Origin: Gammaproteobacteria bacterium
GTDB taxonomy: Bacteria; Pseudomonadota; Gammaproteobacteria; HTCC5015
Assembly: GCA_013817245.1 (NCBI GenBank)
Contig: JACDDA010000004.1
Coordinates: 186,001-250,000, forward strand
Length of the DNA stretch: 64,000 nt
Reading direction: 5' to 3'
Positions 1 to 64,000 of this stretch are shown one piece after another (position 1 is the first letter of the stretch; every line of letters begins with the position of its first letter). The notes below the pieces were generated by a model. That model was given only the letters and a program-made list of their open reading frames with translations. It did not search any database and was not told the DNA's origin. Both the position numbers and the translations under genes were made by a program.

Positions 1-410
1 GTGTATTACAAATACCCGAAAGTGGTTGGTATGATACCGGCGATATTGTAACGATAGATGATGAAGGTTATGTGCGCATTGTTGGACGCGCCAAACGTTT
101 TGCGAAAATTGCCGGCGAAATGGTTTCGCTGAGTGCGGTAGAACAATTAATCAGTGGCGCTTGGCCTGACAAGCTACATGCCGTCATTGCTATTCCGGAT
201 CAACGTAAAGGTGAACAGCTGGTATTAATCACGAATGCCATTAATCTTGAGCGTCGTGATATAGCAGAAATTTTACGACAACAAGGTGCCGCGGAATTAA
301 TGCTGCCTCGTCATATCGTACATGTTAAACAATTGCCTATGTTGGGCACCGGTAAAATAGATTATATGAGCTTGCAAAAAGAAGTGAGCACCACCTTAAA
401 ACCGGATTAA
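1..410 (+). CDS. aas: Aas C-terminus (acyl-ACP synthetase / 2-acylglycerophosphoethanolamine acyltransferase), 5' truncated
   Basis: The frame is open from base 3 to the stop at 408-410, so this is the 3' end of a gene running in from the left; the GTG at 72 is internal. The start of the visible part reads GWYDTGD followed by DDEGYVRIVGRAKRF, the hinge signature of adenylate-forming (ANL) enzymes. A late GTGKIDY supplies the C-terminal catalytic Lys. The tail resembles the synthetase half of Aas, which re-acylates lysophosphatidylethanolamine at the inner membrane. Another acyl-CoA/ACP ligase is possible because the acyltransferase half is outside the window. Confidence 0.75.
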   Translation, partial: VLQIPESGWYDTGDIVTIDDEGYVRIVGRAKRFAKIAGEMVSLSAVEQLISGAWPDKLHAVIAIPDQRKGEQLVLITNAINLERRDIAEILRQQGAAELMLPRHIVHVKQLPMLGTGKIDYMSLQKEVSTTLKPD

Positions 411-422
411 CAAGGCCTCCAT

Positions 423-1403
423 TTATTCTGCGCTAGCACTCGCGGTTTTTTGACGAACAAATGCCACTTTGTCAAATTGCGGCAAACTCGCTTTCAGAAA
501 TTCGTCTATCGAAACGGAGCTTGTGGCATAGTACGCAGGCGGTTTTAACACGCGTACATAATCGGGTTCTTCTGAAAAATCCGGTTGATAAACATAAAAT
601 GCAAAAGCTAAGAAACTAATAATGCTCGCCGACAATGCCATTGACATAACAGTACGTCGACGTGCGGGAAAATTACTGGCCAAATACAAACCGCCCCATA
701 ACAACACAAACAAACCGATAATATAACCGCCAATCGCTAATACACGTTGCAATAATAAATTCGCTGAATTAAATGCGATAACTTCTACCATTTCATCAAA
801 AAAAGTTAACAAAATCATAAAGACTAAGGCAATACTAACATGCGCTAAAAAGCGGCCATCATGGCGCAATACGCGCCCTACAAATGACCACAGCAGTCCC
901 CATAAAGTTGCAATAAAAATAGGTAAAACCGCCGTGATTAATAATTTCTGGATATTCATGGGTTCGTACCACGTACGATATTCACCCCAAATAAAAATGC
1001 TAAACGCAAACATCATTAATAACATCACATAGGGCAAACGATTGAGACGTCGAATGTACGGCTCCCAAGAATCTAGCGGCAACGTCTCAGCCACAGGATG
1101 GCTTGTTAATAACATACGCAAGCGTACACGACCTAAAATAAATTCATCGCCTGATTGACAAACTTCTTCTTGAATCACGTCATGCTTTTGCCGTGAATAA
1201 GTACCATTCAAACTGCTGATATCACGTAAGCGCCAACCCTGTTCTGGATCGTGACTTAAAATAGCATGATGGGGTGAAACATGCGGATCAGACAAAATGA
1301 TGTCGTTATCATAGGCACGCCCTATACGAATAACGCTTTGATTAAAACGATAGACTTCTAAAGCACGTTGCGAACGATTCACAACTTCAACAATTATTTC
1401 CAT
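423..1403 (-). CDS. FHA-domain multi-pass membrane protein
   Basis: 326 residues. An N-terminal forkhead-associated domain (about residues 5-100) shows RIGRAYDNDI, SPHHA and NGTY, the usual phosphothreonine-binding loops. It is followed by about five hydrophobic helices (roughly 123-142, 153-175, 185-205, 220-243 and 252-272) and a short hydrophilic tail. The FHA domain is therefore probably cytoplasmic on an inner-membrane anchor. Its first 10 nt (ATGGAAATAA) contain the stop of the upstream protease gene, so the two are translationally coupled. No Ser/Thr kinase gene is visible nearby; the phospho-partner is unknown. Confidence 0.8.
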   Translation of the reverse strand: MEIIVEVVNRSQRALEVYRFNQSVIRIGRAYDNDIILSDPHVSPHHAILSHDPEQGWRLRDISSLNGTYSRQKHDVIQEEVCQSGDEFILGRVRLRMLLTSHPVAETLPLDSWEPYIRRLNRLPYVMLLMMFAFSIFIWGEYRTWYEPMNIQKLLITAVLPIFIATLWGLLWSFVGRVLRHDGRFLAHVSIALVFMILLTFFDEMVEVIAFNSANLLLQRVLAIGGYIIGLFVLLWGGLYLASNFPARRRTVMSMALSASIISFLAFAFYVYQPDFSEEPDYVRVLKPPAYYATSSVSIDEFLKASLPQFDKVAFVRQKTASASAE

Positions 1404-2779
1404 TGAATATTCTCCATGAATTTTTTACTGAACTTCATGGCCAAATTTTTATCGACACCCGCTAATGTGAAGTGCGCCACCAATCCTTGTTTTTTATGAT
1501 TAACGGTCGCGCCAATAAATAACACATCATACAAATCATCAAAATCAGCATAGGCGCGAGTGCATAAAGAGACTCGCATTATCATTGGTTTTATTGGAGA
1601 AACAACCGCAGCCGTTTTTTTGCTGGTTTTTTTATGGGCTTTAGCTGCTTTTTCTTCTGCAATTTTTTGTGCGTCTTGTTGAGCTTCAATAGCGACATTA
1701 TTGTCAACAAAAGCTTCATGACAAGAAAAATTGCTGACCTTGCCCTCTTTTACCTTATTTACAGAATTAACACTGCCAATCATACCTTCATAACGCGCAT
1801 AAAATTGTGAAGAACTTAATTGATCAGTTTCTACTGAGGTAAATTCATATTCCAACCCACCAGTCGTAAAATCACGTCCTAAATAAATATATTCGTTGTG
1901 CGTGCACAGACTACGAACAGTACTAACCAACTCTTTATTATTATCAGCACCTGCTTGCGTGGATTCACCCCAGCAACGCGCAAACTTAGCCATTTCACCA
2001 ATTACTTTAGCGCGCCCAACATCAATAGTCGGCCATTTTGCATCTAACAAAATATCCATGAAACGTTGCTGATTATTTTTAAGCTGTGCATGAATACGTG
2101 TTTTTAAACTATCTTGCGTTTGCGGATTGCTGCGATATTGTTTTATTAACGCATGCAGTTTATCCACGGGTACCAAAAAACCAATGCCATTACCCGATGT
2201 TGCAACATTGACTCCGAATACTTCGCCATCAGCATCCAAGGTAGGGCCACCGCTCATGCCGGGATTCATTGCGCCTGAAAACAAAATGCGTCGATAAAAA
2301 CTGCGTTCGACAAATCCGCTATACGTACCGTGCACCACGGTCATACCAAGATCCCGCGGATTGCCTAAAGAATAAGCTTCAGCGCCGCGCTGTGGAATAT
2401 TAGAACTTAACTCGAGATAGGTTTGTTCGGTGACATCACGTTGCACTAACGCTAAATCATTAATCACGTCGACATCAACAACGCGTAACTCGCCTGCTTT
2501 GCCGGTGTTATCAATATATTCCAAACGATATCGTTTTGGATGTTGTACCCAATCGGAAACCACATGGTAATTCGTTGCTAATAAACCATCCGCGGCGATA
2601 GCAAAACCAGAACCAACCGATGTTTTAGTACCTGAGCCTGCTTCTAATACGCGAATCTGATAAATGCGATCATTAAAGGTTTCAAATAAATTTTGCGCTT
2701 CACTATTCCCAGCGCTAGCGGATAAACAAAATCCAGCGCCTAGTATCAGTAGGCATCCTGCCACAAAACGATTAATCAC
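1394..2779 (-). CDS. exported trypsin-like (S1/DegP-type) serine protease
   Basis: 461 residues with a Sec signal peptide (hydrophobic stretch ending LSASAG, about residue 24). The catalytic triad is visible: His in TNYHVV, Asp in INDLALV and Ser in NPGMSGGP. The protease core covers about residues 50-215. There is no recognisable PDZ domain. The C-terminal half (220-461) is a Lys/Ala-rich, poorly characterised extension. It likely acts in the periplasm. The stop overlaps the start of the FHA membrane protein, suggesting a signalling/proteolysis pair across the inner membrane. The substrate is unknown. Confidence 0.82.
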   Translation of the reverse strand: MINRFVAGCLLILGAGFCLSASAGNSEAQNLFETFNDRIYQIRVLEAGSGTKTSVGSGFAIAADGLLATNYHVVSDWVQHPKRYRLEYIDNTGKAGELRVVDVDVINDLALVQRDVTEQTYLELSSNIPQRGAEAYSLGNPRDLGMTVVHGTYSGFVERSFYRRILFSGAMNPGMSGGPTLDADGEVFGVNVATSGNGIGFLVPVDKLHALIKQYRSNPQTQDSLKTRIHAQLKNNQQRFMDILLDAKWPTIDVGRAKVIGEMAKFARCWGESTQAGADNNKELVSTVRSLCTHNEYIYLGRDFTTGGLEYEFTSVETDQLSSSQFYARYEGMIGSVNSVNKVKEGKVSNFSCHEAFVDNNVAIEAQQDAQKIAEEKAAKAHKKTSKKTAAVVSPIKPMIMRVSLCTRAYADFDDLYDVLFIGATVNHKKQGLVAHFTLAGVDKNLAMKFSKKFMENIQWK

Positions 2780-2852
2780 TTGATGACCTTATGTTTTTGT
2801 AAAGTTAATTCAGTATCTTACGGATAGCGCTGATTCGACTCAACCGCTTCAC

Positions 2853-4010
2853 TTAACTCTGAGCAGATTTAGGGCCAATAATCACCGCAGTACGCAATTT
2901 AGATTGGCCAAATTGACACATACGTTCAAAATCATCGCGCCGAATGGGAATGTCGAGACAGTCCAAGACGGTTTTGTGCAAATCCACATCAACTTCTGGA
3001 TCGCTGAGATAAACAAAATCATCATCGGCGGCAGTCATAACCATCCAATGCGGACTTTTGCTGCGTGCTAGCTGATAAGAGCTAATTAAAACTAAGGGAA
3101 CATAACCCTGGGTCAGCGCTTCCACCAATTCACTGGTGCTTAATGCACGATAATATTGCTGCACATTGGTCAGCGCCAATTCTTCTTCAAAAGCTCGATG
3201 CACATCGCGCATCACAGATTTCTTTTCTTCGTGACGCACGCCGTCTAAAAATAAGGGTTCTCTACTATTTATATACAACTGGACTTCGAAACCTCGCCGC
3301 CAAGCTGCCAGCGCTAAGCCATGCGGCCCACAACCACCATGTCCGGCGGTCATAAAAATAGTGGTAGCTTCGCGCCATAACTGTAATTCCAGCGTGCGCG
3401 TAAATAAAATGCTGGGATCAAATGCACGCATGGCCATCATCAATGCCGCTGGCCCGCAGGTAAACTCGGTGGTTTGTACATAATAAGGAACTTCGACTGA
3501 GCGTACACCGCGAAAATGACGAATGCGTTTTTCAAAACGCAAAGCGTCCGCATGATCTTCGTAATAATCTGGGTACACACCAAACTGACGATAACCTTGA
3601 CGTCGATATAAACGTTGCGCCACATCATTATCAGGATGCACTTCCAAACGCACAGATAAGCAACCTTTGGCTTCGGCGCGCGCTTCCGCACCTTCCAGCA
3701 AACGATCCGCCAAACGTTGGCCGCGCATTTCTGGTGCAACGGCTAAAGAATAAATCCGCGCTAAGGAGGTGCCCGCATGTAGTAAAACTAAAATATAAGC
3801 CACCAACTCGCCATTATGTTCGGCAATTTGTAAATCAGCTTTGCCCTTAGTCAGCATCCACCGAAAACTGCGGCGACTTAAACGGTCGTAGTCAAAACAA
3901 CGTTGCTCTAACAAAACTAAATTATCGACATCATCCAAACAGGCAGGTCGAATCACTAACTCAGCCAGCTGAGTGTTATTTTGTGAAACGACATTATTGC
4001 CAGCAGACAT
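2853..4010 (-). CDS. GNAT acetyltransferase fused to C39-like peptidase
   Basis: 385 residues. Residues about 16-160 are a RimI-like GNAT fold with the acetyl-CoA loop APEMRGQRLADRL. Residues about 170-380 are a papain-like C39-type domain: Gln then Cys in VQTTEFTCGPAAL (Cys near 183), His in SPHWMVM (near 319) and Asp in YLSDPE (near 336), a complete triad. AGGAG lies 5 nt before ATG 4010. It is divergent from the RimK-like ligase across 110 bp, a pairing I recognise from other proteobacteria. The family implies a role in peptide or protein modification and trimming; the actual substrate is not known. Confidence 0.82.
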   Translation of the reverse strand: MSAGNNVVSQNNTQLAELVIRPACLDDVDNLVLLEQRCFDYDRLSRRSFRWMLTKGKADLQIAEHNGELVAYILVLLHAGTSLARIYSLAVAPEMRGQRLADRLLEGAEARAEAKGCLSVRLEVHPDNDVAQRLYRRQGYRQFGVYPDYYEDHADALRFEKRIRHFRGVRSVEVPYYVQTTEFTCGPAALMMAMRAFDPSILFTRTLELQLWREATTIFMTAGHGGCGPHGLALAAWRRGFEVQLYINSREPLFLDGVRHEEKKSVMRDVHRAFEEELALTNVQQYYRALSTSELVEALTQGYVPLVLISSYQLARSKSPHWMVMTAADDDFVYLSDPEVDVDLHKTVLDCLDIPIRRDDFERMCQFGQSKLRTAVIIGPKSAQS

Positions 4011-4120
4011 ACTTACTCCTTATGCTTACCATCTTGCGGGTAGCAACCCTATTATGCCAGTTACGGCCTAGGACATATTGCCCCATTTGACACGTTGAGA
4101 GGTTTAAAGGAAAGTCACGC

Positions 4121-5617
4121 ATGGCAAAACTTATCGTAGTAGTTGATCAAACTGAAGACTGGGAAGCTTACCATCCCAGCGAACACGTCATGACGGTGCA
4201 AGATTATCTGGCACTAGAGGCGCAGCCCTCTAGTCCTACCCTCGTCCTCAACTTATGTCGTCATTATCGCTATCTTAGCAATGGTTATTACTGCTCCTTA
4301 CTGGCGGAAGCACGCGGTCATCGTGTGTTGCCCTCGGTGCGAACCATTAACGATTTACGCAATAAATCACTTTATAGTTTAGGCATTGCCGATCTTACCG
4401 AAGCGTTAAATAAAGAATTGCGACGCTCGCGTGAAACACCGGACCAATTCAGCATTAAAATTTTCTTTGGTTACACCAGTCATGATGCTTTACAAGGTTT
4501 AGCGCGCCAAGTGTTTGAAATGTTACCCGCACCGATTTTACGCGTAGAATTTGTTAGAGAAGGCGCATGGCGCATTGATGCAATTAAAGCCGACAGCATT
4601 AATGATTTAAATGCGGAAGAAGAAGATGTATTCGCTAATCGTTTAGAATTATTCAATCGCAAAATATGGCGAAAAAAACGCGCCGCACGCAGCTATCGAT
4701 ACGATATGGCAATTTTAACCAATCCCAAAGACACCATGCCACCTAGCTGCAATAAAGCCTTAAAAAACTTTATTCGGGCGGGTCGTAAATTAGGCTTAGA
4801 TGTCGAACTGATTGAGAAAAAAGATTTTAGTACGCTCGCTGAATACGACGCTTTATTTATTCGAGAAACTACCGCCATCGATCACCATACTTATCGCTTC
4901 GCAAAAAAAGCAGAAAACGAAGGCATGATCGTGATTGATGATCCTGAATCTATCTTAAGGTGCACTAATAAAATTTATCTCGCTAACCTATTCGACACCC
5001 GTCGCGTCGCCACACCGAAAACCGCGATACTTAGCAAAGATCGTCCTAAAGATTGGGAAATCGATACCGCGCCGTTAAATTATCCAATGATTTTAAAAAT
5101 TCCTGATGGCGCATTTTCGCTGGGCATGTATAAAGTGACAAATGCCGATGAACTGCGTAAGGGTTTAAAAGAGCTTTTTAAACAATCATCTTTAATTCTC
5201 GCGCAAGAATTTTATTACACTGATTACGATTGGCGCATCGGCATTATCAATGGCCAGCCCTTATTCGCTTGTCAATATTTTATGAGCAAAGGTCATTGGC
5301 AAATTTACCAACATGCGAATGATGGCAAAACGCAAGTCGGTAAATTTAAAACAATTCCGATAGAAGACGCCCCTGCCATCGTAGTGAAAACCGCTTTAAA
5401 AGCAGCTAAATTAATTGGCAATGGTTTATATGGCGTTGATTTAAAACAACGTGACGATCAAGTGGTGGTCATGGAAATTAATGACAATCCAAATATAGAT
5501 GCCGGCGTGGAAGACCTTATACTAGGCGATATGTTGTACGAAAAAATTATGACTGAATTTGTGCGCCGCTTAGAATTGCGCACCCAGCAACGTCGACAAA
5601 TTCAGCCGAATCTTTAA
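4121..5617 (+). CDS. RimK-like ATP-grasp ligase with N-terminal RLAN-type domain
   Basis: 498 residues. The N-terminal 150-200 residues match the RimK-like ATP-grasp N-terminal (RLAN) type region. The C-terminal 270-480 is an ATP-grasp fold: YPMILKIPDG (nucleotide Lys), DYDWRIGIINGQP and the Mg-binding segment VVMEINDNPNIDAG. These enzymes join an amino acid or peptide carboxylate to an amine using ATP; E. coli RimK adds glutamates to ribosomal protein S6, but that protein lacks this N-terminal extension. AAGGA lies about 9 nt before ATG 4121. Its neighbour across the divergent promoter is the GNAT/C39 fusion, so joint action on one peptide or protein is inferred. Confidence 0.82.
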   Translation: MAKLIVVVDQTEDWEAYHPSEHVMTVQDYLALEAQPSSPTLVLNLCRHYRYLSNGYYCSLLAEARGHRVLPSVRTINDLRNKSLYSLGIADLTEALNKELRRSRETPDQFSIKIFFGYTSHDALQGLARQVFEMLPAPILRVEFVREGAWRIDAIKADSINDLNAEEEDVFANRLELFNRKIWRKKRAARSYRYDMAILTNPKDTMPPSCNKALKNFIRAGRKLGLDVELIEKKDFSTLAEYDALFIRETTAIDHHTYRFAKKAENEGMIVIDDPESILRCTNKIYLANLFDTRRVATPKTAILSKDRPKDWEIDTAPLNYPMILKIPDGAFSLGMYKVTNADELRKGLKELFKQSSLILAQEFYYTDYDWRIGIINGQPLFACQYFMSKGHWQIYQHANDGKTQVGKFKTIPIEDAPAIVVKTALKAAKLIGNGLYGVDLKQRDDQVVVMEINDNPNIDAGVEDLILGDMLYEKIMTEFVRRLELRTQQRRQIQPNL

Positions 5618-5741
5618 GTTCAAACAACACTATCCAACAAACTATGCCGTCAATCTGGACACACTTGCCCTTACCTAACACTTTACCTACCGTCAATCTA
5701 TAGCGCTCTATCGCGTCCGCATCCGCATCCTAGGTATTGAC

Positions 5742-6164
5742 ATGTTCACCATTAAATCAAAATCCGCTGCCAAATCTATAAACGTCATTCCTGAACGGTT
5801 ATTACAAGCCAGCCTACAAACATTACTCGTCTCTGCTTTTGTGTATGGGGGCGCGTTATTAGTTTTTCCAAAGCCTAATACACGAGGTTTATTATTTGTC
5901 ATCACTTACATAGCAGAATATTTATTTGTCCTAGCGGGTGCATTCATGGCTTTTGTATTCATGAATAATTATGCAAACAATTACGCTTTAATTATTAGCT
6001 TAATGATGGGTGCTGGCAGTATTGTGATTTGGATTTATTTAATTTATTGCAAAAATTTATTATCAAAATATTTATTCGTCATACCCGCCATGCTGTGGTG
6101 TCTCGCGGGAGTTTATGCCAGTTATTATGGATTAGCCGGTTACAATGCGGGTATCGGTCGGTAA
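5742..6164 (+). CDS. small four-helix membrane protein, unknown function
   Basis: 140 residues, not assigned to a family. After about 22 basic/polar residues there are four hydrophobic segments (about 25-43, 50-74, 80-102 and 108-130) with short loops, one containing NNYANNY. It lies between the RimK-like ligase (124 bp gap) and the PhoX gene (25 bp gap), same strand, so it may be co-transcribed with PhoX. The 124-bp gap before it has the motif CGTCAATCT twice (about 5649 and 5692) but no clear terminator. Confidence 0.6.
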   Translation: MFTIKSKSAAKSINVIPERLLQASLQTLLVSAFVYGGALLVFPKPNTRGLLFVITYIAEYLFVLAGAFMAFVFMNNYANNYALIISLMMGAGSIVIWIYLIYCKNLLSKYLFVIPAMLWCLAGVYASYYGLAGYNAGIGR

Positions 6165-6189
6165 TAAACATTATTCTCTATAGGACACG

Positions 6190-7353
6190 ATGCACATGGA
6201 TAGACGCCACTTCTTAGCTTTAACAAGAGGTTTTGCAACAGCTTGTTTTTTACCTACGCTGGTCGCATGTAATGACAAAAAATCTCCTTTGGCACAAATA
6301 GACGTTTTACAAAAACCAAACAAACTCGGTTTGCGTTTACCCGAAGATTTCACTAGTCGCATTGTAGCGCGTAGCAGCCAAGCACCTTTAAACAACAATA
6401 ATTTTTTATGGCACGCGGCTCCCGATGGCGCCGGCATCTTTGCTACAGATGATGATGGTTGGATTTATGTTTCTAATAGCGAAATGCCTGACAACACCGG
6501 TGGCGTTAGCGCTTTACGTTTTAATCGACATGCAGAAATTATTGCGGCTTATCCTATTTTACAAAACACTAACCGTAATTGTGCAGGTGGCGTTACTCCT
6601 TGGGGAACCTGGTTATCGTGCGAAGAAAGTGGTGAAACAGGACGAGTGTTTGAATGCGATCCTTATGGAATACAAAATGCTATCGAACGCTCCGTATTAG
6701 GATATTTCAATCATGAAGCCGTCGCTGTTGATCCATTACGTGGCCATCTATATCTTACCGAAGACAGAACCGATGGAGGCTTATATCGATTTCGCGCCAC
6801 TAATTTTCATCCAAATGGTTACCCCAATTTGAAAAATGGCATTTTAGAAATTGCCGCTAGCAATGATCACGGCGTTGAATGGTTGCTCATTAACGATCCA
6901 TTAGCCATAAGCTCACCTACTCGTTATCAATATAACAATGCACTGCAATTTAATGGTGGCGAAGGAATTGTATATAACGACGAACGTATTATCTTTAGTA
7001 CTAAGGGTGATAATCGTTTGTGGCAATATTTTATTCCACAACAACAATTAGGCATTCTCTACAACGCCGCCAATTACAATAACCCGATATTAACGGGTGT
7101 TGATAATTTAGCGACCACCCGCTTTAACGATATATTAGTCGCTGAAGACGCTGGCGATATGCAAATTATTGTCATCACGCAGGGTGGCGATATTAAGCCT
7201 TTAGTGCAAATCATCGATCAAGATTTATCGGAAATAACAGGATTGGCACTTAGCCCAGATGGTAGTCGTTTATATTTTAGCTCTCAAAGAGGACATACGG
7301 GTCAATCAACAGCCGGCATTACTTACGAAATACGCGGACCATTATTACGTTAA
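6190..7353 (+). CDS. PhoX-family (DUF839) Tat-exported lipoprotein
   Basis: 387 residues. The N-terminus carries twin Arg in DRRHFLAL, a short hydrophobic stretch and LVAC, i.e. a Tat signal with a lipobox Cys near residue 26. The body has PhoX/DUF839 signatures: NCAGGVTPWGTWLSCEE, FNHEAVAVDP followed by GHLYLTED, and a late GLALSPDGSRLYF. PhoX proteins are Ca/Fe-dependent beta-propeller alkaline phosphatases, but many DUF839 members are uncharacterised, so phosphatase activity is inference. ATG 6190 and in-frame ATG 6196 are both possible; AGGA at 6181-6184 fits the second slightly better (10 nt). Confidence 0.78.
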   Translation: MHMDRRHFLALTRGFATACFLPTLVACNDKKSPLAQIDVLQKPNKLGLRLPEDFTSRIVARSSQAPLNNNNFLWHAAPDGAGIFATDDDGWIYVSNSEMPDNTGGVSALRFNRHAEIIAAYPILQNTNRNCAGGVTPWGTWLSCEESGETGRVFECDPYGIQNAIERSVLGYFNHEAVAVDPLRGHLYLTEDRTDGGLYRFRATNFHPNGYPNLKNGILEIAASNDHGVEWLLINDPLAISSPTRYQYNNALQFNGGEGIVYNDERIIFSTKGDNRLWQYFIPQQQLGILYNAANYNNPILTGVDNLATTRFNDILVAEDAGDMQIIVITQGGDIKPLVQIIDQDLSEITGLALSPDGSRLYFSSQRGHTGQSTAGITYEIRGPLLR

Positions 7354-7369
7354 TAATTAACCCAATCAT

Positions 7370-9616
7370 TTAACGTATAAAAAAATAATCCGGATGGACA
7401 GTCAGCTTTTGCATAAGCACTTCCGCTTGCTCTGAACTCATCGCCGGCGAAAAATAAAATCCTTGACCATATTCACAACCTAGGCTTCGTAATTTGCGTA
7501 ACTGTTCAGCCGTTTCTATACCTTCAGCGACCACATCTAAATTAAGGTTATGCGCCAAAGTAATAATAGTATCGACGATTTGTGACTGTGCGGGCACCGG
7601 GCCAGAGTCTAAGCGCATAACAAAAGAACGATCTATTTTTAAAGTGTCTATAGGCAAGCGATGCAAATAACTCAACGATGAATAACCGGTACCAAAATCA
7701 TCCATACTGAGTTTTATTTTCATCGATTTAAATTGCGCCAAAATAGCATTTATACACTCAGCATTTTCCATAACAACAGATTCAGTAATCTCAAAATTAA
7801 TAGCGGTAGGATTTATCCCTGTATCAGAAATAATGCGATCAATATGTTCAACTAAGTCAATCTGCGAAAATTGTCTAGGCGACAAATTTATACTGATAGT
7901 CCTAATCGGTACTTGTGGATATAAACGCCGCCAGCGTTGCAATTGCAAACACGCTTCTCTCATTACCCAATAACCAATCGGCACTATCATGCCAGTCTCT
8001 TCTGCTAAGGGAATAAATTCTGCGGGTGAAATAGAGCCTTTATTACCATGCCAGCGAATCAACGCTTCAAATGAAACCACGTGCCCATTTGCTAATGACA
8101 CAATAGGTTGGTAATGAACTTCGAATTCGCTTTTTTCAATAGCACGGCGTAAATTGGTTTCCATTTGCAAGGTTGCCGCCGCTTTAGCATGCAATTCAGC
8201 GTCAAAAATTTCATAACGTGCGCGCCCTTCCGCTTTGGCTTTATACATTGCAGTATCTGCATCACGCAACATATCTTCAGCGCTGTGGTAATTACCCGTG
8301 CTCAATGCAATACCTATACTCGCGGTAGTGAAAACTTCTTTGTTATCTAGTGCTAATGGCGAGGATAATAAATCTTGAATTCTATCCGATATAAACGTCG
8401 CATCATCGGCGTAGGCTATTTCTTCTAGTAAAATAGAAAACTCATCTCCACCTAATCGGGCCACCGTATCGCCAGGACGAATAAATTGTTGTAAGCGTTC
8501 GCCAATCGCAATTAATAATTTATCACCATACTTATGACCCATTACATCATTGATGTTTTTAAATCGATCAAGATCAATAAACAAAACCGCAAATTGAGAT
8601 TCTGGACGACGTTGAATACGCAAGATGGCATTATTGAGATGATCAATGAACAAGGTTCTATTGGCTAAACCCGTTAATGGATCGTGTAAAGCATCATGCC
8701 GACGCTGATCTTCCATCCGTTTCCAACGTGTAATATCCCGAGCTACTCCAATAAAATGCGTTAAGCGACCATCTTCTTCAAAAAATGGGATTAGCTTATC
8801 TTCTAACCAAATATAATCTTTTAAATGTTTAGGTTTAATCCGTGTTTCATGCGTGATGTGGGTAAATTCTGGCAAACGACTTACATCGCGCATTTGATGA
8901 GCGAACCACTCAATATCATGTAACCAATCTAAATCATCTGGATGCGTCATGTTTTTCCAGATAACAGAATCACCTAACATTTCCTCTGGCGCATAACCCA
9001 AGATGTCATAGACACGCGGGCTGGCATAACGCACTTTTCCAAAAGGTGATTTTTGTGTAGGCAATTCGCGAATGTAAACAAACTCGTCTATATAACCTAA
9101 GATACGTTGATAATCGCGGTCGCGTTCTTCTAATTGTTGGCGCACTGATAAATCATGCAAACTGGTCAGAATTTTGCGTTCAAACCAATCATCATCAATA
9201 TGTAAGTTCAGCAGTAATATAACATTCGGCAGCTGCGCTTCATGCGGCAGTTCTGGTAATTCAGCAATGAAAAAAATAGTTTTTGTCGTGCCGTGCCCAT
9301 GCAGTTTCTTTATTAATGTAACGCCACTTTCGTTTTTAATAACTTCATTAATAAAATAAAGGTGATGCCCACTCGATAAAATGCGATCCAGCGCTTCTTC
9401 GTAATTATCAACATAATCTAACTCAACCTGGCAGCTATGCATGCGGGAAAAACGTTGTTTGAAACGTGCAAACAAACCAATGTCATCACCCACCAACAAG
9501 GCTTTAATAATAATAGGATTATCGCCGAACGAATTTTCAGTCGATACCACATTGCTATTGCTAGGACTACTTACAACTAAGCGCATGAGCGCATCCCTGT
9601 CGCTATAAATTAACAT
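7370..9616 (-). CDS. REC-like / PAS / GGDEF / EAL cyclic-di-GMP enzyme
   Basis: About 748 residues. Order: a degenerate receiver-like domain, a PAS domain with PAC tail (ending GVARDITRWKRM), GGDEF with intact LGGDEF and an upstream RPGD inhibitory-site motif, and EAL with FEALIRWH, EITES, DDFGTGYSS, LKIDRSF and VVAEGIET. Both catalytic sites look intact, so it could make and degrade c-di-GMP. The start is uncertain: the frame opens at a TTG (9685), but the first 23 codons are a Gly/Pro-rich stretch read from a tandem repeat. ATG 9616 is used here; ATG 9586 is also possible. It is convergent with the PhoX gene. Confidence 0.85.
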   Translation of the reverse strand: MLIYSDRDALMRLVVSSPSNSNVVSTENSFGDNPIIIKALLVGDDIGLFARFKQRFSRMHSCQVELDYVDNYEEALDRILSSGHHLYFINEVIKNESGVTLIKKLHGHGTTKTIFFIAELPELPHEAQLPNVILLLNLHIDDDWFERKILTSLHDLSVRQQLEERDRDYQRILGYIDEFVYIRELPTQKSPFGKVRYASPRVYDILGYAPEEMLGDSVIWKNMTHPDDLDWLHDIEWFAHQMRDVSRLPEFTHITHETRIKPKHLKDYIWLEDKLIPFFEEDGRLTHFIGVARDITRWKRMEDQRRHDALHDPLTGLANRTLFIDHLNNAILRIQRRPESQFAVLFIDLDRFKNINDVMGHKYGDKLLIAIGERLQQFIRPGDTVARLGGDEFSILLEEIAYADDATFISDRIQDLLSSPLALDNKEVFTTASIGIALSTGNYHSAEDMLRDADTAMYKAKAEGRARYEIFDAELHAKAAATLQMETNLRRAIEKSEFEVHYQPIVSLANGHVVSFEALIRWHGNKGSISPAEFIPLAEETGMIVPIGYWVMREACLQLQRWRRLYPQVPIRTISINLSPRQFSQIDLVEHIDRIISDTGINPTAINFEITESVVMENAECINAILAQFKSMKIKLSMDDFGTGYSSLSYLHRLPIDTLKIDRSFVMRLDSGPVPAQSQIVDTIITLAHNLNLDVVAEGIETAEQLRKLRSLGCEYGQGFYFSPAMSSEQAEVLMQKLTVHPDYFFIR

Positions 9617-9621
9617 CTCCA

Positions 9622-9644
9622 CCGATCCACCGATCCCCGATCCA
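9622..9644. repeat. three tandem copies of CCGATCC(A)
   Basis: CCGATCCA, CCGATCC and CCGATCCA follow one another directly, in a GC-rich patch just upstream of the probable start of the GGDEF/EAL gene. If translation started further out it would be read as a Gly/Ser/Ile stretch. A change of one unit would alter the leader of this gene. Confidence 0.7.
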
Positions 9645-9708
9645 CCTGGGGGCCGCAGCCTGGCCATTGCTACTTTGTCGGCCAAAAAATCAATTTATGA
9701 AGGTTTAG

Positions 9709-9731
9709 TCGGCTTTTATAAGCCGATTTTT
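9709..9731 (+). terminator. orphan intrinsic terminator-like hairpin
   Basis: TCGGCTT (9709-9715), loop TTAT, AAGCCGA (9720-9726), then TTTTT on the plus strand. No plus-strand gene ends just before it; the nearest plus-strand stop is PhoX at 7353. It may end antisense or leader transcription, or insulate the lipoprotein promoter downstream. Confidence 0.5.
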
Positions 9732-9779
9732 GAAAAATTTTAGATTTATTTTAGATTTATATAGGCCTCAACGCCGGCC

Positions 9780-9806
9780 TCAAGAAAACTCGCTGGCGGC
9801 CGATAG
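9780..9806 (+). promoter_or_regulatory. candidate sigma28 (FliA) promoter of the lipoprotein gene
   Basis: TCAAGAAA, 11 nt, GCCGATAG. The flagellar sigma28 consensus is TAAAGTTT-N11-GCCGATAA, so the -10 has one mismatch, the -35 core TAAAG has one and the spacing is exact. Transcription would start near 9813 and give a leader of about 115 nt. The lipoprotein gene borders the flagellar cluster. Confidence 0.45.
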
Positions 9807-9838
9807 TCTCAATGGGGATTGATGCAATGCGCAACAAC

Positions 9839-9889
9839 TAAGACATTGAAGTCTTAGTGCTCGTCTGCAAGTACGATTTTTTATCGTAC
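9839..9889 (+). other. two leader hairpins before the lipoprotein gene
   Basis: TAAGAC-ATTGAA-GTCTTA (9839-9856) and GTACGAT-TTTTT-ATCGTAC (9871-9889) are both perfect inverted repeats in the leader. They do not match a c-di-GMP (GEMM) riboswitch or any other riboswitch I know. The rest of the 9617-9927 gap holds the repeat, the orphan hairpin, the candidate promoter and AT-rich sequence with TTTTAGATTTA twice. Confidence 0.5.
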
Positions 9890-9927
9890 GCCTTCCTCGT
9901 GTGGTTTTTTTGTGAGGAATGGATGCA

Positions 9928-10707
9928 ATGGCAAGGTTAATGACCATTTTTAGTATAGCGTTTTGTATGCTGTGCTTATCGGCTTGCCAAGATGACGGTA
10001 GTGATAATCCATCCACAACACCTGCTAGTACTCTTCCTGATCAAAGTCGCGCATTAGCGCAAACCGCTATGCAAGCGGTTTATCAAAACCAACGTACACC
10101 CAATAATTTTTATCAAGAAACCTCACCTCCGGCTGGCGTATTTATAACTATTCAACATGTACGCATGAGCGATATATCGTCTAGTACCAGTACCCACCGT
10201 GTTTGCGCTAACGATATGCCAGAAGCCGCCATTTATGCTAATCAAGCTGCATTAACGCGCAATATAACGGCGCCGGTCATTAGCGCCCAAGAAATGCCTT
10301 TTTATTTTGAATTTCTACGCGCACCCAACAGTAGCAATTGGATCTTGCAACGTGTTTTTAAATGCGGGATGTACGATGAATCAGCAGGCGAATACGAACA
10401 AACACCTTTCGATAATGCCGCGTACCAACAACTCATTGAATATTTATGGTTTTTTAGTCCAGCCAATAATTATGGTTACGCCGTAATCCAAACTAGCAAC
10501 AACAGCGATGCGCAATTTTCTACTGTTAGTTTATTGCAAGTCGAGCTTCAAGCTGCCGCAGGTGCAAATGGTTGCGACCGCATAAAAATTACTAAACGCA
10601 CTTACATTTTAAATTTAGCAACACGACAAATAGGTTTGGAGGTTACGGATGTTCTTTCAGTGGACGCACGATTTAATGGCCAAAGTGCCAGCCTCTGCAA
10701 TGCGTAA
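9928..10707 (+). CDS. putative lipoprotein of unknown function
   Basis: 259 residues from ATG 9928, chosen because GAGGA (9914-9918) is 9 nt upstream; the ATG at 9919 directly abuts that Shine-Dalgarno. The signal peptide is short, with the lipobox LSAC at about residue 19, followed by a Ser/Thr/Pro-rich linker. The body has several Cys residues (for example RVCAND, KCGMYD, GCDRI and SLCNA) that could form disulphides. No family recognised. The candidate sigma28 promoter and the position next to the flagellar cluster suggest, but do not show, a motility-linked role. Confidence 0.65.
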   Translation: MARLMTIFSIAFCMLCLSACQDDGSDNPSTTPASTLPDQSRALAQTAMQAVYQNQRTPNNFYQETSPPAGVFITIQHVRMSDISSSTSTHRVCANDMPEAAIYANQAALTRNITAPVISAQEMPFYFEFLRAPNSSNWILQRVFKCGMYDESAGEYEQTPFDNAAYQQLIEYLWFFSPANNYGYAVIQTSNNSDAQFSTVSLLQVELQAAAGANGCDRIKITKRTYILNLATRQIGLEVTDVLSVDARFNGQSASLCNA

Positions 10708-10826
10708 TGGCAAGGTGATGTGGAGCGGGTTAACTACGGGCACCGATTGGGGGGTGATGCAAGTTCGCAAAAAGTCTGCGATCGAGCCGGTGTCCGTAGT
10801 TTCCGCCTTACCTGGTGACACAGCGC

Positions 10827-11003
10827 TTATGCATAATCGTCAAAGCGCGGTAATTTCTTCTGCCGAGATTGGCGTTTTTTCTGCGGCGTCGAGTCTGCTG
10901 TTGTTTGCGCCGTTTTGTTTTTACGTGGTTTGGAAGTGGTATCTTGTAACGCAGTAGATGGCGTTATTTTATCCAGACGGGTTTTATCAATGCGCGTAGT
11001 CAT
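10827..11003 (-). CDS. 58-codon small basic protein overlapping the motD stop
   Basis: Read directly from the minus strand: the ATG at 11003 overlaps the motD stop as ATGA, and the frame runs 58 codons to TAA at 10827. The product is Lys/Arg/Thr/Gln-rich and hydrophilic, starting MTTRIDKTRLDK and ending LPRFDDYA. It has no membrane segment and no family I recognise. The 4-nt overlap implies translational coupling, as the last gene of the flagellar operon. The competing plus-strand frame (10649-10957) has no such support. The remaining 119 bp to the lipoprotein stop show no clear terminator. Confidence 0.45.
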   Translation of the reverse strand: MTTRIDKTRLDKITPSTALQDTTSKPRKNKTAQTTADSTPQKKRQSRQKKLPRFDDYA

Positions 11004-11758
11004 GGTGTCGCTACCGATGGCGCACTACCATTAGGCTTTGCTTGAAACATAATATATTGATGCGGATCTTCCGCTGCCAACACTCGCAATACAATTCGAC
11101 GATTACGCATTCGCCCTGCTTCATCAGTATTTTCTGCAATAGGTCGATACTCTCCATAACCCACTGCCGCTAAGCGATTGGGATCTATGCCTTTACTAAT
11201 TAACATGCGCACCACTTGAGATGCGCGTGCGCTAGATAATTCCCAATTGGATGGATAGCGATTATTACTGATCGGCAAATTATCCGTGTAACCTTCAACA
11301 TGCAATGCATTTGAAAAAGTGATTAACGCATCAGCTAATGATTTTAAAATAGGGGCTGCTTCAGCAGAAGGTTGCGCACTGCCCGTTTCAAATAGGCGAT
11401 TAGCGTTAATTTCTATTTCTAACCATGCGGGTGTTTGTTTTACTTGAATCAAACCATTATCAATCCAGGGCGCGACACTGGCTTGTACACTATCTGCCAT
11501 TTTTTTAATTAAAACATCTTCGGGCGGAATCGGCGGAACCACTTCTGGTACTTCAACCGCAGGTTTGCTTTGGGTTTGTTCTTGAATCGCTTTTGCAATA
11601 GTGCTTGGAATAGTTCGGTAACTTGCGTCGTTGCTGATGGAAAATCCATACATAACGACAAACAAACCAAACAATAAGGTCATAAAATCGGCATACGACA
11701 CCATCCAACGATCGCGCTTACCGGATTTAGCATGCAAATGATGACGACGCTCATGCAT
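11000..11758 (-). CDS. motD: flagellar motor stator protein MotD (MotB family)
   Basis: 252 residues. A single N-terminal helix carries the ion-conducting Asp in SYADFMTLLFGLFVVMYGFS. A Pro-rich linker follows, then an OmpA-like peptidoglycan-binding domain (about 115-235) with VEGYTDNLPI, WELSSARA and RIVLRVLA. It anchors the stator in the periplasm and forms the ion channel with MotC. Its start overlaps the motC stop by 8 nt. The MotD name rests on its position after fliA and motC, as in Pseudomonas; MotB/PomB would be the alternative. Confidence 0.88.
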   Translation of the reverse strand: MHERRHHLHAKSGKRDRWMVSYADFMTLLFGLFVVMYGFSISNDASYRTIPSTIAKAIQEQTQSKPAVEVPEVVPPIPPEDVLIKKMADSVQASVAPWIDNGLIQVKQTPAWLEIEINANRLFETGSAQPSAEAAPILKSLADALITFSNALHVEGYTDNLPISNNRYPSNWELSSARASQVVRMLISKGIDPNRLAAVGYGEYRPIAENTDEAGRMRNRRIVLRVLAAEDPHQYIMFQAKPNGSAPSVATP

Positions 11759-12503
11759 AATTAAAATACGCCTTTAAGCGCTGTTCTATATAACGAGGAT
11801 TATCACCGTCGGCAATCGCGGTGATGCTATCGAGTAATACGGTATGAATTTTTTCTTGTTGATAAATTAAATTTCGTAATTTCTGAGCGGCAGGTAAACA
11901 AATCAAATTTGCAAAACCTACGCCATATACTGTAGCAACAAACGCAGTTGCAATCCCCGCACCCAACAAATCGGGGTTATCTAAATGCTGCATAACCTGA
12001 ATCAAACCCAACACCGCGCCTAATATGCCAAGCGTAGGACTGTAACCGCCCATACCCTCAAACACATCAGCAGCTTGTAAATTAGTATCAGCACGTGTTT
12101 TTAATTCCATCGTCATAACCCGGCGAATGTTTACCGCATCATGGCCATCAACTAATAACTCTAGTGCATGCTTAGTAAAAGCATCGGGTTCTTTTTGAGC
12201 TAATTTTTCTAAACCCAATACACCGTCGCGACGAACTAAATTACTCCAGTTGACTACCCGCCGCGTAACTTGGTCACCATCATATTCAGGTGGCCACAAT
12301 ACCCAAGGTAGTAACGTTAATGCTTGTTTTAATGCGCTTTTCGGCGTTTGCAATAACGTTGCGCCAATCGAGCCGCCTAGTACTACTATCGCGGCCGTGC
12401 TATGCCATAAAACACCTTGACCACCTTCTAACTGAAAACCAATAATAATCGCACTAAAGGCGATTAAAATACCGGCTAAACTTATAAGATCAAGTTGTTT
12501 CAT
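11751..12503 (-). CDS. motC: flagellar motor stator protein MotC (MotA family)
   Basis: 250 residues with four hydrophobic segments: about 7-25, 33-52, 150-172 (GGYSPTLGILGAVLGLIQVM) and 180-204. The cytoplasmic loop between helices 2 and 3 contains the charged torque-generating region. It forms the stator complex with MotD and couples ion flow to rotor (FliG) movement. It follows fliA by 14 nt with no chemotaxis genes between, unlike the Pseudomonas locus. Confidence 0.9.
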   Translation of the reverse strand: MKQLDLISLAGILIAFSAIIIGFQLEGGQGVLWHSTAAIVVLGGSIGATLLQTPKSALKQALTLLPWVLWPPEYDGDQVTRRVVNWSNLVRRDGVLGLEKLAQKEPDAFTKHALELLVDGHDAVNIRRVMTMELKTRADTNLQAADVFEGMGGYSPTLGILGAVLGLIQVMQHLDNPDLLGAGIATAFVATVYGVGFANLICLPAAQKLRNLIYQQEKIHTVLLDSITAIADGDNPRYIEQRLKAYFNYA

Positions 12504-12517
12504 AAAAATGTCAGCAG

Positions 12518-13258
12518 TTATTCATCATCACGTTGTAACCAATCACGCATACGGGTGCGCAAGCGAGTTAAAGCCTCGCCATGGATTTGACACACGCGTG
12601 ATTCACTCACGCTTAAAATGTCACCAATTTCACGTAGATTCATTTCTTGTTCATAATATAAAGACATAACTAATGCTTCACGTTTAGGTAAACGTCGAAT
12701 TTCATCCGCCAACGATTTTCTAAAACGCGTATCGGTAATTTGTTTTAAAGGATCTGCATCCGGCGAAATCGCATAATTTTGATAATAGTCATCATCATCT
12801 TCACCATTGCCGTCTAAACTAAATAATTTAGCGCCACTCGCATCCGCTAAAATACTATGATATTCATTTAATGAAATGCCCATTTCAGCGGCGACTTCAT
12901 GATCTTTTGCATCACCACCTTTGCGATGCTCGACTTTTCGCATAGCTTCACTTAGCTCACGTTGCTTACGATGAACTGATCGAGGTGTCCAATCGCCGGT
13001 ACGGACTTCATCTAACATGGAACCGCGAATGCGAATGCCCGCGTAAGTTTCAAAACTCGCGCCTTGAGCAGCATCATAATTTTTTACGGCTTCCATTAAA
13101 CCGATCATACCGGCTTGGATCAAATCATCTATTTGTATATTTGCAGGTAGACGCCCCATCAAGTGATAGGCTATTTTTTTTACCAAAGGCGCATGCTTCT
13201 GCAGAACGTCATCGGCATTATCAACTTCAGTCTTGGCATACATAGCATACCCATTCAT
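12518..13258 (-). CDS. fliA: flagellar sigma factor FliA (sigma28)
   Basis: About 246 residues from ATG 13258, chosen because GGAG lies 8 nt upstream; the frame extends to 13285 without a good ribosome-binding site. Region 2 reads IDDLIQAGMIGLMEAV and YAGIRIRGSMLDEVR with DWTPRSV; region 4 at the C-terminus reads LPKREALVMSLYYEQEMNLREIG then SESRVCQIHGEAL. It directs RNA polymerase to late flagellar promoters such as that of fliC. The anti-sigma gene flgM is not in the window. Spacing to flhG is 12-40 nt, so they are one operon. Confidence 0.95.
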   Translation of the reverse strand: MNGYAMYAKTEVDNADDVLQKHAPLVKKIAYHLMGRLPANIQIDDLIQAGMIGLMEAVKNYDAAQGASFETYAGIRIRGSMLDEVRTGDWTPRSVHRKQRELSEAMRKVEHRKGGDAKDHEVAAEMGISLNEYHSILADASGAKLFSLDGNGEDDDDYYQNYAISPDADPLKQITDTRFRKSLADEIRRLPKREALVMSLYYEQEMNLREIGDILSVSESRVCQIHGEALTRLRTRMRDWLQRDDE

Positions 13259-13297
13259 AACATTTGCTCCACGCATTTGCATCAATGACGTTTAATA

Positions 13298-14137
13298 TCA
13301 GGAATTTGTCACTAAACGCTCAAAGAAAAATTCTAAATTACCTTTCGAATCCACTCTTTCCCATTGCACAACACTCGCAGCAAGTTTCATGAACGCGCTA
13401 GCGGATCTACTACGAGGATATGCATTAACCACGGTCCATTGTTTTTGCACCGCTTTACGCAAATACTCATCCTGCGGGATCATGCCGATATACTCTAAAT
13501 TAATATCTAAAAAACGATTCGCGACTTTAAATAATTTTGTGTATAGCTCACTGCCTTGCGCCGAAGACTGCACCATGTTAGCGAGAATTTTAAAACGACG
13601 TACTTTGTGATCGCGATTTAACACTTTTATTAAAGCATAAGCATCGGTTATAGAAGCAGGCTCATCACAGACCACCACGACAATATCCGTAGCAGAGCGA
13701 CAAAAGCTAATAACACTATTAGCAATGCCTGCCGCTGTATCAATAACTAAGGTGTCAATGCGTCCGGTTAAATCACTAAAAGCACGAATCAAACCTGCAT
13801 TTTCGGCTGAATTTAATTCCGCCATTTTTTGTACTCCAGAAGATGCAGGCACAACTAAGACGCCGGAAGGACCTTCAACAATAATCTCTTGTAAGGTTTT
13901 TTCGCCTGACACTACATGCGACAAGTTATATTCAGGATGCAAACCTAACACCACATCAACATTCGCCAATCCTAAATCGGCATCCATTAACATGACCGTT
14001 TGACCACGATTAGCTAAGGCCGTCGCTAAATTAATTGATACATTCGTTTTTCCAACGCCGCCCTTGCCACTGGTAACGGCGATAACACGCACCGGGCCAG
14101 GATTATTGTCGGGTAATAAACGTGCAACATGTTCCAT
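13298..14137 (-). CDS. flhG: flagellar number regulator FlhG/FleN (MinD-like ATPase)
   Basis: 279 residues. A deviant Walker A motif near the N-terminus (TSGKGGVGKTNVSINLA), then DADLGLANVDV and the Walker B-like LVIDTAAGI, are typical of ParA/MinD ATPases. In polar flagellates FleN/FlhG binds FleQ and restrains flagellar number. Whether it can act on this FleQ, which lacks its N-terminal domain, is an open question. It lies between flhF and fliA as in Pseudomonas and Vibrio. Confidence 0.93.
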   Translation of the reverse strand: MEHVARLLPDNNPGPVRVIAVTSGKGGVGKTNVSINLATALANRGQTVMLMDADLGLANVDVVLGLHPEYNLSHVVSGEKTLQEIIVEGPSGVLVVPASSGVQKMAELNSAENAGLIRAFSDLTGRIDTLVIDTAAGIANSVISFCRSATDIVVVVCDEPASITDAYALIKVLNRDHKVRRFKILANMVQSSAQGSELYTKLFKVANRFLDINLEYIGMIPQDEYLRKAVQKQWTVVNAYPRSRSASAFMKLAASVVQWERVDSKGNLEFFFERLVTNS

Positions 14138-14170
14138 ATGTTCAGCATTCTCCTAATATTATCGCAACGC

Positions 14171-15820
14171 TTAAGCGCTTTGGCGTTGCACGCTGTGCTG
14201 CATATTAGCTATCGGTTTTGCCATTACGCTGCGTGTTGTTGATGTAGGTTTTTGCTGATTGCGGCGCATAATGTCGCCGTAGCGCATAGCCAACATATTT
14301 TCGTCTAACTTCACAACTTTACGACTGGCTAATGCCACTGCTTTGCTGAGTAAGCGCGATACTTTTGCGACTTCTATATCATTCGGTACATTTTGACCGG
14401 TAGTTACATAAGAAATTGCTAAACGATGTTTACATACCACGCTAAGCACTTCGCCTAAGCTGGCTGCTTCATCTAATTTACTAATAATGCAGCCACTTAA
14501 CGGGATTTTGCGATAGGCCTGAGTTAATTGATCCAACGCCGCAGATTGTGTATTAGCTGACATAACCAAATAGTTACGTACGCTAGGAAAGTGTTGAGCT
14601 AATGAAATGGTATCTTTAGCTGCGTCTATATCCCGTGGATTAATACCCGCGGTATCTATAATGACTAATTTTTTATGTCGTAAGCCACTTAATAAATCTT
14701 TTAATTCATTATCATCAGCAGCGGTTAATACTGAGACGCCAATGGCTCGACCAAAACTCATTAAGCGTTCATGTGCGCCTACGCGATAATGATCGCTACT
14801 GATTAAAGCAATATTTTTACGACCATAACGTTTCGCTGCATGCGCCGCTAATTTTGCGGCCGTGGTAGTTTTACCAACACCTGTCGGTCCTATTAACGCC
14901 ACGATGCCACCTTGTTGAATGATGTCATCACCATTCACACGAATTTCAGATGCCCATAAGCCCAAAGCTTTACGCCAGGCAATGCTTTTATCCGTACACA
15001 CGCCCAGTTGATTTACAATACGTTTACATTGTTCAGCATCTAGACCAATGCGTGTTAATTGGCGCAATACTGCACTTTGAATAGGACTTTGTTCCGACCA
15101 CTTGCCCCAACCCATATAATCCAATTGATTAACCATCAAATTACGCAGCTGATCTATTTCTTTTTGCACGGTGCGCAGCATGGGCGCTTGCAGTTTAACG
15201 ATATCGCCACTGCTAATATTTTGTTTCTGGCTCGCTTGCGCAGTTAAACTCGACAAGGTGGCGGCGTTATTTTTTTGTTGCAACATTAATTTTTTTATAG
15301 CTTCTTTAAGAACTTTATTTTCTGCATTTAACTTTTGCGATTGTTGATGTTGCTTCAAGGCAATAACTTTGGCTTTAGCCGCCAACTGTTGAGTAGCTGA
15401 GGCCTGCGTAGCCGAGAATTGAATAGCGGAAGCTTGCGTCCGTTGCGCAGTTTCTATTCTATCAACCGTATTATCCAGATTGCTGTTGAGTTTAGGAAAC
15501 TGTGGTTTATAAGCACCCGTCGCATTCGATAAAATGCGAGCTTGACTTACTGGCGGTTTATTACCTAAATACGCTTCGTGCATAATCCGTTCATTATTAT
15601 TAGTGGCGATCGCGGCTGAAGAATTAACCTGAGGGCGCGCATCACTTTTAATATTGGCTTGATTCATTGCCCAAGGATCGTCGAGATTAATACCAGCAAC
15701 AATTTCAATACCGGTCGCGGTGCGACGATTAGCGAGAATAACCGCGTCGGGGCCTAACTCTTCTTTTACTTTACGTAAACCACTGCGAATGTCAGCGGCA
15801 TGAATGCGTTTAATGTTCAT
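14171..15820 (-). CDS. flhF: flagellar placement GTPase FlhF
   Basis: 549 residues, somewhat longer than usual. The N-terminus (MNIKRIHAADIRSGLRKVKEELGPDAVILANRR) is the FlhF signature. A long Gln/Ala-rich coiled-coil-like middle (about 100-230) precedes an SRP-type NG GTPase domain with [15 protein letters not shown] near residue 310, LISSDHYRVGAHE and SKLDEAASLGE. It sets the polar site of the flagellum. The gene follows flhA by about 43 nt and ends 33 nt before flhG. Confidence 0.94.
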   Translation of the reverse strand: MNIKRIHAADIRSGLRKVKEELGPDAVILANRRTATGIEIVAGINLDDPWAMNQANIKSDARPQVNSSAAIATNNNERIMHEAYLGNKPPVSQARILSNATGAYKPQFPKLNSNLDNTVDRIETAQRTQASAIQFSATQASATQQLAAKAKVIALKQHQQSQKLNAENKVLKEAIKKLMLQQKNNAATLSSLTAQASQKQNISSGDIVKLQAPMLRTVQKEIDQLRNLMVNQLDYMGWGKWSEQSPIQSAVLRQLTRIGLDAEQCKRIVNQLGVCTDKSIAWRKALGLWASEIRVNGDDIIQQGGIVALIGPTGVGKTTTAAKLAAHAAKRYGRKNIALISSDHYRVGAHERLMSFGRAIGVSVLTAADDNELKDLLSGLRHKKLVIIDTAGINPRDIDAAKDTISLAQHFPSVRNYLVMSANTQSAALDQLTQAYRKIPLSGCIISKLDEAASLGEVLSVVCKHRLAISYVTTGQNVPNDIEVAKVSRLLSKAVALASRKVVKLDENMLAMRYGDIMRRNQQKPTSTTRSVMAKPIANMQHSVQRQSA

Positions 15821-15863
15821 TACTTTTACCTCCGTGTAACCACACGATCCTTGTTTTCAATAT

Positions 15864-17975
15864 TTAGGCCGCTGCAATCCGATTTGCGACTTGGCCTGTT
15901 AATTCTCCGCCGATGCTAGACACCACCCGGATTTTTTTATCTTCTACCATTTCCGTATACGACAAAACATTTAATCCTGGTACTGCATGATGGAATAATT
16001 TTGCTAACCATAAACGCAATGCCGGCGGTACTAATAAAATTGCAGGTTGTCCAGAAGCTTCTTGCCGTTGCACACACTCACTTAAATTTTGATGTAAGCG
16101 CTCAGTTAATCCAGGTTCAATACCAACACCACCTTCAGGACCTTGCGTAATAGCTCTTTGCAACAATCGTTCCAAATCTGGCGCCAAGGTAATGACGGGA
16201 ATTTCATCACTCATACCGGCGATTTGCTGCATAATCAAACGCCGCAATGCAACACGTACTACTGCCGTTAAGCTATCTGCATCAGAATGATTACGCGCAT
16301 GTTCGGCCAAGGTTTCGGCAATCGTGCGCATATTTTTAATGGGGATACCTTCTTGCAACAAGTTTTGTAATACACGTAACACTGTCGCCATCGGTAATGC
16401 TTTAGGAATTAAATCTTCTACTAATTTAGGCGCAGTCTTCGCTAAATTTTCCATCAAGCGTTCTACTTCTTGATAGCCCATTAACTCATGAGCATGTTCT
16501 TGTAATAATTTACTTAAATGTGTAACGATTACTGTGCCCGCATCAACCACGGTATAGCCTAAGGTTTGCGCATGATCTTTTTGACCAGGATCAATCCAAA
16601 ATGCTGGCATACCAAAAGAAGGATCACGCGTAGAAATACCTTCAATCGTACCAAACACATGTCCAGGATTAATCGCTAATTCTTTATCCGGATAAACATC
16701 GCCTTCGCCTTCAGGAATACCCATCAAGGTAATACGATAACGATTAGGTGATAAATCTAAGTTGTCGCGAATGTGCACTGGCTGCACCAAAAAACCTAAG
16801 TCTTGCGAAAGTTTACGACGCACGCCTTTGATACGTCCCATCAATTGACCGCCTTGCGTTTGATCGACTAATGGAATAATGCGATAACCGACTTCTAAAC
16901 CGACGATATCGATGGCTTTCATATCGTCCCAACTTAAATCTACATTTTGTGCGGCGTTACTGTTATCACCTTTTATTTTTTCAGGTTCTATAATGACATC
17001 CGGTTCATCGTCTTCTTTAGGCGCCATCGTTTTGGCCATAAACGCTAAACCACCCGCACATAGTAAAAATGCAACATTGGGCATACCAGGAATTAGGCCT
17101 AACAAACCAATAATGATAGCGGTAATCCACAAAGCACGTGGATCAGTAAACATTTGTTTTATTATTTGATCACTCATGTCTTGTGAGCTAGAAACCCGCG
17201 TGACAATAATGGCAGCAGCAGTAGACAATAACAAAGAAGGTAGTTGTGCTACTAAACCATCCCCGATGGTCAACAAAGTGTAGTTATGCACAGCAACTTT
17301 AAATGCTAAATCATGTTGGCCTACACCAATCGCAATGCCACCCACGATATTAATAAATAAAATTAAAATACCGGCGATCGCATCACCACGAACAAATTTG
17401 GATGCGCCATCCATAGAGCCATAAAAATCCGCTTCGCGACTGACTTCCTCGCGGCGAATACGCGCTTCGGTTTGATTAATTAGACCGGCATTTAAATCCG
17501 CATCAATCGCCATTTGTTTGCCAGGCATTGCATCTAAAGTAAAACGTGCGGACACTTCCGACACGCGCCCGGCACCTTTGGTAACAACTACAAAGTTGAT
17601 AATAACGAGAATAGCGAACACCACTAAACCGACGGCATAATTACCGCCAATTACAAATTCACCAAAAGATTCGATAACCGCGCCTGCTGATGCTGTGCCG
17701 GTGTGGCCTTCCATTAACACTACACGCGTGGACGCGATGTTCAGCGCTAAACGCAACATCGTGGCGACCAATAAAACCGTGGGGAAAGACGAAAAATCTA
17801 AAGGTCTTAAACTATAAATGCTTACCAATAACACAATTAACGATAACGCGATGTTAAAAGTAAATGATATGTCTAATAGAAATGTCGGCATCGGCACTAT
17901 CATCATCGCCAAAATCATGACAACTAATAATGGTGCGCCTAATCCATTGCGCGTAAGTTCTTTGAAAAATGCCAT
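15864..17975 (-). CDS. flhA: flagellar export gate protein FlhA
   Basis: 703 residues, the normal size. The N-terminal half has eight hydrophobic helices with the FHIPEP signature region GQHDLAF and SEVSARFTLDAMPGKQMAIDADLNAG (split here as SEVSARFTLDAMPG and KQMAIDADLNAG). The C-terminal half is the cytoplasmic ring that receives chaperone-substrate complexes. AAGGA lies about 10 nt before ATG 17975. A sigma54-type site at 18053-18070 probably drives flhA-flhF-flhG-fliA-motC-motD. Confidence 0.95.
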   Translation of the reverse strand: MAFFKELTRNGLGAPLLVVMILAMMIVPMPTFLLDISFTFNIALSLIVLLVSIYSLRPLDFSSFPTVLLVATMLRLALNIASTRVVLMEGHTGTASAGAVIESFGEFVIGGNYAVGLVVFAILVIINFVVVTKGAGRVSEVSARFTLDAMPGKQMAIDADLNAGLINQTEARIRREEVSREADFYGSMDGASKFVRGDAIAGILILFINIVGGIAIGVGQHDLAFKVAVHNYTLLTIGDGLVAQLPSLLLSTAAAIIVTRVSSSQDMSDQIIKQMFTDPRALWITAIIIGLLGLIPGMPNVAFLLCAGGLAFMAKTMAPKEDDEPDVIIEPEKIKGDNSNAAQNVDLSWDDMKAIDIVGLEVGYRIIPLVDQTQGGQLMGRIKGVRRKLSQDLGFLVQPVHIRDNLDLSPNRYRITLMGIPEGEGDVYPDKELAINPGHVFGTIEGISTRDPSFGMPAFWIDPGQKDHAQTLGYTVVDAGTVIVTHLSKLLQEHAHELMGYQEVERLMENLAKTAPKLVEDLIPKALPMATVLRVLQNLLQEGIPIKNMRTIAETLAEHARNHSDADSLTAVVRVALRRLIMQQIAGMSDEIPVITLAPDLERLLQRAITQGPEGGVGIEPGLTERLHQNLSECVQRQEASGQPAILLVPPALRLWLAKLFHHAVPGLNVLSYTEMVEDKKIRVVSSIGGELTGQVANRIAAA

Positions 17976-18052
17976 ATAACTGACGTCCTTGTTGCGCTTT
18001 ATCGACTGCTCCAGCAGACGATTCTTTGACGTTGTTCCGTCACTTACACACT

Positions 18053-18070
18053 ATGCAGTTTTGATGCCTG
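18053..18070 (-). promoter_or_regulatory. sigma54-type promoter upstream of flhA
   Basis: On the minus strand: AGGCATCAAAACTGCA. The GG (-24) and GC (-12) are exactly 10 nt apart, and the flanks AGGCA and CTGCA are close to the consensus TGGCAC and TTGCA. It sits in the 97-bp gap between flhB and flhA, about 80 nt before the flhA start. Confidence 0.6.
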
Positions 18071-18072
18071 CA

Positions 18073-19230
18073 TTATGCTTTTACCGTACGTTCATAAATA
18101 GGTTTAGTTAAATCATCCGGTATATCTTGAATTACAGGCTTATTCGGCCACAAACCACCTTCACGACGCACCCGTTGCAAGCGCAAGATATACGCTAATA
18201 CCTGTGCTACTGCGACATATAAAGGCTTCGGAATTAATTCACCCGGATCAGTATTGTAATAAATAGCACGCGTTAAACGCGGTTCTTCATAAATGGGGAT
18301 TTTGTGTTTTTGTGCAATTTCACGAATTTTAAATGCCAACTGATCAGTGCCTTTCGCTAACATAACAGGTGCCACATGTTTATCTTGATCGTATTGCAAC
18401 GCAACCGCAAAGTGAGTCGGGTTCATTAAAATAACATTTGCTTTCGGGATATCGGCAAGCATGCGACGCTTCGCAATTTCACGTTGCGCTTGACGTATGC
18501 GCCCACGAATTTCAGGATTACCTTCGGTTTGCTTCATTTCATCACGCAACTCTTGACGCGTCATGCGTAATTTTCGCAAGTGATCCCATAACTGGTACGG
18601 CACATCAATCGCCGCAATCACAATTAACGCCAGTGACAAAAATACCGTGGATGAAATAATAAGTTGCATGCTATCGCCAATGACTTCACTATCATTAGCA
18701 GTTCCCATAATCACGGCTTTGTCAAAATTATTATGTAAAACAATCAAGGTAATAATCGAGAGCAAAGCAAACTTTAATAATGACTTGACTAGATCAACAA
18801 CGCCATTAAGACCAAACATACGTTTAAAGCCTTGCAAAGGACTAAGCCGACTAAACTTTGGCATTAACGCATCCGTACTAAATGACCAGCCGCCTAACAT
18901 CAATGGTGCGCCAATTGCCAAAACGACCATGGCTAACATAAGAGGTGAAAAAATAATCAAAGTGTTGACTAACATATCGGTAAACGTCAGCAACATGGCA
19001 TTTTCATTAAAAATAGTTTCTCGCGATATTTTAAAACTGCCTTTTAATAAACTGATAAATTGCGTCGTTAAACTAGGTCCCAATGTCCATAAAATGACTG
19101 CGCCGCCGGTTACTACCATCATGGTATTTAATTCTTTGGAGCGCGCAATATTACCTTCATTACGCGCATCATCAAGGCGTTTACTCGTGGGTTCTTCTGT
19201 GCGTTCTTGACCGGATTCAGATTCTGACAT
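18073..19230 (-). CDS. flhB: flagellar export switch protein FlhB
   Basis: 385 residues. N-terminal SESGQERTEEPTSKRLDDAR is the family signature. Four transmembrane helices follow, and the cytoplasmic domain contains NPTH near residue 268 (MNPTHFAVALQY), the self-cleavage site that switches export from rod/hook to filament substrates on a signal from FliK. The start is 2 nt after the fliR stop region, so the genes are one operon. Confidence 0.95.
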   Translation of the reverse strand: MSESESGQERTEEPTSKRLDDARNEGNIARSKELNTMMVVTGGAVILWTLGPSLTTQFISLLKGSFKISRETIFNENAMLLTFTDMLVNTLIIFSPLMLAMVVLAIGAPLMLGGWSFSTDALMPKFSRLSPLQGFKRMFGLNGVVDLVKSLLKFALLSIITLIVLHNNFDKAVIMGTANDSEVIGDSMQLIISSTVFLSLALIVIAAIDVPYQLWDHLRKLRMTRQELRDEMKQTEGNPEIRGRIRQAQREIAKRRMLADIPKANVILMNPTHFAVALQYDQDKHVAPVMLAKGTDQLAFKIREIAQKHKIPIYEEPRLTRAIYYNTDPGELIPKPLYVAVAQVLAYILRLQRVRREGGLWPNKPVIQDIPDDLTKPIYERTVKA

Positions 19231-19231
19231 T

Positions 19232-20020
19232 TTAGTTAGTCTTTAATAAATATTGATGCAACCAATCATAAGACTGCTCGATCAAATGTTGAAAAGCTGG
19301 TGCAAATATCGGTAGCATAAATAACATCATGACAAAACCTAACAACATCGTGAGCGGGAAACCTACTGAAAAAACATTTAATTGCGGCGCCGAACGTGTC
19401 ATAAGCCCCATGCTGATATTAACGATCAACAAGGCCGTAACTAAAGGCAAGGCTATTAATAAACCGCCCAAAAATAATAATGAACCTGATTGTGCAACGT
19501 CTAAAAATAATTCGCGTGACAAACCTTGCGCTGAAATTGGCAAGTATTGAAAGCTTTCAGTTGTTAATAAAATAAGCGCCGTATGCCCATCAAATGATAA
19601 AAACAATAATATCGACATGATCACATAGAACTGACTCACCACCGGAACCTGTGCACCATTTTGCGGATCCATCATTTGTGCAAAGCCCAAGCCCATGGTC
19701 ATCGCCATCAGTTCACCTGCGGCCATCACTGCATTAAATGCAATTTGTAAAATAAATCCAATAATCACGCCAATTAGAATTTGATTAATAGTCGTGATGA
19801 ATCCTGCGGCAGAAAAAGGCTCAATACTAACGGGCGTTTTCATGGTGGCGACAATTAAAAACGTAATCGACAAAGCGCACATCAGCCGAATCCGCATAGG
19901 AATAAGCCTGGAACCTAAAACGGGCGCAATAGAAAAGACTGCCGAAATGCGCGTTAATACCCAAAAAAAAGTACCTAGCCATTCATTAATAAAGCGAACA
20001 TCTAATGCAATGGTTTGCAT
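19232..20020 (-). CDS. fliR: flagellar export gate protein FliR
   Basis: 262 residues, multi-pass (about six hydrophobic segments), with FWVLTRISAVFSIAPVLGSR at the N-terminus and MGLGFAQMMDPQNG, the typical FliR loop. It forms the core export gate with FliP and FliQ in the basal-body membrane. The gene lies 7 nt after fliQ. Confidence 0.94.
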   Translation of the reverse strand: MQTIALDVRFINEWLGTFFWVLTRISAVFSIAPVLGSRLIPMRIRLMCALSITFLIVATMKTPVSIEPFSAAGFITTINQILIGVIIGFILQIAFNAVMAAGELMAMTMGLGFAQMMDPQNGAQVPVVSQFYVIMSILLFLSFDGHTALILLTTESFQYLPISAQGLSRELFLDVAQSGSLLFLGGLLIALPLVTALLIVNISMGLMTRSAPQLNVFSVGFPLTMLLGFVMMLFMLPIFAPAFQHLIEQSYDWLHQYLLKTN

Positions 20021-20027
20021 TGAATAA

Positions 20028-20297
20028 CTAACCGATTAAACCTGGAATACTTTCAATCAGCGAACGCGTGTAATTGATCAATGTTTGTAACATCCAAGAG
20101 CCGGTCAAACACAATGTCGCCATTAACACCAATACTTTGGGAATGAAACTCAAGGTCATTTCATTAATTTGAGTCGCTGCTTGCAACATACCAATCACTA
20201 AACCAACAATAAGTGCCGATAGCAATAATGGCGCACCAATTTGCAGCAGCACCCATAAAGCTTCTTTACCTATATGAATAACGACATCCGGCGTCAT
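20028..20297 (-). CDS. fliQ: flagellar export gate protein FliQ
   Basis: 89 residues with two hydrophobic helices (about 16-38 and 51-73). QIGAPLLLSALIVGLVIGMLQAATQ contains the family pattern (here shown as GLVIGMLQAATQINEMTL). It is part of the FliPQR gate, with fliP 17 nt upstream and fliR 7 nt downstream. Confidence 0.94.
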   Translation of the reverse strand: MTPDVVIHIGKEALWVLLQIGAPLLLSALIVGLVIGMLQAATQINEMTLSFIPKVLVLMATLCLTGSWMLQTLINYTRSLIESIPGLIG

Positions 20298-20314
20298 GTT
20301 ATTGCTTCCTTTTT

Positions 20315-21094
20315 CTAAGTATTAATATAAAAACTATTAGCCAGCGTTCCTAAAACCAACGCCCAGCCATCAACTAAAACAAATAACATAATTTTAAAGG
20401 GCAACGAAATAATCAAGGGTGACAGCATCATCATTCCCATTGACATCAAGACACTGGCTACGACCAGATCAATAATCAAAAATGGGATAAATAATAAAAA
20501 TCCAATTTGAAAAGCGGTTTTTAATTCGCTAGTAACAAAAGCCGGCAAAATAACGGAAAACGGAATATCACTCGCTTGCTCAGGACTTTTGTAACCACCG
20601 ATGTTGATATATAAAGCTAAATCCGATTCACGCGTTTGCGCTAACATAAATTCACGCAATGGTATTGATCCCGCTTTTAAAGCTTCCGTTGTGCCCATCG
20701 CGCCATCCATATAAGGTTGTGCGGCGTTGGCGTAAATTTTATCGAATACTGGCGCCATAATAAAAAAAGTTAGGAATAACGCTAAACCAATTAAAATTTG
20801 ATTCGAAGGTGTTTGAGTAGTACCGATGGCTTGACGCAAAATTGCTAATACAACAATGATTCGCGTGAAAGATGTCATCATTAATAAAAACGTCGGCAAC
20901 AGGGTCAAGCCTGTCATAAAAATTAATGCTTGCAGCGTCAAGGTATACGTTTGTTCGCCATTACCCTGAGTTTTAACCGTAATGGTTTCTAATCCTGCAG
21001 GCGCGGCAAGCGCGCAGACCATGGGTAAAAACACTAAAGCAATACTGAGTAGGATCCGTATAAAATAAAAAACAGAAACAGTGGATTTATTCAT
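20315..21094 (-). CDS. fliP: flagellar export gate protein FliP
   Basis: 259 residues with a cleavable-type N-terminal signal (ending ALAAP), then TMTSFTRI-type sequence [39 protein letters not shown] and the late [20 protein letters not shown]. It is the central gate subunit of the flagellar type III exporter. The start overlaps the fliO stop by 8 nt. Confidence 0.95.
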
Positions 21095-21518
21095 GCGTAT
21101 CCCCTGCCTTGCCTTGCTTAAGGTCTTGATACTTTTTTAGTAAAGAGGCAAAGGGACTCGTGTTTTTTTCAATCTGCGCCGCTAGGCCAAGATTGTCATC
21201 GCTCGCTTTGAGCTTGTCTAACAAATGAATGCCTGCAGCACTTACACCTAACAGTAAACGCTGATCATCGGCACGAATAATAAGAATCTTTTCTTTTGGC
21301 CCTAAACTGAGCCATTGCTCAATTTTTAAATTAGTTTGCTGCTTAACAAAGCCACCTTGCAGTTTTTTTGCGCTGATGGATAAGGCTAAAATAATAACAA
21401 TGACCAAACCTAAAGCGCTGATCATTTGCAAGGCGCTGCCAGGGTTTATAGGTTCTGCCGCTACCGGCATTGCTTGCGTTAATAAAACAAGGACAAGCAT
21501 GAGGTTTTTATAATTCAT
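21087..21518 (-). CDS. fliO: flagellar protein FliO
   Basis: 143 residues: signal-like N-terminus, one strong hydrophobic helix (about 32-50), then a cytoplasmic part with [28 protein letters not shown], the FliO/FliZ signature (split as [15 protein letters not shown] and [13 protein letters not shown]). FliO helps assemble the FliP ring. Same operon, 18 nt after fliN. Confidence 0.9.
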
Positions 21519-21536
21519 AATAAGCTGGTTCTATAT

Positions 21537-21827
21537 TTATTTTAGAGGGCGCATACGTTCAGAAGGACTCACCACATCGGTTAAACGAATCCCAAACTTG
21601 TCATCAATAACGACCACTTCGCCATGCGCAACTAAGGTACCGTTAACTAATACATCCATGGGTTCGTCAACCATGCGCGCAAGTTCTATGACGGAGCCTT
21701 GATTAAGTCGCAACAATTCACGAATAGTAATTTCGGTACGCCCCAACTCCATCGACAAAGTAACTTTAATATCTTGAACCACATCTAGATTTTGAGTCAT
21801 ATTGGCTTTTGCTTCATTGCTGGCCAT
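21537..21827 (-). CDS. fliN: flagellar switch protein FliN
   Basis: 96 residues, shorter than Pseudomonas FliN (about 157) because the acidic N-terminal extension is missing, but the SpoA core is complete: VTLSMELGRTEITIRELL, GSVIELARMVDEPMDVLVN and GEVVVIDDKFGIRL. It is part of the C-ring with FliM and FliG. Confidence 0.94.
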   Translation of the reverse strand: MASNEAKANMTQNLDVVQDIKVTLSMELGRTEITIRELLRLNQGSVIELARMVDEPMDVLVNGTLVAHGEVVVIDDKFGIRLTDVVSPSERMRPLK

Positions 21828-21854
21828 GATTTGCTTCCTTGCTTAAGTAAATAA

Positions 21855-22838
21855 TTAACGATTTTCTGGCTTGATCCATTCCGTTAAACGCACCGCTGCG
21901 GCTTGATTAGAAACACCTATCTTGCCTTTAAACAATGCAATTTCATCGGCATACACCACCGTATCTTCTTCCATCATAAGCGAAATAAAATCGCCGGCTT
22001 TTAATGATAATAATTCGCCCAAGGTAATATCTGTTTCGGCAAAAATAGCACTGATGCCGACATGGGTTTCTTGCACGCGATCAGTTAATAAACGCACCCA
22101 ACTATCATCTGATTCTGGATGTTCTTTACGCACGCCAGACGCTAACAAAGGTCGCAAGGGTTCTAATAATGAAAAAGGCAAAACAATTTGCATTTCACTG
22201 ACTTCATCACCAATGGTAATTTTGAAACGCGAACGCACCATGATTTCGCTGGTATCGCCCAAGCCTTCTAATTGGCCATGACGCTCTTGATGCATATATT
22301 CAAATGTTAATTGCGCAACCGGTCTCCATGCATTTTGCAAATCTTTAAACGCACTGGTTAGCAATTTTTCTATTATGCGTGCTTCTAAGGAGGTGAATTC
22401 ACGTTCACCGGTGCTAGCACGACTGCGTCCTGGGCCGCCAAAAAAACAATCAACGATCACGTACACCAATGACGCATCTAAGATAATTAAAAACGCGCCA
22501 TTCAATTCTGGAATTTTTGCACGACTAATGCTGGCGTCTAATGCCACGCTATTAATAAAATCCGTGTACTTAAGCATTTCTATTTCACTGCTGGTAATTT
22601 CCGCCATGTGATGCAACAGATTAAATAAACCATTCTGAAACAGCTTGCAAAAGCGTTCATTAATCATATCAAGTGCAGGTAAACGGGCTTTCAATAAATG
22701 TGCGGGTTGATGAAAATCATATTGCAATACACGTCCACCTGCTGGCTTTCCATTTTTCTCAATCACAATTTCTTCTTCGTATGCGTTATCGGTTAACGCA
22801 TCCATTTCGTCTTTGCTGAGTACATCTTTCGAAGCCAT
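21855..22838 (-). CDS. fliM: flagellar switch protein FliM
   Basis: 327 residues. The N-terminal LSKDEMDAL is the CheY-P-binding motif; the middle domain and C-terminal SpoA domain follow. The presence of this motif implies that a chemotaxis CheY exists elsewhere in the genome, since none lies in this cluster. The gene starts 2 nt after the fliL stop. Confidence 0.95.
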   Translation of the reverse strand: MASKDVLSKDEMDALTDNAYEEEIVIEKNGKPAGGRVLQYDFHQPAHLLKARLPALDMINERFCKLFQNGLFNLLHHMAEITSSEIEMLKYTDFINSVALDASISRAKIPELNGAFLIILDASLVYVIVDCFFGGPGRSRASTGEREFTSLEARIIEKLLTSAFKDLQNAWRPVAQLTFEYMHQERHGQLEGLGDTSEIMVRSRFKITIGDEVSEMQIVLPFSLLEPLRPLLASGVRKEHPESDDSWVRLLTDRVQETHVGISAIFAETDITLGELLSLKAGDFISLMMEEDTVVYADEIALFKGKIGVSNQAAAVRLTEWIKPENR

Positions 22839-22840
22839 GA

Positions 22841-23395
22841 TTATTGGATAACCAAGCGCGTGATATAAACCTCTTCGATTTGCGGTTCGCCGGTTATATT
22901 GGTCAACACTTTTTGAGTAGTCGCTAGAACATCTTTACGTAACTGTTCTTTGCCTTCGGTCGTGCGCAGCACTTCAATAACTTGTGATCCCAGTAAAATG
23001 ACGAGATCGTTACGAATAGCGGGGATATGGGTTTTAAAAGCTTCGAGACTTTCTTGCTTGCTAGCCGCGACTGTAACATCGACTTGCATAAAGCGACTTT
23101 TTTTACCGTCTAAAATATTCACTACAAAACCAGGATTGACCTGTTCGTAAATTAAAGCGACAGGTTTAGCTTCGCCTTCCTCACCTTCTGCCGCGTCTTC
23201 ACCTTCCTCGCCTTCTTCACCTTCGGCCGCACCATCTGCGCCGGCTTCAGTTTCAGTGGCTTCTGCGTCTTTAGCAGCGGCAGCAGCAACGGGTTTTTCA
23301 TCGTGCGAATTACTGTTCATTACTAACACGGTAGACAACACCGCAATAATGACCGCCAGTAATCCAAAAACCCCCGGTAGAATAAATTTATTCAC
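22841..23395 (-). CDS. fliL: flagellar basal body protein FliL
   Basis: About 184 residues from GTG 23395, chosen because AGGAG is 6 nt upstream. The longer frame to 23470 would run across the sigma54 promoter at 23440-23455 and is rejected. One N-terminal helix (about 5-25), then an unusually acidic Glu/Gly/Ala linker of about 40 residues (repeated EGEEGE units), then the periplasmic FliL domain, with GFVVNILDGKKSRFMQVDV and a final RLVIQ. FliL sits next to the stator and aids torque. Confidence 0.92.
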   Translation of the reverse strand: MNKFILPGVFGLLAVIIAVLSTVLVMNSNSHDEKPVAAAAAKDAEATETEAGADGAAEGEEGEEGEDAAEGEEGEAKPVALIYEQVNPGFVVNILDGKKSRFMQVDVTVAASKQESLEAFKTHIPAIRNDLVILLGSQVIEVLRTTEGKEQLRKDVLATTQKVLTNITGEPQIEEVYITRLVIQ

Positions 23396-23439
23396 AGCGC
23401 ACTCCTTTGCGTCTATTAATTGGCCTTTGATAGGGATAA

Positions 23440-23455
23440 TGCAATCGACGTGCCA
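23440..23455 (-). promoter_or_regulatory. sigma54 promoter upstream of fliL
   Basis: Minus strand TGGCACG-TCGA-TTGCA, a perfect match to the sigma54 consensus, with GG and GC 10 nt apart. It lies about 45 nt upstream of the GTG start and serves fliLMNOPQR-flhB. Confidence 0.85.
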
Positions 23456-23548
23456 CACCGGAAACGCCAATAAATAGCAAAATATGGGTCAATATATTAA
23501 CAGCGCCAAAAATTTGGCTGCGAGGGAAATACGAAGAAACGAATTTAA

Positions 23549-25381
23549 TTAAGCGTAGTAATCAATTTCGCTCATTAAATTTTTAGTAGATGTTTGGATT
23601 AGACTATTTAACTCATCCGGCTTATCAACTGCATGCTCGCCTGCACGATTATTGGCCGCCGATTTGTCGTGTTGTTGTTGCGCATGGGCATCCGCACCAC
23701 CGAATTGATTCGCTTGTTGAAAATAATGTTGTTGCGACGAACTGGTCGCTTGCGCATTAGCAGCAGGCTGTGAATCTAACGGTAAAATTTGGGTATGGAC
23801 CAATTGAAACCCTTGGCTTTGTAAAGCTTCGCGTAATTGTGGTAGGTATTGTTCTAATGCGGTTTGCGCCAAATTATTGGCCATGATTTGCACATTTACT
23901 TCATTATTGCGCGTCTGTATTTGAATATTTAATTGGCCTAATTCAGCAGGATGCAAATTAAATTGTGCACGCTGTTGACCGTCACGTACTAACCACGCAA
24001 TTTGTTCGGGCGCAGCCGCTGGCGATAAAAGAGTAGCCGTATTCATCTGATTCGCAATATTCGTTGCAGACGTGTTATTACTGACGATATTATTGTTAAG
24101 GGGCGTCGTATTTAAAACAATAGCATTGCTAGCAGTATTGTTCGTTATGACAGATTCATCAGTGACTAGCGATGACGCGGCATTGCTAAGTGTTTGTGCA
24201 TTCAGCTGTAAATCACTGACGCTATCGCTTGCTAAGGAAGACATATTTATTTCTTGCAGCGGCGTATCGATAGTGCCAGCCATATGAATAAGCGGACTTG
24301 AAACAGCGCCCGATAAATTCGCAATATTAAGACTGCCTGAAGTAACATTGGTGATACTTGCACTTGCACTTACATTCACCTCGCTAATAGTAGCGTTCCC
24401 TTGCAAACCTAAGCCTTGTTGCGATTTATAAGGTACAAGATTCCCACTCGCCACTACCGTTGCAGCATTCCTTTCAATCACGGGTGTCGCGGTTAGAGTT
24501 ATTCCGGCCGGCGCCGTCATATTTACCACCGGCTGAGCTAATAAAGTCGCAGGATTTACATTAATGGCTGCATTTTGTTCGTTTATAACTTTTGCTGGAT
24601 CAACATGACTAGCCGTTACATTATGTAGAGTGTCATTATTTAGATGGGTATTAGCAGCTTGCGACAAAATTGCAGTGTCAACTAGGGTGGGTATATTAAT
24701 GACTGTGGATATTGCTGCGGCAGAAGGAGCTCTAAGCTGCGGTGCAGACAATGTGGATTGCGCACTATTCAGCGGCGTTGACGTTAGCAGCGAATTATTA
24801 GCCGCTGGCTTTACTGAAAAGACTATCGCCGATGTGGGTATTGGTGTTACAGGCACAAGATTAATTAATTCTGGCATCGAGGGAATGACGGCATCGGCAT
24901 TGACGGAAATATCCAATAAGTCAGTCGTTGCTTCAACTGCATCTTTTTTATCTGTTTTAATTTCTTGGTTGCTTAACACTAACGACGGCACCGAATTTAA
25001 TGTGAGTTCAACAATAGGTTTGATTATTTTAAGATTCACTGCGTCAACTGTTGATGCAGCATTTTTTGTTGGAAACGGCATCGCGACCTTCATCTCGTTC
25101 GGCAAATTATTGCCGCTCTGGATCGGCAATAATTCACCCCTACTAGCAGCAATGGTGGACTCAATATCCACGGGCATAAGATTTAATGCAGCACCCGTAT
25201 TAAGCGCGAGGCTTGGCGCATTATTTATCAAAGATGATGGTGCATTTAAAAGTTGGTTAATATCACCGGTTAATAGCTGATTAAACAGATTAGACGTCAA
25301 ATTGGAATCAGGATTAGCCGCTAAATTAGGCAATGTAGCGTCGGCGTTAGCACTGCCGCTTATTATTTGCATGATATCCAT
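23549..25381 (-). CDS. fliK: flagellar hook-length control protein FliK
   Basis: About 610 residues from ATG 25381 (AGGA 7 nt upstream; a GTG two codons earlier is less well placed). The first 470 residues are low-complexity Asn/Ser/Thr/Ala/Val, the flexible ruler. The conserved C-terminal domain is at about 475-550: QRAQFNLHPAELGQLNIQIQ, NNEVNVQIMANN and LREALQSQGFQL. FliK measures the hook and switches FlhB specificity. A long plus-strand frame opposite is an artefact of this bias. Confidence 0.92.
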   Translation of the reverse strand: MDIMQIISGSANADATLPNLAANPDSNLTSNLFNQLLTGDINQLLNAPSSLINNAPSLALNTGAALNLMPVDIESTIAASRGELLPIQSGNNLPNEMKVAMPFPTKNAASTVDAVNLKIIKPIVELTLNSVPSLVLSNQEIKTDKKDAVEATTDLLDISVNADAVIPSMPELINLVPVTPIPTSAIVFSVKPAANNSLLTSTPLNSAQSTLSAPQLRAPSAAAISTVINIPTLVDTAILSQAANTHLNNDTLHNVTASHVDPAKVINEQNAAINVNPATLLAQPVVNMTAPAGITLTATPVIERNAATVVASGNLVPYKSQQGLGLQGNATISEVNVSASASITNVTSGSLNIANLSGAVSSPLIHMAGTIDTPLQEINMSSLASDSVSDLQLNAQTLSNAASSLVTDESVITNNTASNAIVLNTTPLNNNIVSNNTSATNIANQMNTATLLSPAAAPEQIAWLVRDGQQRAQFNLHPAELGQLNIQIQTRNNEVNVQIMANNLAQTALEQYLPQLREALQSQGFQLVHTQILPLDSQPAANAQATSSSQQHYFQQANQFGGADAHAQQQHDKSAANNRAGEHAVDKPDELNSLIQTSTKNLMSEIDYYA

Positions 25382-25433
25382 TGCCACATCCTGTGTTGAT
25401 CTTACCTAGAATTAATTACATTACGGAAGGTAA

Positions 25434-25451
25434 TTGCAAACTTCAGGCCAA
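25434..25451 (-). promoter_or_regulatory. sigma54-type promoter upstream of fliK
   Basis: Minus strand TTGGCCTGAAGTTTGCA; GG and GC are 10 nt apart, TTGGC and TTTGCA match the consensus well. It lies in the 95-bp gap between fliJ and fliK, about 55 nt before the start. Confidence 0.7.
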
Positions 25452-25482
25452 TGTCACTGAAATTAAAGGGGATTAAGTGGGC

Positions 25483-25935
25483 TTATGATATTTGATGTTT
25501 TTCTAAGAATTGCTGAATGGCACGATCATCGGATTCATTTTGCACTTGCCTATCTTCGCTTTGTTCTTCTTCTTTTTGCAACAACAACAACATTTTATGC
25601 AAGGCTTTTTGATCAATATGCGCTCTTTGCCATTCGCTGACGAGTTGATCTATTTTTTGCATTAACTGGCTAATTTGTTTATTTTGATATTCTATTGCAG
25701 CACTGACCCGATTGAGAAAAGCTCGCTGAATTTGCAATTCGGTAATCCCCATACCGCCATTTAATTGAGCCAGTGTATTTTTACGTGCAAATTCTTCGCA
25801 ATAATTAACCAACTCTTTAAGCTGTGCATCCATCGCTTTCTTTTGAGTTAATAACACCGCTATTTCTTGGGCTTTTTTTTTCTCTACGGCTTCTTTGATA
25901 TGGCTCGCGGTACTTAGCTGTTTAAATTTTTTCAT
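25483..25935 (-). CDS. fliJ: flagellar export chaperone FliJ
   Basis: 150 residues, almost entirely charged coiled-coil (many Gln, Glu, Lys), with LAQLNGGMGITELQIQRAFLNR near the middle (GGMGITELQIQRAF). FliJ is the stalk of the FliHI ATPase and escorts chaperones. It starts 11 nt after fliI. Confidence 0.9.
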   Translation of the reverse strand: MKKFKQLSTASHIKEAVEKKKAQEIAVLLTQKKAMDAQLKELVNYCEEFARKNTLAQLNGGMGITELQIQRAFLNRVSAAIEYQNKQISQLMQKIDQLVSEWQRAHIDQKALHKMLLLLQKEEEQSEDRQVQNESDDRAIQQFLEKHQIS

Positions 25936-25946
25936 ACTGCGTACAA

Positions 25947-27314
25947 TTAACTACTCAATGTATTTAGATCGGGCTGATCAGCAAAAACTTGCCGCAGACC
26001 TTGCAAACTTTGCGGCATGTCAATCGCTTGATGCATGTGCTGACTTAAATAGCCGGTCATATTGTTTCTTAATAAAATCGCTTGATCTAATTCAGGATCG
26101 CTGCCTTCTTGATACATGCCGATATTGATCAAATCACGATTAGCTTCATATTTTGAATACAAACGACGAAAACGAATCGCTAGTTTTTGATGTTCGCTAT
26201 TTGAAATAACATGCATTAAACGACTAACAGAAGCTTCCATATCAATAGCGGGATAACGTCCACCTTCAGCAATACTGCGGGACAATACAATATGTCCATC
26301 TAAAATAGCGCGCGCCGCATCTGCGATAGGATCGCTTTTACTATCTTCTTCCGTTAATACGGTGTAAAACGCGGTGATCGAACCTTGTCCTACATCACTA
26401 TTCCCTGCACGTTCAACTAACTGTGGGATTTTAGCAAATACGGACGGCGGATAACCTTTCGTCGCAGGCGGCTCACCAATCGCTAAAGCGATTTCACGTT
26501 GTGCTTGTGCAAAACGCGTTAACGAATCCATCAACAATAAAACTTGTAATCCTTGATCACGAAAATATTCTGCAATTGCGGTTGCTAACAAGGCGCCATG
26601 TACACGCAATAAAGGCGAATGATCGGCTGGTACCGCAATTACTACTGAACGCGCTAAACCTTCAGTACCTAATATTTCTTGGACAAATTCTTTTACTTCA
26701 CGACCGCGTTCGCCAATGAGCCCCACCACAATAACATCAGCGCGCGTGTATTTTGTCATCATGCCGAGCAGCATACTTTTACCAACACCGCTGCCCGCAA
26801 ACAAACCCATACGTTGGCCACGACCCACCGTTAACAAACCATTGATTGCGCGCACGCCTACATCTAATGCTTCGTTGATCGGTTGTCTTGATAAAGGATT
26901 AATCGGAATACCGCTCAAAGGACGATATTCATCGATTTTTAAAGGCCCGCGATTATCTAAAGGTTGCCCCGTGCCATCTAATACTCGACCTAATAATTGT
27001 TGCCCGACTGGCACATCATCGTGTTTATCGCTAGTGATCACGCGCGCACCCGGAATTAAACCGTGCATGTCACCAATCGGCATTAAAAAAGTACGGCCTT
27101 CCGCAAAGCCCACTACTTCTGCTTCAATGGAACGATTGTGCGCTGCCTCAATAAAACAACGACTACCAATCGCTGCTTGGCAACCTGTCGCTTCTAATGT
27201 CAAACCAATAATACGCGTTAGCCGTCCTTCTAAGGTCGGCGTAGGCGTTGCTAATTCATTACGACACTGAATCAGAAAACGTTGCCAATCAATATTTTTA
27301 GTCGGTGTTTGCAT
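25947..27314 (-). CDS. fliI: flagellum-specific export ATPase FliI
   Basis: 455 residues. F1-beta-like ATPase with Walker [33 protein letters not shown], Walker [19 protein letters not shown], and [15 protein letters not shown], the family signature. It powers delivery of export substrates with FliH and FliJ. It starts about 8 nt after fliH. Confidence 0.96.
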
Positions 27315-27322
27315 TTTAAAAT

Positions 27323-28027
27323 TTATACTGACAATTGACCAACAGCGTTATTATCTTCTTCCGCAATATCGAGAAACTTTGCAGCAATTTTTGCAATGCG
27401 TACTTCCAGCGTACAATCAACACAGGCGGTATCACCAAACACTTTGCAGCCACCGCGCGTAATCGCAGCATCCGCGACAAAGTCCCAAGCAGTAGTAGCG
27501 TTTTTTTGTTGTAAATGTTCTTGGGCTTTTGCAACATCGGCAGGATTAAGATGAATATGTAAACGATTACTACCTGGAGGCACAGCATCAATCGCTTCAT
27601 TAACAATGGACACAATATCTTCTGGATTTTGTTTAATTTCCGCTTTAATGACTTGTTTCGCAATAGCGATAGCTAATTGCGCTAATTCTTGTTTAACATT
27701 TTGATCAAAATCCTGCATCGGTGATTCCAATGCTTTTAAAGTATTGCGTAACCATTCTATAGATTGCTGTATTTCTAACTCAGCCGCTTGCAAACCTTCA
27801 GCATGTCCTGCTTGATAACCTTCCGTGTACGCTTGCTGTTGTAGTTTTTCCAAATCACGACTGGTCGGTAATTTTCCGCCTAACGCAGCAAGACCTTCGA
27901 TGTAATCTTTTACATTTAAATCGCGCTGCGGCGCTTTCGCGGCATCCACGCCGGGCATAGACCAACGCTTCGCATCACCGAGTTTATCTTTGGTGATAAC
28001 GTTAGACAAAGTCATCACCTCCGCCAC
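27323..28027 (-). CDS. fliH: flagellar assembly protein FliH
   Basis: 234 residues. Pro/Lys-rich N-terminus, Gln/Ala-rich central helix with [15 protein letters not shown] (GxxxG-type repeats of FliH) and a C-terminal HrpE/YscL-like domain. It regulates FliI. The start overlaps the fliG 3' end; GTG 28027 and ATG 28015 (immediately after GGAGG) are both possible. Confidence 0.92.
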
Positions 28028-29015
28028 CTAACATGATTTTTCCATCATCGGCGAGCTTTCGCGCAGTGGTTAAAATTTCACGCTGCGCCTCTTCGACTTC
28101 CGACAATTTGACCGGGCCACGCGATTCTAAATCGTCATGCAACATTTCAGCTGCGCGTTTTGACATATTCTTAAATACTTTATCTTGCATTTCGACACTA
28201 GAGCCTTTTAACGCCAACACTAATTTATCAGTTGAAACATCCCGCAATAAAGTTTGCATGCCGCGGTCGTCGATATCTAATAAATTTTCAAAAATAAACA
28301 TTTGATCTTGAATTTTAGAACTGACTTCAGCATCAATTTCATCGAGTTGACTAACGACACTTTCGCCTAATTTACCTTTTAAACTATTAAGAATTTCCGC
28401 CGCGACCCGTGTACCGCCCACATTGGCTACTTTAGTTTCAAAGTCACCACTAAAGCGCGTATTCAGCAATGAATCTAATTCGAGTAACGCTGATGGATGA
28501 ATACCATCGAGATTAGCAATGCGCATAACCACGTCACCGCGTATGTCTTCTGGCAACAAACCTAATACTGCGCCTGCTTGCTCTTTATCCAGATACACCA
28601 TCACAATGGCAATAATTTGTGGATGTTCTTTTTTTATCAACTCCGCGATCATGCGCGGATCCATCCATTTTAAAGTGTCTAGTCCTTTGGTATTCGCGCC
28701 CATCGAAATGCGCGATAAGATACTGCCGGCTTTTTCTTTACCCAAGGCTCGATTCAATACTTTGCGCAAATAATCATCAGCGCCGATACTCAGCGACGAT
28801 TGATTACCGACGCTTTGTGCAAACTCATCTAATACCGCGGCAATTTGTGGTTGTGTAACATTATTAAATTCGCGCATCGTCGTGCCGAGCATTTGCACTT
28901 CTTTAGGCGACATATGCTTGAGCACTTCAGCGGCTTGGTTTTCACCCAACGCCATTAGTAATAAAGCGGCGCGTTGCGCGCCATTTAGTTTGGGTAGCTC
29001 ACCATCAGCCATCAT
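28002..29015 (-). CDS. fliG: flagellar switch protein FliG
   Basis: About 338 residues from ATG 29015 (ATG 29012 is equally likely; the frame opens at TTG 29021). It has the armadillo-like N and middle domains (LLMALGENQAAEVLKHMSP, MDPRMIAELIKKEHPQIIA) and the C-terminal torque helix domain (FENLLDIDDRGMQTLLRDV). It binds FliF and contacts MotC. It overlaps the fliF stop and the fliH start. Confidence 0.95.
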   Translation of the reverse strand: MMADGELPKLNGAQRAALLLMALGENQAAEVLKHMSPKEVQMLGTTMREFNNVTQPQIAAVLDEFAQSVGNQSSLSIGADDYLRKVLNRALGKEKAGSILSRISMGANTKGLDTLKWMDPRMIAELIKKEHPQIIAIVMVYLDKEQAGAVLGLLPEDIRGDVVMRIANLDGIHPSALLELDSLLNTRFSGDFETKVANVGGTRVAAEILNSLKGKLGESVVSQLDEIDAEVSSKIQDQMFIFENLLDIDDRGMQTLLRDVSTDKLVLALKGSSVEMQDKVFKNMSKRAAEMLHDDLESRGPVKLSEVEEAQREILTTARKLADDGKIMLGGGGDDFV

Positions 29016-30639
29016 CGCCAACCCAATCCTTTACTACTTTAGCAACTCGTTTGGGATCATCGGTGGCCATTGCTCGTGCCATATTTAAAATATCACCATA
29101 CACATGTAAGGGTGCGGGCAATTGCGATGGATCTTGATTACGTGTTAATGCAGCTTGTGTATTACCCGCAATCGCCAAGGTACCTTTAGCGCCCGCAACA
29201 TCAGCAGCGCCTGCGGGCGTTTTATTCACATAACTGCGCAATGCCGGTCGCACGATGCCGAATAAAATAAATAACACTACACCTGCACCCGCCACTTGTT
29301 TAATCGCACTCCACACCCAGGCTTGTTTCCAAATAGGCTCTTGTACGACTTTTTCAACAATTTCTTCAGATTGAAATGCACTATTAAGAACGACTACGCT
29401 ATCACCTCGTGCTTCACGAAAACCAATCGCTTCTTTCACTAAATTATTAATTCGTTCAATTTCTTCAGGTGTCAGTGGTGTGCGTTGTTCTTTGCCACCT
29501 TTTTTGCTTTTGACGACATGGTCATCTACTACCACAGCCACACTTAAACGCTGTAAAGTTCCTTGAGCTTGACGCGTTCTACGAATCGTTTTATCTAATT
29601 CATAATTACGCATAGTACTGCGACTGCTATTGCCGGTAGTTTTAGTTTCATCTTCTGCTGTTTCAGGCGTTAAACTCGCACCTGCTGGCGGCGTATTCGA
29701 TAACGCGCCGGGTACACCGGCTGCGCCTAAGGCATTGTTACTTTGTGTTTCTTGTACTTTTTCAGAACGAATTTTATCGTTAGCCGGCGTAAATGTTTCT
29801 AACATGGCTTCATTCGTAGTGAAATCTATTTCTGCATTAACTTCTGCTTTAACGCGACCATAACCAACAATAGGCGTTAACAATGATTCAATACGTTGCG
29901 TGTATTCACTTTCTACTTGTCGACTATAATCAAATTGACTGCGCGTTAAGCCCATATTTTCATCAGAGGTGCGTGAAGATAATAAACGTCCAAATTGATC
30001 TACGATCGTTACGCGTGACGCTTCTAAATAAGGTACGCCGGACGCAACTACATTAACAATGGCTAATATTTGCCCGTCTTCTAAGGAACGTCCAGGCTTG
30101 GTTTTTAATAAAACTGACGCCGTTGTTTGAGATTGATTACGCACAAACACACTTTGTTTCGGAATAGCTAAATGCACACGTGCTGCTTCGATATTACGCA
30201 TTGAAGAAATACTGCGACTTAATTCGGTTTCTAAAGCATGTTGATAACGCGCGGTTTCAATAAATTGACTGGTGCCTAAACTACTGTCTTTGCGTAAAAT
30301 TTCCAAACCTTCAGCAGAACCCTCCGTTATGCCTGCGGAAGATAATTGCATGCGCGCTTGTTGGGCTTGATCAGTTGGCACCAACACCAAACCAGATTTT
30401 TCATCAATTTGATATGGGATATTACTCGAACGCAAAGCGTCAACCATTTCAGTTGCATCTCGGCCACTCATACTATTAAACACGGGGGTATACGAAGGTT
30501 TTAATGACCACAACGCAATGCCTACACCAATCGCTAATGCCGCAGCTAAACCAAATAAGGTTCCCATATGCTGGAATACGCCAGCCATATTAATGGAGAA
30601 ACCAGGTGCACGTGCTGTATATCCGCGGCTGTCAGCCAT
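29005..30639 (-). CDS. fliF: flagellar MS-ring protein FliF
   Basis: 544 residues. An N-terminal helix (about 23-45) and a C-terminal helix (about 440-460) flank periplasmic ring-building domains, with NIPYQIDEKSGLVLVPTDQ and ARVHLAIPKQSVFVR. The C-terminal tail (DDPKRVAKVVKDWVGDD) binds FliG. Gene order fliE-fliF-fliG is standard. Confidence 0.95.
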   Translation of the reverse strand: MADSRGYTARAPGFSINMAGVFQHMGTLFGLAAALAIGVGIALWSLKPSYTPVFNSMSGRDATEMVDALRSSNIPYQIDEKSGLVLVPTDQAQQARMQLSSAGITEGSAEGLEILRKDSSLGTSQFIETARYQHALETELSRSISSMRNIEAARVHLAIPKQSVFVRNQSQTTASVLLKTKPGRSLEDGQILAIVNVVASGVPYLEASRVTIVDQFGRLLSSRTSDENMGLTRSQFDYSRQVESEYTQRIESLLTPIVGYGRVKAEVNAEIDFTTNEAMLETFTPANDKIRSEKVQETQSNNALGAAGVPGALSNTPPAGASLTPETAEDETKTTGNSSRSTMRNYELDKTIRRTRQAQGTLQRLSVAVVVDDHVVKSKKGGKEQRTPLTPEEIERINNLVKEAIGFREARGDSVVVLNSAFQSEEIVEKVVQEPIWKQAWVWSAIKQVAGAGVVLFILFGIVRPALRSYVNKTPAGAADVAGAKGTLAIAGNTQAALTRNQDPSQLPAPLHVYGDILNMARAMATDDPKRVAKVVKDWVGDDG

Positions 30640-30649
30640 AAAACCTCAC

Positions 30650-30982
30650 CTAAACTTGCATGTTCATGACTTCTTGATACGCTGAAATTAATTTATTTCT
30701 TACTTGATTAAGCGCTTCGAACGAAATGCGCGCTTTTTGCATTTCAATCATAACGCTGGAAAGCTCTACATTAGGATCACCACTTTCAAACGCAGTGGCT
30801 AACTCACTTGCACTTTTTTGTACGTCATTCACTTCGTTAAGCGATTGCTTCAACAAATCTGTAAAGCCCGCGCGCTCAGTAGCATCACCAATTGGCATGC
30901 TATTTTCAAAGCCATCCAAGCCACTTTGTTTGGATAATTGACGAAGTTCTTTTAATACATCACTGACATTAATTTCATTCAT
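30650..30982 (-). CDS. fliE: flagellar hook-basal body adaptor FliE
   Basis: 110 residues; the C-terminal helix region ELSSVMIEMQKARISFEAL followed by QVRNKLISAYQEVMNMQV is the FliE signature. It joins the MS ring to the rod. Only 16 nt separate it from fleR, and no sigma54 site was found in that gap. Confidence 0.93.
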   Translation of the reverse strand: MNEINVSDVLKELRQLSKQSGLDGFENSMPIGDATERAGFTDLLKQSLNEVNDVQKSASELATAFESGDPNVELSSVMIEMQKARISFEALNQVRNKLISAYQEVMNMQV

Positions 30983-30998
30983 GTCGATGCCATCCCTA

Positions 30999-32333
30999 TT
31001 ACGCTGGAATTAAAATGCCCATTTCGCGCATTCTTGATAATTTATAACGCAAAGTGCGCGGGCTAATGCCTAATCGTTCCGCCGCTAATTTGCGACTGCC
31101 GCTGCCTGCTTGCAAAGCTTCTAAAATAACTTCGCTTTCATGTTTTTTATTCAACAAGGATAAAGATGCATCTGCGGGTTCTTGCGCATGAACCATAGCA
31201 TCAGTTGACTCAACATCGCTGTCCAATTGAAAATCTAACGCTTCAATCATGTCGCCATTACATACGACTAGCGCACGCTGCACTGCATTTTCTAATTCAC
31301 GAACATTACCGGGCCACGCGTATTGCATTAACTCATGTTTTGCCAAAGGACTTAATAATGGCAAATTAGAATAAGCATATCGGCGAATAAAATATTCGGC
31401 TAATGGAATAATGTCGTTTTTACGCGCGCGCAAAGGCACGGTTGTTAAAGGAAATACATTCAGCCGATAATACAAGTCTTCACGAAATGTGCCTTGCGCA
31501 ACGGCTAATTTTAAATCCCGATTGGTCGTCGCTAAGACGCGCACATTTAGTTTTATTAGTTCGCGTCCGCCTAAACGCTCAACTTCACGTTCTTGCAAGA
31601 CGCGTAATAATTTTGCTTGTAGATTTAAATCCATTTCTGAAATTTCATCTAACAATAATGTACCGTCTTGTGCTTGTTCAAATTTTCCCGGCGTACGCGC
31701 AATAGCGCCCGTAAAAGCCCCTTTTTCATAACCAAACAAAACCGCTTCCAGCATATTTTCAGGAATAGCCGCACAGTTAATGGCCACAAAAGCACCCGCC
31801 GCACGGGTAGAAGCGGCGTGAATATGACGTGCCAATACTTCTTTACCGGTACCACTTTCACCAGCAATCATGACGGCAATATCACTGCGCGCGACTTTTT
31901 TAGCTAACTCAAAAGTTTTTTGACTAGCCGCATCAACTGCGATTTCATTATTAGCAAAACTAGCAACAACTGTGTTTTCAGTGTATTTCGCCAACACATC
32001 TAACAAATCTGCGCTATTAAACGGCTTTACTAAATAATCATTAGCGCCTGCATGCAAGGCATTAACCGCGCGTTCTACTGTTGCATAAGCGGTCATTAAT
32101 ATCACGGGTATTTCTAAACCTTGTTGGCGAATTTTTTTAAGTAACTCATAACCATCCACCGGCTGCATTTGCACATCGCTGAGTATTACCGCGGGTCGGC
32201 TCTCGGCAATAGATGCTAATGCCGCGGCGCCGTTGCCTACACAATGCACCGTGTAATGCGGTTCTAAAGTATCCGCTAAGGCTTGACGTAATTCCTCATC
32301 ATCTTCAACAATGAGCACGTGATTATTGTTCAT
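30999..32333 (-). CDS. fleR: sigma54-dependent response regulator FleR/FlrC
   Basis: 444 residues. Receiver domain (1-120, VEDDEELRQ, phospho-Asp in VILSDVQMQP), sigma54 AAA+ domain with [14 protein letters not shown] and DEISEMDLNLQAKLL, and a Fis-type HTH at the C-terminus (SRKLAAERLGISPRTLRYKL). With its kinase FleS it activates middle flagellar genes such as hook-basal body operons. 21 nt after fleS. Confidence 0.93.
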   Translation of the reverse strand: MNNNHVLIVEDDEELRQALADTLEPHYTVHCVGNGAAALASIAESRPAVILSDVQMQPVDGYELLKKIRQQGLEIPVILMTAYATVERAVNALHAGANDYLVKPFNSADLLDVLAKYTENTVVASFANNEIAVDAASQKTFELAKKVARSDIAVMIAGESGTGKEVLARHIHAASTRAAGAFVAINCAAIPENMLEAVLFGYEKGAFTGAIARTPGKFEQAQDGTLLLDEISEMDLNLQAKLLRVLQEREVERLGGRELIKLNVRVLATTNRDLKLAVAQGTFREDLYYRLNVFPLTTVPLRARKNDIIPLAEYFIRRYAYSNLPLLSPLAKHELMQYAWPGNVRELENAVQRALVVCNGDMIEALDFQLDSDVESTDAMVHAQEPADASLSLLNKKHESEVILEALQAGSGSRKLAAERLGISPRTLRYKLSRMREMGILIPA

Positions 32334-32354
32334 ATTGATTGCCTCACGTTATAT

Positions 32355-33584
32355 TCAATTCAATCGTTTACTAGGTACCCGACGTGTCGGTGCGGGATAA
32401 CTCGATAGAAAATCTTTATTGCTTTTTATTTGTGGCAAGGTAATAACAAAACATGCACCACCTTCTAAAGCACTAGCGACATTCACGCTACCTTCGTGCA
32501 ACTCAATAACTGTTTTAACAATAGCCAGACCTAAACCAGTACCATTTGCACGGGTGGTAAAGAATGGTTCGAATATATGTTGTCGATGTTGATCGGCAAT
32601 GCCAGGCCCGTTATCGCTGATACGTAATTCAAGCAAATTTCCAAGATGACGAGTTTGAATTTTAATATGGGTACCCGCACCACCGGCTTCGATGGCGTTG
32701 TTACAAATATTATGCAAAGCGCCCAAAAAAGCCGCAGAATTAATTTCTAAATTAACGTTACCGGCTTGGTTATCAATACTAAGAGTAATATGTTGGCGTT
32801 CGGCAATAGGCAAAAAAGTGGCTTTTAATTGCTCGAACAAACTGAGCAGATTAATATTTTGTTTGTCTGTTTGGTGGCCTTTTACAAACAACAACAAATC
32901 ATTGATCGTAGCTTCCATCGTATATAAACATTGTTGAATTCGACCCGTTACACGTTTGCGTTCATGCAAACCCACATTTTCGCGCTGTAAATTGCCTACA
33001 TATAAAAAAGCGGAAGCCAGTGGCGTACGCAACTGATGCGCTAATTCTCCCACCATGCGGCCCAAACCCGCTAAACGCTCTTGATGTTGCAAACTACTTT
33101 GTAGGCCGCGTGATGCAGTGATATCGCTGAGCAAGACTAAGCGCTCTGCACTACCTTCTAGGTTTTTTAAGGCTAAATTAATTAAATGGCCATTGCGTAA
33201 CTTAACTTCACCGGTAGGTGATTCATCGGCTGTCATGTGGCGTTGAATAATATTTTGCCAATATTGGCCACGTAAGCGAGGTTCTAATAACTTTTCTGCT
33301 GCTACATTACAATCAGTAATAATGCCAGTTTCATCAATGACTAACACACCGCCGGGCAATGCAGAAATGAGCGTTTGTAAGCGCGTCGCTAGTTTTTCTT
33401 TAGCGTGTAATTCTTTTAAACGTTCGTCTTGAGCTTTGGATAATTGCAAGGTCAAGGTTTCAACTTTGAGTTGCAGTTCTTGATAATGACTCGTCAGTGT
33501 TGCGGATACATGATTAAACGCGTCAAAGACTTGTTCTAATTTTGCTTGTGGCGAGATGCCATCGACCGGCTTGCTCATATCCAA
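32355..33584 (-). CDS. fleS: sensor histidine kinase FleS/FlrB
   Basis: 409 residues, no membrane helices. Coiled-coil start (about 25-65), PAS domain (about 70-170, GVLVIDETGIITDCN), HisKA with the phospho-His in MVGELAHQLRTPLASA, and HATPase_c with NICNNAIEAG, DNGPGI and GTGLGLAIVKTVIELHEG. It phosphorylates FleR. A sigma54-type promoter sits upstream, in line with FleQ control of fleSR. Confidence 0.93.
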   Translation of the reverse strand: MDMSKPVDGISPQAKLEQVFDAFNHVSATLTSHYQELQLKVETLTLQLSKAQDERLKELHAKEKLATRLQTLISALPGGVLVIDETGIITDCNVAAEKLLEPRLRGQYWQNIIQRHMTADESPTGEVKLRNGHLINLALKNLEGSAERLVLLSDITASRGLQSSLQHQERLAGLGRMVGELAHQLRTPLASAFLYVGNLQRENVGLHERKRVTGRIQQCLYTMEATINDLLLFVKGHQTDKQNINLLSLFEQLKATFLPIAERQHITLSIDNQAGNVNLEINSAAFLGALHNICNNAIEAGGAGTHIKIQTRHLGNLLELRISDNGPGIADQHRQHIFEPFFTTRANGTGLGLAIVKTVIELHEGSVNVASALEGGACFVITLPQIKSNKDFLSSYPAPTRRVPSKRLN

Positions 33585-33684
33585 TATCCCTATCGTGTTA
33601 TTGCCTGTTTAATCCTGAGTAAGAAAGCTGGCTCCTTGCCAATATTCCTTATCATTTGCACTACATTTCGCTACATTTCTATCT

Positions 33685-33703
33685 TTGCAATATATGTGCC
33701 TAC
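33685..33703 (-). promoter_or_regulatory. sigma54-type promoter upstream of fleSR
   Basis: Minus strand TAGGCACATATATTGCAA: GG and GC are 10 nt apart, and TAGGCAC and TTGCA fit the sigma54 consensus. It lies in the 176-bp fleQ-fleS gap, about 100 nt before the fleS start, the expected target of FleQ. Confidence 0.7.
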
Positions 33704-33760
33704 TGCTATTGTCAAAAAGACGACACCGCCATTTTTATTACGCTGGTTTTAAGCTGGCGC

Positions 33761-35053
33761 TTATGCCAAACGCTGCATACCGTATTTTCGTAACTTCTCA
33801 ACCAAAGTAGTTCTACCCAAGCCTAATAACTTAGCGGCTTGCGCTACCACGCCTTCGGATTTATCTAGCGCTTGTTGCAATAAATCTTTTTCCAAATCAG
33901 CGAGAAAGTTTTTGAGATCAACGCCGTCAGCCGCTAAACGTACTTTCGCTAATAATTGTTGCGGCGTGCAATGGCTGGAAGTTATTTCATTATTTACATT
34001 TGTCGGCATATTAGGCGATATAGGGGTCGCAGTAGCCGCAGCAGTAGCGGCTTGAGGGTTACTGACGCGCCGTGGTGCAGTGAATTCTAATTGCACCGGC
34101 GGATGTAGAAAATAACCACTGGCAAAGCCATGAAATTTTTCTGGCAACATATCAGCCGTAACAATTTCACCAGGATATAAAATACATAAACGTTCAATGA
34201 CATTGGATAATTCACGAATATTTCCCGGCCATTCATACGCCATCAATGCATCTAAAGCATCATCACTGAGCACAATAGCGTCACGCACATGCGATAAATC
34301 TAAGATCAAGGCATTAATTAATACCGGCAAATCTTCTTTGCGCGAACGCAAGGGCGGCATTTCGATGGGGAAAACATTTAAACGATAATATAAATCTTCA
34401 CGGAACTGATTAGCCCGAATCCGTTCTTCTAAGCGACGGTGCGTTGCGGCTAAAATTCTGACGTCGGCGACTTGAGTTTTATTGCTGCCCACACGTTCAA
34501 AGGTACGCTCTTGTAACACACGCAATAACTTGACTTGCATATCTAAGCTCATGTCACCTATTTCATCTAAAAATAAGGTGCCGCTTTCTGCCATCTCAAA
34601 ACGTCCCGGACGAGAATTCAACGCGCCGGTAAATGCACCCTTTTCATGACCAAACAATTCGCTTTCCATCAGCTCGGAAGGAATGGCGCCGCAATTCACT
34701 GGCACAAAGGTGTTATTACAGCGTAAGGAGTATCGATGAATTTCGCGCGCGACAATTTCTTTACCCGTGCCGGATTCACCCAGAATTAAAACGCTAGCAT
34801 TGGTTTTAGCGACCTTAGCGATTAATTGACGCACACGATTAATCGCATCACTTTGGCCATCGAGCGACACTAAAGTGGCGGGAGTTTTACGGAGTTTGCT
34901 GCTACCAGCGGTAATAATAGAATTTGTGTGCGGTGGATTCGAGGAATAAACGTTACTGTCTTTTAATAAATTCGCAGATATGCTGGGATTAGTTTGCCAT
35001 GCGTGAGAAATGGCTTCGTTAGCAACACCAACATAAACGGTATGATCTTCCAT
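33761..35053 (-). CDS. fleQ: flagellar master regulator FleQ/FlrA, lacking the N-terminal domain
   Basis: 430 residues from ATG 35053, which has GGAGG 5 nt upstream; the upstream TTG is rejected. The sigma54 AAA+ domain is very close to FleQ ([41 protein letters not shown]) and ends in a Fis-type HTH ([21 protein letters not shown]). The usual N-terminal receiver-like FleQ domain (about 120 residues) is replaced by about 65 unstructured residues. The c-di-GMP-contacting LFRS motif aligns with TLVS, so its Arg is missing. It probably starts the flagellar cascade. Confidence 0.9.
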
Positions 35054-35231
35054 GATCGCCTCCAAGGCATATTGAACTTTTTATTTTCAAACCGACAATT
35101 CCTTGTCAGTAGCAGTGGAGTTAGTTTACTTAAACGTCAAACTAATGCTATCTAAAATTCAACACACATTATTTGAAATCTAAAATTTGATAGCCTTTGA
35201 TCGGCTTTTTGGCGCGGTCGTCAATTGCCTG

Positions 35232-35546
35232 TCAAAAATTTTGTTGAGTGTATGCACCTAACATTTTTTTGGCGCGTTTATTTTGTGCGGTTTCGTTTAA
35301 TAATTCTTCACGCGCTTGGCGCGCAATTTCCAACACTTGCAAATCAATGTCGGCAAGCGCTTGTAGCAAGCTAACATAATTTAATAACTCGGTAACCGGC
35401 ACATTTGCAAAAAGTCGTTCGTAACGACCATGCAATTCGCGTATTTGCAAATTTAAGGTTTCCCAATCGGCTTCTTGTGCTAGCGACAACAACCGTTGAT
35501 TGTCGCTAACCAGACTATCGATTTCTTTTTGTAATGTGAGCGACAT
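35232..35546 (-). CDS. fliT: flagellar chaperone FliT
   Basis: 104 residues, all-helical, charged; FliT-like by sequence (WETLNLQIRELHGRYERLF) and by position directly after fliS (1 nt gap) and fliD. FliT chaperones the filament cap FliD. The 178-bp gap to fleQ holds a short hairpin (AGCC/GGCT near 35190) but no strong T-run on the minus strand. Confidence 0.78.
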   Translation of the reverse strand: MSLTLQKEIDSLVSDNQRLLSLAQEADWETLNLQIRELHGRYERLFANVPVTELLNYVSLLQALADIDLQVLEIARQAREELLNETAQNKRAKKMLGAYTQQNF

Positions 35547-35547
35547 A

Positions 35548-35955
35548 TTAAAACTGCTTACGCTGATCCGTAGGTATAGAAACCCATGCTTGTCGAATGG
35601 TGTTAATAAGATCCGCTACGCTTTCCATCGCCTTTTCATCGTTATTAAGTTTTGCGTCAATAATCGTGCGTTGAATGTAGTCATATAATTCGTCTAAATT
35701 TTTCGCGATTTCTAAGCCATTATCAAAATCTAGCGAACTGCGCAAAGCATCCAAGATCGCAATAGACTTATCAATAGATGAACACTTCATGACCGTATCA
35801 CGCATGCGCATACCCATGCGCGCTTTCGCCATATGCTCGGAGACGCCATTTAATAACATTTCAATTAAGTGGTGCGGATCCGCGCATTCAACACCTGCGT
35901 AGGTATTGCTTTGCCGATAAGCTTTTAGTCCTTGCTGATAAGCGCTAAAACTCAT
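35548..35955 (-). CDS. fliS: flagellin export chaperone FliS
   Basis: 135 residues. Typical FliS start (YQQGLKAYRQSNTYAGVECADPHHLIEMLLNG, here cited by AYRQSNTYAGVECADPHHLI) and the IDKSIAILDALRSSLDF segment. It binds the C-terminal helix of FliC and prevents premature polymerisation. Confidence 0.93.
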   Translation of the reverse strand: MSFSAYQQGLKAYRQSNTYAGVECADPHHLIEMLLNGVSEHMAKARMGMRMRDTVMKCSSIDKSIAILDALRSSLDFDNGLEIAKNLDELYDYIQRTIIDAKLNNDEKAMESVADLINTIRQAWVSIPTDQRKQF

Positions 35956-35982
35956 GTTACAACTCCTTGATGTGGTTATTTA

Positions 35983-37344
35983 TTACTTAGCGGTCAGCGC
36001 AGTTAATTGTTGAGTTAAATAATTGCTAGTTGTTTGCAATTGTCCCATTAAGCTATCCAGAGCCGTAAATTTTGCATACATACGCTTTTCAGTTTGCTCT
36101 AAACGATAACTAGTTTGCTCAATACGCGAGTCTACTTGTTTGGTGCGGCTGTTTAAGGCATTCGTGCGCAAGGAAATCACGCCGTCTGATTTGACATAGC
36201 TATTAATAAAAGTATCGAGCTTTTCACCCAAGCTGCCGGCATTACTGGTATCAAAGAAGCTTTGTAAGCTTGCTAAGTTACTGCCAATTGCCGCATCGAA
36301 TTTGCTGGCGTTAATTGATAATTTACCCGCATCATCAAATTCAAATCCAACTTCAAAGCCATACGTGATACTGCTACTTATATTGGCTTTATTTAAAAAT
36401 ACATCTTTCATGCGTGATTCTAAGGTCAGTAGCATGCCATCATTCGCCAAGGCACCTTTCCTTAAATCGCGTATTACTTTGATTGCATCGTTATAGGCTT
36501 TTACTAAGGTATCGACTTTTTTACTGATCGCCCCCGTGTTTTTACTGGTCGTAATAGTAGCAAGGCCTGCATCTTTTAAATTTAAAGTAATGCCGCTAAT
36601 CACGCCATTAATAGCATTACTAGAACGCGTAATCGTAAAACCATCAACTTCCACTATCGCATTTTTCACGACATTCACTACCGATAAACTATTGGCGCCG
36701 GTGGTATAGGACAAAGCCGACAATCCATTTAAATCAAGGTTATTAGTGTCATCATCAACAACAATGGCTTCAATGGCATTATCTAAACCGCTCTGTTTAG
36801 CGGTTAAGACTAATCGCGTACCGCCATCTTCGTTAATTAAACTGGCGGTTACTGCATTATTAGCACTGGCATTATTAATAGCATCACGAATACCCGCTAA
36901 GGTATTGTTGCTATTATCGATCGTTAAATTTAGTGAAGTCGCGCCCGCATTAATCGTTAAACTGCCGGTGCCAACAACGGTGGCAGAATCTGTGTAGGTT
37001 TTTGATGCGAGACGATGCGTAGTCGCTAATTGAGTAACATTGATGGTATGCGTTTCCGCTGCTGCGGTTGCATCCGCGCTGGCGGTGACAATCGCGTTAT
37101 CGGAACTGCTGGTTAAATAATTATTAAAGGCATTGGTTTCGCCCAGCGTTTGTACCGCAGTTTGAAAAGTTGCCAGACTACTTTTAAGTTTACCGAGCGA
37201 ACTTACTTGAACTTGAATGTCATTTTTTTTGCTTTGCAGCGCTTGCAAGGGCTTAGCTTCCAGCTTCATGAGCTGGGTTACTAATGAATTCACGTCTATA
37301 CCAGAACCTATGCCTGGAGAACTAATTCCCGTAGAACCAACCAT
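35983..37344 (-). CDS. fliD: flagellar filament cap protein FliD
   Basis: 453 residues. N-terminal ISSPGIGSGIDVNSLVTQLM is the FliD signature; Ala/Thr/Asn-rich outer domains and a C-terminal coiled coil (TKQVDSRIEQTSYRLEQTEK) follow, with FTALDSLMGQLQ near the end. It caps the filament and folds flagellin. 54 nt after flaG. Confidence 0.94.
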   Translation of the reverse strand: MVGSTGISSPGIGSGIDVNSLVTQLMKLEAKPLQALQSKKNDIQVQVSSLGKLKSSLATFQTAVQTLGETNAFNNYLTSSSDNAIVTASADATAAAETHTINVTQLATTHRLASKTYTDSATVVGTGSLTINAGATSLNLTIDNSNNTLAGIRDAINNASANNAVTASLINEDGGTRLVLTAKQSGLDNAIEAIVVDDDTNNLDLNGLSALSYTTGANSLSVVNVVKNAIVEVDGFTITRSSNAINGVISGITLNLKDAGLATITTSKNTGAISKKVDTLVKAYNDAIKVIRDLRKGALANDGMLLTLESRMKDVFLNKANISSSITYGFEVGFEFDDAGKLSINASKFDAAIGSNLASLQSFFDTSNAGSLGEKLDTFINSYVKSDGVISLRTNALNSRTKQVDSRIEQTSYRLEQTEKRMYAKFTALDSLMGQLQTTSNYLTQQLTALTAK

Positions 37345-37398
37345 AATGGCACCCTCAAAACAACGTCGTGCCTAAGCATCAGCAAAATCAGTGCCGTT

Positions 37399-37791
37399 TT
37401 AGCCTTTGGCTTCTAACAACACACCCAAAGGCTCGCCACCGTCTTCGCTTAACGATGCTTTAATAGCGCGCGCAACGGCTACGACTTGTTCGGGTGGAAA
37501 TTGGCGTATTACTTTATCGGTAGCACTATCAATTACTTTGATAATCGTTTTGCCACTCGCATCATCTAAACTAAATTGCAGCTGATGTTTAGTTGCTTGA
37601 ATGCTGGCATTAAATGCGTTGGTTAATTCACGCATTTCAGCAATGCCGGGGACAGGATGCTCAATATCCGTTTGGGCTGGCAATACTTCACCATCAACCG
37701 GCAAACCTTTGCCTGGTTTTGCAAACGGCGAAAAATTCGCCTCCTGCGGACGGCGAACATAATCCATTTTCGTAGAAATATCGGTACTCAT
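37399..37791 (-). CDS. flaG: FlaG-family flagellar protein
   Basis: 130 residues; a disordered N-terminal half and a C-terminal FlaG domain with LQFSLDDASGKTIIKVIDSATDKVIRQFPPEQVV (core: TDKVIRQFPPEQ). It lies between fliC and fliD as in Pseudomonas and Vibrio, where FlaG affects filament length. Its promoter must lie in the 91-bp gap that also holds the fliC terminator; no sigma28 or sigma54 match was found there. Confidence 0.9.
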   Translation of the reverse strand: MSTDISTKMDYVRRPQEANFSPFAKPGKGLPVDGEVLPAQTDIEHPVPGIAEMRELTNAFNASIQATKHQLQFSLDDASGKTIIKVIDSATDKVIRQFPPEQVVAVARAIKASLSEDGGEPLGVLLEAKG

Positions 37792-37829
37792 ATTGATATC
37801 CTCGACTATTTATATCCTCATTACGTTAT

Positions 37830-37868
37830 TAAAAACCGAATGGAAGATGAAGCGTAACTTCATCTTCC
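37830..37868 (-). terminator. intrinsic terminator of fliC
   Basis: Minus strand: GGAAGATGAAG, loop TTACG, CTTCATCTTCC, a perfect 11-bp stem, then ATTCGGTTTTTAAT. It starts about 15 nt after the fliC stop. Confidence 0.85.
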
Positions 37869-37882
37869 GACGGCCTATTACT

Positions 37883-39250
37883 TTATTGCAACAGTGCTAA
37901 CACGTTACTAGGTACTGCATTCGCTTGCGCTAAGATTGAAATACCTGCTTGTTGCAAGATCTGAGTACGCGTTAATTCAGCGGTTTCTTTTGCATAATCT
38001 GCATCTTGAATCCGTGAACGAGCGGCTGACAGATTTTCTGAAGTCACTGACAAGTTTGAAATGGTAGATTCAAAACGAACTTGCACAGAGCCTAATTCAG
38101 AACGTAAGGTATTAACTTGTTGCAAAGCAAAGTCGAGTGCGCGTAAACCTGTGGTAGCGTTAGCACGTGTCAACACATCAACACCAGCGAGTGTTTCATT
38201 CGCTTGTGATGCACCTAATGCGGTGCCACCGGTTTGCACGGCGAACGTACCTGATACAGAAAAGCTAGTGGTAGATACATCTGATGCTAAAACAATACCC
38301 GCATGAAAAGTTTCATCACCACCTAACGCTGCCGTCGCATTATCATCTAATACGATATCAGAACCGTCGCTATTGCTTAAGATAATAGCGCCAGCGCCAG
38401 AAGCCGTTGCCGTTACGTTAGTTTGGTTGGTTAATTGATTTAATGCAGTCACGGTCGCATCACGAGTAGCGGCAGCACCGATACTAACTTGCACGCCATT
38501 CAACGTAATCGTACGTGCAGCAGCATCAGCGGTGTAAGTTAATGCTTCGGTAGTAACCGATGTAGCTTTAGTAGCTTGCACACCGCTATTACCAAACACT
38601 GCATTAATCGCGGTAACCACCTCGTTAATTGTGGTGGCTGCGCTTAAGTCCACTGAGCTACCTTGTACAACCAAGTTATCCGCTGTAATAGCGGCGGCTA
38701 ATGCGGTTGCATCAATAGAGCCTGATTGTGAAACGCGAGCACCTAATTGTGAGGTACGTGAATCAACGCCATCAACTGAGATAGTTTGGTTTTGATTCGC
38801 GCCCACTTGGAACACTAAGTTGCTGAGCGATCCATCCAAAATATTGTTACCGTTAAATTGGGTAGCGTTAGCAACACGGTTTACTTCAGCAATTAATTGT
38901 TGCGCTTCATTATTCAACGCTTGGCGATCGGTTGCTGAGTTGGTGTCGTTAGCAGACTGAATAGCAAGTTCACGAATTCGTTGTAACGAATCGCTTACCG
39001 TGCTTAATGCTGATTCAGCGGTTTGAGCAAAAGAAATACCGTCGTTAGCATTACGTACCGCTTGATTCAACCCGCGAATCTGAGTTGTAAAGCGTTCTGA
39101 AATAGCTAAACCAGCAGCGTCATCTTTTGCTGAGTTAATACGCAGACCAGAAGATAAACGTTGCAAAGTCGTTTGTAATGAAGACTGTGAACGATTTAAA
39201 TTCCGTTGCGCAGTAAGTGATGAGATATTAGTGTTAATAATTTGCGGCAT
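37883..39250 (-). CDS. fliC: flagellin FliC
   Basis: 455 residues. Conserved N-terminal D0/D1 (INTNISSLTAQRNLNRSQ, LSSGLRINSAKDDAAGLAI) and C-terminal D1/D0 (SRIQDADYAKETAELTR, ILAQANAVPSNVLALLQ) flank a variable, Ala/Thr/Val-rich centre (about 170-370). LQRIRELAIQSAN, the D1 region seen by TLR5, is intact. AAGGAG precedes the ATG by about 9 nt. Only one flagellin gene is in the window. Confidence 0.96.
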   Translation of the reverse strand: MPQIINTNISSLTAQRNLNRSQSSLQTTLQRLSSGLRINSAKDDAAGLAISERFTTQIRGLNQAVRNANDGISFAQTAESALSTVSDSLQRIRELAIQSANDTNSATDRQALNNEAQQLIAEVNRVANATQFNGNNILDGSLSNLVFQVGANQNQTISVDGVDSRTSQLGARVSQSGSIDATALAAAITADNLVVQGSSVDLSAATTINEVVTAINAVFGNSGVQATKATSVTTEALTYTADAAARTITLNGVQVSIGAAATRDATVTALNQLTNQTNVTATASGAGAIILSNSDGSDIVLDDNATAALGGDETFHAGIVLASDVSTTSFSVSGTFAVQTGGTALGASQANETLAGVDVLTRANATTGLRALDFALQQVNTLRSELGSVQVRFESTISNLSVTSENLSAARSRIQDADYAKETAELTRTQILQQAGISILAQANAVPSNVLALLQ

Positions 39251-39311
39251 TGCAGCGTACTCCTTTTTGAGACCCTGTTTCGTCGGGTTTAACGTGATTT
39301 CTCACAACACT

Positions 39312-39331
39312 GACGAAGCGTTTTCTTCGTC
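39312..39331 (-). other. 5' end stem-loop of the fliC mRNA
   Basis: GACGAAG / CTTCGTC (7 bp) around a six-base loop, starting a few bases after the predicted sigma28 start site. A hairpin at the very 5' end usually stabilises a transcript, which suits an abundant mRNA. Confidence 0.55.
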
Positions 39332-39341
39332 CTTGTTAAAC

Positions 39342-39368
39342 GTATCGGCACCACAAAAACAATCTTTA
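39342..39368 (-). promoter_or_regulatory. sigma28 (FliA) promoter of fliC
   Basis: Minus strand TAAAGATT, 11 nt, GCCGATAC: almost identical to the consensus TAAAGTTT-N11-GCCGATAA with exact spacing. It is 92 nt upstream of the fliC start. Confidence 0.9.
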
Positions 39369-39497
39369 AATTTTATTTGACAAATTTTGAGTTGTAGACT
39401 TGCCCTGTTTTTATAGCGATTACGAGCCTGTCTAAGAGCGCGGCGCCGAGCGGCAGCCTGAGATATTTCTTTAATTAATTTAAAGCTTATTGGTTAA

Positions 39498-40568
39498 TTA
39501 ACCGACTTCTTTTTTCACGTTGGAATTTAACGCTTTCATAGCGCTTTCTTCTGCCGTCGTGACTTTATTGCGGCCATTACGTTTCGAGTAATACAGCGCT
39601 TTATCAGCACGTTCAATTAAAGACTCTGCGTTATCGCCTGGCCGCGCAATTTCTACGCCTATAGAAATCGTAATCTTGCCTAAGGTTTGACCCGACTCTT
39701 TGCGCTTAAACGCACTTTGTTCAATATTATTGCGAATATTTTCTGCCAAACTCACTGCACCTATCAGCGGTGTTTGCCAGAGAATAATGCTGAATTCTTC
39801 ACCACCATAACGCGCCACCAAATCGCGCCCTTTCACCGATTGTTTCAGTAAACTAGCAACAAACTTTAATACTTGATCACCAATAATATGGCCGTGCGTG
39901 TCGTTAATATTTTTGAAGTGGTCAATATCAATCATCAACAAACACACATCTTCTTGTTCTGACTTATTGCGCTCAACCGCTTTGTTAATAGCTTCGTTAA
40001 ACATTTTACGATTAGCCAAACCTGTCAGCGTATCTTGCGAGGCTTCTTCGCGTACCCGACTTAATTCAGAACGTAGATTATGAATTTCCATCGCGGTCGA
40101 ATCTAAACGGCCATGATAATTTTGCTGAGAATACAGCACGGTTTCAGTTTCTTTCAATAAACCCGATACGATGGTTTGAATTTCACGGACATCATGCGCA
40201 TCGGTTAAACAGCAACTGGAATTTTTTAAAACCGACACATAACGTTCAACATTGCCGCCCGCGTCTTTAACGAGCTGCATAATATTGCCTAATAAACGCT
40301 GAATATCGCGTTCAATAGCCGACAAACGTTCGATATCTGCGCTGGCGACATAACGTATAAATAAAATGTCGGCAAAATCATCATTCAATGGGATTTCACC
40401 GCCGCGCACTTTATCTAATTCACGCGTTAACGCAGGCGAACGTCCTAAAAAGTATTCATACCAAATGGCGTAATAAACAGGATTCATCGGCAAGTTTAAT
40501 TTAGATAAAACTTGAATCACTTGCCGCGTGATTTCCGATGCCTTATGTAAGCTTTCCTTATATTCCAC
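39498..40568 (-). CDS. diguanylate cyclase (GGEEF) with helical sensor region
   Basis: 356 residues. Residues 1-185 are helical with no family I can name (YYAIWYEYFLGRSP near 32-45), no membrane segment. Residues about 190-345 are a GGDEF domain: SQDTLTGLANRKMFNEAI, MIDIDHFKNINDTHGHIIGD (DIDHFKNINDTHGH) and RYGGEEFSI. The I-site RxxD position reads KGRD, so product inhibition may be weak. It lies directly upstream of the fliC promoter on the same strand. Confidence 0.88.
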   Translation of the reverse strand: MEYKESLHKASEITRQVIQVLSKLNLPMNPVYYAIWYEYFLGRSPALTRELDKVRGGEIPLNDDFADILFIRYVASADIERLSAIERDIQRLLGNIMQLVKDAGGNVERYVSVLKNSSCCLTDAHDVREIQTIVSGLLKETETVLYSQQNYHGRLDSTAMEIHNLRSELSRVREEASQDTLTGLANRKMFNEAINKAVERNKSEQEDVCLLMIDIDHFKNINDTHGHIIGDQVLKFVASLLKQSVKGRDLVARYGGEEFSIILWQTPLIGAVSLAENIRNNIEQSAFKRKESGQTLGKITISIGVEIARPGDNAESLIERADKALYYSKRNGRNKVTTAEESAMKALNSNVKKEVG

Positions 40569-40679
40569 CGCAATCCCTGCTGTATTATGGGTGAGCCATG
40601 ATTCGCTAGCGGCATTTGGCGAGCAAGCTTAAGTAAGATTTTTGAATCCTCACAGTCCGCTGGGCGCAATAGCCACTTC

Positions 40680-40688
40680 TGCTAGAAT
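40680..40688 (+). promoter_or_regulatory. extended -10 promoter element of galE
   Basis: TGCTAGAAT, an extended -10 (TGnTAnAAT type) with no convincing -35. Transcription would start near 40695, which rules out the TTG at 40642 and supports ATG 40720. Confidence 0.4.
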
Positions 40689-40719
40689 GCCTGCTTCACC
40701 AATAAGCATGGCATTTCAC

Positions 40720-41715
40720 ATGGCACAAAAAGCAGGCATTTTAGTCACGGGCGGCGCCGGTTATATCGGCAGCCACGTTGTTAAATTACTCGGTGAAGCA
40801 GGCGAACGTGTTATCACGCTCGACAATCTTTCGACGGGCTTTAAATCCGCCGTGTTATACGGCGATTTTGTCGAAGGCAACACGGGCGATACTGAGCTGG
40901 TTAATCAAGTTTTGCGCGATTATCAGATCGAATCGGTGCTGCATTTTGCGGCTAGCACCATCGTGCCGCAGTCCGTTGCCGATCCATTAAGTTATTATGC
41001 TAATAACACCAGCAACACGCGTAATTTATTGGCTTGTTGCCACGCCGGCAACGTCAAACATTTCATTTTTTCCTCTACCGCAGCGGTTTACGGTATTCCC
41101 AAAGAGGGTATTTGTCGCGTAACAGATCCCTTGGCCCCGATAAATCCTTACGGTACTTCAAAATTAATGTCGGAATGGGTATTGCGCGATTTAGCCGCGG
41201 TAACCGCTTTGCGTTATGTAGTGCTGCGTTATTTCAACGTCGCAGGTTCTGATCCCGATGGCCAAATCGGCCAATCCACACGCAACGCGACACTATTAAC
41301 CAAAGTCGCCTGCGAAGTTGCCGTTGGCAAACGCGAACAACTATTTATCTACGGCACCGATTACGCCACCGCCGATGGCACTGGCGTTCGCGATTACATC
41401 CATGTCAGTGATTTAGCTGCCGCACACATTGATGCCCTGCATTATTTACGCAACGGCGGCGTATCTGAAACATTGAATTGTGGTTATGGCCATGGCTACA
41501 GCGTTCGCGAAGTTTTAGAAGCCGTTAACCGCGTCAATGGCAAAGCCATTAAGGTCAAAGAAGAAGCACGCCGTGCGGGTGATCCGCCAACATTAATCGC
41601 AGACGCCACGCGCATTCGTGAAGTATTAGGCTGGCAAGCACAGTTTGATAATTTGGATTTTATTGTAGAAACATCATTAGCATGGGAACGCAAACTAAAA
41701 GCCGACCTTGAATAA
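40720..41715 (+). CDS. galE: UDP-glucose 4-epimerase GalE
   Basis: 331 residues from ATG 40720, which aligns with the usual GalE start just before ILVTGGAGYIGSHVV; ATG 40708 is also possible. SDR-type epimerase with the NAD-binding GGAGYIGSH, the catalytic SST-A-AVYG and YGTSK, RYFNVAGSDPDG, and GDPPTLIADATRIREVLGW. It interconverts UDP-glucose and UDP-galactose for surface polysaccharide. The next genes are unrelated. Confidence 0.92.
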   Translation: MAQKAGILVTGGAGYIGSHVVKLLGEAGERVITLDNLSTGFKSAVLYGDFVEGNTGDTELVNQVLRDYQIESVLHFAASTIVPQSVADPLSYYANNTSNTRNLLACCHAGNVKHFIFSSTAAVYGIPKEGICRVTDPLAPINPYGTSKLMSEWVLRDLAAVTALRYVVLRYFNVAGSDPDGQIGQSTRNATLLTKVACEVAVGKREQLFIYGTDYATADGTGVRDYIHVSDLAAAHIDALHYLRNGGVSETLNCGYGHGYSVREVLEAVNRVNGKAIKVKEEARRAGDPPTLIADATRIREVLGWQAQFDNLDFIVETSLAWERKLKADLE

Positions 41716-41722
41716 GGTCGGC
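41701..41722 (-). terminator. terminator of the BON lipoprotein gene, inside the galE 3' end
   Basis: GCCGACCTT-GAAT-AAGGTCGGC is a perfect 9-bp stem; the galE stop codon falls at the loop/stem junction. On the minus strand the stem is followed by TTTT, so it terminates the convergent BON gene; on the plus strand no T-run follows. Confidence 0.7.
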
Positions 41723-41747
41723 TATAAAGCTTAATTCATAATAAAAA

Positions 41748-42302
41748 TTATTCTTTGACCGTCATTTTATTCAACACGTTTTGTACACCTTCAACAGTGC
41801 GAGCTACTTGAATGGCTCGTTCAATTTGAGTTTTATTGTTCACGAAACCGCTTAATTGAACTTCGCCCTTACTAGTGTCCACTGTAATATCCGCGCCCTT
41901 CACTGTGTCATCACCCATTAAGGCAGTTTTCACTTTCGTGGTAATAACGCTATCGTCTATTTTATTGCCGATACTGACATTGCCGTCTTTAATTGTCATG
42001 CCATTGTCTACCCCTACAACACCTTCTACACCCCGTGTTACAGCCATGGCTTGTTCAACCTGCGACAAACTATCGACATAGCCGCTTAACATTACGACGC
42101 CTTTGCGGGTTTCAACCGCAATATCAAAGCTTTTTACATTTTCATCATTTAATAATGCGGATTTCACTTTAGTAGTAATAACAGTATCGTCAATTTTAGT
42201 GCCAACCGTTGTGGGTGTCGGCTCTGGATTTGGATCATTCTGGTTGCATGCGCCTAATATAACGATTGCGCTAAGCATTAAAGGATAAATATAGTTTTTC
42301 AT
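41748..42302 (-). CDS. two-BON-domain lipoprotein (OsmY-like)
   Basis: 184 residues. Signal peptide with lipobox LGAC (Cys near 19), a Pro-rich linker, then two tandem BON domains (about 40-107 and 113-182), each starting KIDD-VITTKVK-AL and containing VxLSGxV. The two halves are clearly an internal duplication. BON proteins such as OsmY and DolP bind phospholipid and help the envelope under osmotic stress; the outer-membrane location is inferred from the lipobox. Confidence 0.87.
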   Translation of the reverse strand: MKNYIYPLMLSAIVILGACNQNDPNPEPTPTTVGTKIDDTVITTKVKSALLNDENVKSFDIAVETRKGVVMLSGYVDSLSQVEQAMAVTRGVEGVVGVDNGMTIKDGNVSIGNKIDDSVITTKVKTALMGDDTVKGADITVDTSKGEVQLSGFVNNKTQIERAIQVARTVEGVQNVLNKMTVKE

Positions 42303-42903
42303 AACAAGCTCCTGCGATTTATAAAATTATCAATTTAAAACATATGCTTGTTATTTTAGAGAAAAGGCCCTTCATGTCTGTGCGTTGGCATACAAAGCGA
42401 GTGTGGTTTTTATTGCTTTTTTAATGGGTTCGCCACTCATCGCGCGTTCACCCATGTATTTAATTTCTTAGAGCTTCACTGGCTCATATCTAAAAACGCT
42501 TCGGCATTTTCTTCCTATTTAAATGAGCGTTTTTATTGATAGGTACGCGTTGCCAACATTCAGACAATATATCAGAGACCTTGAACTGTGATGGCATGGC
42601 TACAGCGTCTCGGATCAATTATTGAAAGCTTATCGAGGGCAGGAATAGTAAGCAGAACATACATAATTAAAAATAAAACCAACAAGACAACGAACTTCCC
42701 CAGAAAATTTAAAATAATTTTGTTTTTCATATCTCATGTCATTTTAAAAAATCTTATAAAGAATCTTAATTATCTTAGTTTATTAATAAATAATTGAAGA
42801 ATAAGTTCACTTTTCTTCTATTTCAACACTGCCATACTTCAGGATAAATATTATTTTTTATTTTTAAACGAATATTTAATATCGATAACTATTCAAATGC
42901 TCA
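42303..42903. other. 600-bp AT-rich intergenic region
   Basis: It holds the promoter side of the BON gene and an inverted repeat TAAAAACGCT (42491-42500) / AGCGTTTTTA (42536-42545) with a 35-nt spacer. A 69-codon plus-strand frame (42588-42797) is AT-driven and rejected. I see no tRNA, repeat array or gene remnant that I can name. Confidence 0.5.
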
Positions 42904-43824
42904 TCATATTCTACGGAACTGAAATACTACGCCACTTAAATGTTCAGATGCTGCCCATAATGTTTGTGCGGCTGCTGTATTCTGCGAAAGCGCACTTGAA
43001 ACAACCTTTCCCGGCTTGCCTTTTAACTGTAAAAATCCACTGGGGCCAATATAGTCACCACCGTGGATATCTTCATGTGTACTTGCCATTACAATCGGTA
43101 ACGCTGCGTATTGAGGTTTATGACCCAAGAGTTTTTCCAAATAAACACTTGCGGCGCTTGAGTAAGTCCGCTGATTAAGTTGAGTGGGCGATATCCCAGG
43201 ATGCGCGGCTACGGCAATGGTGTTTGCTGAATGTGCGGCTAACTTTCGTTGCAATTCGTATATGAACATTAAATTAGCTAATTTACTTTGCGCATAGGCT
43301 TTCATTGGATTGTATTTGCGAACTTCATCAGGTGTATCGATGATTGTTTGAGCCATTTGATGAGCAATGCTAGTAACACTAACAATTCTTGAATTCGGCG
43401 TGGATAGCAATTTTTCTAGCAATAGTCCTGTTAAAGCAAAATGCCCAATATGATTTACGCCCCATTGATATTCGATGCCCTCAGCTGTTTGCAACTGCGG
43501 TGTTTTCATAACGCCTGCATTATTAATCAGAATATTGATCTGTGAATAACGCTGTTTAAATGCTGCGGCAAACTCACGTATGGACTGCAAGCTAGCTAAA
43601 TCTAATGACATAACATACAGCTGCGCATTGGATTGAGTTTGTCGAATTTGATTTACTGCTTGTTCGGCTTTTTTAATATCGCGACAAGCCATCACGACGG
43701 TAGCATTTTTAGCCGCCAATAATTTTGTTACTTCAAATCCTATCCCACTGTTTGCACCGGTGATAACAACCGTCTTATTTACTAAATCTGGAATATCGCT
43801 AAGAGTCCAATTTTGCGTAGTCAT
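42904..43824 (-). CDS. short-chain dehydrogenase (retinol-dehydrogenase-like SDR)
   Basis: 306 residues. Classical SDR: VVITGANSGIGFEV (NAD(P) loop), NNAGVM, the Ser in VSVTSIAH and the YAQSK catalytic pair. MACRDIKKAEQAV with Arg after the second strand suggests NADPH. The substrate is not identifiable. It follows the VOC gene by 49 bp on the same strand, so they may be one operon. Confidence 0.85.
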   Translation of the reverse strand: MTTQNWTLSDIPDLVNKTVVITGANSGIGFEVTKLLAAKNATVVMACRDIKKAEQAVNQIRQTQSNAQLYVMSLDLASLQSIREFAAAFKQRYSQINILINNAGVMKTPQLQTAEGIEYQWGVNHIGHFALTGLLLEKLLSTPNSRIVSVTSIAHQMAQTIIDTPDEVRKYNPMKAYAQSKLANLMFIYELQRKLAAHSANTIAVAAHPGISPTQLNQRTYSSAASVYLEKLLGHKPQYAALPIVMASTHEDIHGGDYIGPSGFLQLKGKPGKVVSSALSQNTAAAQTLWAASEHLSGVVFQFRRI

Positions 43825-43873
43825 CCTTCATTCCTTCACAGCAAGGTATTCACTGTAGCTTCATGATAGAAAT

Positions 43874-44356
43874 TTATTTAACTTGAGCGGCGGCTTTTAG
43901 AGCAGCGATGTCAATCTTTGTCATCGTCATCATCGCCTCAAAAGCCTGCTTTGCCTTATCGCCATCAGAGCTAGTTGTAAGATCAAGCAGAAGTCTCGGC
44001 GTGATTTGCCAAGAAAATCCCCAGCGATCCTTACACCATCCGCAGGCACTTTCCGCACCGCCATTACTAATGATGGTATTCCAGTAACGATCAGTTTCTT
44101 CCTGATTCTCAGTAACAACCATAAAACTGACTGCTTCGTTCGGAATGAAAGTCGGTCCTCCGTTCAAGCCCACGAATTTACGGCCCAACACAGTAAACTC
44201 AACCGTTAGTTCACTACCTTCCTTACCTCCAGGAAAATCGCCAGGTGCTTTATTCACGCGCCCCACACTACTGTTAGGAAAGGTGGCGGCATAAAACTCT
44301 GCCGCTTTCTTGGCCTCGCCATGATCAAACCAAATACAAGTAATAAATTCTGTCAT
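43874..44356 (-). CDS. VOC-superfamily protein (PhnB/3-demethylubiquinone methyltransferase-like)
   Basis: 160 residues. Glyoxalase-fold signature: [25 protein letters not shown] at the start (core [16 protein letters not shown]), [17 protein letters not shown], and [18 protein letters not shown]. Despite the database name, such proteins are not known methyltransferases. AAGGAG lies 7 nt before the start. Function unknown. Confidence 0.85.
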
Positions 44357-44484
44357 AAATCATCTCCTTGGATTACATAAAATTATTAATTTAAAAAATC
44401 GTGTGATTTTCTAAATAAGCATATTAACGCCTTATCCGCTACTGCAGCTTAGTTTCTACATACGTTTTAAAATTATTCAAAATG

Positions 44485-44600
44485 ATTTGGTGAGCCCGGA
44501 GAGATTGCGAAATACGTCCTGTATTTCGCCGCTTCGCGGCCTGCGCGTCTGCGCCCAGTCCACGCGCTAGTTCCTATGCGCGTGTCGATTCCGACCAAGG
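44485..44600. repeat. degenerate copy of the tRNA-Arg 3' end plus clustered hairpins
   Basis: 44485-44506 matches 44662-44683, the 3' end of the tRNA-Arg gene, at 21 of 22 bases and continues with one inserted base. It then carries hairpins GCGAAATAC-GTCCT-GTATTTCGC (44507-44529), GCCGC-TTC-GCGGC (44528-44540) and CACGCGC/GCGCGTG (44561-44584). GATTCCGACCAAGG near 44587 again recalls the T-arm side. It is GC-rich against an AT-rich gap. No protein gene lies in 44357-44664. Confidence 0.6.
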
Positions 44601-44634
44601 TGTTAGTTGGAATAGCTAATTTTGAGGCAAAAAA

Positions 44635-44657
44635 AATCCATTCATTAAGAATGGATT
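44635..44657 (-). terminator. terminator after tRNA-Arg
   Basis: AATCCATTC-ATTAA-GAATGGATT, a perfect 9-bp stem followed on the minus strand by a T-run (TTTTTT), 8 nt after the tRNA 3' end. T residues flank it on the plus strand as well. Confidence 0.85.
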
Positions 44658-44664
44658 TTTAATT

Positions 44665-44741
44665 TGGTGCGCCCGGAGAGATTCGAACTCCCGACCACCA
44701 AGTTCGTAGCCTGGTACTCTATCCAGCTGAGCTACGGGCGC
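44665..44741 (-). tRNA. tRNA-Arg (anticodon ACG)
   Basis: 77 nt including encoded CCA. Acceptor GCGCCCG/CGGGCGC, D-arm TAGCTCAGCTGGATAGAG, anticodon loop CTACGAA (ACG), T-loop GTTCGAATC. It resembles E. coli tRNA-Arg(ACG). The 80 bp between it and the metR stop hold CCGCTG-GGTTG-CAGCGG (44746-44762). Confidence 0.97.
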
Positions 44742-44822
44742 ATAACCGCTGGGTTGCAGCGGCCGCGAATTATGGTGAAATCATATCGCCGTGTCAAACC
44801 ATGTCCACATTTTACTGCTCGC

Positions 44823-45740
44823 TTACGTAACGCGTTCGATGCCTTGTAAGTGGCGGAAACATGTTTGTTTTGCGGTCTCTACAAAGTCACGTAAATATGG
44901 TGCATCGCGCTGTTCTTCGCGCATCGCCAAATACAAAACTCGCCATAAGCCGTGTTCGCCTAGTGGTAGCGTCGCGATATAACGCTGTTGGCGTGATGCG
45001 GCTAATGCCCAATTCGGTAATACGCTGACCCCTCGGCCACTGGCAACTAATTGCAGGATCATCATGGTTAATTCAGCGGTTCGTATCGTTTGTGGTTCTA
45101 CGCCTGCTGGATCTAAAAACCCACTGAAGACATCTAAACGATTGCGTTCTACGGGGTATGTAATAAGCGTGCGTTCCGCTAGATCTGCCGGTGTAGCCCA
45201 CGGCTTTTGCGTCAGTGGATCTTCATTGCGTAAGGCCAGCAACGCTTCATAACTAAACAACGGTTCGTAATAAATGCCTTCAATAGGCTGAGGATCGGAG
45301 CTCAGCACTAAATCTACGTCACCGCGCAGTAATGCGGGCAGCGGCATGAAGTTAAACCCTACCGTCATGTCGAGTTCGATATCCGGCCAGTGATTGCGGT
45401 ACTGATCTACGGTCGGCATTAGCCAATCAAAGCAGCTATGGCATTCAATCGCGATGTGTAAACGTCCGCTCTGCCCTTGGGCTAAACGGCTTAATTCGTA
45501 TTCGGTGGCGCGAACGGCCGGCAAAATATCTTGAGCTAATTGAAATAAACGTAAGCCTGCCACGGTGAGCTTTAGCGGGCGCGTTTTGCGAATAAATAAC
45601 GCTGTACCTAACCGCAGCTCCAGTTCTTTTATCTGATGCGATAACGCCGATTGAGTGAGATGCAGCCGTTCGGCTGCAGCAGAAAGATTACCTGCGCTAT
45701 TAATGGCTTCTAGGGTTTTGAGATGGCGTAATTCCAGCAT
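44823..45740 (-). CDS. metR: LysR-type regulator MetR
   Basis: 305 residues. N-terminal winged HTH (LEAINSAGNLSAAAERLHLTQSALSHQIKELE, core AAERLHLTQSALSHQI) and an LTTR effector domain with ECHSCFDWLMP, as in MetR, which senses homocysteine. Divergent from metE over a 120-bp gap with two MetR boxes. It activates metE and related genes. Confidence 0.93.
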   Translation of the reverse strand: MLELRHLKTLEAINSAGNLSAAAERLHLTQSALSHQIKELELRLGTALFIRKTRPLKLTVAGLRLFQLAQDILPAVRATEYELSRLAQGQSGRLHIAIECHSCFDWLMPTVDQYRNHWPDIELDMTVGFNFMPLPALLRGDVDLVLSSDPQPIEGIYYEPLFSYEALLALRNEDPLTQKPWATPADLAERTLITYPVERNRLDVFSGFLDPAGVEPQTIRTAELTMMILQLVASGRGVSVLPNWALAASRQQRYIATLPLGEHGLWRVLYLAMREEQRDAPYLRDFVETAKQTCFRHLQGIERVT

Positions 45741-45752
45741 AAGTCACCGAGT

Positions 45753-45765
45753 TGAATTTAATTCA
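45753..45765. promoter_or_regulatory. MetR box 1
   Basis: TGAATTTAATTCA, a perfect TGAA-N5-TTCA palindrome in the metR-metE divergent gap, close to the metR start, so probably also autoregulatory. Confidence 0.85.
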
Positions 45766-45783
45766 TACTTTTTACAAGAAATA

Positions 45784-45796
45784 TGAACTTGATTCA
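45784..45796. promoter_or_regulatory. MetR box 2
   Basis: TGAACTTGATTCA, a second perfect TGAA-N5-TTCA. It is 31 nt (about three helical turns) from box 1, so both lie on the same face of the DNA. Confidence 0.85.
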
Positions 45797-45860
45797 ATAG
45801 TTAATTAGTGAAGAATGCCCATCTTGCTTTTCCATTCACGATTAATAACAAGGAACCGCC

Positions 45861-48155
45861 ATGGCACACACTATTCATAATCTGGGTTTTCCCCGAATTG
45901 GCGCGCAGCGCGAATTAAAAACCGCTTTAGAAAGTTACTGGCGCGGCAGTAGCGACGCAGCCGCTTTATATGAAACCGGCAAATCCTTACGCGAACGGCA
46001 TTGGCAACAGCAACAAACGGCCGGCTTACAGTTTGTGCCTACCGGCGATTTTGCTTGGTACGACCATATTGCAACGTGGGCAGCAACGCTGGGCGTCGTA
46101 TCGAATCGTTATCGACAAAATGAAAAAATCACGTTGAATAGTTTGTTTTTATTAGGCCGCGGTCGTGCTCCCTCCGGACAAGATACCGCGGCCGGGGAAA
46201 TGACCAAATGGTTTGATACCAACTATCACTACATCGTGCCCGAACTAAAAGCTGATTGCGTATTTAATATTGAATGGACGCAATGTTTAGATGAAACAGC
46301 GGCGGCGATTGCACAAGGTTTAAACGTTAAACCCGTTATTCCTGGGCCATTAACATTTTTATGGTTGAGTAAAGGTGAGTTTAACGGCGGCTGCGATGAT
46401 GAAAAATTATTGTTATTAGATAAATTATTATTAGCGTATGAAAAAATATTGCAGCAATTTGCACTGTTTGGCGTTAGCTGGGTACAAATAGATGAACCCA
46501 TTTTAGTTTTGGAGTTGCCACTATCATGGCAAACAGCGTTCGAGCGTGCGTATCATCGTTTGCAAAATAGCGCGGTGAAATTATTACTCACGACTTATTT
46601 TGGCGGATTGAATAATAATCTTATGTTGGCAACTCGTTTGCCGGTTGCAGGCTTACATATTGATTGCGTGCGCGCACCTGAGCAATTAAAACCCGTAGTC
46701 GATAATTTAGGGCCTTATAAAATTTTATCAGTCGGCATTATTGATGGCCGCAATATCTGGCGCACGAATTTAGCTCAAGCGTTTAATCTACTGCAACCGC
46801 TTAGTGAAAAATTAGGCGATCGTTTGTGGTTAGCGCCCTCTTGTTCTTTGCTACATGTCCCCGTTGATTTAGCGCAAGAAACAGAATTAGATACGCAATT
46901 GCATAGTTGGTTGAGTTTCGCTATCCAAAAATTAGATGAGTTAAATTTATTAAGCCGCGCATTAAGTGATGCGAATGTGCTCAATAGCGAAGAATGGCAA
47001 TCACATAATGCTGCAATGGTAGATAGACAACTATCGTCACGCACTTACAATCACGAACTGCGTGCACGCTTAGAAAATTTACCATCCTTGCAGCATGGTC
47101 GTTCATTACCTTATTCGCAAAGAATCAAGCAGCAGCAACAAAAATGGGCACTGCCATTATTTCCTACCACCACCATTGGTTCGTTTCCACAAACGGCTGA
47201 TATTCGTAAATGGCGCAAAGCCTATCGTGATGGTGATCTAGATGCAGTAAGTTATGAGCGTAATATAAAAGCCATTATCGCCGAGACCATTGCACTGCAA
47301 GAAGCCCTTGGGTTAGATGTATTGGTGCATGGCGAATCCGAACGAAATGATATGTCCGAATATTTTGGTGAACATTTAACCGGTATTGCAGTAAGTGAAT
47401 TTGGTTGGGTGCAAAGTTATGGTTCGCGCTGTGTTAAACCACCTATTATTTATGGCGACATTTTGCGTCCCGCTGCTATTACAGTGGAATGGAGTCATTA
47501 TGCGCAAACACAAACTCAATTGCCTGTTAAAGGTATGCTTACGGGGCCTGTCACTTTATTATGCTGGTCGTTTGTACGCGATGATCAATCACGCAAAAAT
47601 ACATGCCAACAATTAGCACTAGCATTGCGTGACGAAGTTGCGGATTTGCAAGCCGCCGGGATTGGCATTATACAAATTGATGAACCTGCGTTCCGTGAAG
47701 GTCAACCGTTAAACAGTCGCGACAAAGATGCGTATTATCAATGGGCCGTGAATTGTTTTCATATTACTACCGGCGTTGCTGACGACACTACACAAATTCA
47801 TACGCATATGTGTTATTCGGATTTTAATGACATCATGAAACCGATTGCACAATTAGATGCCGATGTGATTACACTGGAAACCGCGCGTTCACGTTTAGAA
47901 TTATTAGATGCTCAAGTGCTCGCTAATTATCCGAGTGATATAGGACCGGGCGTGTGGGACATCCACTCACCCATCGTTCCAAGCGTTGCAGAAATACAGA
48001 CATTGTTAGAACGTGCCGCCCAATTAATTCCCGTAGAACGTTTGTGGGTCAATCCAGACTGTGGATTAAAAACTCGTGGCTGGCCTGAAACTTTGGAATC
48101 ATTGCGCAATATGGTCACCGCTGCGCAATTGTTACGTAAACAGTATGCCGCTTAA
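45861..48155 (+). CDS. metE: cobalamin-independent methionine synthase MetE
   Basis: 764 residues, normal size. N-terminal domain starts HNLGFPRIGAQRELK; the catalytic C-terminal domain has FPTTTIGSFPQT, LVHGESERNDM, the zinc ligands in IHTHMCYSDF (His, Cys) and Cys in VNPDCGLKTRGW. It methylates homocysteine from 5-methyltetrahydropteroyl-polyglutamate. AAGGAA precedes the ATG. MetR-controlled. Confidence 0.97.
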   Translation: MAHTIHNLGFPRIGAQRELKTALESYWRGSSDAAALYETGKSLRERHWQQQQTAGLQFVPTGDFAWYDHIATWAATLGVVSNRYRQNEKITLNSLFLLGRGRAPSGQDTAAGEMTKWFDTNYHYIVPELKADCVFNIEWTQCLDETAAAIAQGLNVKPVIPGPLTFLWLSKGEFNGGCDDEKLLLLDKLLLAYEKILQQFALFGVSWVQIDEPILVLELPLSWQTAFERAYHRLQNSAVKLLLTTYFGGLNNNLMLATRLPVAGLHIDCVRAPEQLKPVVDNLGPYKILSVGIIDGRNIWRTNLAQAFNLLQPLSEKLGDRLWLAPSCSLLHVPVDLAQETELDTQLHSWLSFAIQKLDELNLLSRALSDANVLNSEEWQSHNAAMVDRQLSSRTYNHELRARLENLPSLQHGRSLPYSQRIKQQQQKWALPLFPTTTIGSFPQTADIRKWRKAYRDGDLDAVSYERNIKAIIAETIALQEALGLDVLVHGESERNDMSEYFGEHLTGIAVSEFGWVQSYGSRCVKPPIIYGDILRPAAITVEWSHYAQTQTQLPVKGMLTGPVTLLCWSFVRDDQSRKNTCQQLALALRDEVADLQAAGIGIIQIDEPAFREGQPLNSRDKDAYYQWAVNCFHITTGVADDTTQIHTHMCYSDFNDIMKPIAQLDADVITLETARSRLELLDAQVLANYPSDIGPGVWDIHSPIVPSVAEIQTLLERAAQLIPVERLWVNPDCGLKTRGWPETLESLRNMVTAAQLLRKQYAA

Positions 48156-48160
48156 AAACA

Positions 48161-48186
48161 AAGCGCCGGTTAAACCGGCGCTTTTT
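48161..48186 (+). terminator. intrinsic terminator of metE
   Basis: AAGCGCCGGT-TAA-ACCGGCGCTT, a 10-bp GC-rich stem followed by TTT, 5 nt after the metE stop. Confidence 0.93.
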
Positions 48187-48215
48187 GGCCCATACTTCGC
48201 CCACTCCAAAAAAGT

Positions 48216-48818
48216 TTAGGTCTGCGACAATAAATTGATAGCTTCCTGCGCATCTGCTTTAAGTGGATGTTCCGGATAATCTTTTAACATGCTTTTTAAA
48301 GTTTGTACGCCCGCCGTTCTATCACCGGCACCGCCTTGTGCTAACGCTTTGGCAAATAATGCATTCGCACGAAACTCACTAGCGGGATAATCTTTAATGA
48401 ATTTATCTAAGGCTTGCACGGCTTGTGGCAATTGACCTTGATCGACTAATTCTTGTGCCTTATTTAAATTTTCAATTTCAGTACGAAAATCTACATCGTT
48501 GGTTTTATCGCCTTTCCAATACGGTTGCAGCGCGCTATCCGTTGCTTCACTACCGCGCACACCGGCGGTGGCAATAACTTGTGATTGCGAGGAATAACCC
48601 GCATCAGCCTTGGGGCTCAAGGTGCGTAATTTGCTCCATAACTTCAACATGGCGCCATTAAACGTGCTGCTGCTTTGGGTTTGTTGAATTAAACCGGTAT
48701 CGGTTGCGGCCACCGCCACTGATGCCGTCAGTGGCGACGTTAATAATACGCTCGCCATAAGAGTGGTCAGCAATATCGCGTTTGAACGTGAAAATTTATT
48801 CCGTAGCGCTAAGGTCAT
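48216..48818 (-). CDS. exported helical-repeat (TPR-like) protein
   Basis: 200 residues. Sec signal peptide (hydrophobic 15-35, ending AVAA, or ASVAVAA). A linker of about 60 residues precedes two TPR-like repeats (about 112-198; AQELVDQGQLPQAVQALDKF and AGVQTLKSMLKDYPEHPLKADAQ, the YbgF/YfiO style). GGAG lies 6 nt before the ATG. It follows the giant NHL/TPR gene by about 96 bp on the same strand and probably works with it. Confidence 0.65.
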   Translation of the reverse strand: MTLALRNKFSRSNAILLTTLMASVLLTSPLTASVAVAATDTGLIQQTQSSSTFNGAMLKLWSKLRTLSPKADAGYSSQSQVIATAGVRGSEATDSALQPYWKGDKTNDVDFRTEIENLNKAQELVDQGQLPQAVQALDKFIKDYPASEFRANALFAKALAQGGAGDRTAGVQTLKSMLKDYPEHPLKADAQEAINLLSQT

Positions 48819-48914
48819 AATATTCTCCGAGTAATCACTTAATCTGTGAGTCAGTGTAACTAATCATTCCCAATATAAACTTGAGGTAGCTCGCATAACC
48901 TCAACTCAAAACAC

Positions 48915-51900
48915 TTAAATACCTAATAATTTGCCAAAAGAACTGTATTCCTTGGCCACTTGTTGATTGATTTTAGTCGCTGCACGGTACTTGTCACGTG
49001 CCGCACTCATATCACCTTGGCGATAAGCGCTTAAGGCTAAATTAAGCTTAATACCCCCATCGCTAGGATCGAGCTGTTCAGCTTGGCTATACGCTTCTAC
49101 GGCGCGTTCAAAATCTCCTTTTTGGTAGAAGATATTGCCGCGATTGTTATAAACCGCGCTACTGCCCGGATCACGCTCCAAAAGCTTGTCTAACGATTCG
49201 ATCGCTTTATCATATAAACCATACTTCGCGTAAATAATGCCCACCTGTAAGGCCGCAGTAGAATCCTTAGGATTATTAACCACCAGCATTTCAAAAGGTC
49301 GGACCAAACGTTCTAAACTTTTTTCCAATAACATTCTACGTTCACGTTCGAGTATGGCTTTTGCGCGTTCTGCTTCAGGCAATGCTTCCACATAATCGGT
49401 TTTGGCCAACGTCACTGGCTGATAGGTCTGCCATGCTTGTTTCAAAGGAATAATAGTTAACTGTTTTTTAGCGTCGAAATTTTTAAATTTCTTGGCACCT
49501 TCCGCCCATGACTCCGCAAAACTGGTGGCGACCATGGTGGTTTCTAACGGTATCCAAACTTGATTGTTATAAATAACCAACAAATCTTCGTCAGTGCTAA
49601 TCAAATCTCGATTAGCGGGCGCAACGCCGGTATTAAACATCATGAATACATGACCCGGCGCATCAAGGATGGCGGTTTCAATACCGAAATTTTCCAAGGA
49701 TGCGCTAAACAACACCGACAGATCATCACAATCGCCACTTTTTAATTTCAAACTTTCGCGCGGAAATTGTACGTAATCAATTTGCTCTTCTTTAACGCTG
49801 CTAAATGGATTATTCGGATCCACAACATAACGCAGTCCATGCGCATTGAATAAACCAAACACTGTCATCGAGGTAATTAAATTATCGTTTAAAGGACCAC
49901 GCGCTGGTTTGAACTCATTCACGCCGCGGCGCACAAAATCACGCAAGCTATCATCTTTAGGCGTCACGAATGATCCAACCATATTTAACTCTTTCCAAAC
50001 AATTGCATTTTTACCGTACAAGGTCATTGGTTGAGTAATGCTGACGCTATCATTTTGGCCGTCACGCACAAAACTCAATTTAACTTCGACTTGCACGCCG
50101 GTGTCTTCATCAATATCGAGCACTTTATTATTCAATGCCGCTTTGAGTGATACTTCTTGAATGCTGTTAGCCGCTAATTTCTCAACGGTTACGCTAGTCG
50201 GAAAATCCATATAGCCTTTAATCGTGAACGAAACTGTTAAATTACCAAAGTCAGTCGCACTAACATTACGTAACTTTACCGTGCCGACCGATTTGTCTGC
50301 GTACTGTTTATAGGCTGCAGAAAAAATAGGTTGTAAACGCAAATCTTCTAGCGCCACTTGCGGTGCATTGCTGCTAAATTCCAATGATTTTTTCTTGCCT
50401 GCATAGGCTGCGTCTAATAAAACTTTATTTTCACTGCTAGGATTATATTTAACCGCACTTTCTAATGCTGAAATCGATTCATTAAATAAACGTCGCGCAC
50501 CATATAATTTACCCAACGAAACATAAGCACGGTCATCGGTTTTATTAAGGCTACTGGCCTTTTCAAGATTTACCTTCGCTTCATCATATAAATTATTATC
50601 CAGATACAAATCGCCCAACATCAAATAGAGGCTGGCATTTTGTGGTTTTAAAATAATCGCTGATTTCAAATATTGAATTGCTTCACCTGTTTTGCCGCGT
50701 GCTCTCCCTACTTCGCCAGCTAAAACTAAAACATCGACATTTTTACCGTCTAACTTAATAGCCGCATTCGCAAAATCCGCCGCCGCATTTAATTTACCAA
50801 ACCCTAAAGCCGCCTGAGTAGCCGCTACTTGAGTTTTTGCATCAGCGGGATTCAAGCGCACTGCCGCACTTAAAGCATCGTAAGCAGATTCATATTCCTT
50901 AAGCGCTAAAGACAATAAACCCAGGCGTTGTTGTGCAGCAAAAGAAGCGGGATCGGCTTCTACCGCGCTGATTAATGCTTTGCGCGCATCGCTGTCTTTT
51001 TTCATGCCTACATAAGCATCAGCTAATGCTAACCATGCACCAACGTTAGAAGGTTTTTCACGCGTCGATTTACCTAAAGCAATCACCGCTTCGCCAAATC
51101 GGCCACCGTCTAATTCTATTAAACCCAGTAAATAATTACCTTCACTTGACGTTTCTGGTTCGCCGCCTAACTTAATGGCGATATTTTTTGCTTCCGCCAT
51201 TTTATTAAGCTTAACTAAACTACGCGCGATGCCGAGTTGTGCGTTTATATTGTCAGCGTTCAGCGTTAATGCTTTTTGAAATTTTTGCCGCGCTATTTCA
51301 TATTGAGCTAAATCTAACAAGGTTTCACCGGCTTGCGCCCACAAAGCAGCATCGTCGGGTGCAAGCTGCAATGCACTATCAAATTGCGCTAAGCCTTTAT
51401 CTTTAGCTCCCACTGCAATATAAGCTTCACCTAGTACAAAATTAATTTGCGCATTTTTAGGCGCAAGACGCAAACCCGACTCTAAACAATTAATAGCGCC
51501 AATTGCGTCACCAATTTTTAAACTCAATTTACCGCATTGCAAATAAGCATCTACATTGCCGGTCTGGCCTTTACCCTTAATTAAACCTTGAATCAACGCC
51601 ATCGCTTCAGCGTAATCTTTATTGGCGTAAAGTGCGTTCGCTTGCAGATTAATGCCTTCAATACGAAATTCTGGTGTTTCTGCCAAGCGCGCAAATTCTT
51701 GCACCGCCAAACCATACCGGCCTTGCGCTTGATAAGTTAAACCTAAATAGCGATGCGACTCGGGTTGATTTGGATTTGATTGCAAATCAGCAAATAAGAT
51801 TTTTTCAGCTGCTGCGAATTCACCTTTTGAATAGGCTTTATAAGCCCCTTGAAAAACATCTTCACGCGCAAAAGACAAAGGACCTTCAGTATCAAAACCA

Positions 51901-53935
51901 CTTACTGCTGCTACTTTATAAAAAGATAAGGCCGGTTCGCCCGTTTTATGCTGTACAACTAATTCAGTATCATCTGTTTCTTTAATTAAAGAATACTCGC
52001 CATCTTTATCCTCAGCACTATAGACACGGAACTTAGCCACATAACTACCTGCTGCACGCTGCCAATTTATTTTGGCTTTTTTAACACCACCTGCTACTTC
52101 TAAACCACCCACACGCGGCGGCACTTGCAAATAGTTATACGTAATAACACCTATACGTTTTTTATCACCTACGTCAAAAATACCGACGACAGTTTTGTTT
52201 GATAAGGATACCGATAACGCCACACCTTCTTGCAAACCGTTTTTAGTTTCGCTAATGGCGCCGAATTGAAATAATTTAGTAGGCCCACTATAAACATGCA
52301 CCGCCAAAGGATTGGCCGCTGTCTTCGCTAAGGCATATAAATTATTATCAGCATCAATTGCCAAATCAATAATTTCTTCGAAAGCCGCGGGCGATTTACT
52401 TTCACGCGCTTCACCAATTTCATATAAATAATCTAACTTGTTAGAGAATACGACAATTTTACCTTTACCATTATCCGCCACATAAATATTGCCGTTCATA
52501 TCAACAGCCACTGCAGCGGGTTCTATTAATATTGGTTTTTCTTTATTGTAAACAGCCGGTACCGCATTTAAGAACACGCCTTTTTTAGAAAAAATAGACA
52601 CGCGATGTGCGTCAGCTTCAGCTACATAAATTTTACGTTGTCGTAAATAAATATCACTAGCGCCGCCGAGCTGCCCTTCGCTGCTGCCACTTTCACCAAA
52701 TTCTGTTTTTAATTGTCCGGCCAAACTAAACACTGACACTTTTGCACTATGCAATACTGCGATATCTTCTTCATCAAAAGTAGCGTGTGTCGGTTTTTTA
52801 AATTTAGTGACCAGCACTTTTGTTTCTGCGCCTTGCGCATTTAAAACGCGCACTTGATTAGTACGGGTATTCAGACACAACACCGACAAATCATTCAATA
52901 ATAACCCTGAGGTACAATCCGCTACTACAAAATCAACCTTGCCCATGCTCGACAACCAAGCACGCGCCGGTGTTTCAACATTTGATTTACTGAGTTGATA
53001 AACATCTATTTTACGCAAATCATTATCAGCAACCGCCATGCGGTCATCTTTAATGGTTAAGGCTGATACTTCTTGATACTGACCGGGGCCATCGCCACGA
53101 CTACCAAAACTGAAAACAACTTTACCTTGCTCCCAATCCAGCTCAACGATTTTACCCGCAGCGCTATTCACAAAAAATAAACGACCCGCTGGATCAACCG
53201 TCAAGGCGGTGATCGATAATTTATCGTCGATTAATTTTTTTAAAGCTAGAGCATCATAACGTTTTAATAATTCGCCATTATCTTTGTAAACACTGATCCG
53301 TGGCGTCGTGCCGGATTCCAATACATAGACACGTTCGAGCAAATCCACGCCTACGTGTGTAGGTTTAGACAACAACTGCGTTTTATCAGCAACTTGATCG
53401 CCAATCGAATAGAGATACACACCACTGGTACTAAAAACCGAGACACGATCATTACCTGAGTCGGCAACATAAATGCGTTGATTAACAGAATAAGCAATGC
53501 CCTGCGGCGTGCTTAACATGCCAGGCGCCGCGCCTTTTTCCCCAAAAAGATGAATCTTATTGCCGGCCTTATCGAGTAACACGATACGTCGCTCACCCGC
53601 ATTAACTAAAACGCGCTGACCTTGATCAGTAATCGCTAAACCGCTGATTGCATTATTGGTAAATAATTTACCTACCCCCGCTAATGGGGTTGCCTGAATT
53701 TTGCCCGCATCTAACAACAACAGCGCGCCGGTTTTACTATCCGTCGCCCATAAACCTTTCCCATCCGCAGCAAAACTTAAATCAGTGATGAGCTGAATTT
53801 GCGGATTTTCTTTTGTGCCTTTATACGTTTCCAGCAATTCAACTTGCTGTTCAGCCAGTTCCGCCGCCTGCCCCCCCATACCGGCATTAATAACACTAGC
53901 ACCCCTAAGCCGCAGGCCACGTTTATCCGTTTCAT
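48915..53935 (-). CDS. giant NHL / TPR / transglutaminase-like envelope protein, signal peptide out of frame
   Basis: The open frame is 48915-53879 (1654 codons, starting MGGQAAEL), but a Sec signal peptide (MKRINVACGLGV, hydrophobic core, PVW) with GAGAG 8 nt upstream begins at ATG 53935 one base out of frame, meeting the body at a run of seven G (plus-strand 53871-53877). Eight G would fuse them as VWGGQAAEL. Domains: NHL-type propeller repeats (about 30-560), fibronectin-like (about 590-665), TPRs (about 675-1190), Ig-like (about 1210-1320), transglutaminase-like with Cys 1383 (KSGDCDD), His 1408 (APGHVF) and WIPLET near 1442, and C-terminal TPRs (1533-1654). Divergent from moxR-DUF58-tgpA. 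Confidence 0.8.
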
Positions 53936-54087
53936 CACTAATCTCTCACTAATAGGCTAAATTAAACTGTACAAATCATAACAAACTCGCCTTACAAGAG
54001 CATGTATGTGGCTTTTGTTTTTTACCTTTGAATCATCGACAATGGCGCCCTGTCGGATGATGGGTCGAAAAGCGAGGAAGCTCAGTA

Positions 54088-55038
54088 ATGAATGCGGTAA
54101 CAACGGAAAAATGGCAGCCTTTAATCGAAAGCGTGTTAGGTGATATCGACCGCATTGTCTTAGGCAAACGTCAAGAAATTCGCCTCTCTGTCGCCTGTTT
54201 ATTAGCCCAAGGGCATTTATTAATTGAAGATTTACCCGGCGTGGGTAAAACCACCTTGGCGCACACCTTGGCTAAAGTGTTGGGCTTAGACTTCCAGCGC
54301 GTGCAATTTACCGCCGACATGTTACCGGCGGATATTTTAGGCAGCAGCATTTATCATCGCGAACAAAATAAATTTTTATTCCGTGCCGGACCTATTTTTA
54401 CGCAATTGGTGTTAGCAGATGAAATCAATCGCGCTACACCGCGTACTCAAAGCGCTTTATTAGAAGCCATGGAAGAACGACAAGTATCCATCGAAGGTAG
54501 AACTCGACCTTTACCATCACCGTTTTTTGTAATCGCCACGCAAAATCCGCAAAATCAAATTGGCACCTTCCCTTTACCCGAATCTCAGTTAGATCGTTTT
54601 TTAATGCGGGTGGAATTAGGTTATCTAGACGATGCTTCTGAACGGCAATTGCTTAAAGAACAAGATCGACGCGTGTTATTAGAAAACGTCAAACCAAAAA
54701 TTAATGTCGAACAATTATTAAATTTACAATCTGCGGTACGTCAAGTACAGGTCAGCGATGCCTTGCTCGATTACGTGCAACGCTTATTAAATTACACGCG
54801 TCAATCAGGAAAATTTATTTACGGTCTTTCGCCGCGCGCAGGACTTGGCATTAAACACGCGGCGCAAGCATGGGCGTTATTGCAAGGTCGTGCGCATGTA
54901 TTACCCGCTGACGTTCAAATGATTTTACCCAATATTGCCGCGCATCGTTTGCGCACTGCACAACAAGGCGCGATTCATAGCCGCGATATTCAAACACTGC
55001 TGATTAATCACGTCGCGGTTGAGGCCGCGCATGGCTGA
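54088..55038 (+). CDS. MoxR-family AAA+ ATPase
   Basis: 316 residues. Walker A LPGVGKTTLAHTLA, Walker B LVLADEINRATPRTQSALLEAMEERQV (DEINRA), FFVIATQNPQNQIGTFPLPESQLDRF and the C-terminal lid. MoxR ATPases are chaperones that, with DUF58 proteins, help maturation of envelope complexes. GAGGA 9 nt before ATG. First gene of a three-gene operon. Confidence 0.93.
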   Translation: MNAVTTEKWQPLIESVLGDIDRIVLGKRQEIRLSVACLLAQGHLLIEDLPGVGKTTLAHTLAKVLGLDFQRVQFTADMLPADILGSSIYHREQNKFLFRAGPIFTQLVLADEINRATPRTQSALLEAMEERQVSIEGRTRPLPSPFFVIATQNPQNQIGTFPLPESQLDRFLMRVELGYLDDASERQLLKEQDRRVLLENVKPKINVEQLLNLQSAVRQVQVSDALLDYVQRLLNYTRQSGKFIYGLSPRAGLGIKHAAQAWALLQGRAHVLPADVQMILPNIAAHRLRTAQQGAIHSRDIQTLLINHVAVEAAHG

Positions 55039-56002
55039 TAACGCTTTGCAGCAAGCCATGGCGCGTAATTTAGCACGCCGCACGCCTAGTGATGAACATC
55101 ATGTTCAATTGTTATCCCGCAGTATTTATATATTACCGACGCGACATGGTTTATTGTGGGCACTGGTGTTGTTTGGCATGTTGCTATGCAGCATTAATTA
55201 CAGCATTAGTTTAGGTTATGTACTTACGTTTACATTAGCCAGTGCGGCCTTAGTCGCGATGGTATTTACTTATCGTAATTTATGGCAATTGCACATTAGC
55301 GCTTTACCTGCAGCACCCGTGTTTGCAGGCGACACAGTCGCTTTTCGCATGCAGATCCAAGCTCATCATTATTTTCCTCGATTTTTTTATATCGGCGCTG
55401 ATACTGATAAGCTCGACACTAACGAACAACTCGCTATCGTATTGCAAAACGCAGAACGTTATTTATGCACGCTCTCTTTTACTACAAAAAAACGTGGTTG
55501 GTTCGCGTTAGGTAAATTACGCTTACGCAGTTATTATCCATTAGGTTTATTTAATACGTGGGGCTGGGTTAATTTTAAAACGCGAATTTTAGTGTATCCA
55601 AAACCAAGAGATTTTGCTTTAAAGCCGCGCACTGCTAGCGACACTGCGGGTGATGATGAACAAGTGATTATCGGACAAGATGATTTTGCAGGTTTGCGGC
55701 GTTATCGCCCAGGCGATCATTTTTCCCAAATTGCGTGGCGCACCTTAGCAAAAGACCAAGAATTAAGCACCAAAGCTTTCCAATCACCTGCTGCGCAAGA
55801 AATATGGCTGGATTGGACAGCACTTGAAAAATTAAATCACGAAGATAAATTATCGCAACTTTGTTATTGGATTAATTATTATCAAGGAGCAGGCATTCAA
55901 TACGGTTTGCGTTTACCTGAGCAACTTATTTTGCCCGCGTGCAATGACGCGCACCATCGACGTTGCTTAGAAATATTAGCGCTCTATCCTCATGTCACCT
56001 AA
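55031..56002 (+). CDS. DUF58-domain membrane protein
   Basis: 323 residues from ATG 55031, which overlaps the moxR stop by 8 nt; the start four codons earlier lies inside moxR. Two adjacent hydrophobic helices (about 37-80) and a cytoplasmic DUF58 part with FAGLRRYRPGDHFSQIAWRTLAK (RRYRPGD-x-WR). DUF58 is the usual partner of MoxR. It is overlapped by the tgpA start (11 nt). Confidence 0.9.
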   Translation: MADNALQQAMARNLARRTPSDEHHVQLLSRSIYILPTRHGLLWALVLFGMLLCSINYSISLGYVLTFTLASAALVAMVFTYRNLWQLHISALPAAPVFAGDTVAFRMQIQAHHYFPRFFYIGADTDKLDTNEQLAIVLQNAERYLCTLSFTTKKRGWFALGKLRLRSYYPLGLFNTWGWVNFKTRILVYPKPRDFALKPRTASDTAGDDEQVIIGQDDFAGLRRYRPGDHFSQIAWRTLAKDQELSTKAFQSPAAQEIWLDWTALEKLNHEDKLSQLCYWINYYQGAGIQYGLRLPEQLILPACNDAHHRRCLEILALYPHVT

Positions 56003-57995
56003 ACAATTAGGCCAACTATCGCTATCATTTATTCAGCGCCGCGGGATTATTGTGGCGTTACTGGCCAATACCTTGCCCCATCTTACACATTTGCCGCTGT
56101 GGGCAATCGCATTTATTGTTATCACCAGTGCTTTTGTTTTTTTTACTGGCGACGAAGAAAAACCCCTCAATAAATTATTCATCTTAGCGATTGCGCTGGC
56201 AATTTTCGCTTTGCAATGGACTGAATATCGTAGCTTATGGGGACGCGATGCCGGTACGTGTTTTTTATTAATGATGCTGTATTTAAAATTATTTGAATTG
56301 CGTAATTATCGCGATGGCATGATGACGTTGGCCTTAGGTAGTTTTTTACTGATCACGCATTTTTTATTTGATCAAAGCGTACTCTCAGCGCTATATACTA
56401 TTTTTGCTAGCGCGGCGGTATTACTTGCGCTAGCACAATTAAACGCTCCACATAGCGAGCAAAATATTCGCTTATCTTGGCGCGTACATAACAAGATGAG
56501 CGCGTTATTATTGTTATATGCAATACCGCTAATGTTATTGTTATTTATTGCTTTTCCGCGTATTCCCGGGCCTTTATGGGGAATGCCGGAAACATCCAAC
56601 AGCAGCAAGAGTGGTTTAAGCGACACAATGAGTCCGGGTGATATCAACAATCTTGCCTTGTCAGATGATCCTGCGTTTCGCGTAAAATTTGAAAACGAAA
56701 TTCCAGCACGCAATCAACTCTATTGGCGCGGCCCCGTGTTATGGGATTTTGATGGTCGTGCTTGGCGCATTGGCGAACTTTCGCCTTATCGTCCCGATCC
56801 TTTAGATCATGCAGCTCACGCAGTGCGTTACACGCTAACATTGGAACCGCATGATAGACGCTGGTTGTTTTTGTTAGACATGCCGAATCTACAACCCATT
56901 ATACGTAGCACTCATTTAGATAAAACTCGCTTAAATGATGACTATCAACTTATTAGCTTGCAACCTATTGTCTCCGTCAAACAATACACCGCAGAATCTT
57001 ATCTTGATTACAAAATCAATACACAGCTCACTCAACGCGACGCCGATCGAGCGCTCGCACTACCCGCTACAGGCAATCCACAAACACGCGCCTACGCACA
57101 ACGTTTGCGTGCGCTGCATCCCCAAGCGAAAGATATTGTCGCAGCGGCGTTAGAAAAATTTCACGCGCAATTTTTTTATACGCTAACGCCACCCTTATTA
57201 GGCAACGACAGTATTGATGAATTTTTATTTACCACTCAAGCCGGTTTTTGCGAACACTTTGCGAGTAGTTTTGTTTTTATTATGCGCGCCGCTGGCATTC
57301 CGGCACGCGTAGTAACGGGTTATCAAGGCGGGGAATTTAATCCACTCGGAAATTATTTTTTAATAAAACAAGCAGATGCACATGCCTGGGCAGAAGTATG
57401 GTTAGATGATCGCGGCTGGATACGCGTGGATCCCACCGCAGCAGTTTCACCCGATCGAATCCAACTTAATCTCGATGCAGCGTTATCACGCGATACCAAT
57501 CCACGTTATAACGCTATGTTAGAAATGAACTGGTTACGTAAAGCCAGCTTATTACTGGATAGCGGTAAAAACTATTGGAATTATTGGGTGTTAGGCTACG
57601 GCCCAGAATTACAGCAACAATTCTTTAAAGCCTTAGGCATGATGAACATTGATAGCCTGCAGTTAGGCGTTATTAGTATTATTTGCACGATGTTGATCTT
57701 ACTTATTGTCGTTGGTTTGCATTTACGTAAAGCCACAACGCAAACACCTCTCGCTCGCGCCTTTGCTGCACTATTAGCAAAACTTGCAAAAGCCGGCTAT
57801 GAGAAACAACGCAGCGAATGCCCCAGTGTATTTTTAATGCGCTTAGAACGCGAACATGCAGCACATGCGCAACAAGTAAAACCTTTAGTTGAATTTTATA
57901 TTGAATGGACTTATGTAGAAAATGCGAATGCTGCGCAAGCTAAACAAGCAGGACAGTGCTTACAAAAAAGTGTGCGCAAATTACGGCTGCGTTAA
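55992..57995 (+). CDS. tgpA: TgpA-type membrane transglutaminase (DUF3488)
   Basis: 667 residues. About five N-terminal helices (25-200), then a periplasmic transglutaminase domain with Cys in TQAGFCEHFASSF, His in DAHAWAEVW and Asp in RVDPTAAV, and a further helix near 560-582. In Pseudomonas aeruginosa TgpA is an essential periplasmic transglutaminase. It shares TTAA with the convergent DUF1249 gene: the two stop codons overlap. Its substrate here is unknown. Confidence 0.9.
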   Translation: MSPKQLGQLSLSFIQRRGIIVALLANTLPHLTHLPLWAIAFIVITSAFVFFTGDEEKPLNKLFILAIALAIFALQWTEYRSLWGRDAGTCFLLMMLYLKLFELRNYRDGMMTLALGSFLLITHFLFDQSVLSALYTIFASAAVLLALAQLNAPHSEQNIRLSWRVHNKMSALLLLYAIPLMLLLFIAFPRIPGPLWGMPETSNSSKSGLSDTMSPGDINNLALSDDPAFRVKFENEIPARNQLYWRGPVLWDFDGRAWRIGELSPYRPDPLDHAAHAVRYTLTLEPHDRRWLFLLDMPNLQPIIRSTHLDKTRLNDDYQLISLQPIVSVKQYTAESYLDYKINTQLTQRDADRALALPATGNPQTRAYAQRLRALHPQAKDIVAAALEKFHAQFFYTLTPPLLGNDSIDEFLFTTQAGFCEHFASSFVFIMRAAGIPARVVTGYQGGEFNPLGNYFLIKQADAHAWAEVWLDDRGWIRVDPTAAVSPDRIQLNLDAALSRDTNPRYNAMLEMNWLRKASLLLDSGKNYWNYWVLGYGPELQQQFFKALGMMNIDSLQLGVISIICTMLILLIVVGLHLRKATTQTPLARAFAALLAKLAKAGYEKQRSECPSVFLMRLEREHAAHAQQVKPLVEFYIEWTYVENANAAQAKQAGQCLQKSVRKLRLR

Positions 57996-58480
57996 GCAAC
58001 AGAATAAGCGCGAAAACAATGGCCTTGTTGCAAACAGTAACCCAACCACTTATATAAAAACCGATTGACTTGCCACTTCTCCGGTAAATTCATTGGCGTG
58101 CTAGCCAGCGTCAATGGTTGTATTGATACATCCTTTTCACCACAAATAATTTTTTTGCGTATAAACCCCGTCACTACTTCTGCTACTTGCGCATCATGAT
58201 AAATACGAATTTTTAAATCCGGTTGCACCAACACGCCTGCGGCCGTATGGAAGCGATAGGTCAAGCGCAAAATAGTCGTATAAGGCGTACGTTCAATAAT
58301 CGTCAGATGCAAATCTAAACAGCCTGTGCGCACTGAGCGACTCACCATTGGCATGCCCGCCAGATCCGGCAGTAAATGCCGCAAGCGGATATAGTTTTGC
58401 TCATACAACCACATCAGATGCGCAAAACTGCGCTTTTCAGCGACATCTGTCCGTGAGTGGTGTGGGTGTGTCAGCAACAT
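57992..58480 (-). CDS. DUF1249 family protein (YqiB-like)
   Basis: 162 residues. FAHLMWLYEQNYIRLRHLLPDL, followed by RIYHDAQVAEVV, matches E. coli YqiB and relatives; function unknown. No signal peptide, so probably cytoplasmic. The stop overlaps that of tgpA. Confidence 0.82.
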   Translation of the reverse strand: MLLTHPHHSRTDVAEKRSFAHLMWLYEQNYIRLRHLLPDLAGMPMVSRSVRTGCLDLHLTIIERTPYTTILRLTYRFHTAAGVLVQPDLKIRIYHDAQVAEVVTGFIRKKIICGEKDVSIQPLTLASTPMNLPEKWQVNRFLYKWLGYCLQQGHCFRAYSVA

Positions 58481-58648
58481 GTTCTGTCCAGCAAATAGAT
58501 TCTCTACTCATCATAGGCAGTCTTTATGACACTGAGTAGTCTTGACAAAACATTTAGCGGCTAATTAGGGCCTTAATGCAGGAATTATTGTTGCGGTTAG
58601 GCGCAAATTGTTGATAATGGGCGCCTTTCAACACACATGCAGGAATCT

Positions 58649-58870
58649 ATGTCCAAGAAAGACGATGTTATAGAAATGCCAGGTACAGTTATCGATAACT
58701 TGCCTAACACCATGTTCCGCGTAGAACTCGAAAATGGCCACATCGTAACGGCGCATATTTCTGGCAAAATGCGCAAACATTACATCCGTATCTTACGGGG
58801 CGATAAAGTGGTAGTTGAAATGACGCCTTATGATTTGACTAAAGGTCGAATTACGTTCCGCACTAAATAA
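58649..58870 (+). CDS. infA: translation initiation factor IF-1
   Basis: 73 residues from ATG 58649 (AGGA about 5 nt upstream); the ATG at 58637 would add four residues not found in IF-1. The S1-like OB fold is typical: [42 protein letters not shown]. It blocks the ribosomal A site during initiation. Convergent with clpA. Confidence 0.97.
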
Positions 58871-58902
58871 TATCTATCACTATTAACTGCTTACCTTCTG
58901 CA

Positions 58903-58930
58903 ATTCACGATCCAATGATGGATTGTGAAT
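58903..58930. terminator. bidirectional hairpin between infA and clpA
   Basis: ATTCACGATCCA-ATGA-TGGATTGTGAAT, a 12-bp stem with one G-T wobble, between the convergent stops. T-runs on both sides are weak. Confidence 0.5.
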
Positions 58931-58944
58931 GATTGAATTTCGTT

Positions 58945-61215
58945 TTAGTGAACGACTTCTTCGGTCTTTTTAGTTTCAACGGCAATATCTAACTTGTCGT
59001 TTTTAACGGTTATGCGCAACTTCCCGCCTTTGCTTAATTGACCGAATAACAATTCATCAGCAAGTGGTTTCTTAATGTGATCTTGAATCACGCGCGACAT
59101 TGGTCTTGCACCCATCATAGGATCAAAACCACGCACTGCTAACCACGCACGCGCCGCTTCATCGATGTGCACGTTCACATGTTTCGCTTCCAGCTGATGC
59201 TCTAATTCAATAATGAATTTATCAACCACATTCGCAATGGTACGTTCATCCAAGGGTTGAAATTGCACAATCGCATCAAGACGATTACGGAATTCAGGCG
59301 TAAATAATTTATTCAGCGCTTGCATGCCATCAGTCGCATGACTTTGCTCAACAAAACCCATCGTACGTCGACTCATTTGTTGCGCGCCTTCATTAGTCGT
59401 CATGACTAAAATGACATTACGAAAATCAGATTTGCGGCCATTGTTATCAGTCAGTGCACCATGGTCCATCACTTGCAATAATAAATTAAAAACATCCGGA
59501 TGCGCTTTTTCAATTTCATCTAACAACAATACACTGTGCGGATGTTTAACGATGGCTTCCGTTAATAAACCACCTTGATCAAAACCCACATAACCCGGTG
59601 GCGCACCAATCAAACGTGACACAGTATGCGCTTCCATATATTCCGACATATCAAAACGAATAAGCTCAACGCCCAGTTGCTTTGCTAATTGTTTAGTTAC
59701 TTCCGTTTTACCTACACCAGTAGGACCTGCAAACAAAAATGAACCTACCGGTTTATCGCCATCGCGCAAACCAGAACGCGCCATTTTAATTGCAGTGACT
59801 AAGGTTTCGATGGCGGGTTTTTGGCCAAAAATCACCATGCTTAAATTATCTTCAAGCTTACGCAAAACTTCCATATCAGAAGCGGTAACATTGCGCGGCG
59901 GAATACGCGCCATTTTTGCTACAACGGCTTCAACATCACTGACATTAATTACTTTGCGTTTATTATTACCACGTTGAATACGTCGCGCTGAACCTGCTTC
60001 ATCAATAACATCAATCGCTTTGTCGGGCAAAAAACGATCATTGATATAACGTGCGGATAATTCAGCCGCTGCTTGCAAGGCTGCATTGGTATAACGCACA
60101 TCATGAAATTCTTCGAAGCGGGTTTTTAAGCCTTTAAGAATTTCAATGGTTTCGCCAACACTCGGCTCGACGACATCAATTTTCTGGAAGCGCCGCGACA
60201 ACGCGCGATCTTTTTCAAAGATGCCTCGATATTCTTGATAAGTCGTTGAACCGATACAACGCAACTCACCTGATGCTAAGCCGGGTTTAATTAAATTAGA
60301 AGCATCCATGACACCACCCGATGCAGAACCGGCGCCGATGATGGTATGAATTTCATCAATAAAAAGAATCGCATTTTCTTCACGCTTAATTTGCGCAATC
60401 ACGGCTTTTAAACGCTTTTCAAAATCACCACGGTATTTAGTGCCGGCGACTAATGCGCCTAAATCTAACGAGTAAACTATTGCGTCTAATAAAATATCGG
60501 GCACTTCGCCGTCGACGATTCGTTTTGCTAATCCTTCTGCAATCGCGGTTTTACCGACACCGGCCTCGCCTACTAATAAAGGATTATTTTTACGACGACG
60601 ACACAAAATTTGTACCGTGCGCTCGATTTCTGCGTCACGTCCAATCAGAGGATCAATTTTACCTTGCGCAGCAAGTTCGTTTAAATTACTAGCAAAAGCA
60701 TCTAACGGTTTTTTAGCGGGTTTGTCACCGGTAGGCGTGTCTTCGCTGGCTTCAGCAGAGGCATCTTCATCCTCGTTCTGACTAATGTCAGGCAAACCAT
60801 GAGAAATATAATTCACTACATCTAAGCGCGTTAAGTCATATTTACTTAATAAATAAACCGCATGTGATTCTTGTTCACCAAAAATCGCTACCAATACATT
60901 GGCACCACTCACTTCTTTTTTACCGGAAGATTGCACATGAAATACAGCGCGTTGTAAAACACGTTGAAAACCTAAGGTGGGCTGAGTTTCACGATGATCG
61001 TTTTCGTGTAACAAAGGAGTATTTTGTTCGATATAAATCGATAATTCTTGGCGCAGCTGATCAGTTTCAATGCTGCAAGCTCGCATGATGTCTAGCACCA
61101 CGGTATTTTCCAGCAGCACTAATAGAAGATGTTCAACTGTCATGAATTCATGACGACGTTCACGAGCAACTTTAAATGCGCGATTCAAAGAGGTTTCCAA
61201 ATCTTTGCTTAACAT
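58945..61215 (-). CDS. clpA: ATP-dependent Clp protease ATPase subunit ClpA
   Basis: 756 residues, normal. N-domain (1-145), two AAA+ domains with Walker [14 protein letters not shown] (near 215) and [13 protein letters not shown] (near 495). An acidic linker ([15 protein letters not shown]) follows the N-domain. The [10 protein letters not shown]-type loop with ClpP tripeptide-like sequence lies near 615. It unfolds substrates for ClpP; ClpS docks on its N-domain. Confidence 0.97.
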
Positions 61216-61265
61216 ACACCAAGCACCTTATGAAATGTTGCTATCGCAAACGTTAGAGTAATCAG

Positions 61266-61589
61266 TTAAGCACTTTCCTCCATTACACACAAGAGCGGGT
61301 GTTCATGCTGGCGTGCGTAATCATTAACTTGTACCACTTTGGTTTCCGCAATATCACGAGTATAGACACCGCAAACGCCTTTGCCTTGCGTGTGGACTTG
61401 CAACATGATCTGCGTAGCTTTTTCCCGACCAAACGCGAAAAACACTTCGAGGATTTCGACCACAAACTCCATGGGAGTATAGTCATCATTCAACAGCATC
61501 ACTTTATACAGCGGCGGACGCCGGAGTTCCGGTTTGTCCGCCTCTGCAATGTGCTCAGCCTCTTGTCGCCGACGTGTTTTCTGACTCAT
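61266..61589 (-). CDS. clpS: ClpS adaptor protein
   Basis: 107 residues. Lysine/Arg-rich start, then [20 protein letters not shown] and [16 protein letters not shown], the N-degron pocket of ClpS (Asp-Asp, His). It delivers N-end rule substrates to ClpA. 50 bp upstream of clpA. Confidence 0.96.
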
Positions 61590-61625
61590 AGTTTAAATAC
61601 CAGGTTGCCCTAGCAAAAAATCGAG

Positions 61626-62885
61626 TTAGTCCATGTGCTTGATGATAGCGTCACCAAATTGTGAGCAGCTAACTTCTTTAGCACCTTCCATCAAACGAGC
61701 AAAGTCATACGTGACGGTTTTAGCTTGAATCGCGCCATCAACACCTTTGATAATCAGATCAGCGGCTTCTTTCCAACCCAAATGACGCAACATCATTTCA
61801 GCAGAAAGAATCAATGAACCAGGATTCACTTTGTCTTGACCCGCATACTTAGGTGCCGTGCCATGGGTTGCTTCAAAAATCGCAATGCTGTCACTGGAAT
61901 TTGCACCAGGTGCAATACCAATACCGCCTACTTGCGCAGCTAATGCATCCGAAATGTAGTCTCCATTCAAATTCAAGGTTGCGATCACGGAATATTCTTC
62001 TGGACGTAACAAAATTTGTTGCAAGAACGCATCGGCAATTGCATCTTTTACCACAATAGTTTTACCGCTTTTAGGATTCTTAAAGGACATCCACGGACCG
62101 CCGTCTAATAATTGTGCGCCAAATTTTTCAACCGCAACTTTGTAACCCCAGTCTTTAAAAGCACCTTCGGTAAATTTCATGATATTGCCTTTGTGCACGA
62201 TCGTCAGTGACGGCAAATCATTATCAACAACGTATTGCAGTGCTTTAGTAACCAAACGCGTAGTGCCTTCCTCAGACACTGGCTTAATACCAATCCCGCA
62301 GTTATCCGGGAAACGGATTTTTTTCACGCCCATTTCTTTTTGCAAGAAGGCAATCACTTTTTTGGCTTCAGCAGAGTCCGCTTTCCATTCAATGCCTGCA
62401 TAAATGTCTTCCGAATTTTCACGGAAAATGACCATGTCAGTTTTATGCGGTTCACGTACCGGGCTCGGCACACCTTTAAACCAACGTATTGGACGCAAAC
62501 AAACGTATAAATCCAATTCTTGACGCAGTGCTACGTTCAAAGAACGAATGCCACCACCCACCGGTGTGGTTAACGGACCTTTGATACCCACTACAAATTC
62601 TTTAAAAGCTTTTAAGGTTTCTTCAGGCAACCAGGTTTCACCACCATAAGTCGCGACTGATTTTTCACCTGCATACACTTCCATCCAAGCAATCGATTTT
62701 TTGCCGCCATAGGCTTTCTTCACAGCAGCATCCACGACTTTTTTCATGGGCGGAGTGATGTCGACACCGGTACCGTCACCTTCGATGTACGGAATAATCG
62801 GACGATCAGGAACATCCAAAGAAAAATCGCTGTTTACTTTAATTTTGTCGCCATCAGTGGGGACTTTGATTTTGTCGTACGCCAT
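61626..62885 (-). CDS. icd: NADP-dependent isocitrate dehydrogenase
   Basis: 419 residues. [23 protein letters not shown] holds the Ser that AceK phosphorylates in E. coli (RSLN); [23 protein letters not shown] and [10 protein letters not shown] are the substrate and metal loops. TCA cycle: isocitrate to 2-oxoglutarate. AAGGAG precedes the ATG. Divergent from a LysR gene. Confidence 0.97.
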
Positions 62886-63102
62886 GCGTTTACTAGCTCC
62901 TTACAAGGGCAAAATATCTACAGAGGAAATGAGAGGTTACCTTACTATTATACGTGCACTGCTCGCACATGCGTACTGCCACCACCGCTTAAATCAACCC
63001 AATTAATCATTAACTTAGTTAATCATCGCTGCACTGACATTCAATTTTCCTAATGCTATAGTGCCGCGAGCTTGGTTTGGAGCACTACACGGGGATAATT
63101 CC

Positions 63103-64000
63103 ATGAGCTTAAGTCAAAATCGACTCAAGCAATTACGCGCCTTTGTACATGCAGCCCAAAGCGGCAGCATTTCCAAAGCCGGCGAAAGATTGGATTTGTC
63201 CCAGCCGTCAATATCATTACAAATCAAAGGCTTAGAAGAAGAACTTAAAGTAATTCTCTTTGAGCGGCGCGGCCCGAGAATCAATATCACCCCTGCCGGC
63301 AAAATCCTTTTTGAAATGGCAGTGCCTTTAGTAGAAGGTATGGATCGTTTAGCCGAAGCTTTTGCTGCGCGTTTAGGCGATGTAGAAACTGGCACACTGG
63401 ACATCGCCGCCGGTGAGGCCACTATCCTCTACATTCTGCCGCCCTTTGTCGAAGAATTTAATCGGCAATATCCCAACATTGAACTGCGCTTACGCAACGT
63501 CACAGGCCGTAATGGCATGGCCTTATTGCGACGTGATGAAGCCGATTTTGCCGTGGGCTCGATGATCGAACGTGTTGATGATATGAGTTACTTCCCTATT
63601 GTTTCTTATGATCCCGTATTGATCACACCCCTCGATCATCCTTTGGCGAACCAAACCAATATCACCTTACAAGACATTAGTCCGTATGGCCTCATTTTAC
63701 CGCCTCGTCATTTAAGCACCTGGCGCATGGTCAAACTAGTTTTTCAACAACACAACGTGCCTTATCAAGTAGCACTTGAAGCGGGCGGTTGGGAAGTAAT
63801 AAAAAAATACGTTGAGCTCGGCATGGGAATTTCCATTGTTACGGATATTTGTTTAACTGGACAAGAAAAATTAGCCGTCATTCCATTACATCAATATTTT
63901 CCAAAACGTTCTTATGGTGTCGTGTTGCGACGCGGCAAATTTGTTTCAGCACAAGCTCGACGTTTTTTGGAAACCATGGATCCGGATATCCTGCGCAAAA
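63103..64000 (+). CDS. LysR-family regulator, 3' end cut by the window
   Basis: At least 299 residues, open at the right edge. HTH at the N-terminus (AGERLDLSQPSISLQIKGLE) and LTTR effector domain (GEATILYILPPFVEEFNRQYP, DFAVGSMIERVDD). The effector part resembles CysB-type regulators slightly; the regulon is unknown. ATG 63103 was chosen for GGGGAT about 6 nt upstream. Divergent from icd across 217 bp. Confidence 0.88.
   Translation, partial: MSLSQNRLKQLRAFVHAAQSGSISKAGERLDLSQPSISLQIKGLEEELKVILFERRGPRINITPAGKILFEMAVPLVEGMDRLAEAFAARLGDVETGTLDIAAGEATILYILPPFVEEFNRQYPNIELRLRNVTGRNGMALLRRDEADFAVGSMIERVDDMSYFPIVSYDPVLITPLDHPLANQTNITLQDISPYGLILPPRHLSTWRMVKLVFQQHNVPYQVALEAGGWEVIKKYVELGMGISIVTDICLTGQEKLAVIPLHQYFPKRSYGVVLRRGKFVSAQARRFLETMDPDILRK

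Follow-up and report, generated by a model that had tools for sequence, protein, structure and literature searches.

Frame break at the start of a 1654-codon gene

The window, i.e., the whole stretch of 64,000 nucleotides that was analyzed, carries on its minus strand an open reading frame of 1654 codons (positions 48915 to 53879) in which the ORF and orthologue comparisons reveal neither an internal stop nor a second frame break. Upstream of this body, and in another frame, the ATG at 53935 opens a minus-strand ORF of 52 codons (53777 to 53935) that encodes MKRINVACGLGVLVLLMPVWGG; this ORF supplies the n-region and h-region of a Sec signal peptide and then runs on out of frame until its stop. 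A weak Shine-Dalgarno-like element, GAGAG, is located 7 nt before this ATG (53943 to 53947, minus strand). Read on the minus strand from 53940 to 53870, the sequence includes GTG ATG AAA CGG ATA AAC GTG GCC TGC GGC TTA GGG GTG CTA GTG TTA TTA ATG CCG GTA TGG GGG GGC AGG, and the point at which the signal and body frames part is a run of exactly seven G (53871 to 53877). In the signal frame, part of this run forms the heptamer G GGG GGC (53870 to 53876, minus strand), formally a -1 slippery site.

The predicted cleavage motif, based on the sequence and on comparison with the signal peptides of the orthologues, is GQA/AEL, with the GQA codons at 53865 to 53873 (minus strand) in the body frame; here and in all other signal peptides the cleavage marks were placed by eye rather than by a predictor. 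One frame encodes the charged n-region and the hydrophobic h-region, and the other, the body frame, encodes the c-region and GQA/AELAEQQVELLETYK, which would place the junction of the two frames, and hence the break, inside the signal peptide itself. These observations bear out the preliminary description in its essentials, i.e., that the ATG at 53935 begins a Sec signal peptide (its Shine-Dalgarno proving weak), that the body is one base off frame at the seven G, and that a one-base correction restores VWGGQAAEL, as a run of frame-consistent length indeed reads.

Despite being out of frame, the signal peptide starting at ATG 53935 remains a good one by hydrophobicity and charge. When all window ATGs followed by at least 22 open codons were screened for a hydrophobic core and an N-terminus of net charge +2 or more, only 3 of 934 (0.3%, ATG 53935 included) were equally or more signal-like. 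No ATG, GTG, or TTG was found in the body frame between the upstream stop and 53879, and no Shine-Dalgarno was found at the body's own ATG at 53879. Upstream of the tract, codon usage gave no discrimination between signal and body frames (-0.8 against +2.3); since it is neutral between the two, the case for their fusion is built on homology and hydrophobicity.

Orthologues and the predicted protein

Orthologues were gathered from within the organism's own family, class, and phylum, plus one distant named relative (Nitrospiraceae, by contig scan). In each of the 16 whose N-terminus could be read, a Sec-type signal peptide stands in frame at the corresponding position, and the signal-body junction is read through in a single frame. 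Examples are the N-termini MHKSKSQICCKIATSLFIQFFVVHAYA/LDIELIKTF (L005), MYNAPRLRHFLFGALLALGSAHA/DITLD (L067), SVSQA/AISLDKSYKP (L065, end of the signal peptide onward), and MLNSLFFALTFFSVSLFPSSLIA/ANITLEK (L068). The body itself is 39 to 45% identical to the near-full-length orthologues from the class and family, stop-free, and conserved over its whole length with no other lesion. The lack of a conserved signal peptide in relatives, which the preliminary description had named as the outcome that would speak against a fusion, was not what we encountered, and its picture of an envelope protein with an out-of-frame signal peptide gains support from the orthologues, from which export would be expected. 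Fusion of the upstream signal peptide with the body is strongly supported by these comparisons, the ancestral gene start being most likely 53935, and we infer that the protein would be exported and cleaved. A decaying pseudogene was considered and rejected, as the 1654 codons are open and conserved along their length, with no further stops or frame breaks; because the conserved body is intact, the break would be either recent or not real.

An NHL-repeat/beta-propeller region (52260 to 53798, minus strand) was recognized by Pfam NHL and DUF5128 and a TPR array (50400 to 51842, minus strand) by Pfam TPR families, both with approximate limits. The best-conserved region, residues 1176 to 1530 (49290 to 50354, minus strand), is transglutaminase-like and has 58 to 60% identity to the class orthologues. 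C1384 (in SGDCDDLS), H1410 (in PGH), and E1446 (in IPLE) are invariant in six sequences, and we read them as a putative transglutaminase-like triad of the papain fold. The Pfam matches for this region, DUF553 (E 0.04) and Transglut_core (E 0.08), were both below the curated cutoff, a structure model of the domain built without an alignment had a pLDDT of 36, too low for use, and a search of PDB sequences with the profile of six sequences returned one weak match (E 0.025), to a protein other than a transglutaminase. The window contains, at 49290 to 50354, a highly conserved C/H/E region captured by no Pfam family above cutoff.

We also considered the anti-phage protein ProA (NCBIfam NF058533) and rejected it, the match consisting of a single domain hit of 39.8 bits (residues 1197 to 1504) versus a curated cutoff of 1500 bits and covering one end of ProA only. 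A literature search on this lead found nothing, and a PADLOC search gave weak TPR/AAA matches only. The product would be a secreted, probably periplasmic, NHL-propeller/TPR/transglutaminase-like protein.

The gene is flanked by a divergent plus-strand set comprising a MoxR-like AAA ATPase (54088 to 55038; Pfam AAA_3, E 1.5e-62), a gene with a weak DUF58 match (55019 to 56002; E 8.8e-4, below cutoff), and a TgpA-type transglutaminase (55992 to 57995; TgpA_N, E 1.8e-77, and Transglut_core, E 1.4e-25). The orthologue in genome G003 is likewise flanked by a divergent MoxR-like AAA gene, named from its sequence. A promoter scan upstream of the gene found no promoter. The protein may have a periplasmic role beside the TgpA cluster. 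The arrangement recalls the PFNA-type cluster, in which MoxR ATPase, DUF58, and transglutaminase genes adjoin a large multidomain protein (PMC8430577). Here, in contrast, the partner is NHL-TPR-transglutaminase-like and divergently transcribed, the likeness is one of neighborhood only, and the immediate neighbors tested included no kinase gene.

G runs in the host genome

In the genome to which the window belongs (G000, 2.27 Mb), runs of exactly six G number 41 and genuine runs of seven number 12, and a genome-wide search found no genuine run of at least eight. The sole longer G run is a G82-N10-C12 sequence at a scaffold gap (contig C2, 156160 to 156263; L075, 1161 to 1264), probably a poly-G dark-cycle artifact of two-channel short reads that was carried into the assembly. 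Long-read error, a concern of the preliminary description, fits less well with a gap of this kind, which suggests two-channel short reads.

Besides the run in the signal peptide there are 11 other runs of seven G, 7 coding and 4 intergenic. All 7 coding ones are in frame, as are all coding A/T runs of 7 to 9 within the window, and homopolymer runs, true G7 included, are generally called correctly; general indel noise in the assembly was discarded as an explanation on these grounds. The genes bearing G7 runs include what we take, from reading their sequences, to be aceE (contig C7, 35957) and the genes of a CHASE2-like and an alpha-2-macroglobulin-like protein; another G7 run lies at 198288 of contig C5. 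The in-frame state of the 7 other coding runs indicates that G7 calls are generally sound and does not address the reading of a G8 as a G7, since G000 contains no G8. In each of the 31 relatives scanned there were 2 to 59 runs of at least eight G, and G000 is alone in having none that is genuine, a comparison uncontrolled for base composition. Extrapolating from the 41 G6 and 12 G7 runs, we would expect about 2 to 5 longer ones in G000, so that zero is mildly suspicious. Both mutS and mutL are intact in this genome.

Three loci in G000 were recorded as separate observations. In a gene that we read as alpha-2-macroglobulin-like (L081, contig C8, 21296 to 21302), seven C on the coding strand directly follow the signal peptide (SSAAAPPRAF), in frame. 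L082 (contig C9, 1 to 1735) encodes a repeat-rich surface-type protein with a tail (SGGGS, a hydrophobic stretch, and RKK) that resembles a GlyGly-CTERM sorting signal. In L083 (contig C12, 3600 to 5700), a variable C-terminal tail comes after what resembles the end of an RHS core (LKRFISSDPIGLAGG), and a G7 run lies where this tail begins.

Possible causes of the frame break

The likelihoods that we assign to the possible causes are our own judgement and were not computed. We consider it probable that the break is a sporadic one-base change, i.e., a consensus error or a recent slip, in an otherwise intact gene and not an evolved switch, as supported by the signal peptides of all 16 readable orthologues, the lack of a G/C run of seven at that place in the relatives, and the lesion-free body. 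According to this proposal, the gene would normally begin at ATG 53935, and a one-base change in the length of the G run, located by chance at the c-region, would part the signal peptide from the body. Either the consensus miscounted the run, which we slightly favor, or a slippage mutation may have arisen recently in the sequenced cells and now block export. In the GeneTack survey, a frame break found in a single species is a "singleton," usually due to an indel or an error (PMC3711429). Such singletons resemble the present case in that a homology-supported break occurs in one genome only, attributable to a recent indel or to an error of sequencing (PMC3711429), and differ from it in that here the break is inside a signal peptide and the main ORF stays open, so that the pseudogene flag is missed.

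An error of consensus or assembly, with the true run in frame and the gene exported as normal, is our tentative first choice, still short of being the likelier half of the cases. In its favor are a genome devoid of genuine G8+ runs when every one of the 31 relatives has some, a flaw confined to one position of an otherwise flawless gene, and the G82-N10-C12 gap artifact. Two-channel and MGI instruments have reduced reliability at 8-mers, dramatically so for G8 on one instrument (PMC11140927), and this weakness of two-channel instruments points the same way. The in-frame state of the 7 other coding G7 runs and of the window's coding A/T runs of 7 to 9 argues against it, however, and the deficit of longer runs has to be read against uncontrolled base composition and an expectation, by our extrapolation, of only a few.

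A frameshift that really occurred in the sequenced cells, through recent replication slippage, and that would have turned export off by accident, is also possible, if more doubtful. That G7 calls are sound elsewhere, that G runs are natural indel hot spots, and that the body has not yet decayed are all consistent with it, but the same absence of visible decay can be held against it, and mutS and mutL are intact.

The preliminary description had offered phase variation as one of its two readings, by which an evolved tract toggles export of the giant NHL-TPR-transglutaminase-like envelope protein through slipped-strand mispairing. What stands of it is that the 5′ coding G7 (53871 to 53877) sets the frame between a signal peptide and a body that are both intact, in a product of exported type. 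The pilC proteins of Neisseria are not known to be related to the protein of the window. Their genes offer the closest parallel, as pilC1 and pilC2 each encode a large exported protein and have a poly-G tract in the part that codes for its signal peptide, where a one-base change parts the signal and body frames just as here (PMC13190605). This shared position with pilC, a real switch, counts against a sporadic break. The pilC runs, however, are of 9 to 20 G (PMC5953494), differ in length from strain to strain, and are among several genes that switch, whereas the present run has seven G, stands alone, and is absent from relatives. Seven is below the usual variable range of 8 to 9 or more G (PMC5953494, PMC5084427), and it is runs of at least eight that are mostly found to be variable (PMC5084427). 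The same-site comparison with related genomes raised by the preliminary description gave no G/C run of at least seven in the N-termini of any of the 16 orthologues, the nearest of which is only 45% identical, a distance at which a tract confined to the species would go unseen. Because G000 is without genuine G8+ runs, it lacks a contingency-locus repertoire, and its MutS and MutL are present and intact. Phase variation is thus weakly supported, and we regard it as unlikely.

Still less probable is recoding, in which some of the products would have signal and body fused, either by a -1 shift of the ribosome at G GGG GGC or by slippage of transcription on the run. The heptamer has the form X XXY YYZ, and shifting by -1 on it yields exactly VWGGQAAEL, but the 70 nt of downstream RNA are no more structured than shuffled sequences (z -0.60, pseudoknots left out) and the site is unconserved in the orthologues. 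Published work on selection against bacterial transcriptional slippage dealt with A/T runs, where such selection shows at a length of about nine (PMC1088944), which is also a point against slippage on this shorter G run. Chance or some other cause seems to us highly improbable. This includes the reading hardest of all to credit, a leaderless cytosolic protein that truly starts at 53879 below a signal-like frame arisen by chance: the body has its own ATG and upstream codon usage is neutral, but that ATG has no Shine-Dalgarno, all 16 readable orthologues are of exported type, and so strong a signal-like start occurs at only 0.3% of the open ATGs in the window.

Under the preferred reading of a sporadic break, the main import is for annotation. 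As the preliminary description anticipated, automatic annotation would yield a leaderless 1654-residue protein, and a conserved exported protein would be entered as cytosolic; because it does not interrupt the main ORF, a break inside the signal peptide escapes pseudogene flags. The biology otherwise looks ordinary, with a gene start that would be misannotated. If, on the other hand, the run proved to be a true mixture of lengths, it would represent a pilC-like export switch acting on an uncharacterized envelope protein beside a MoxR-DUF58-TgpA cluster.
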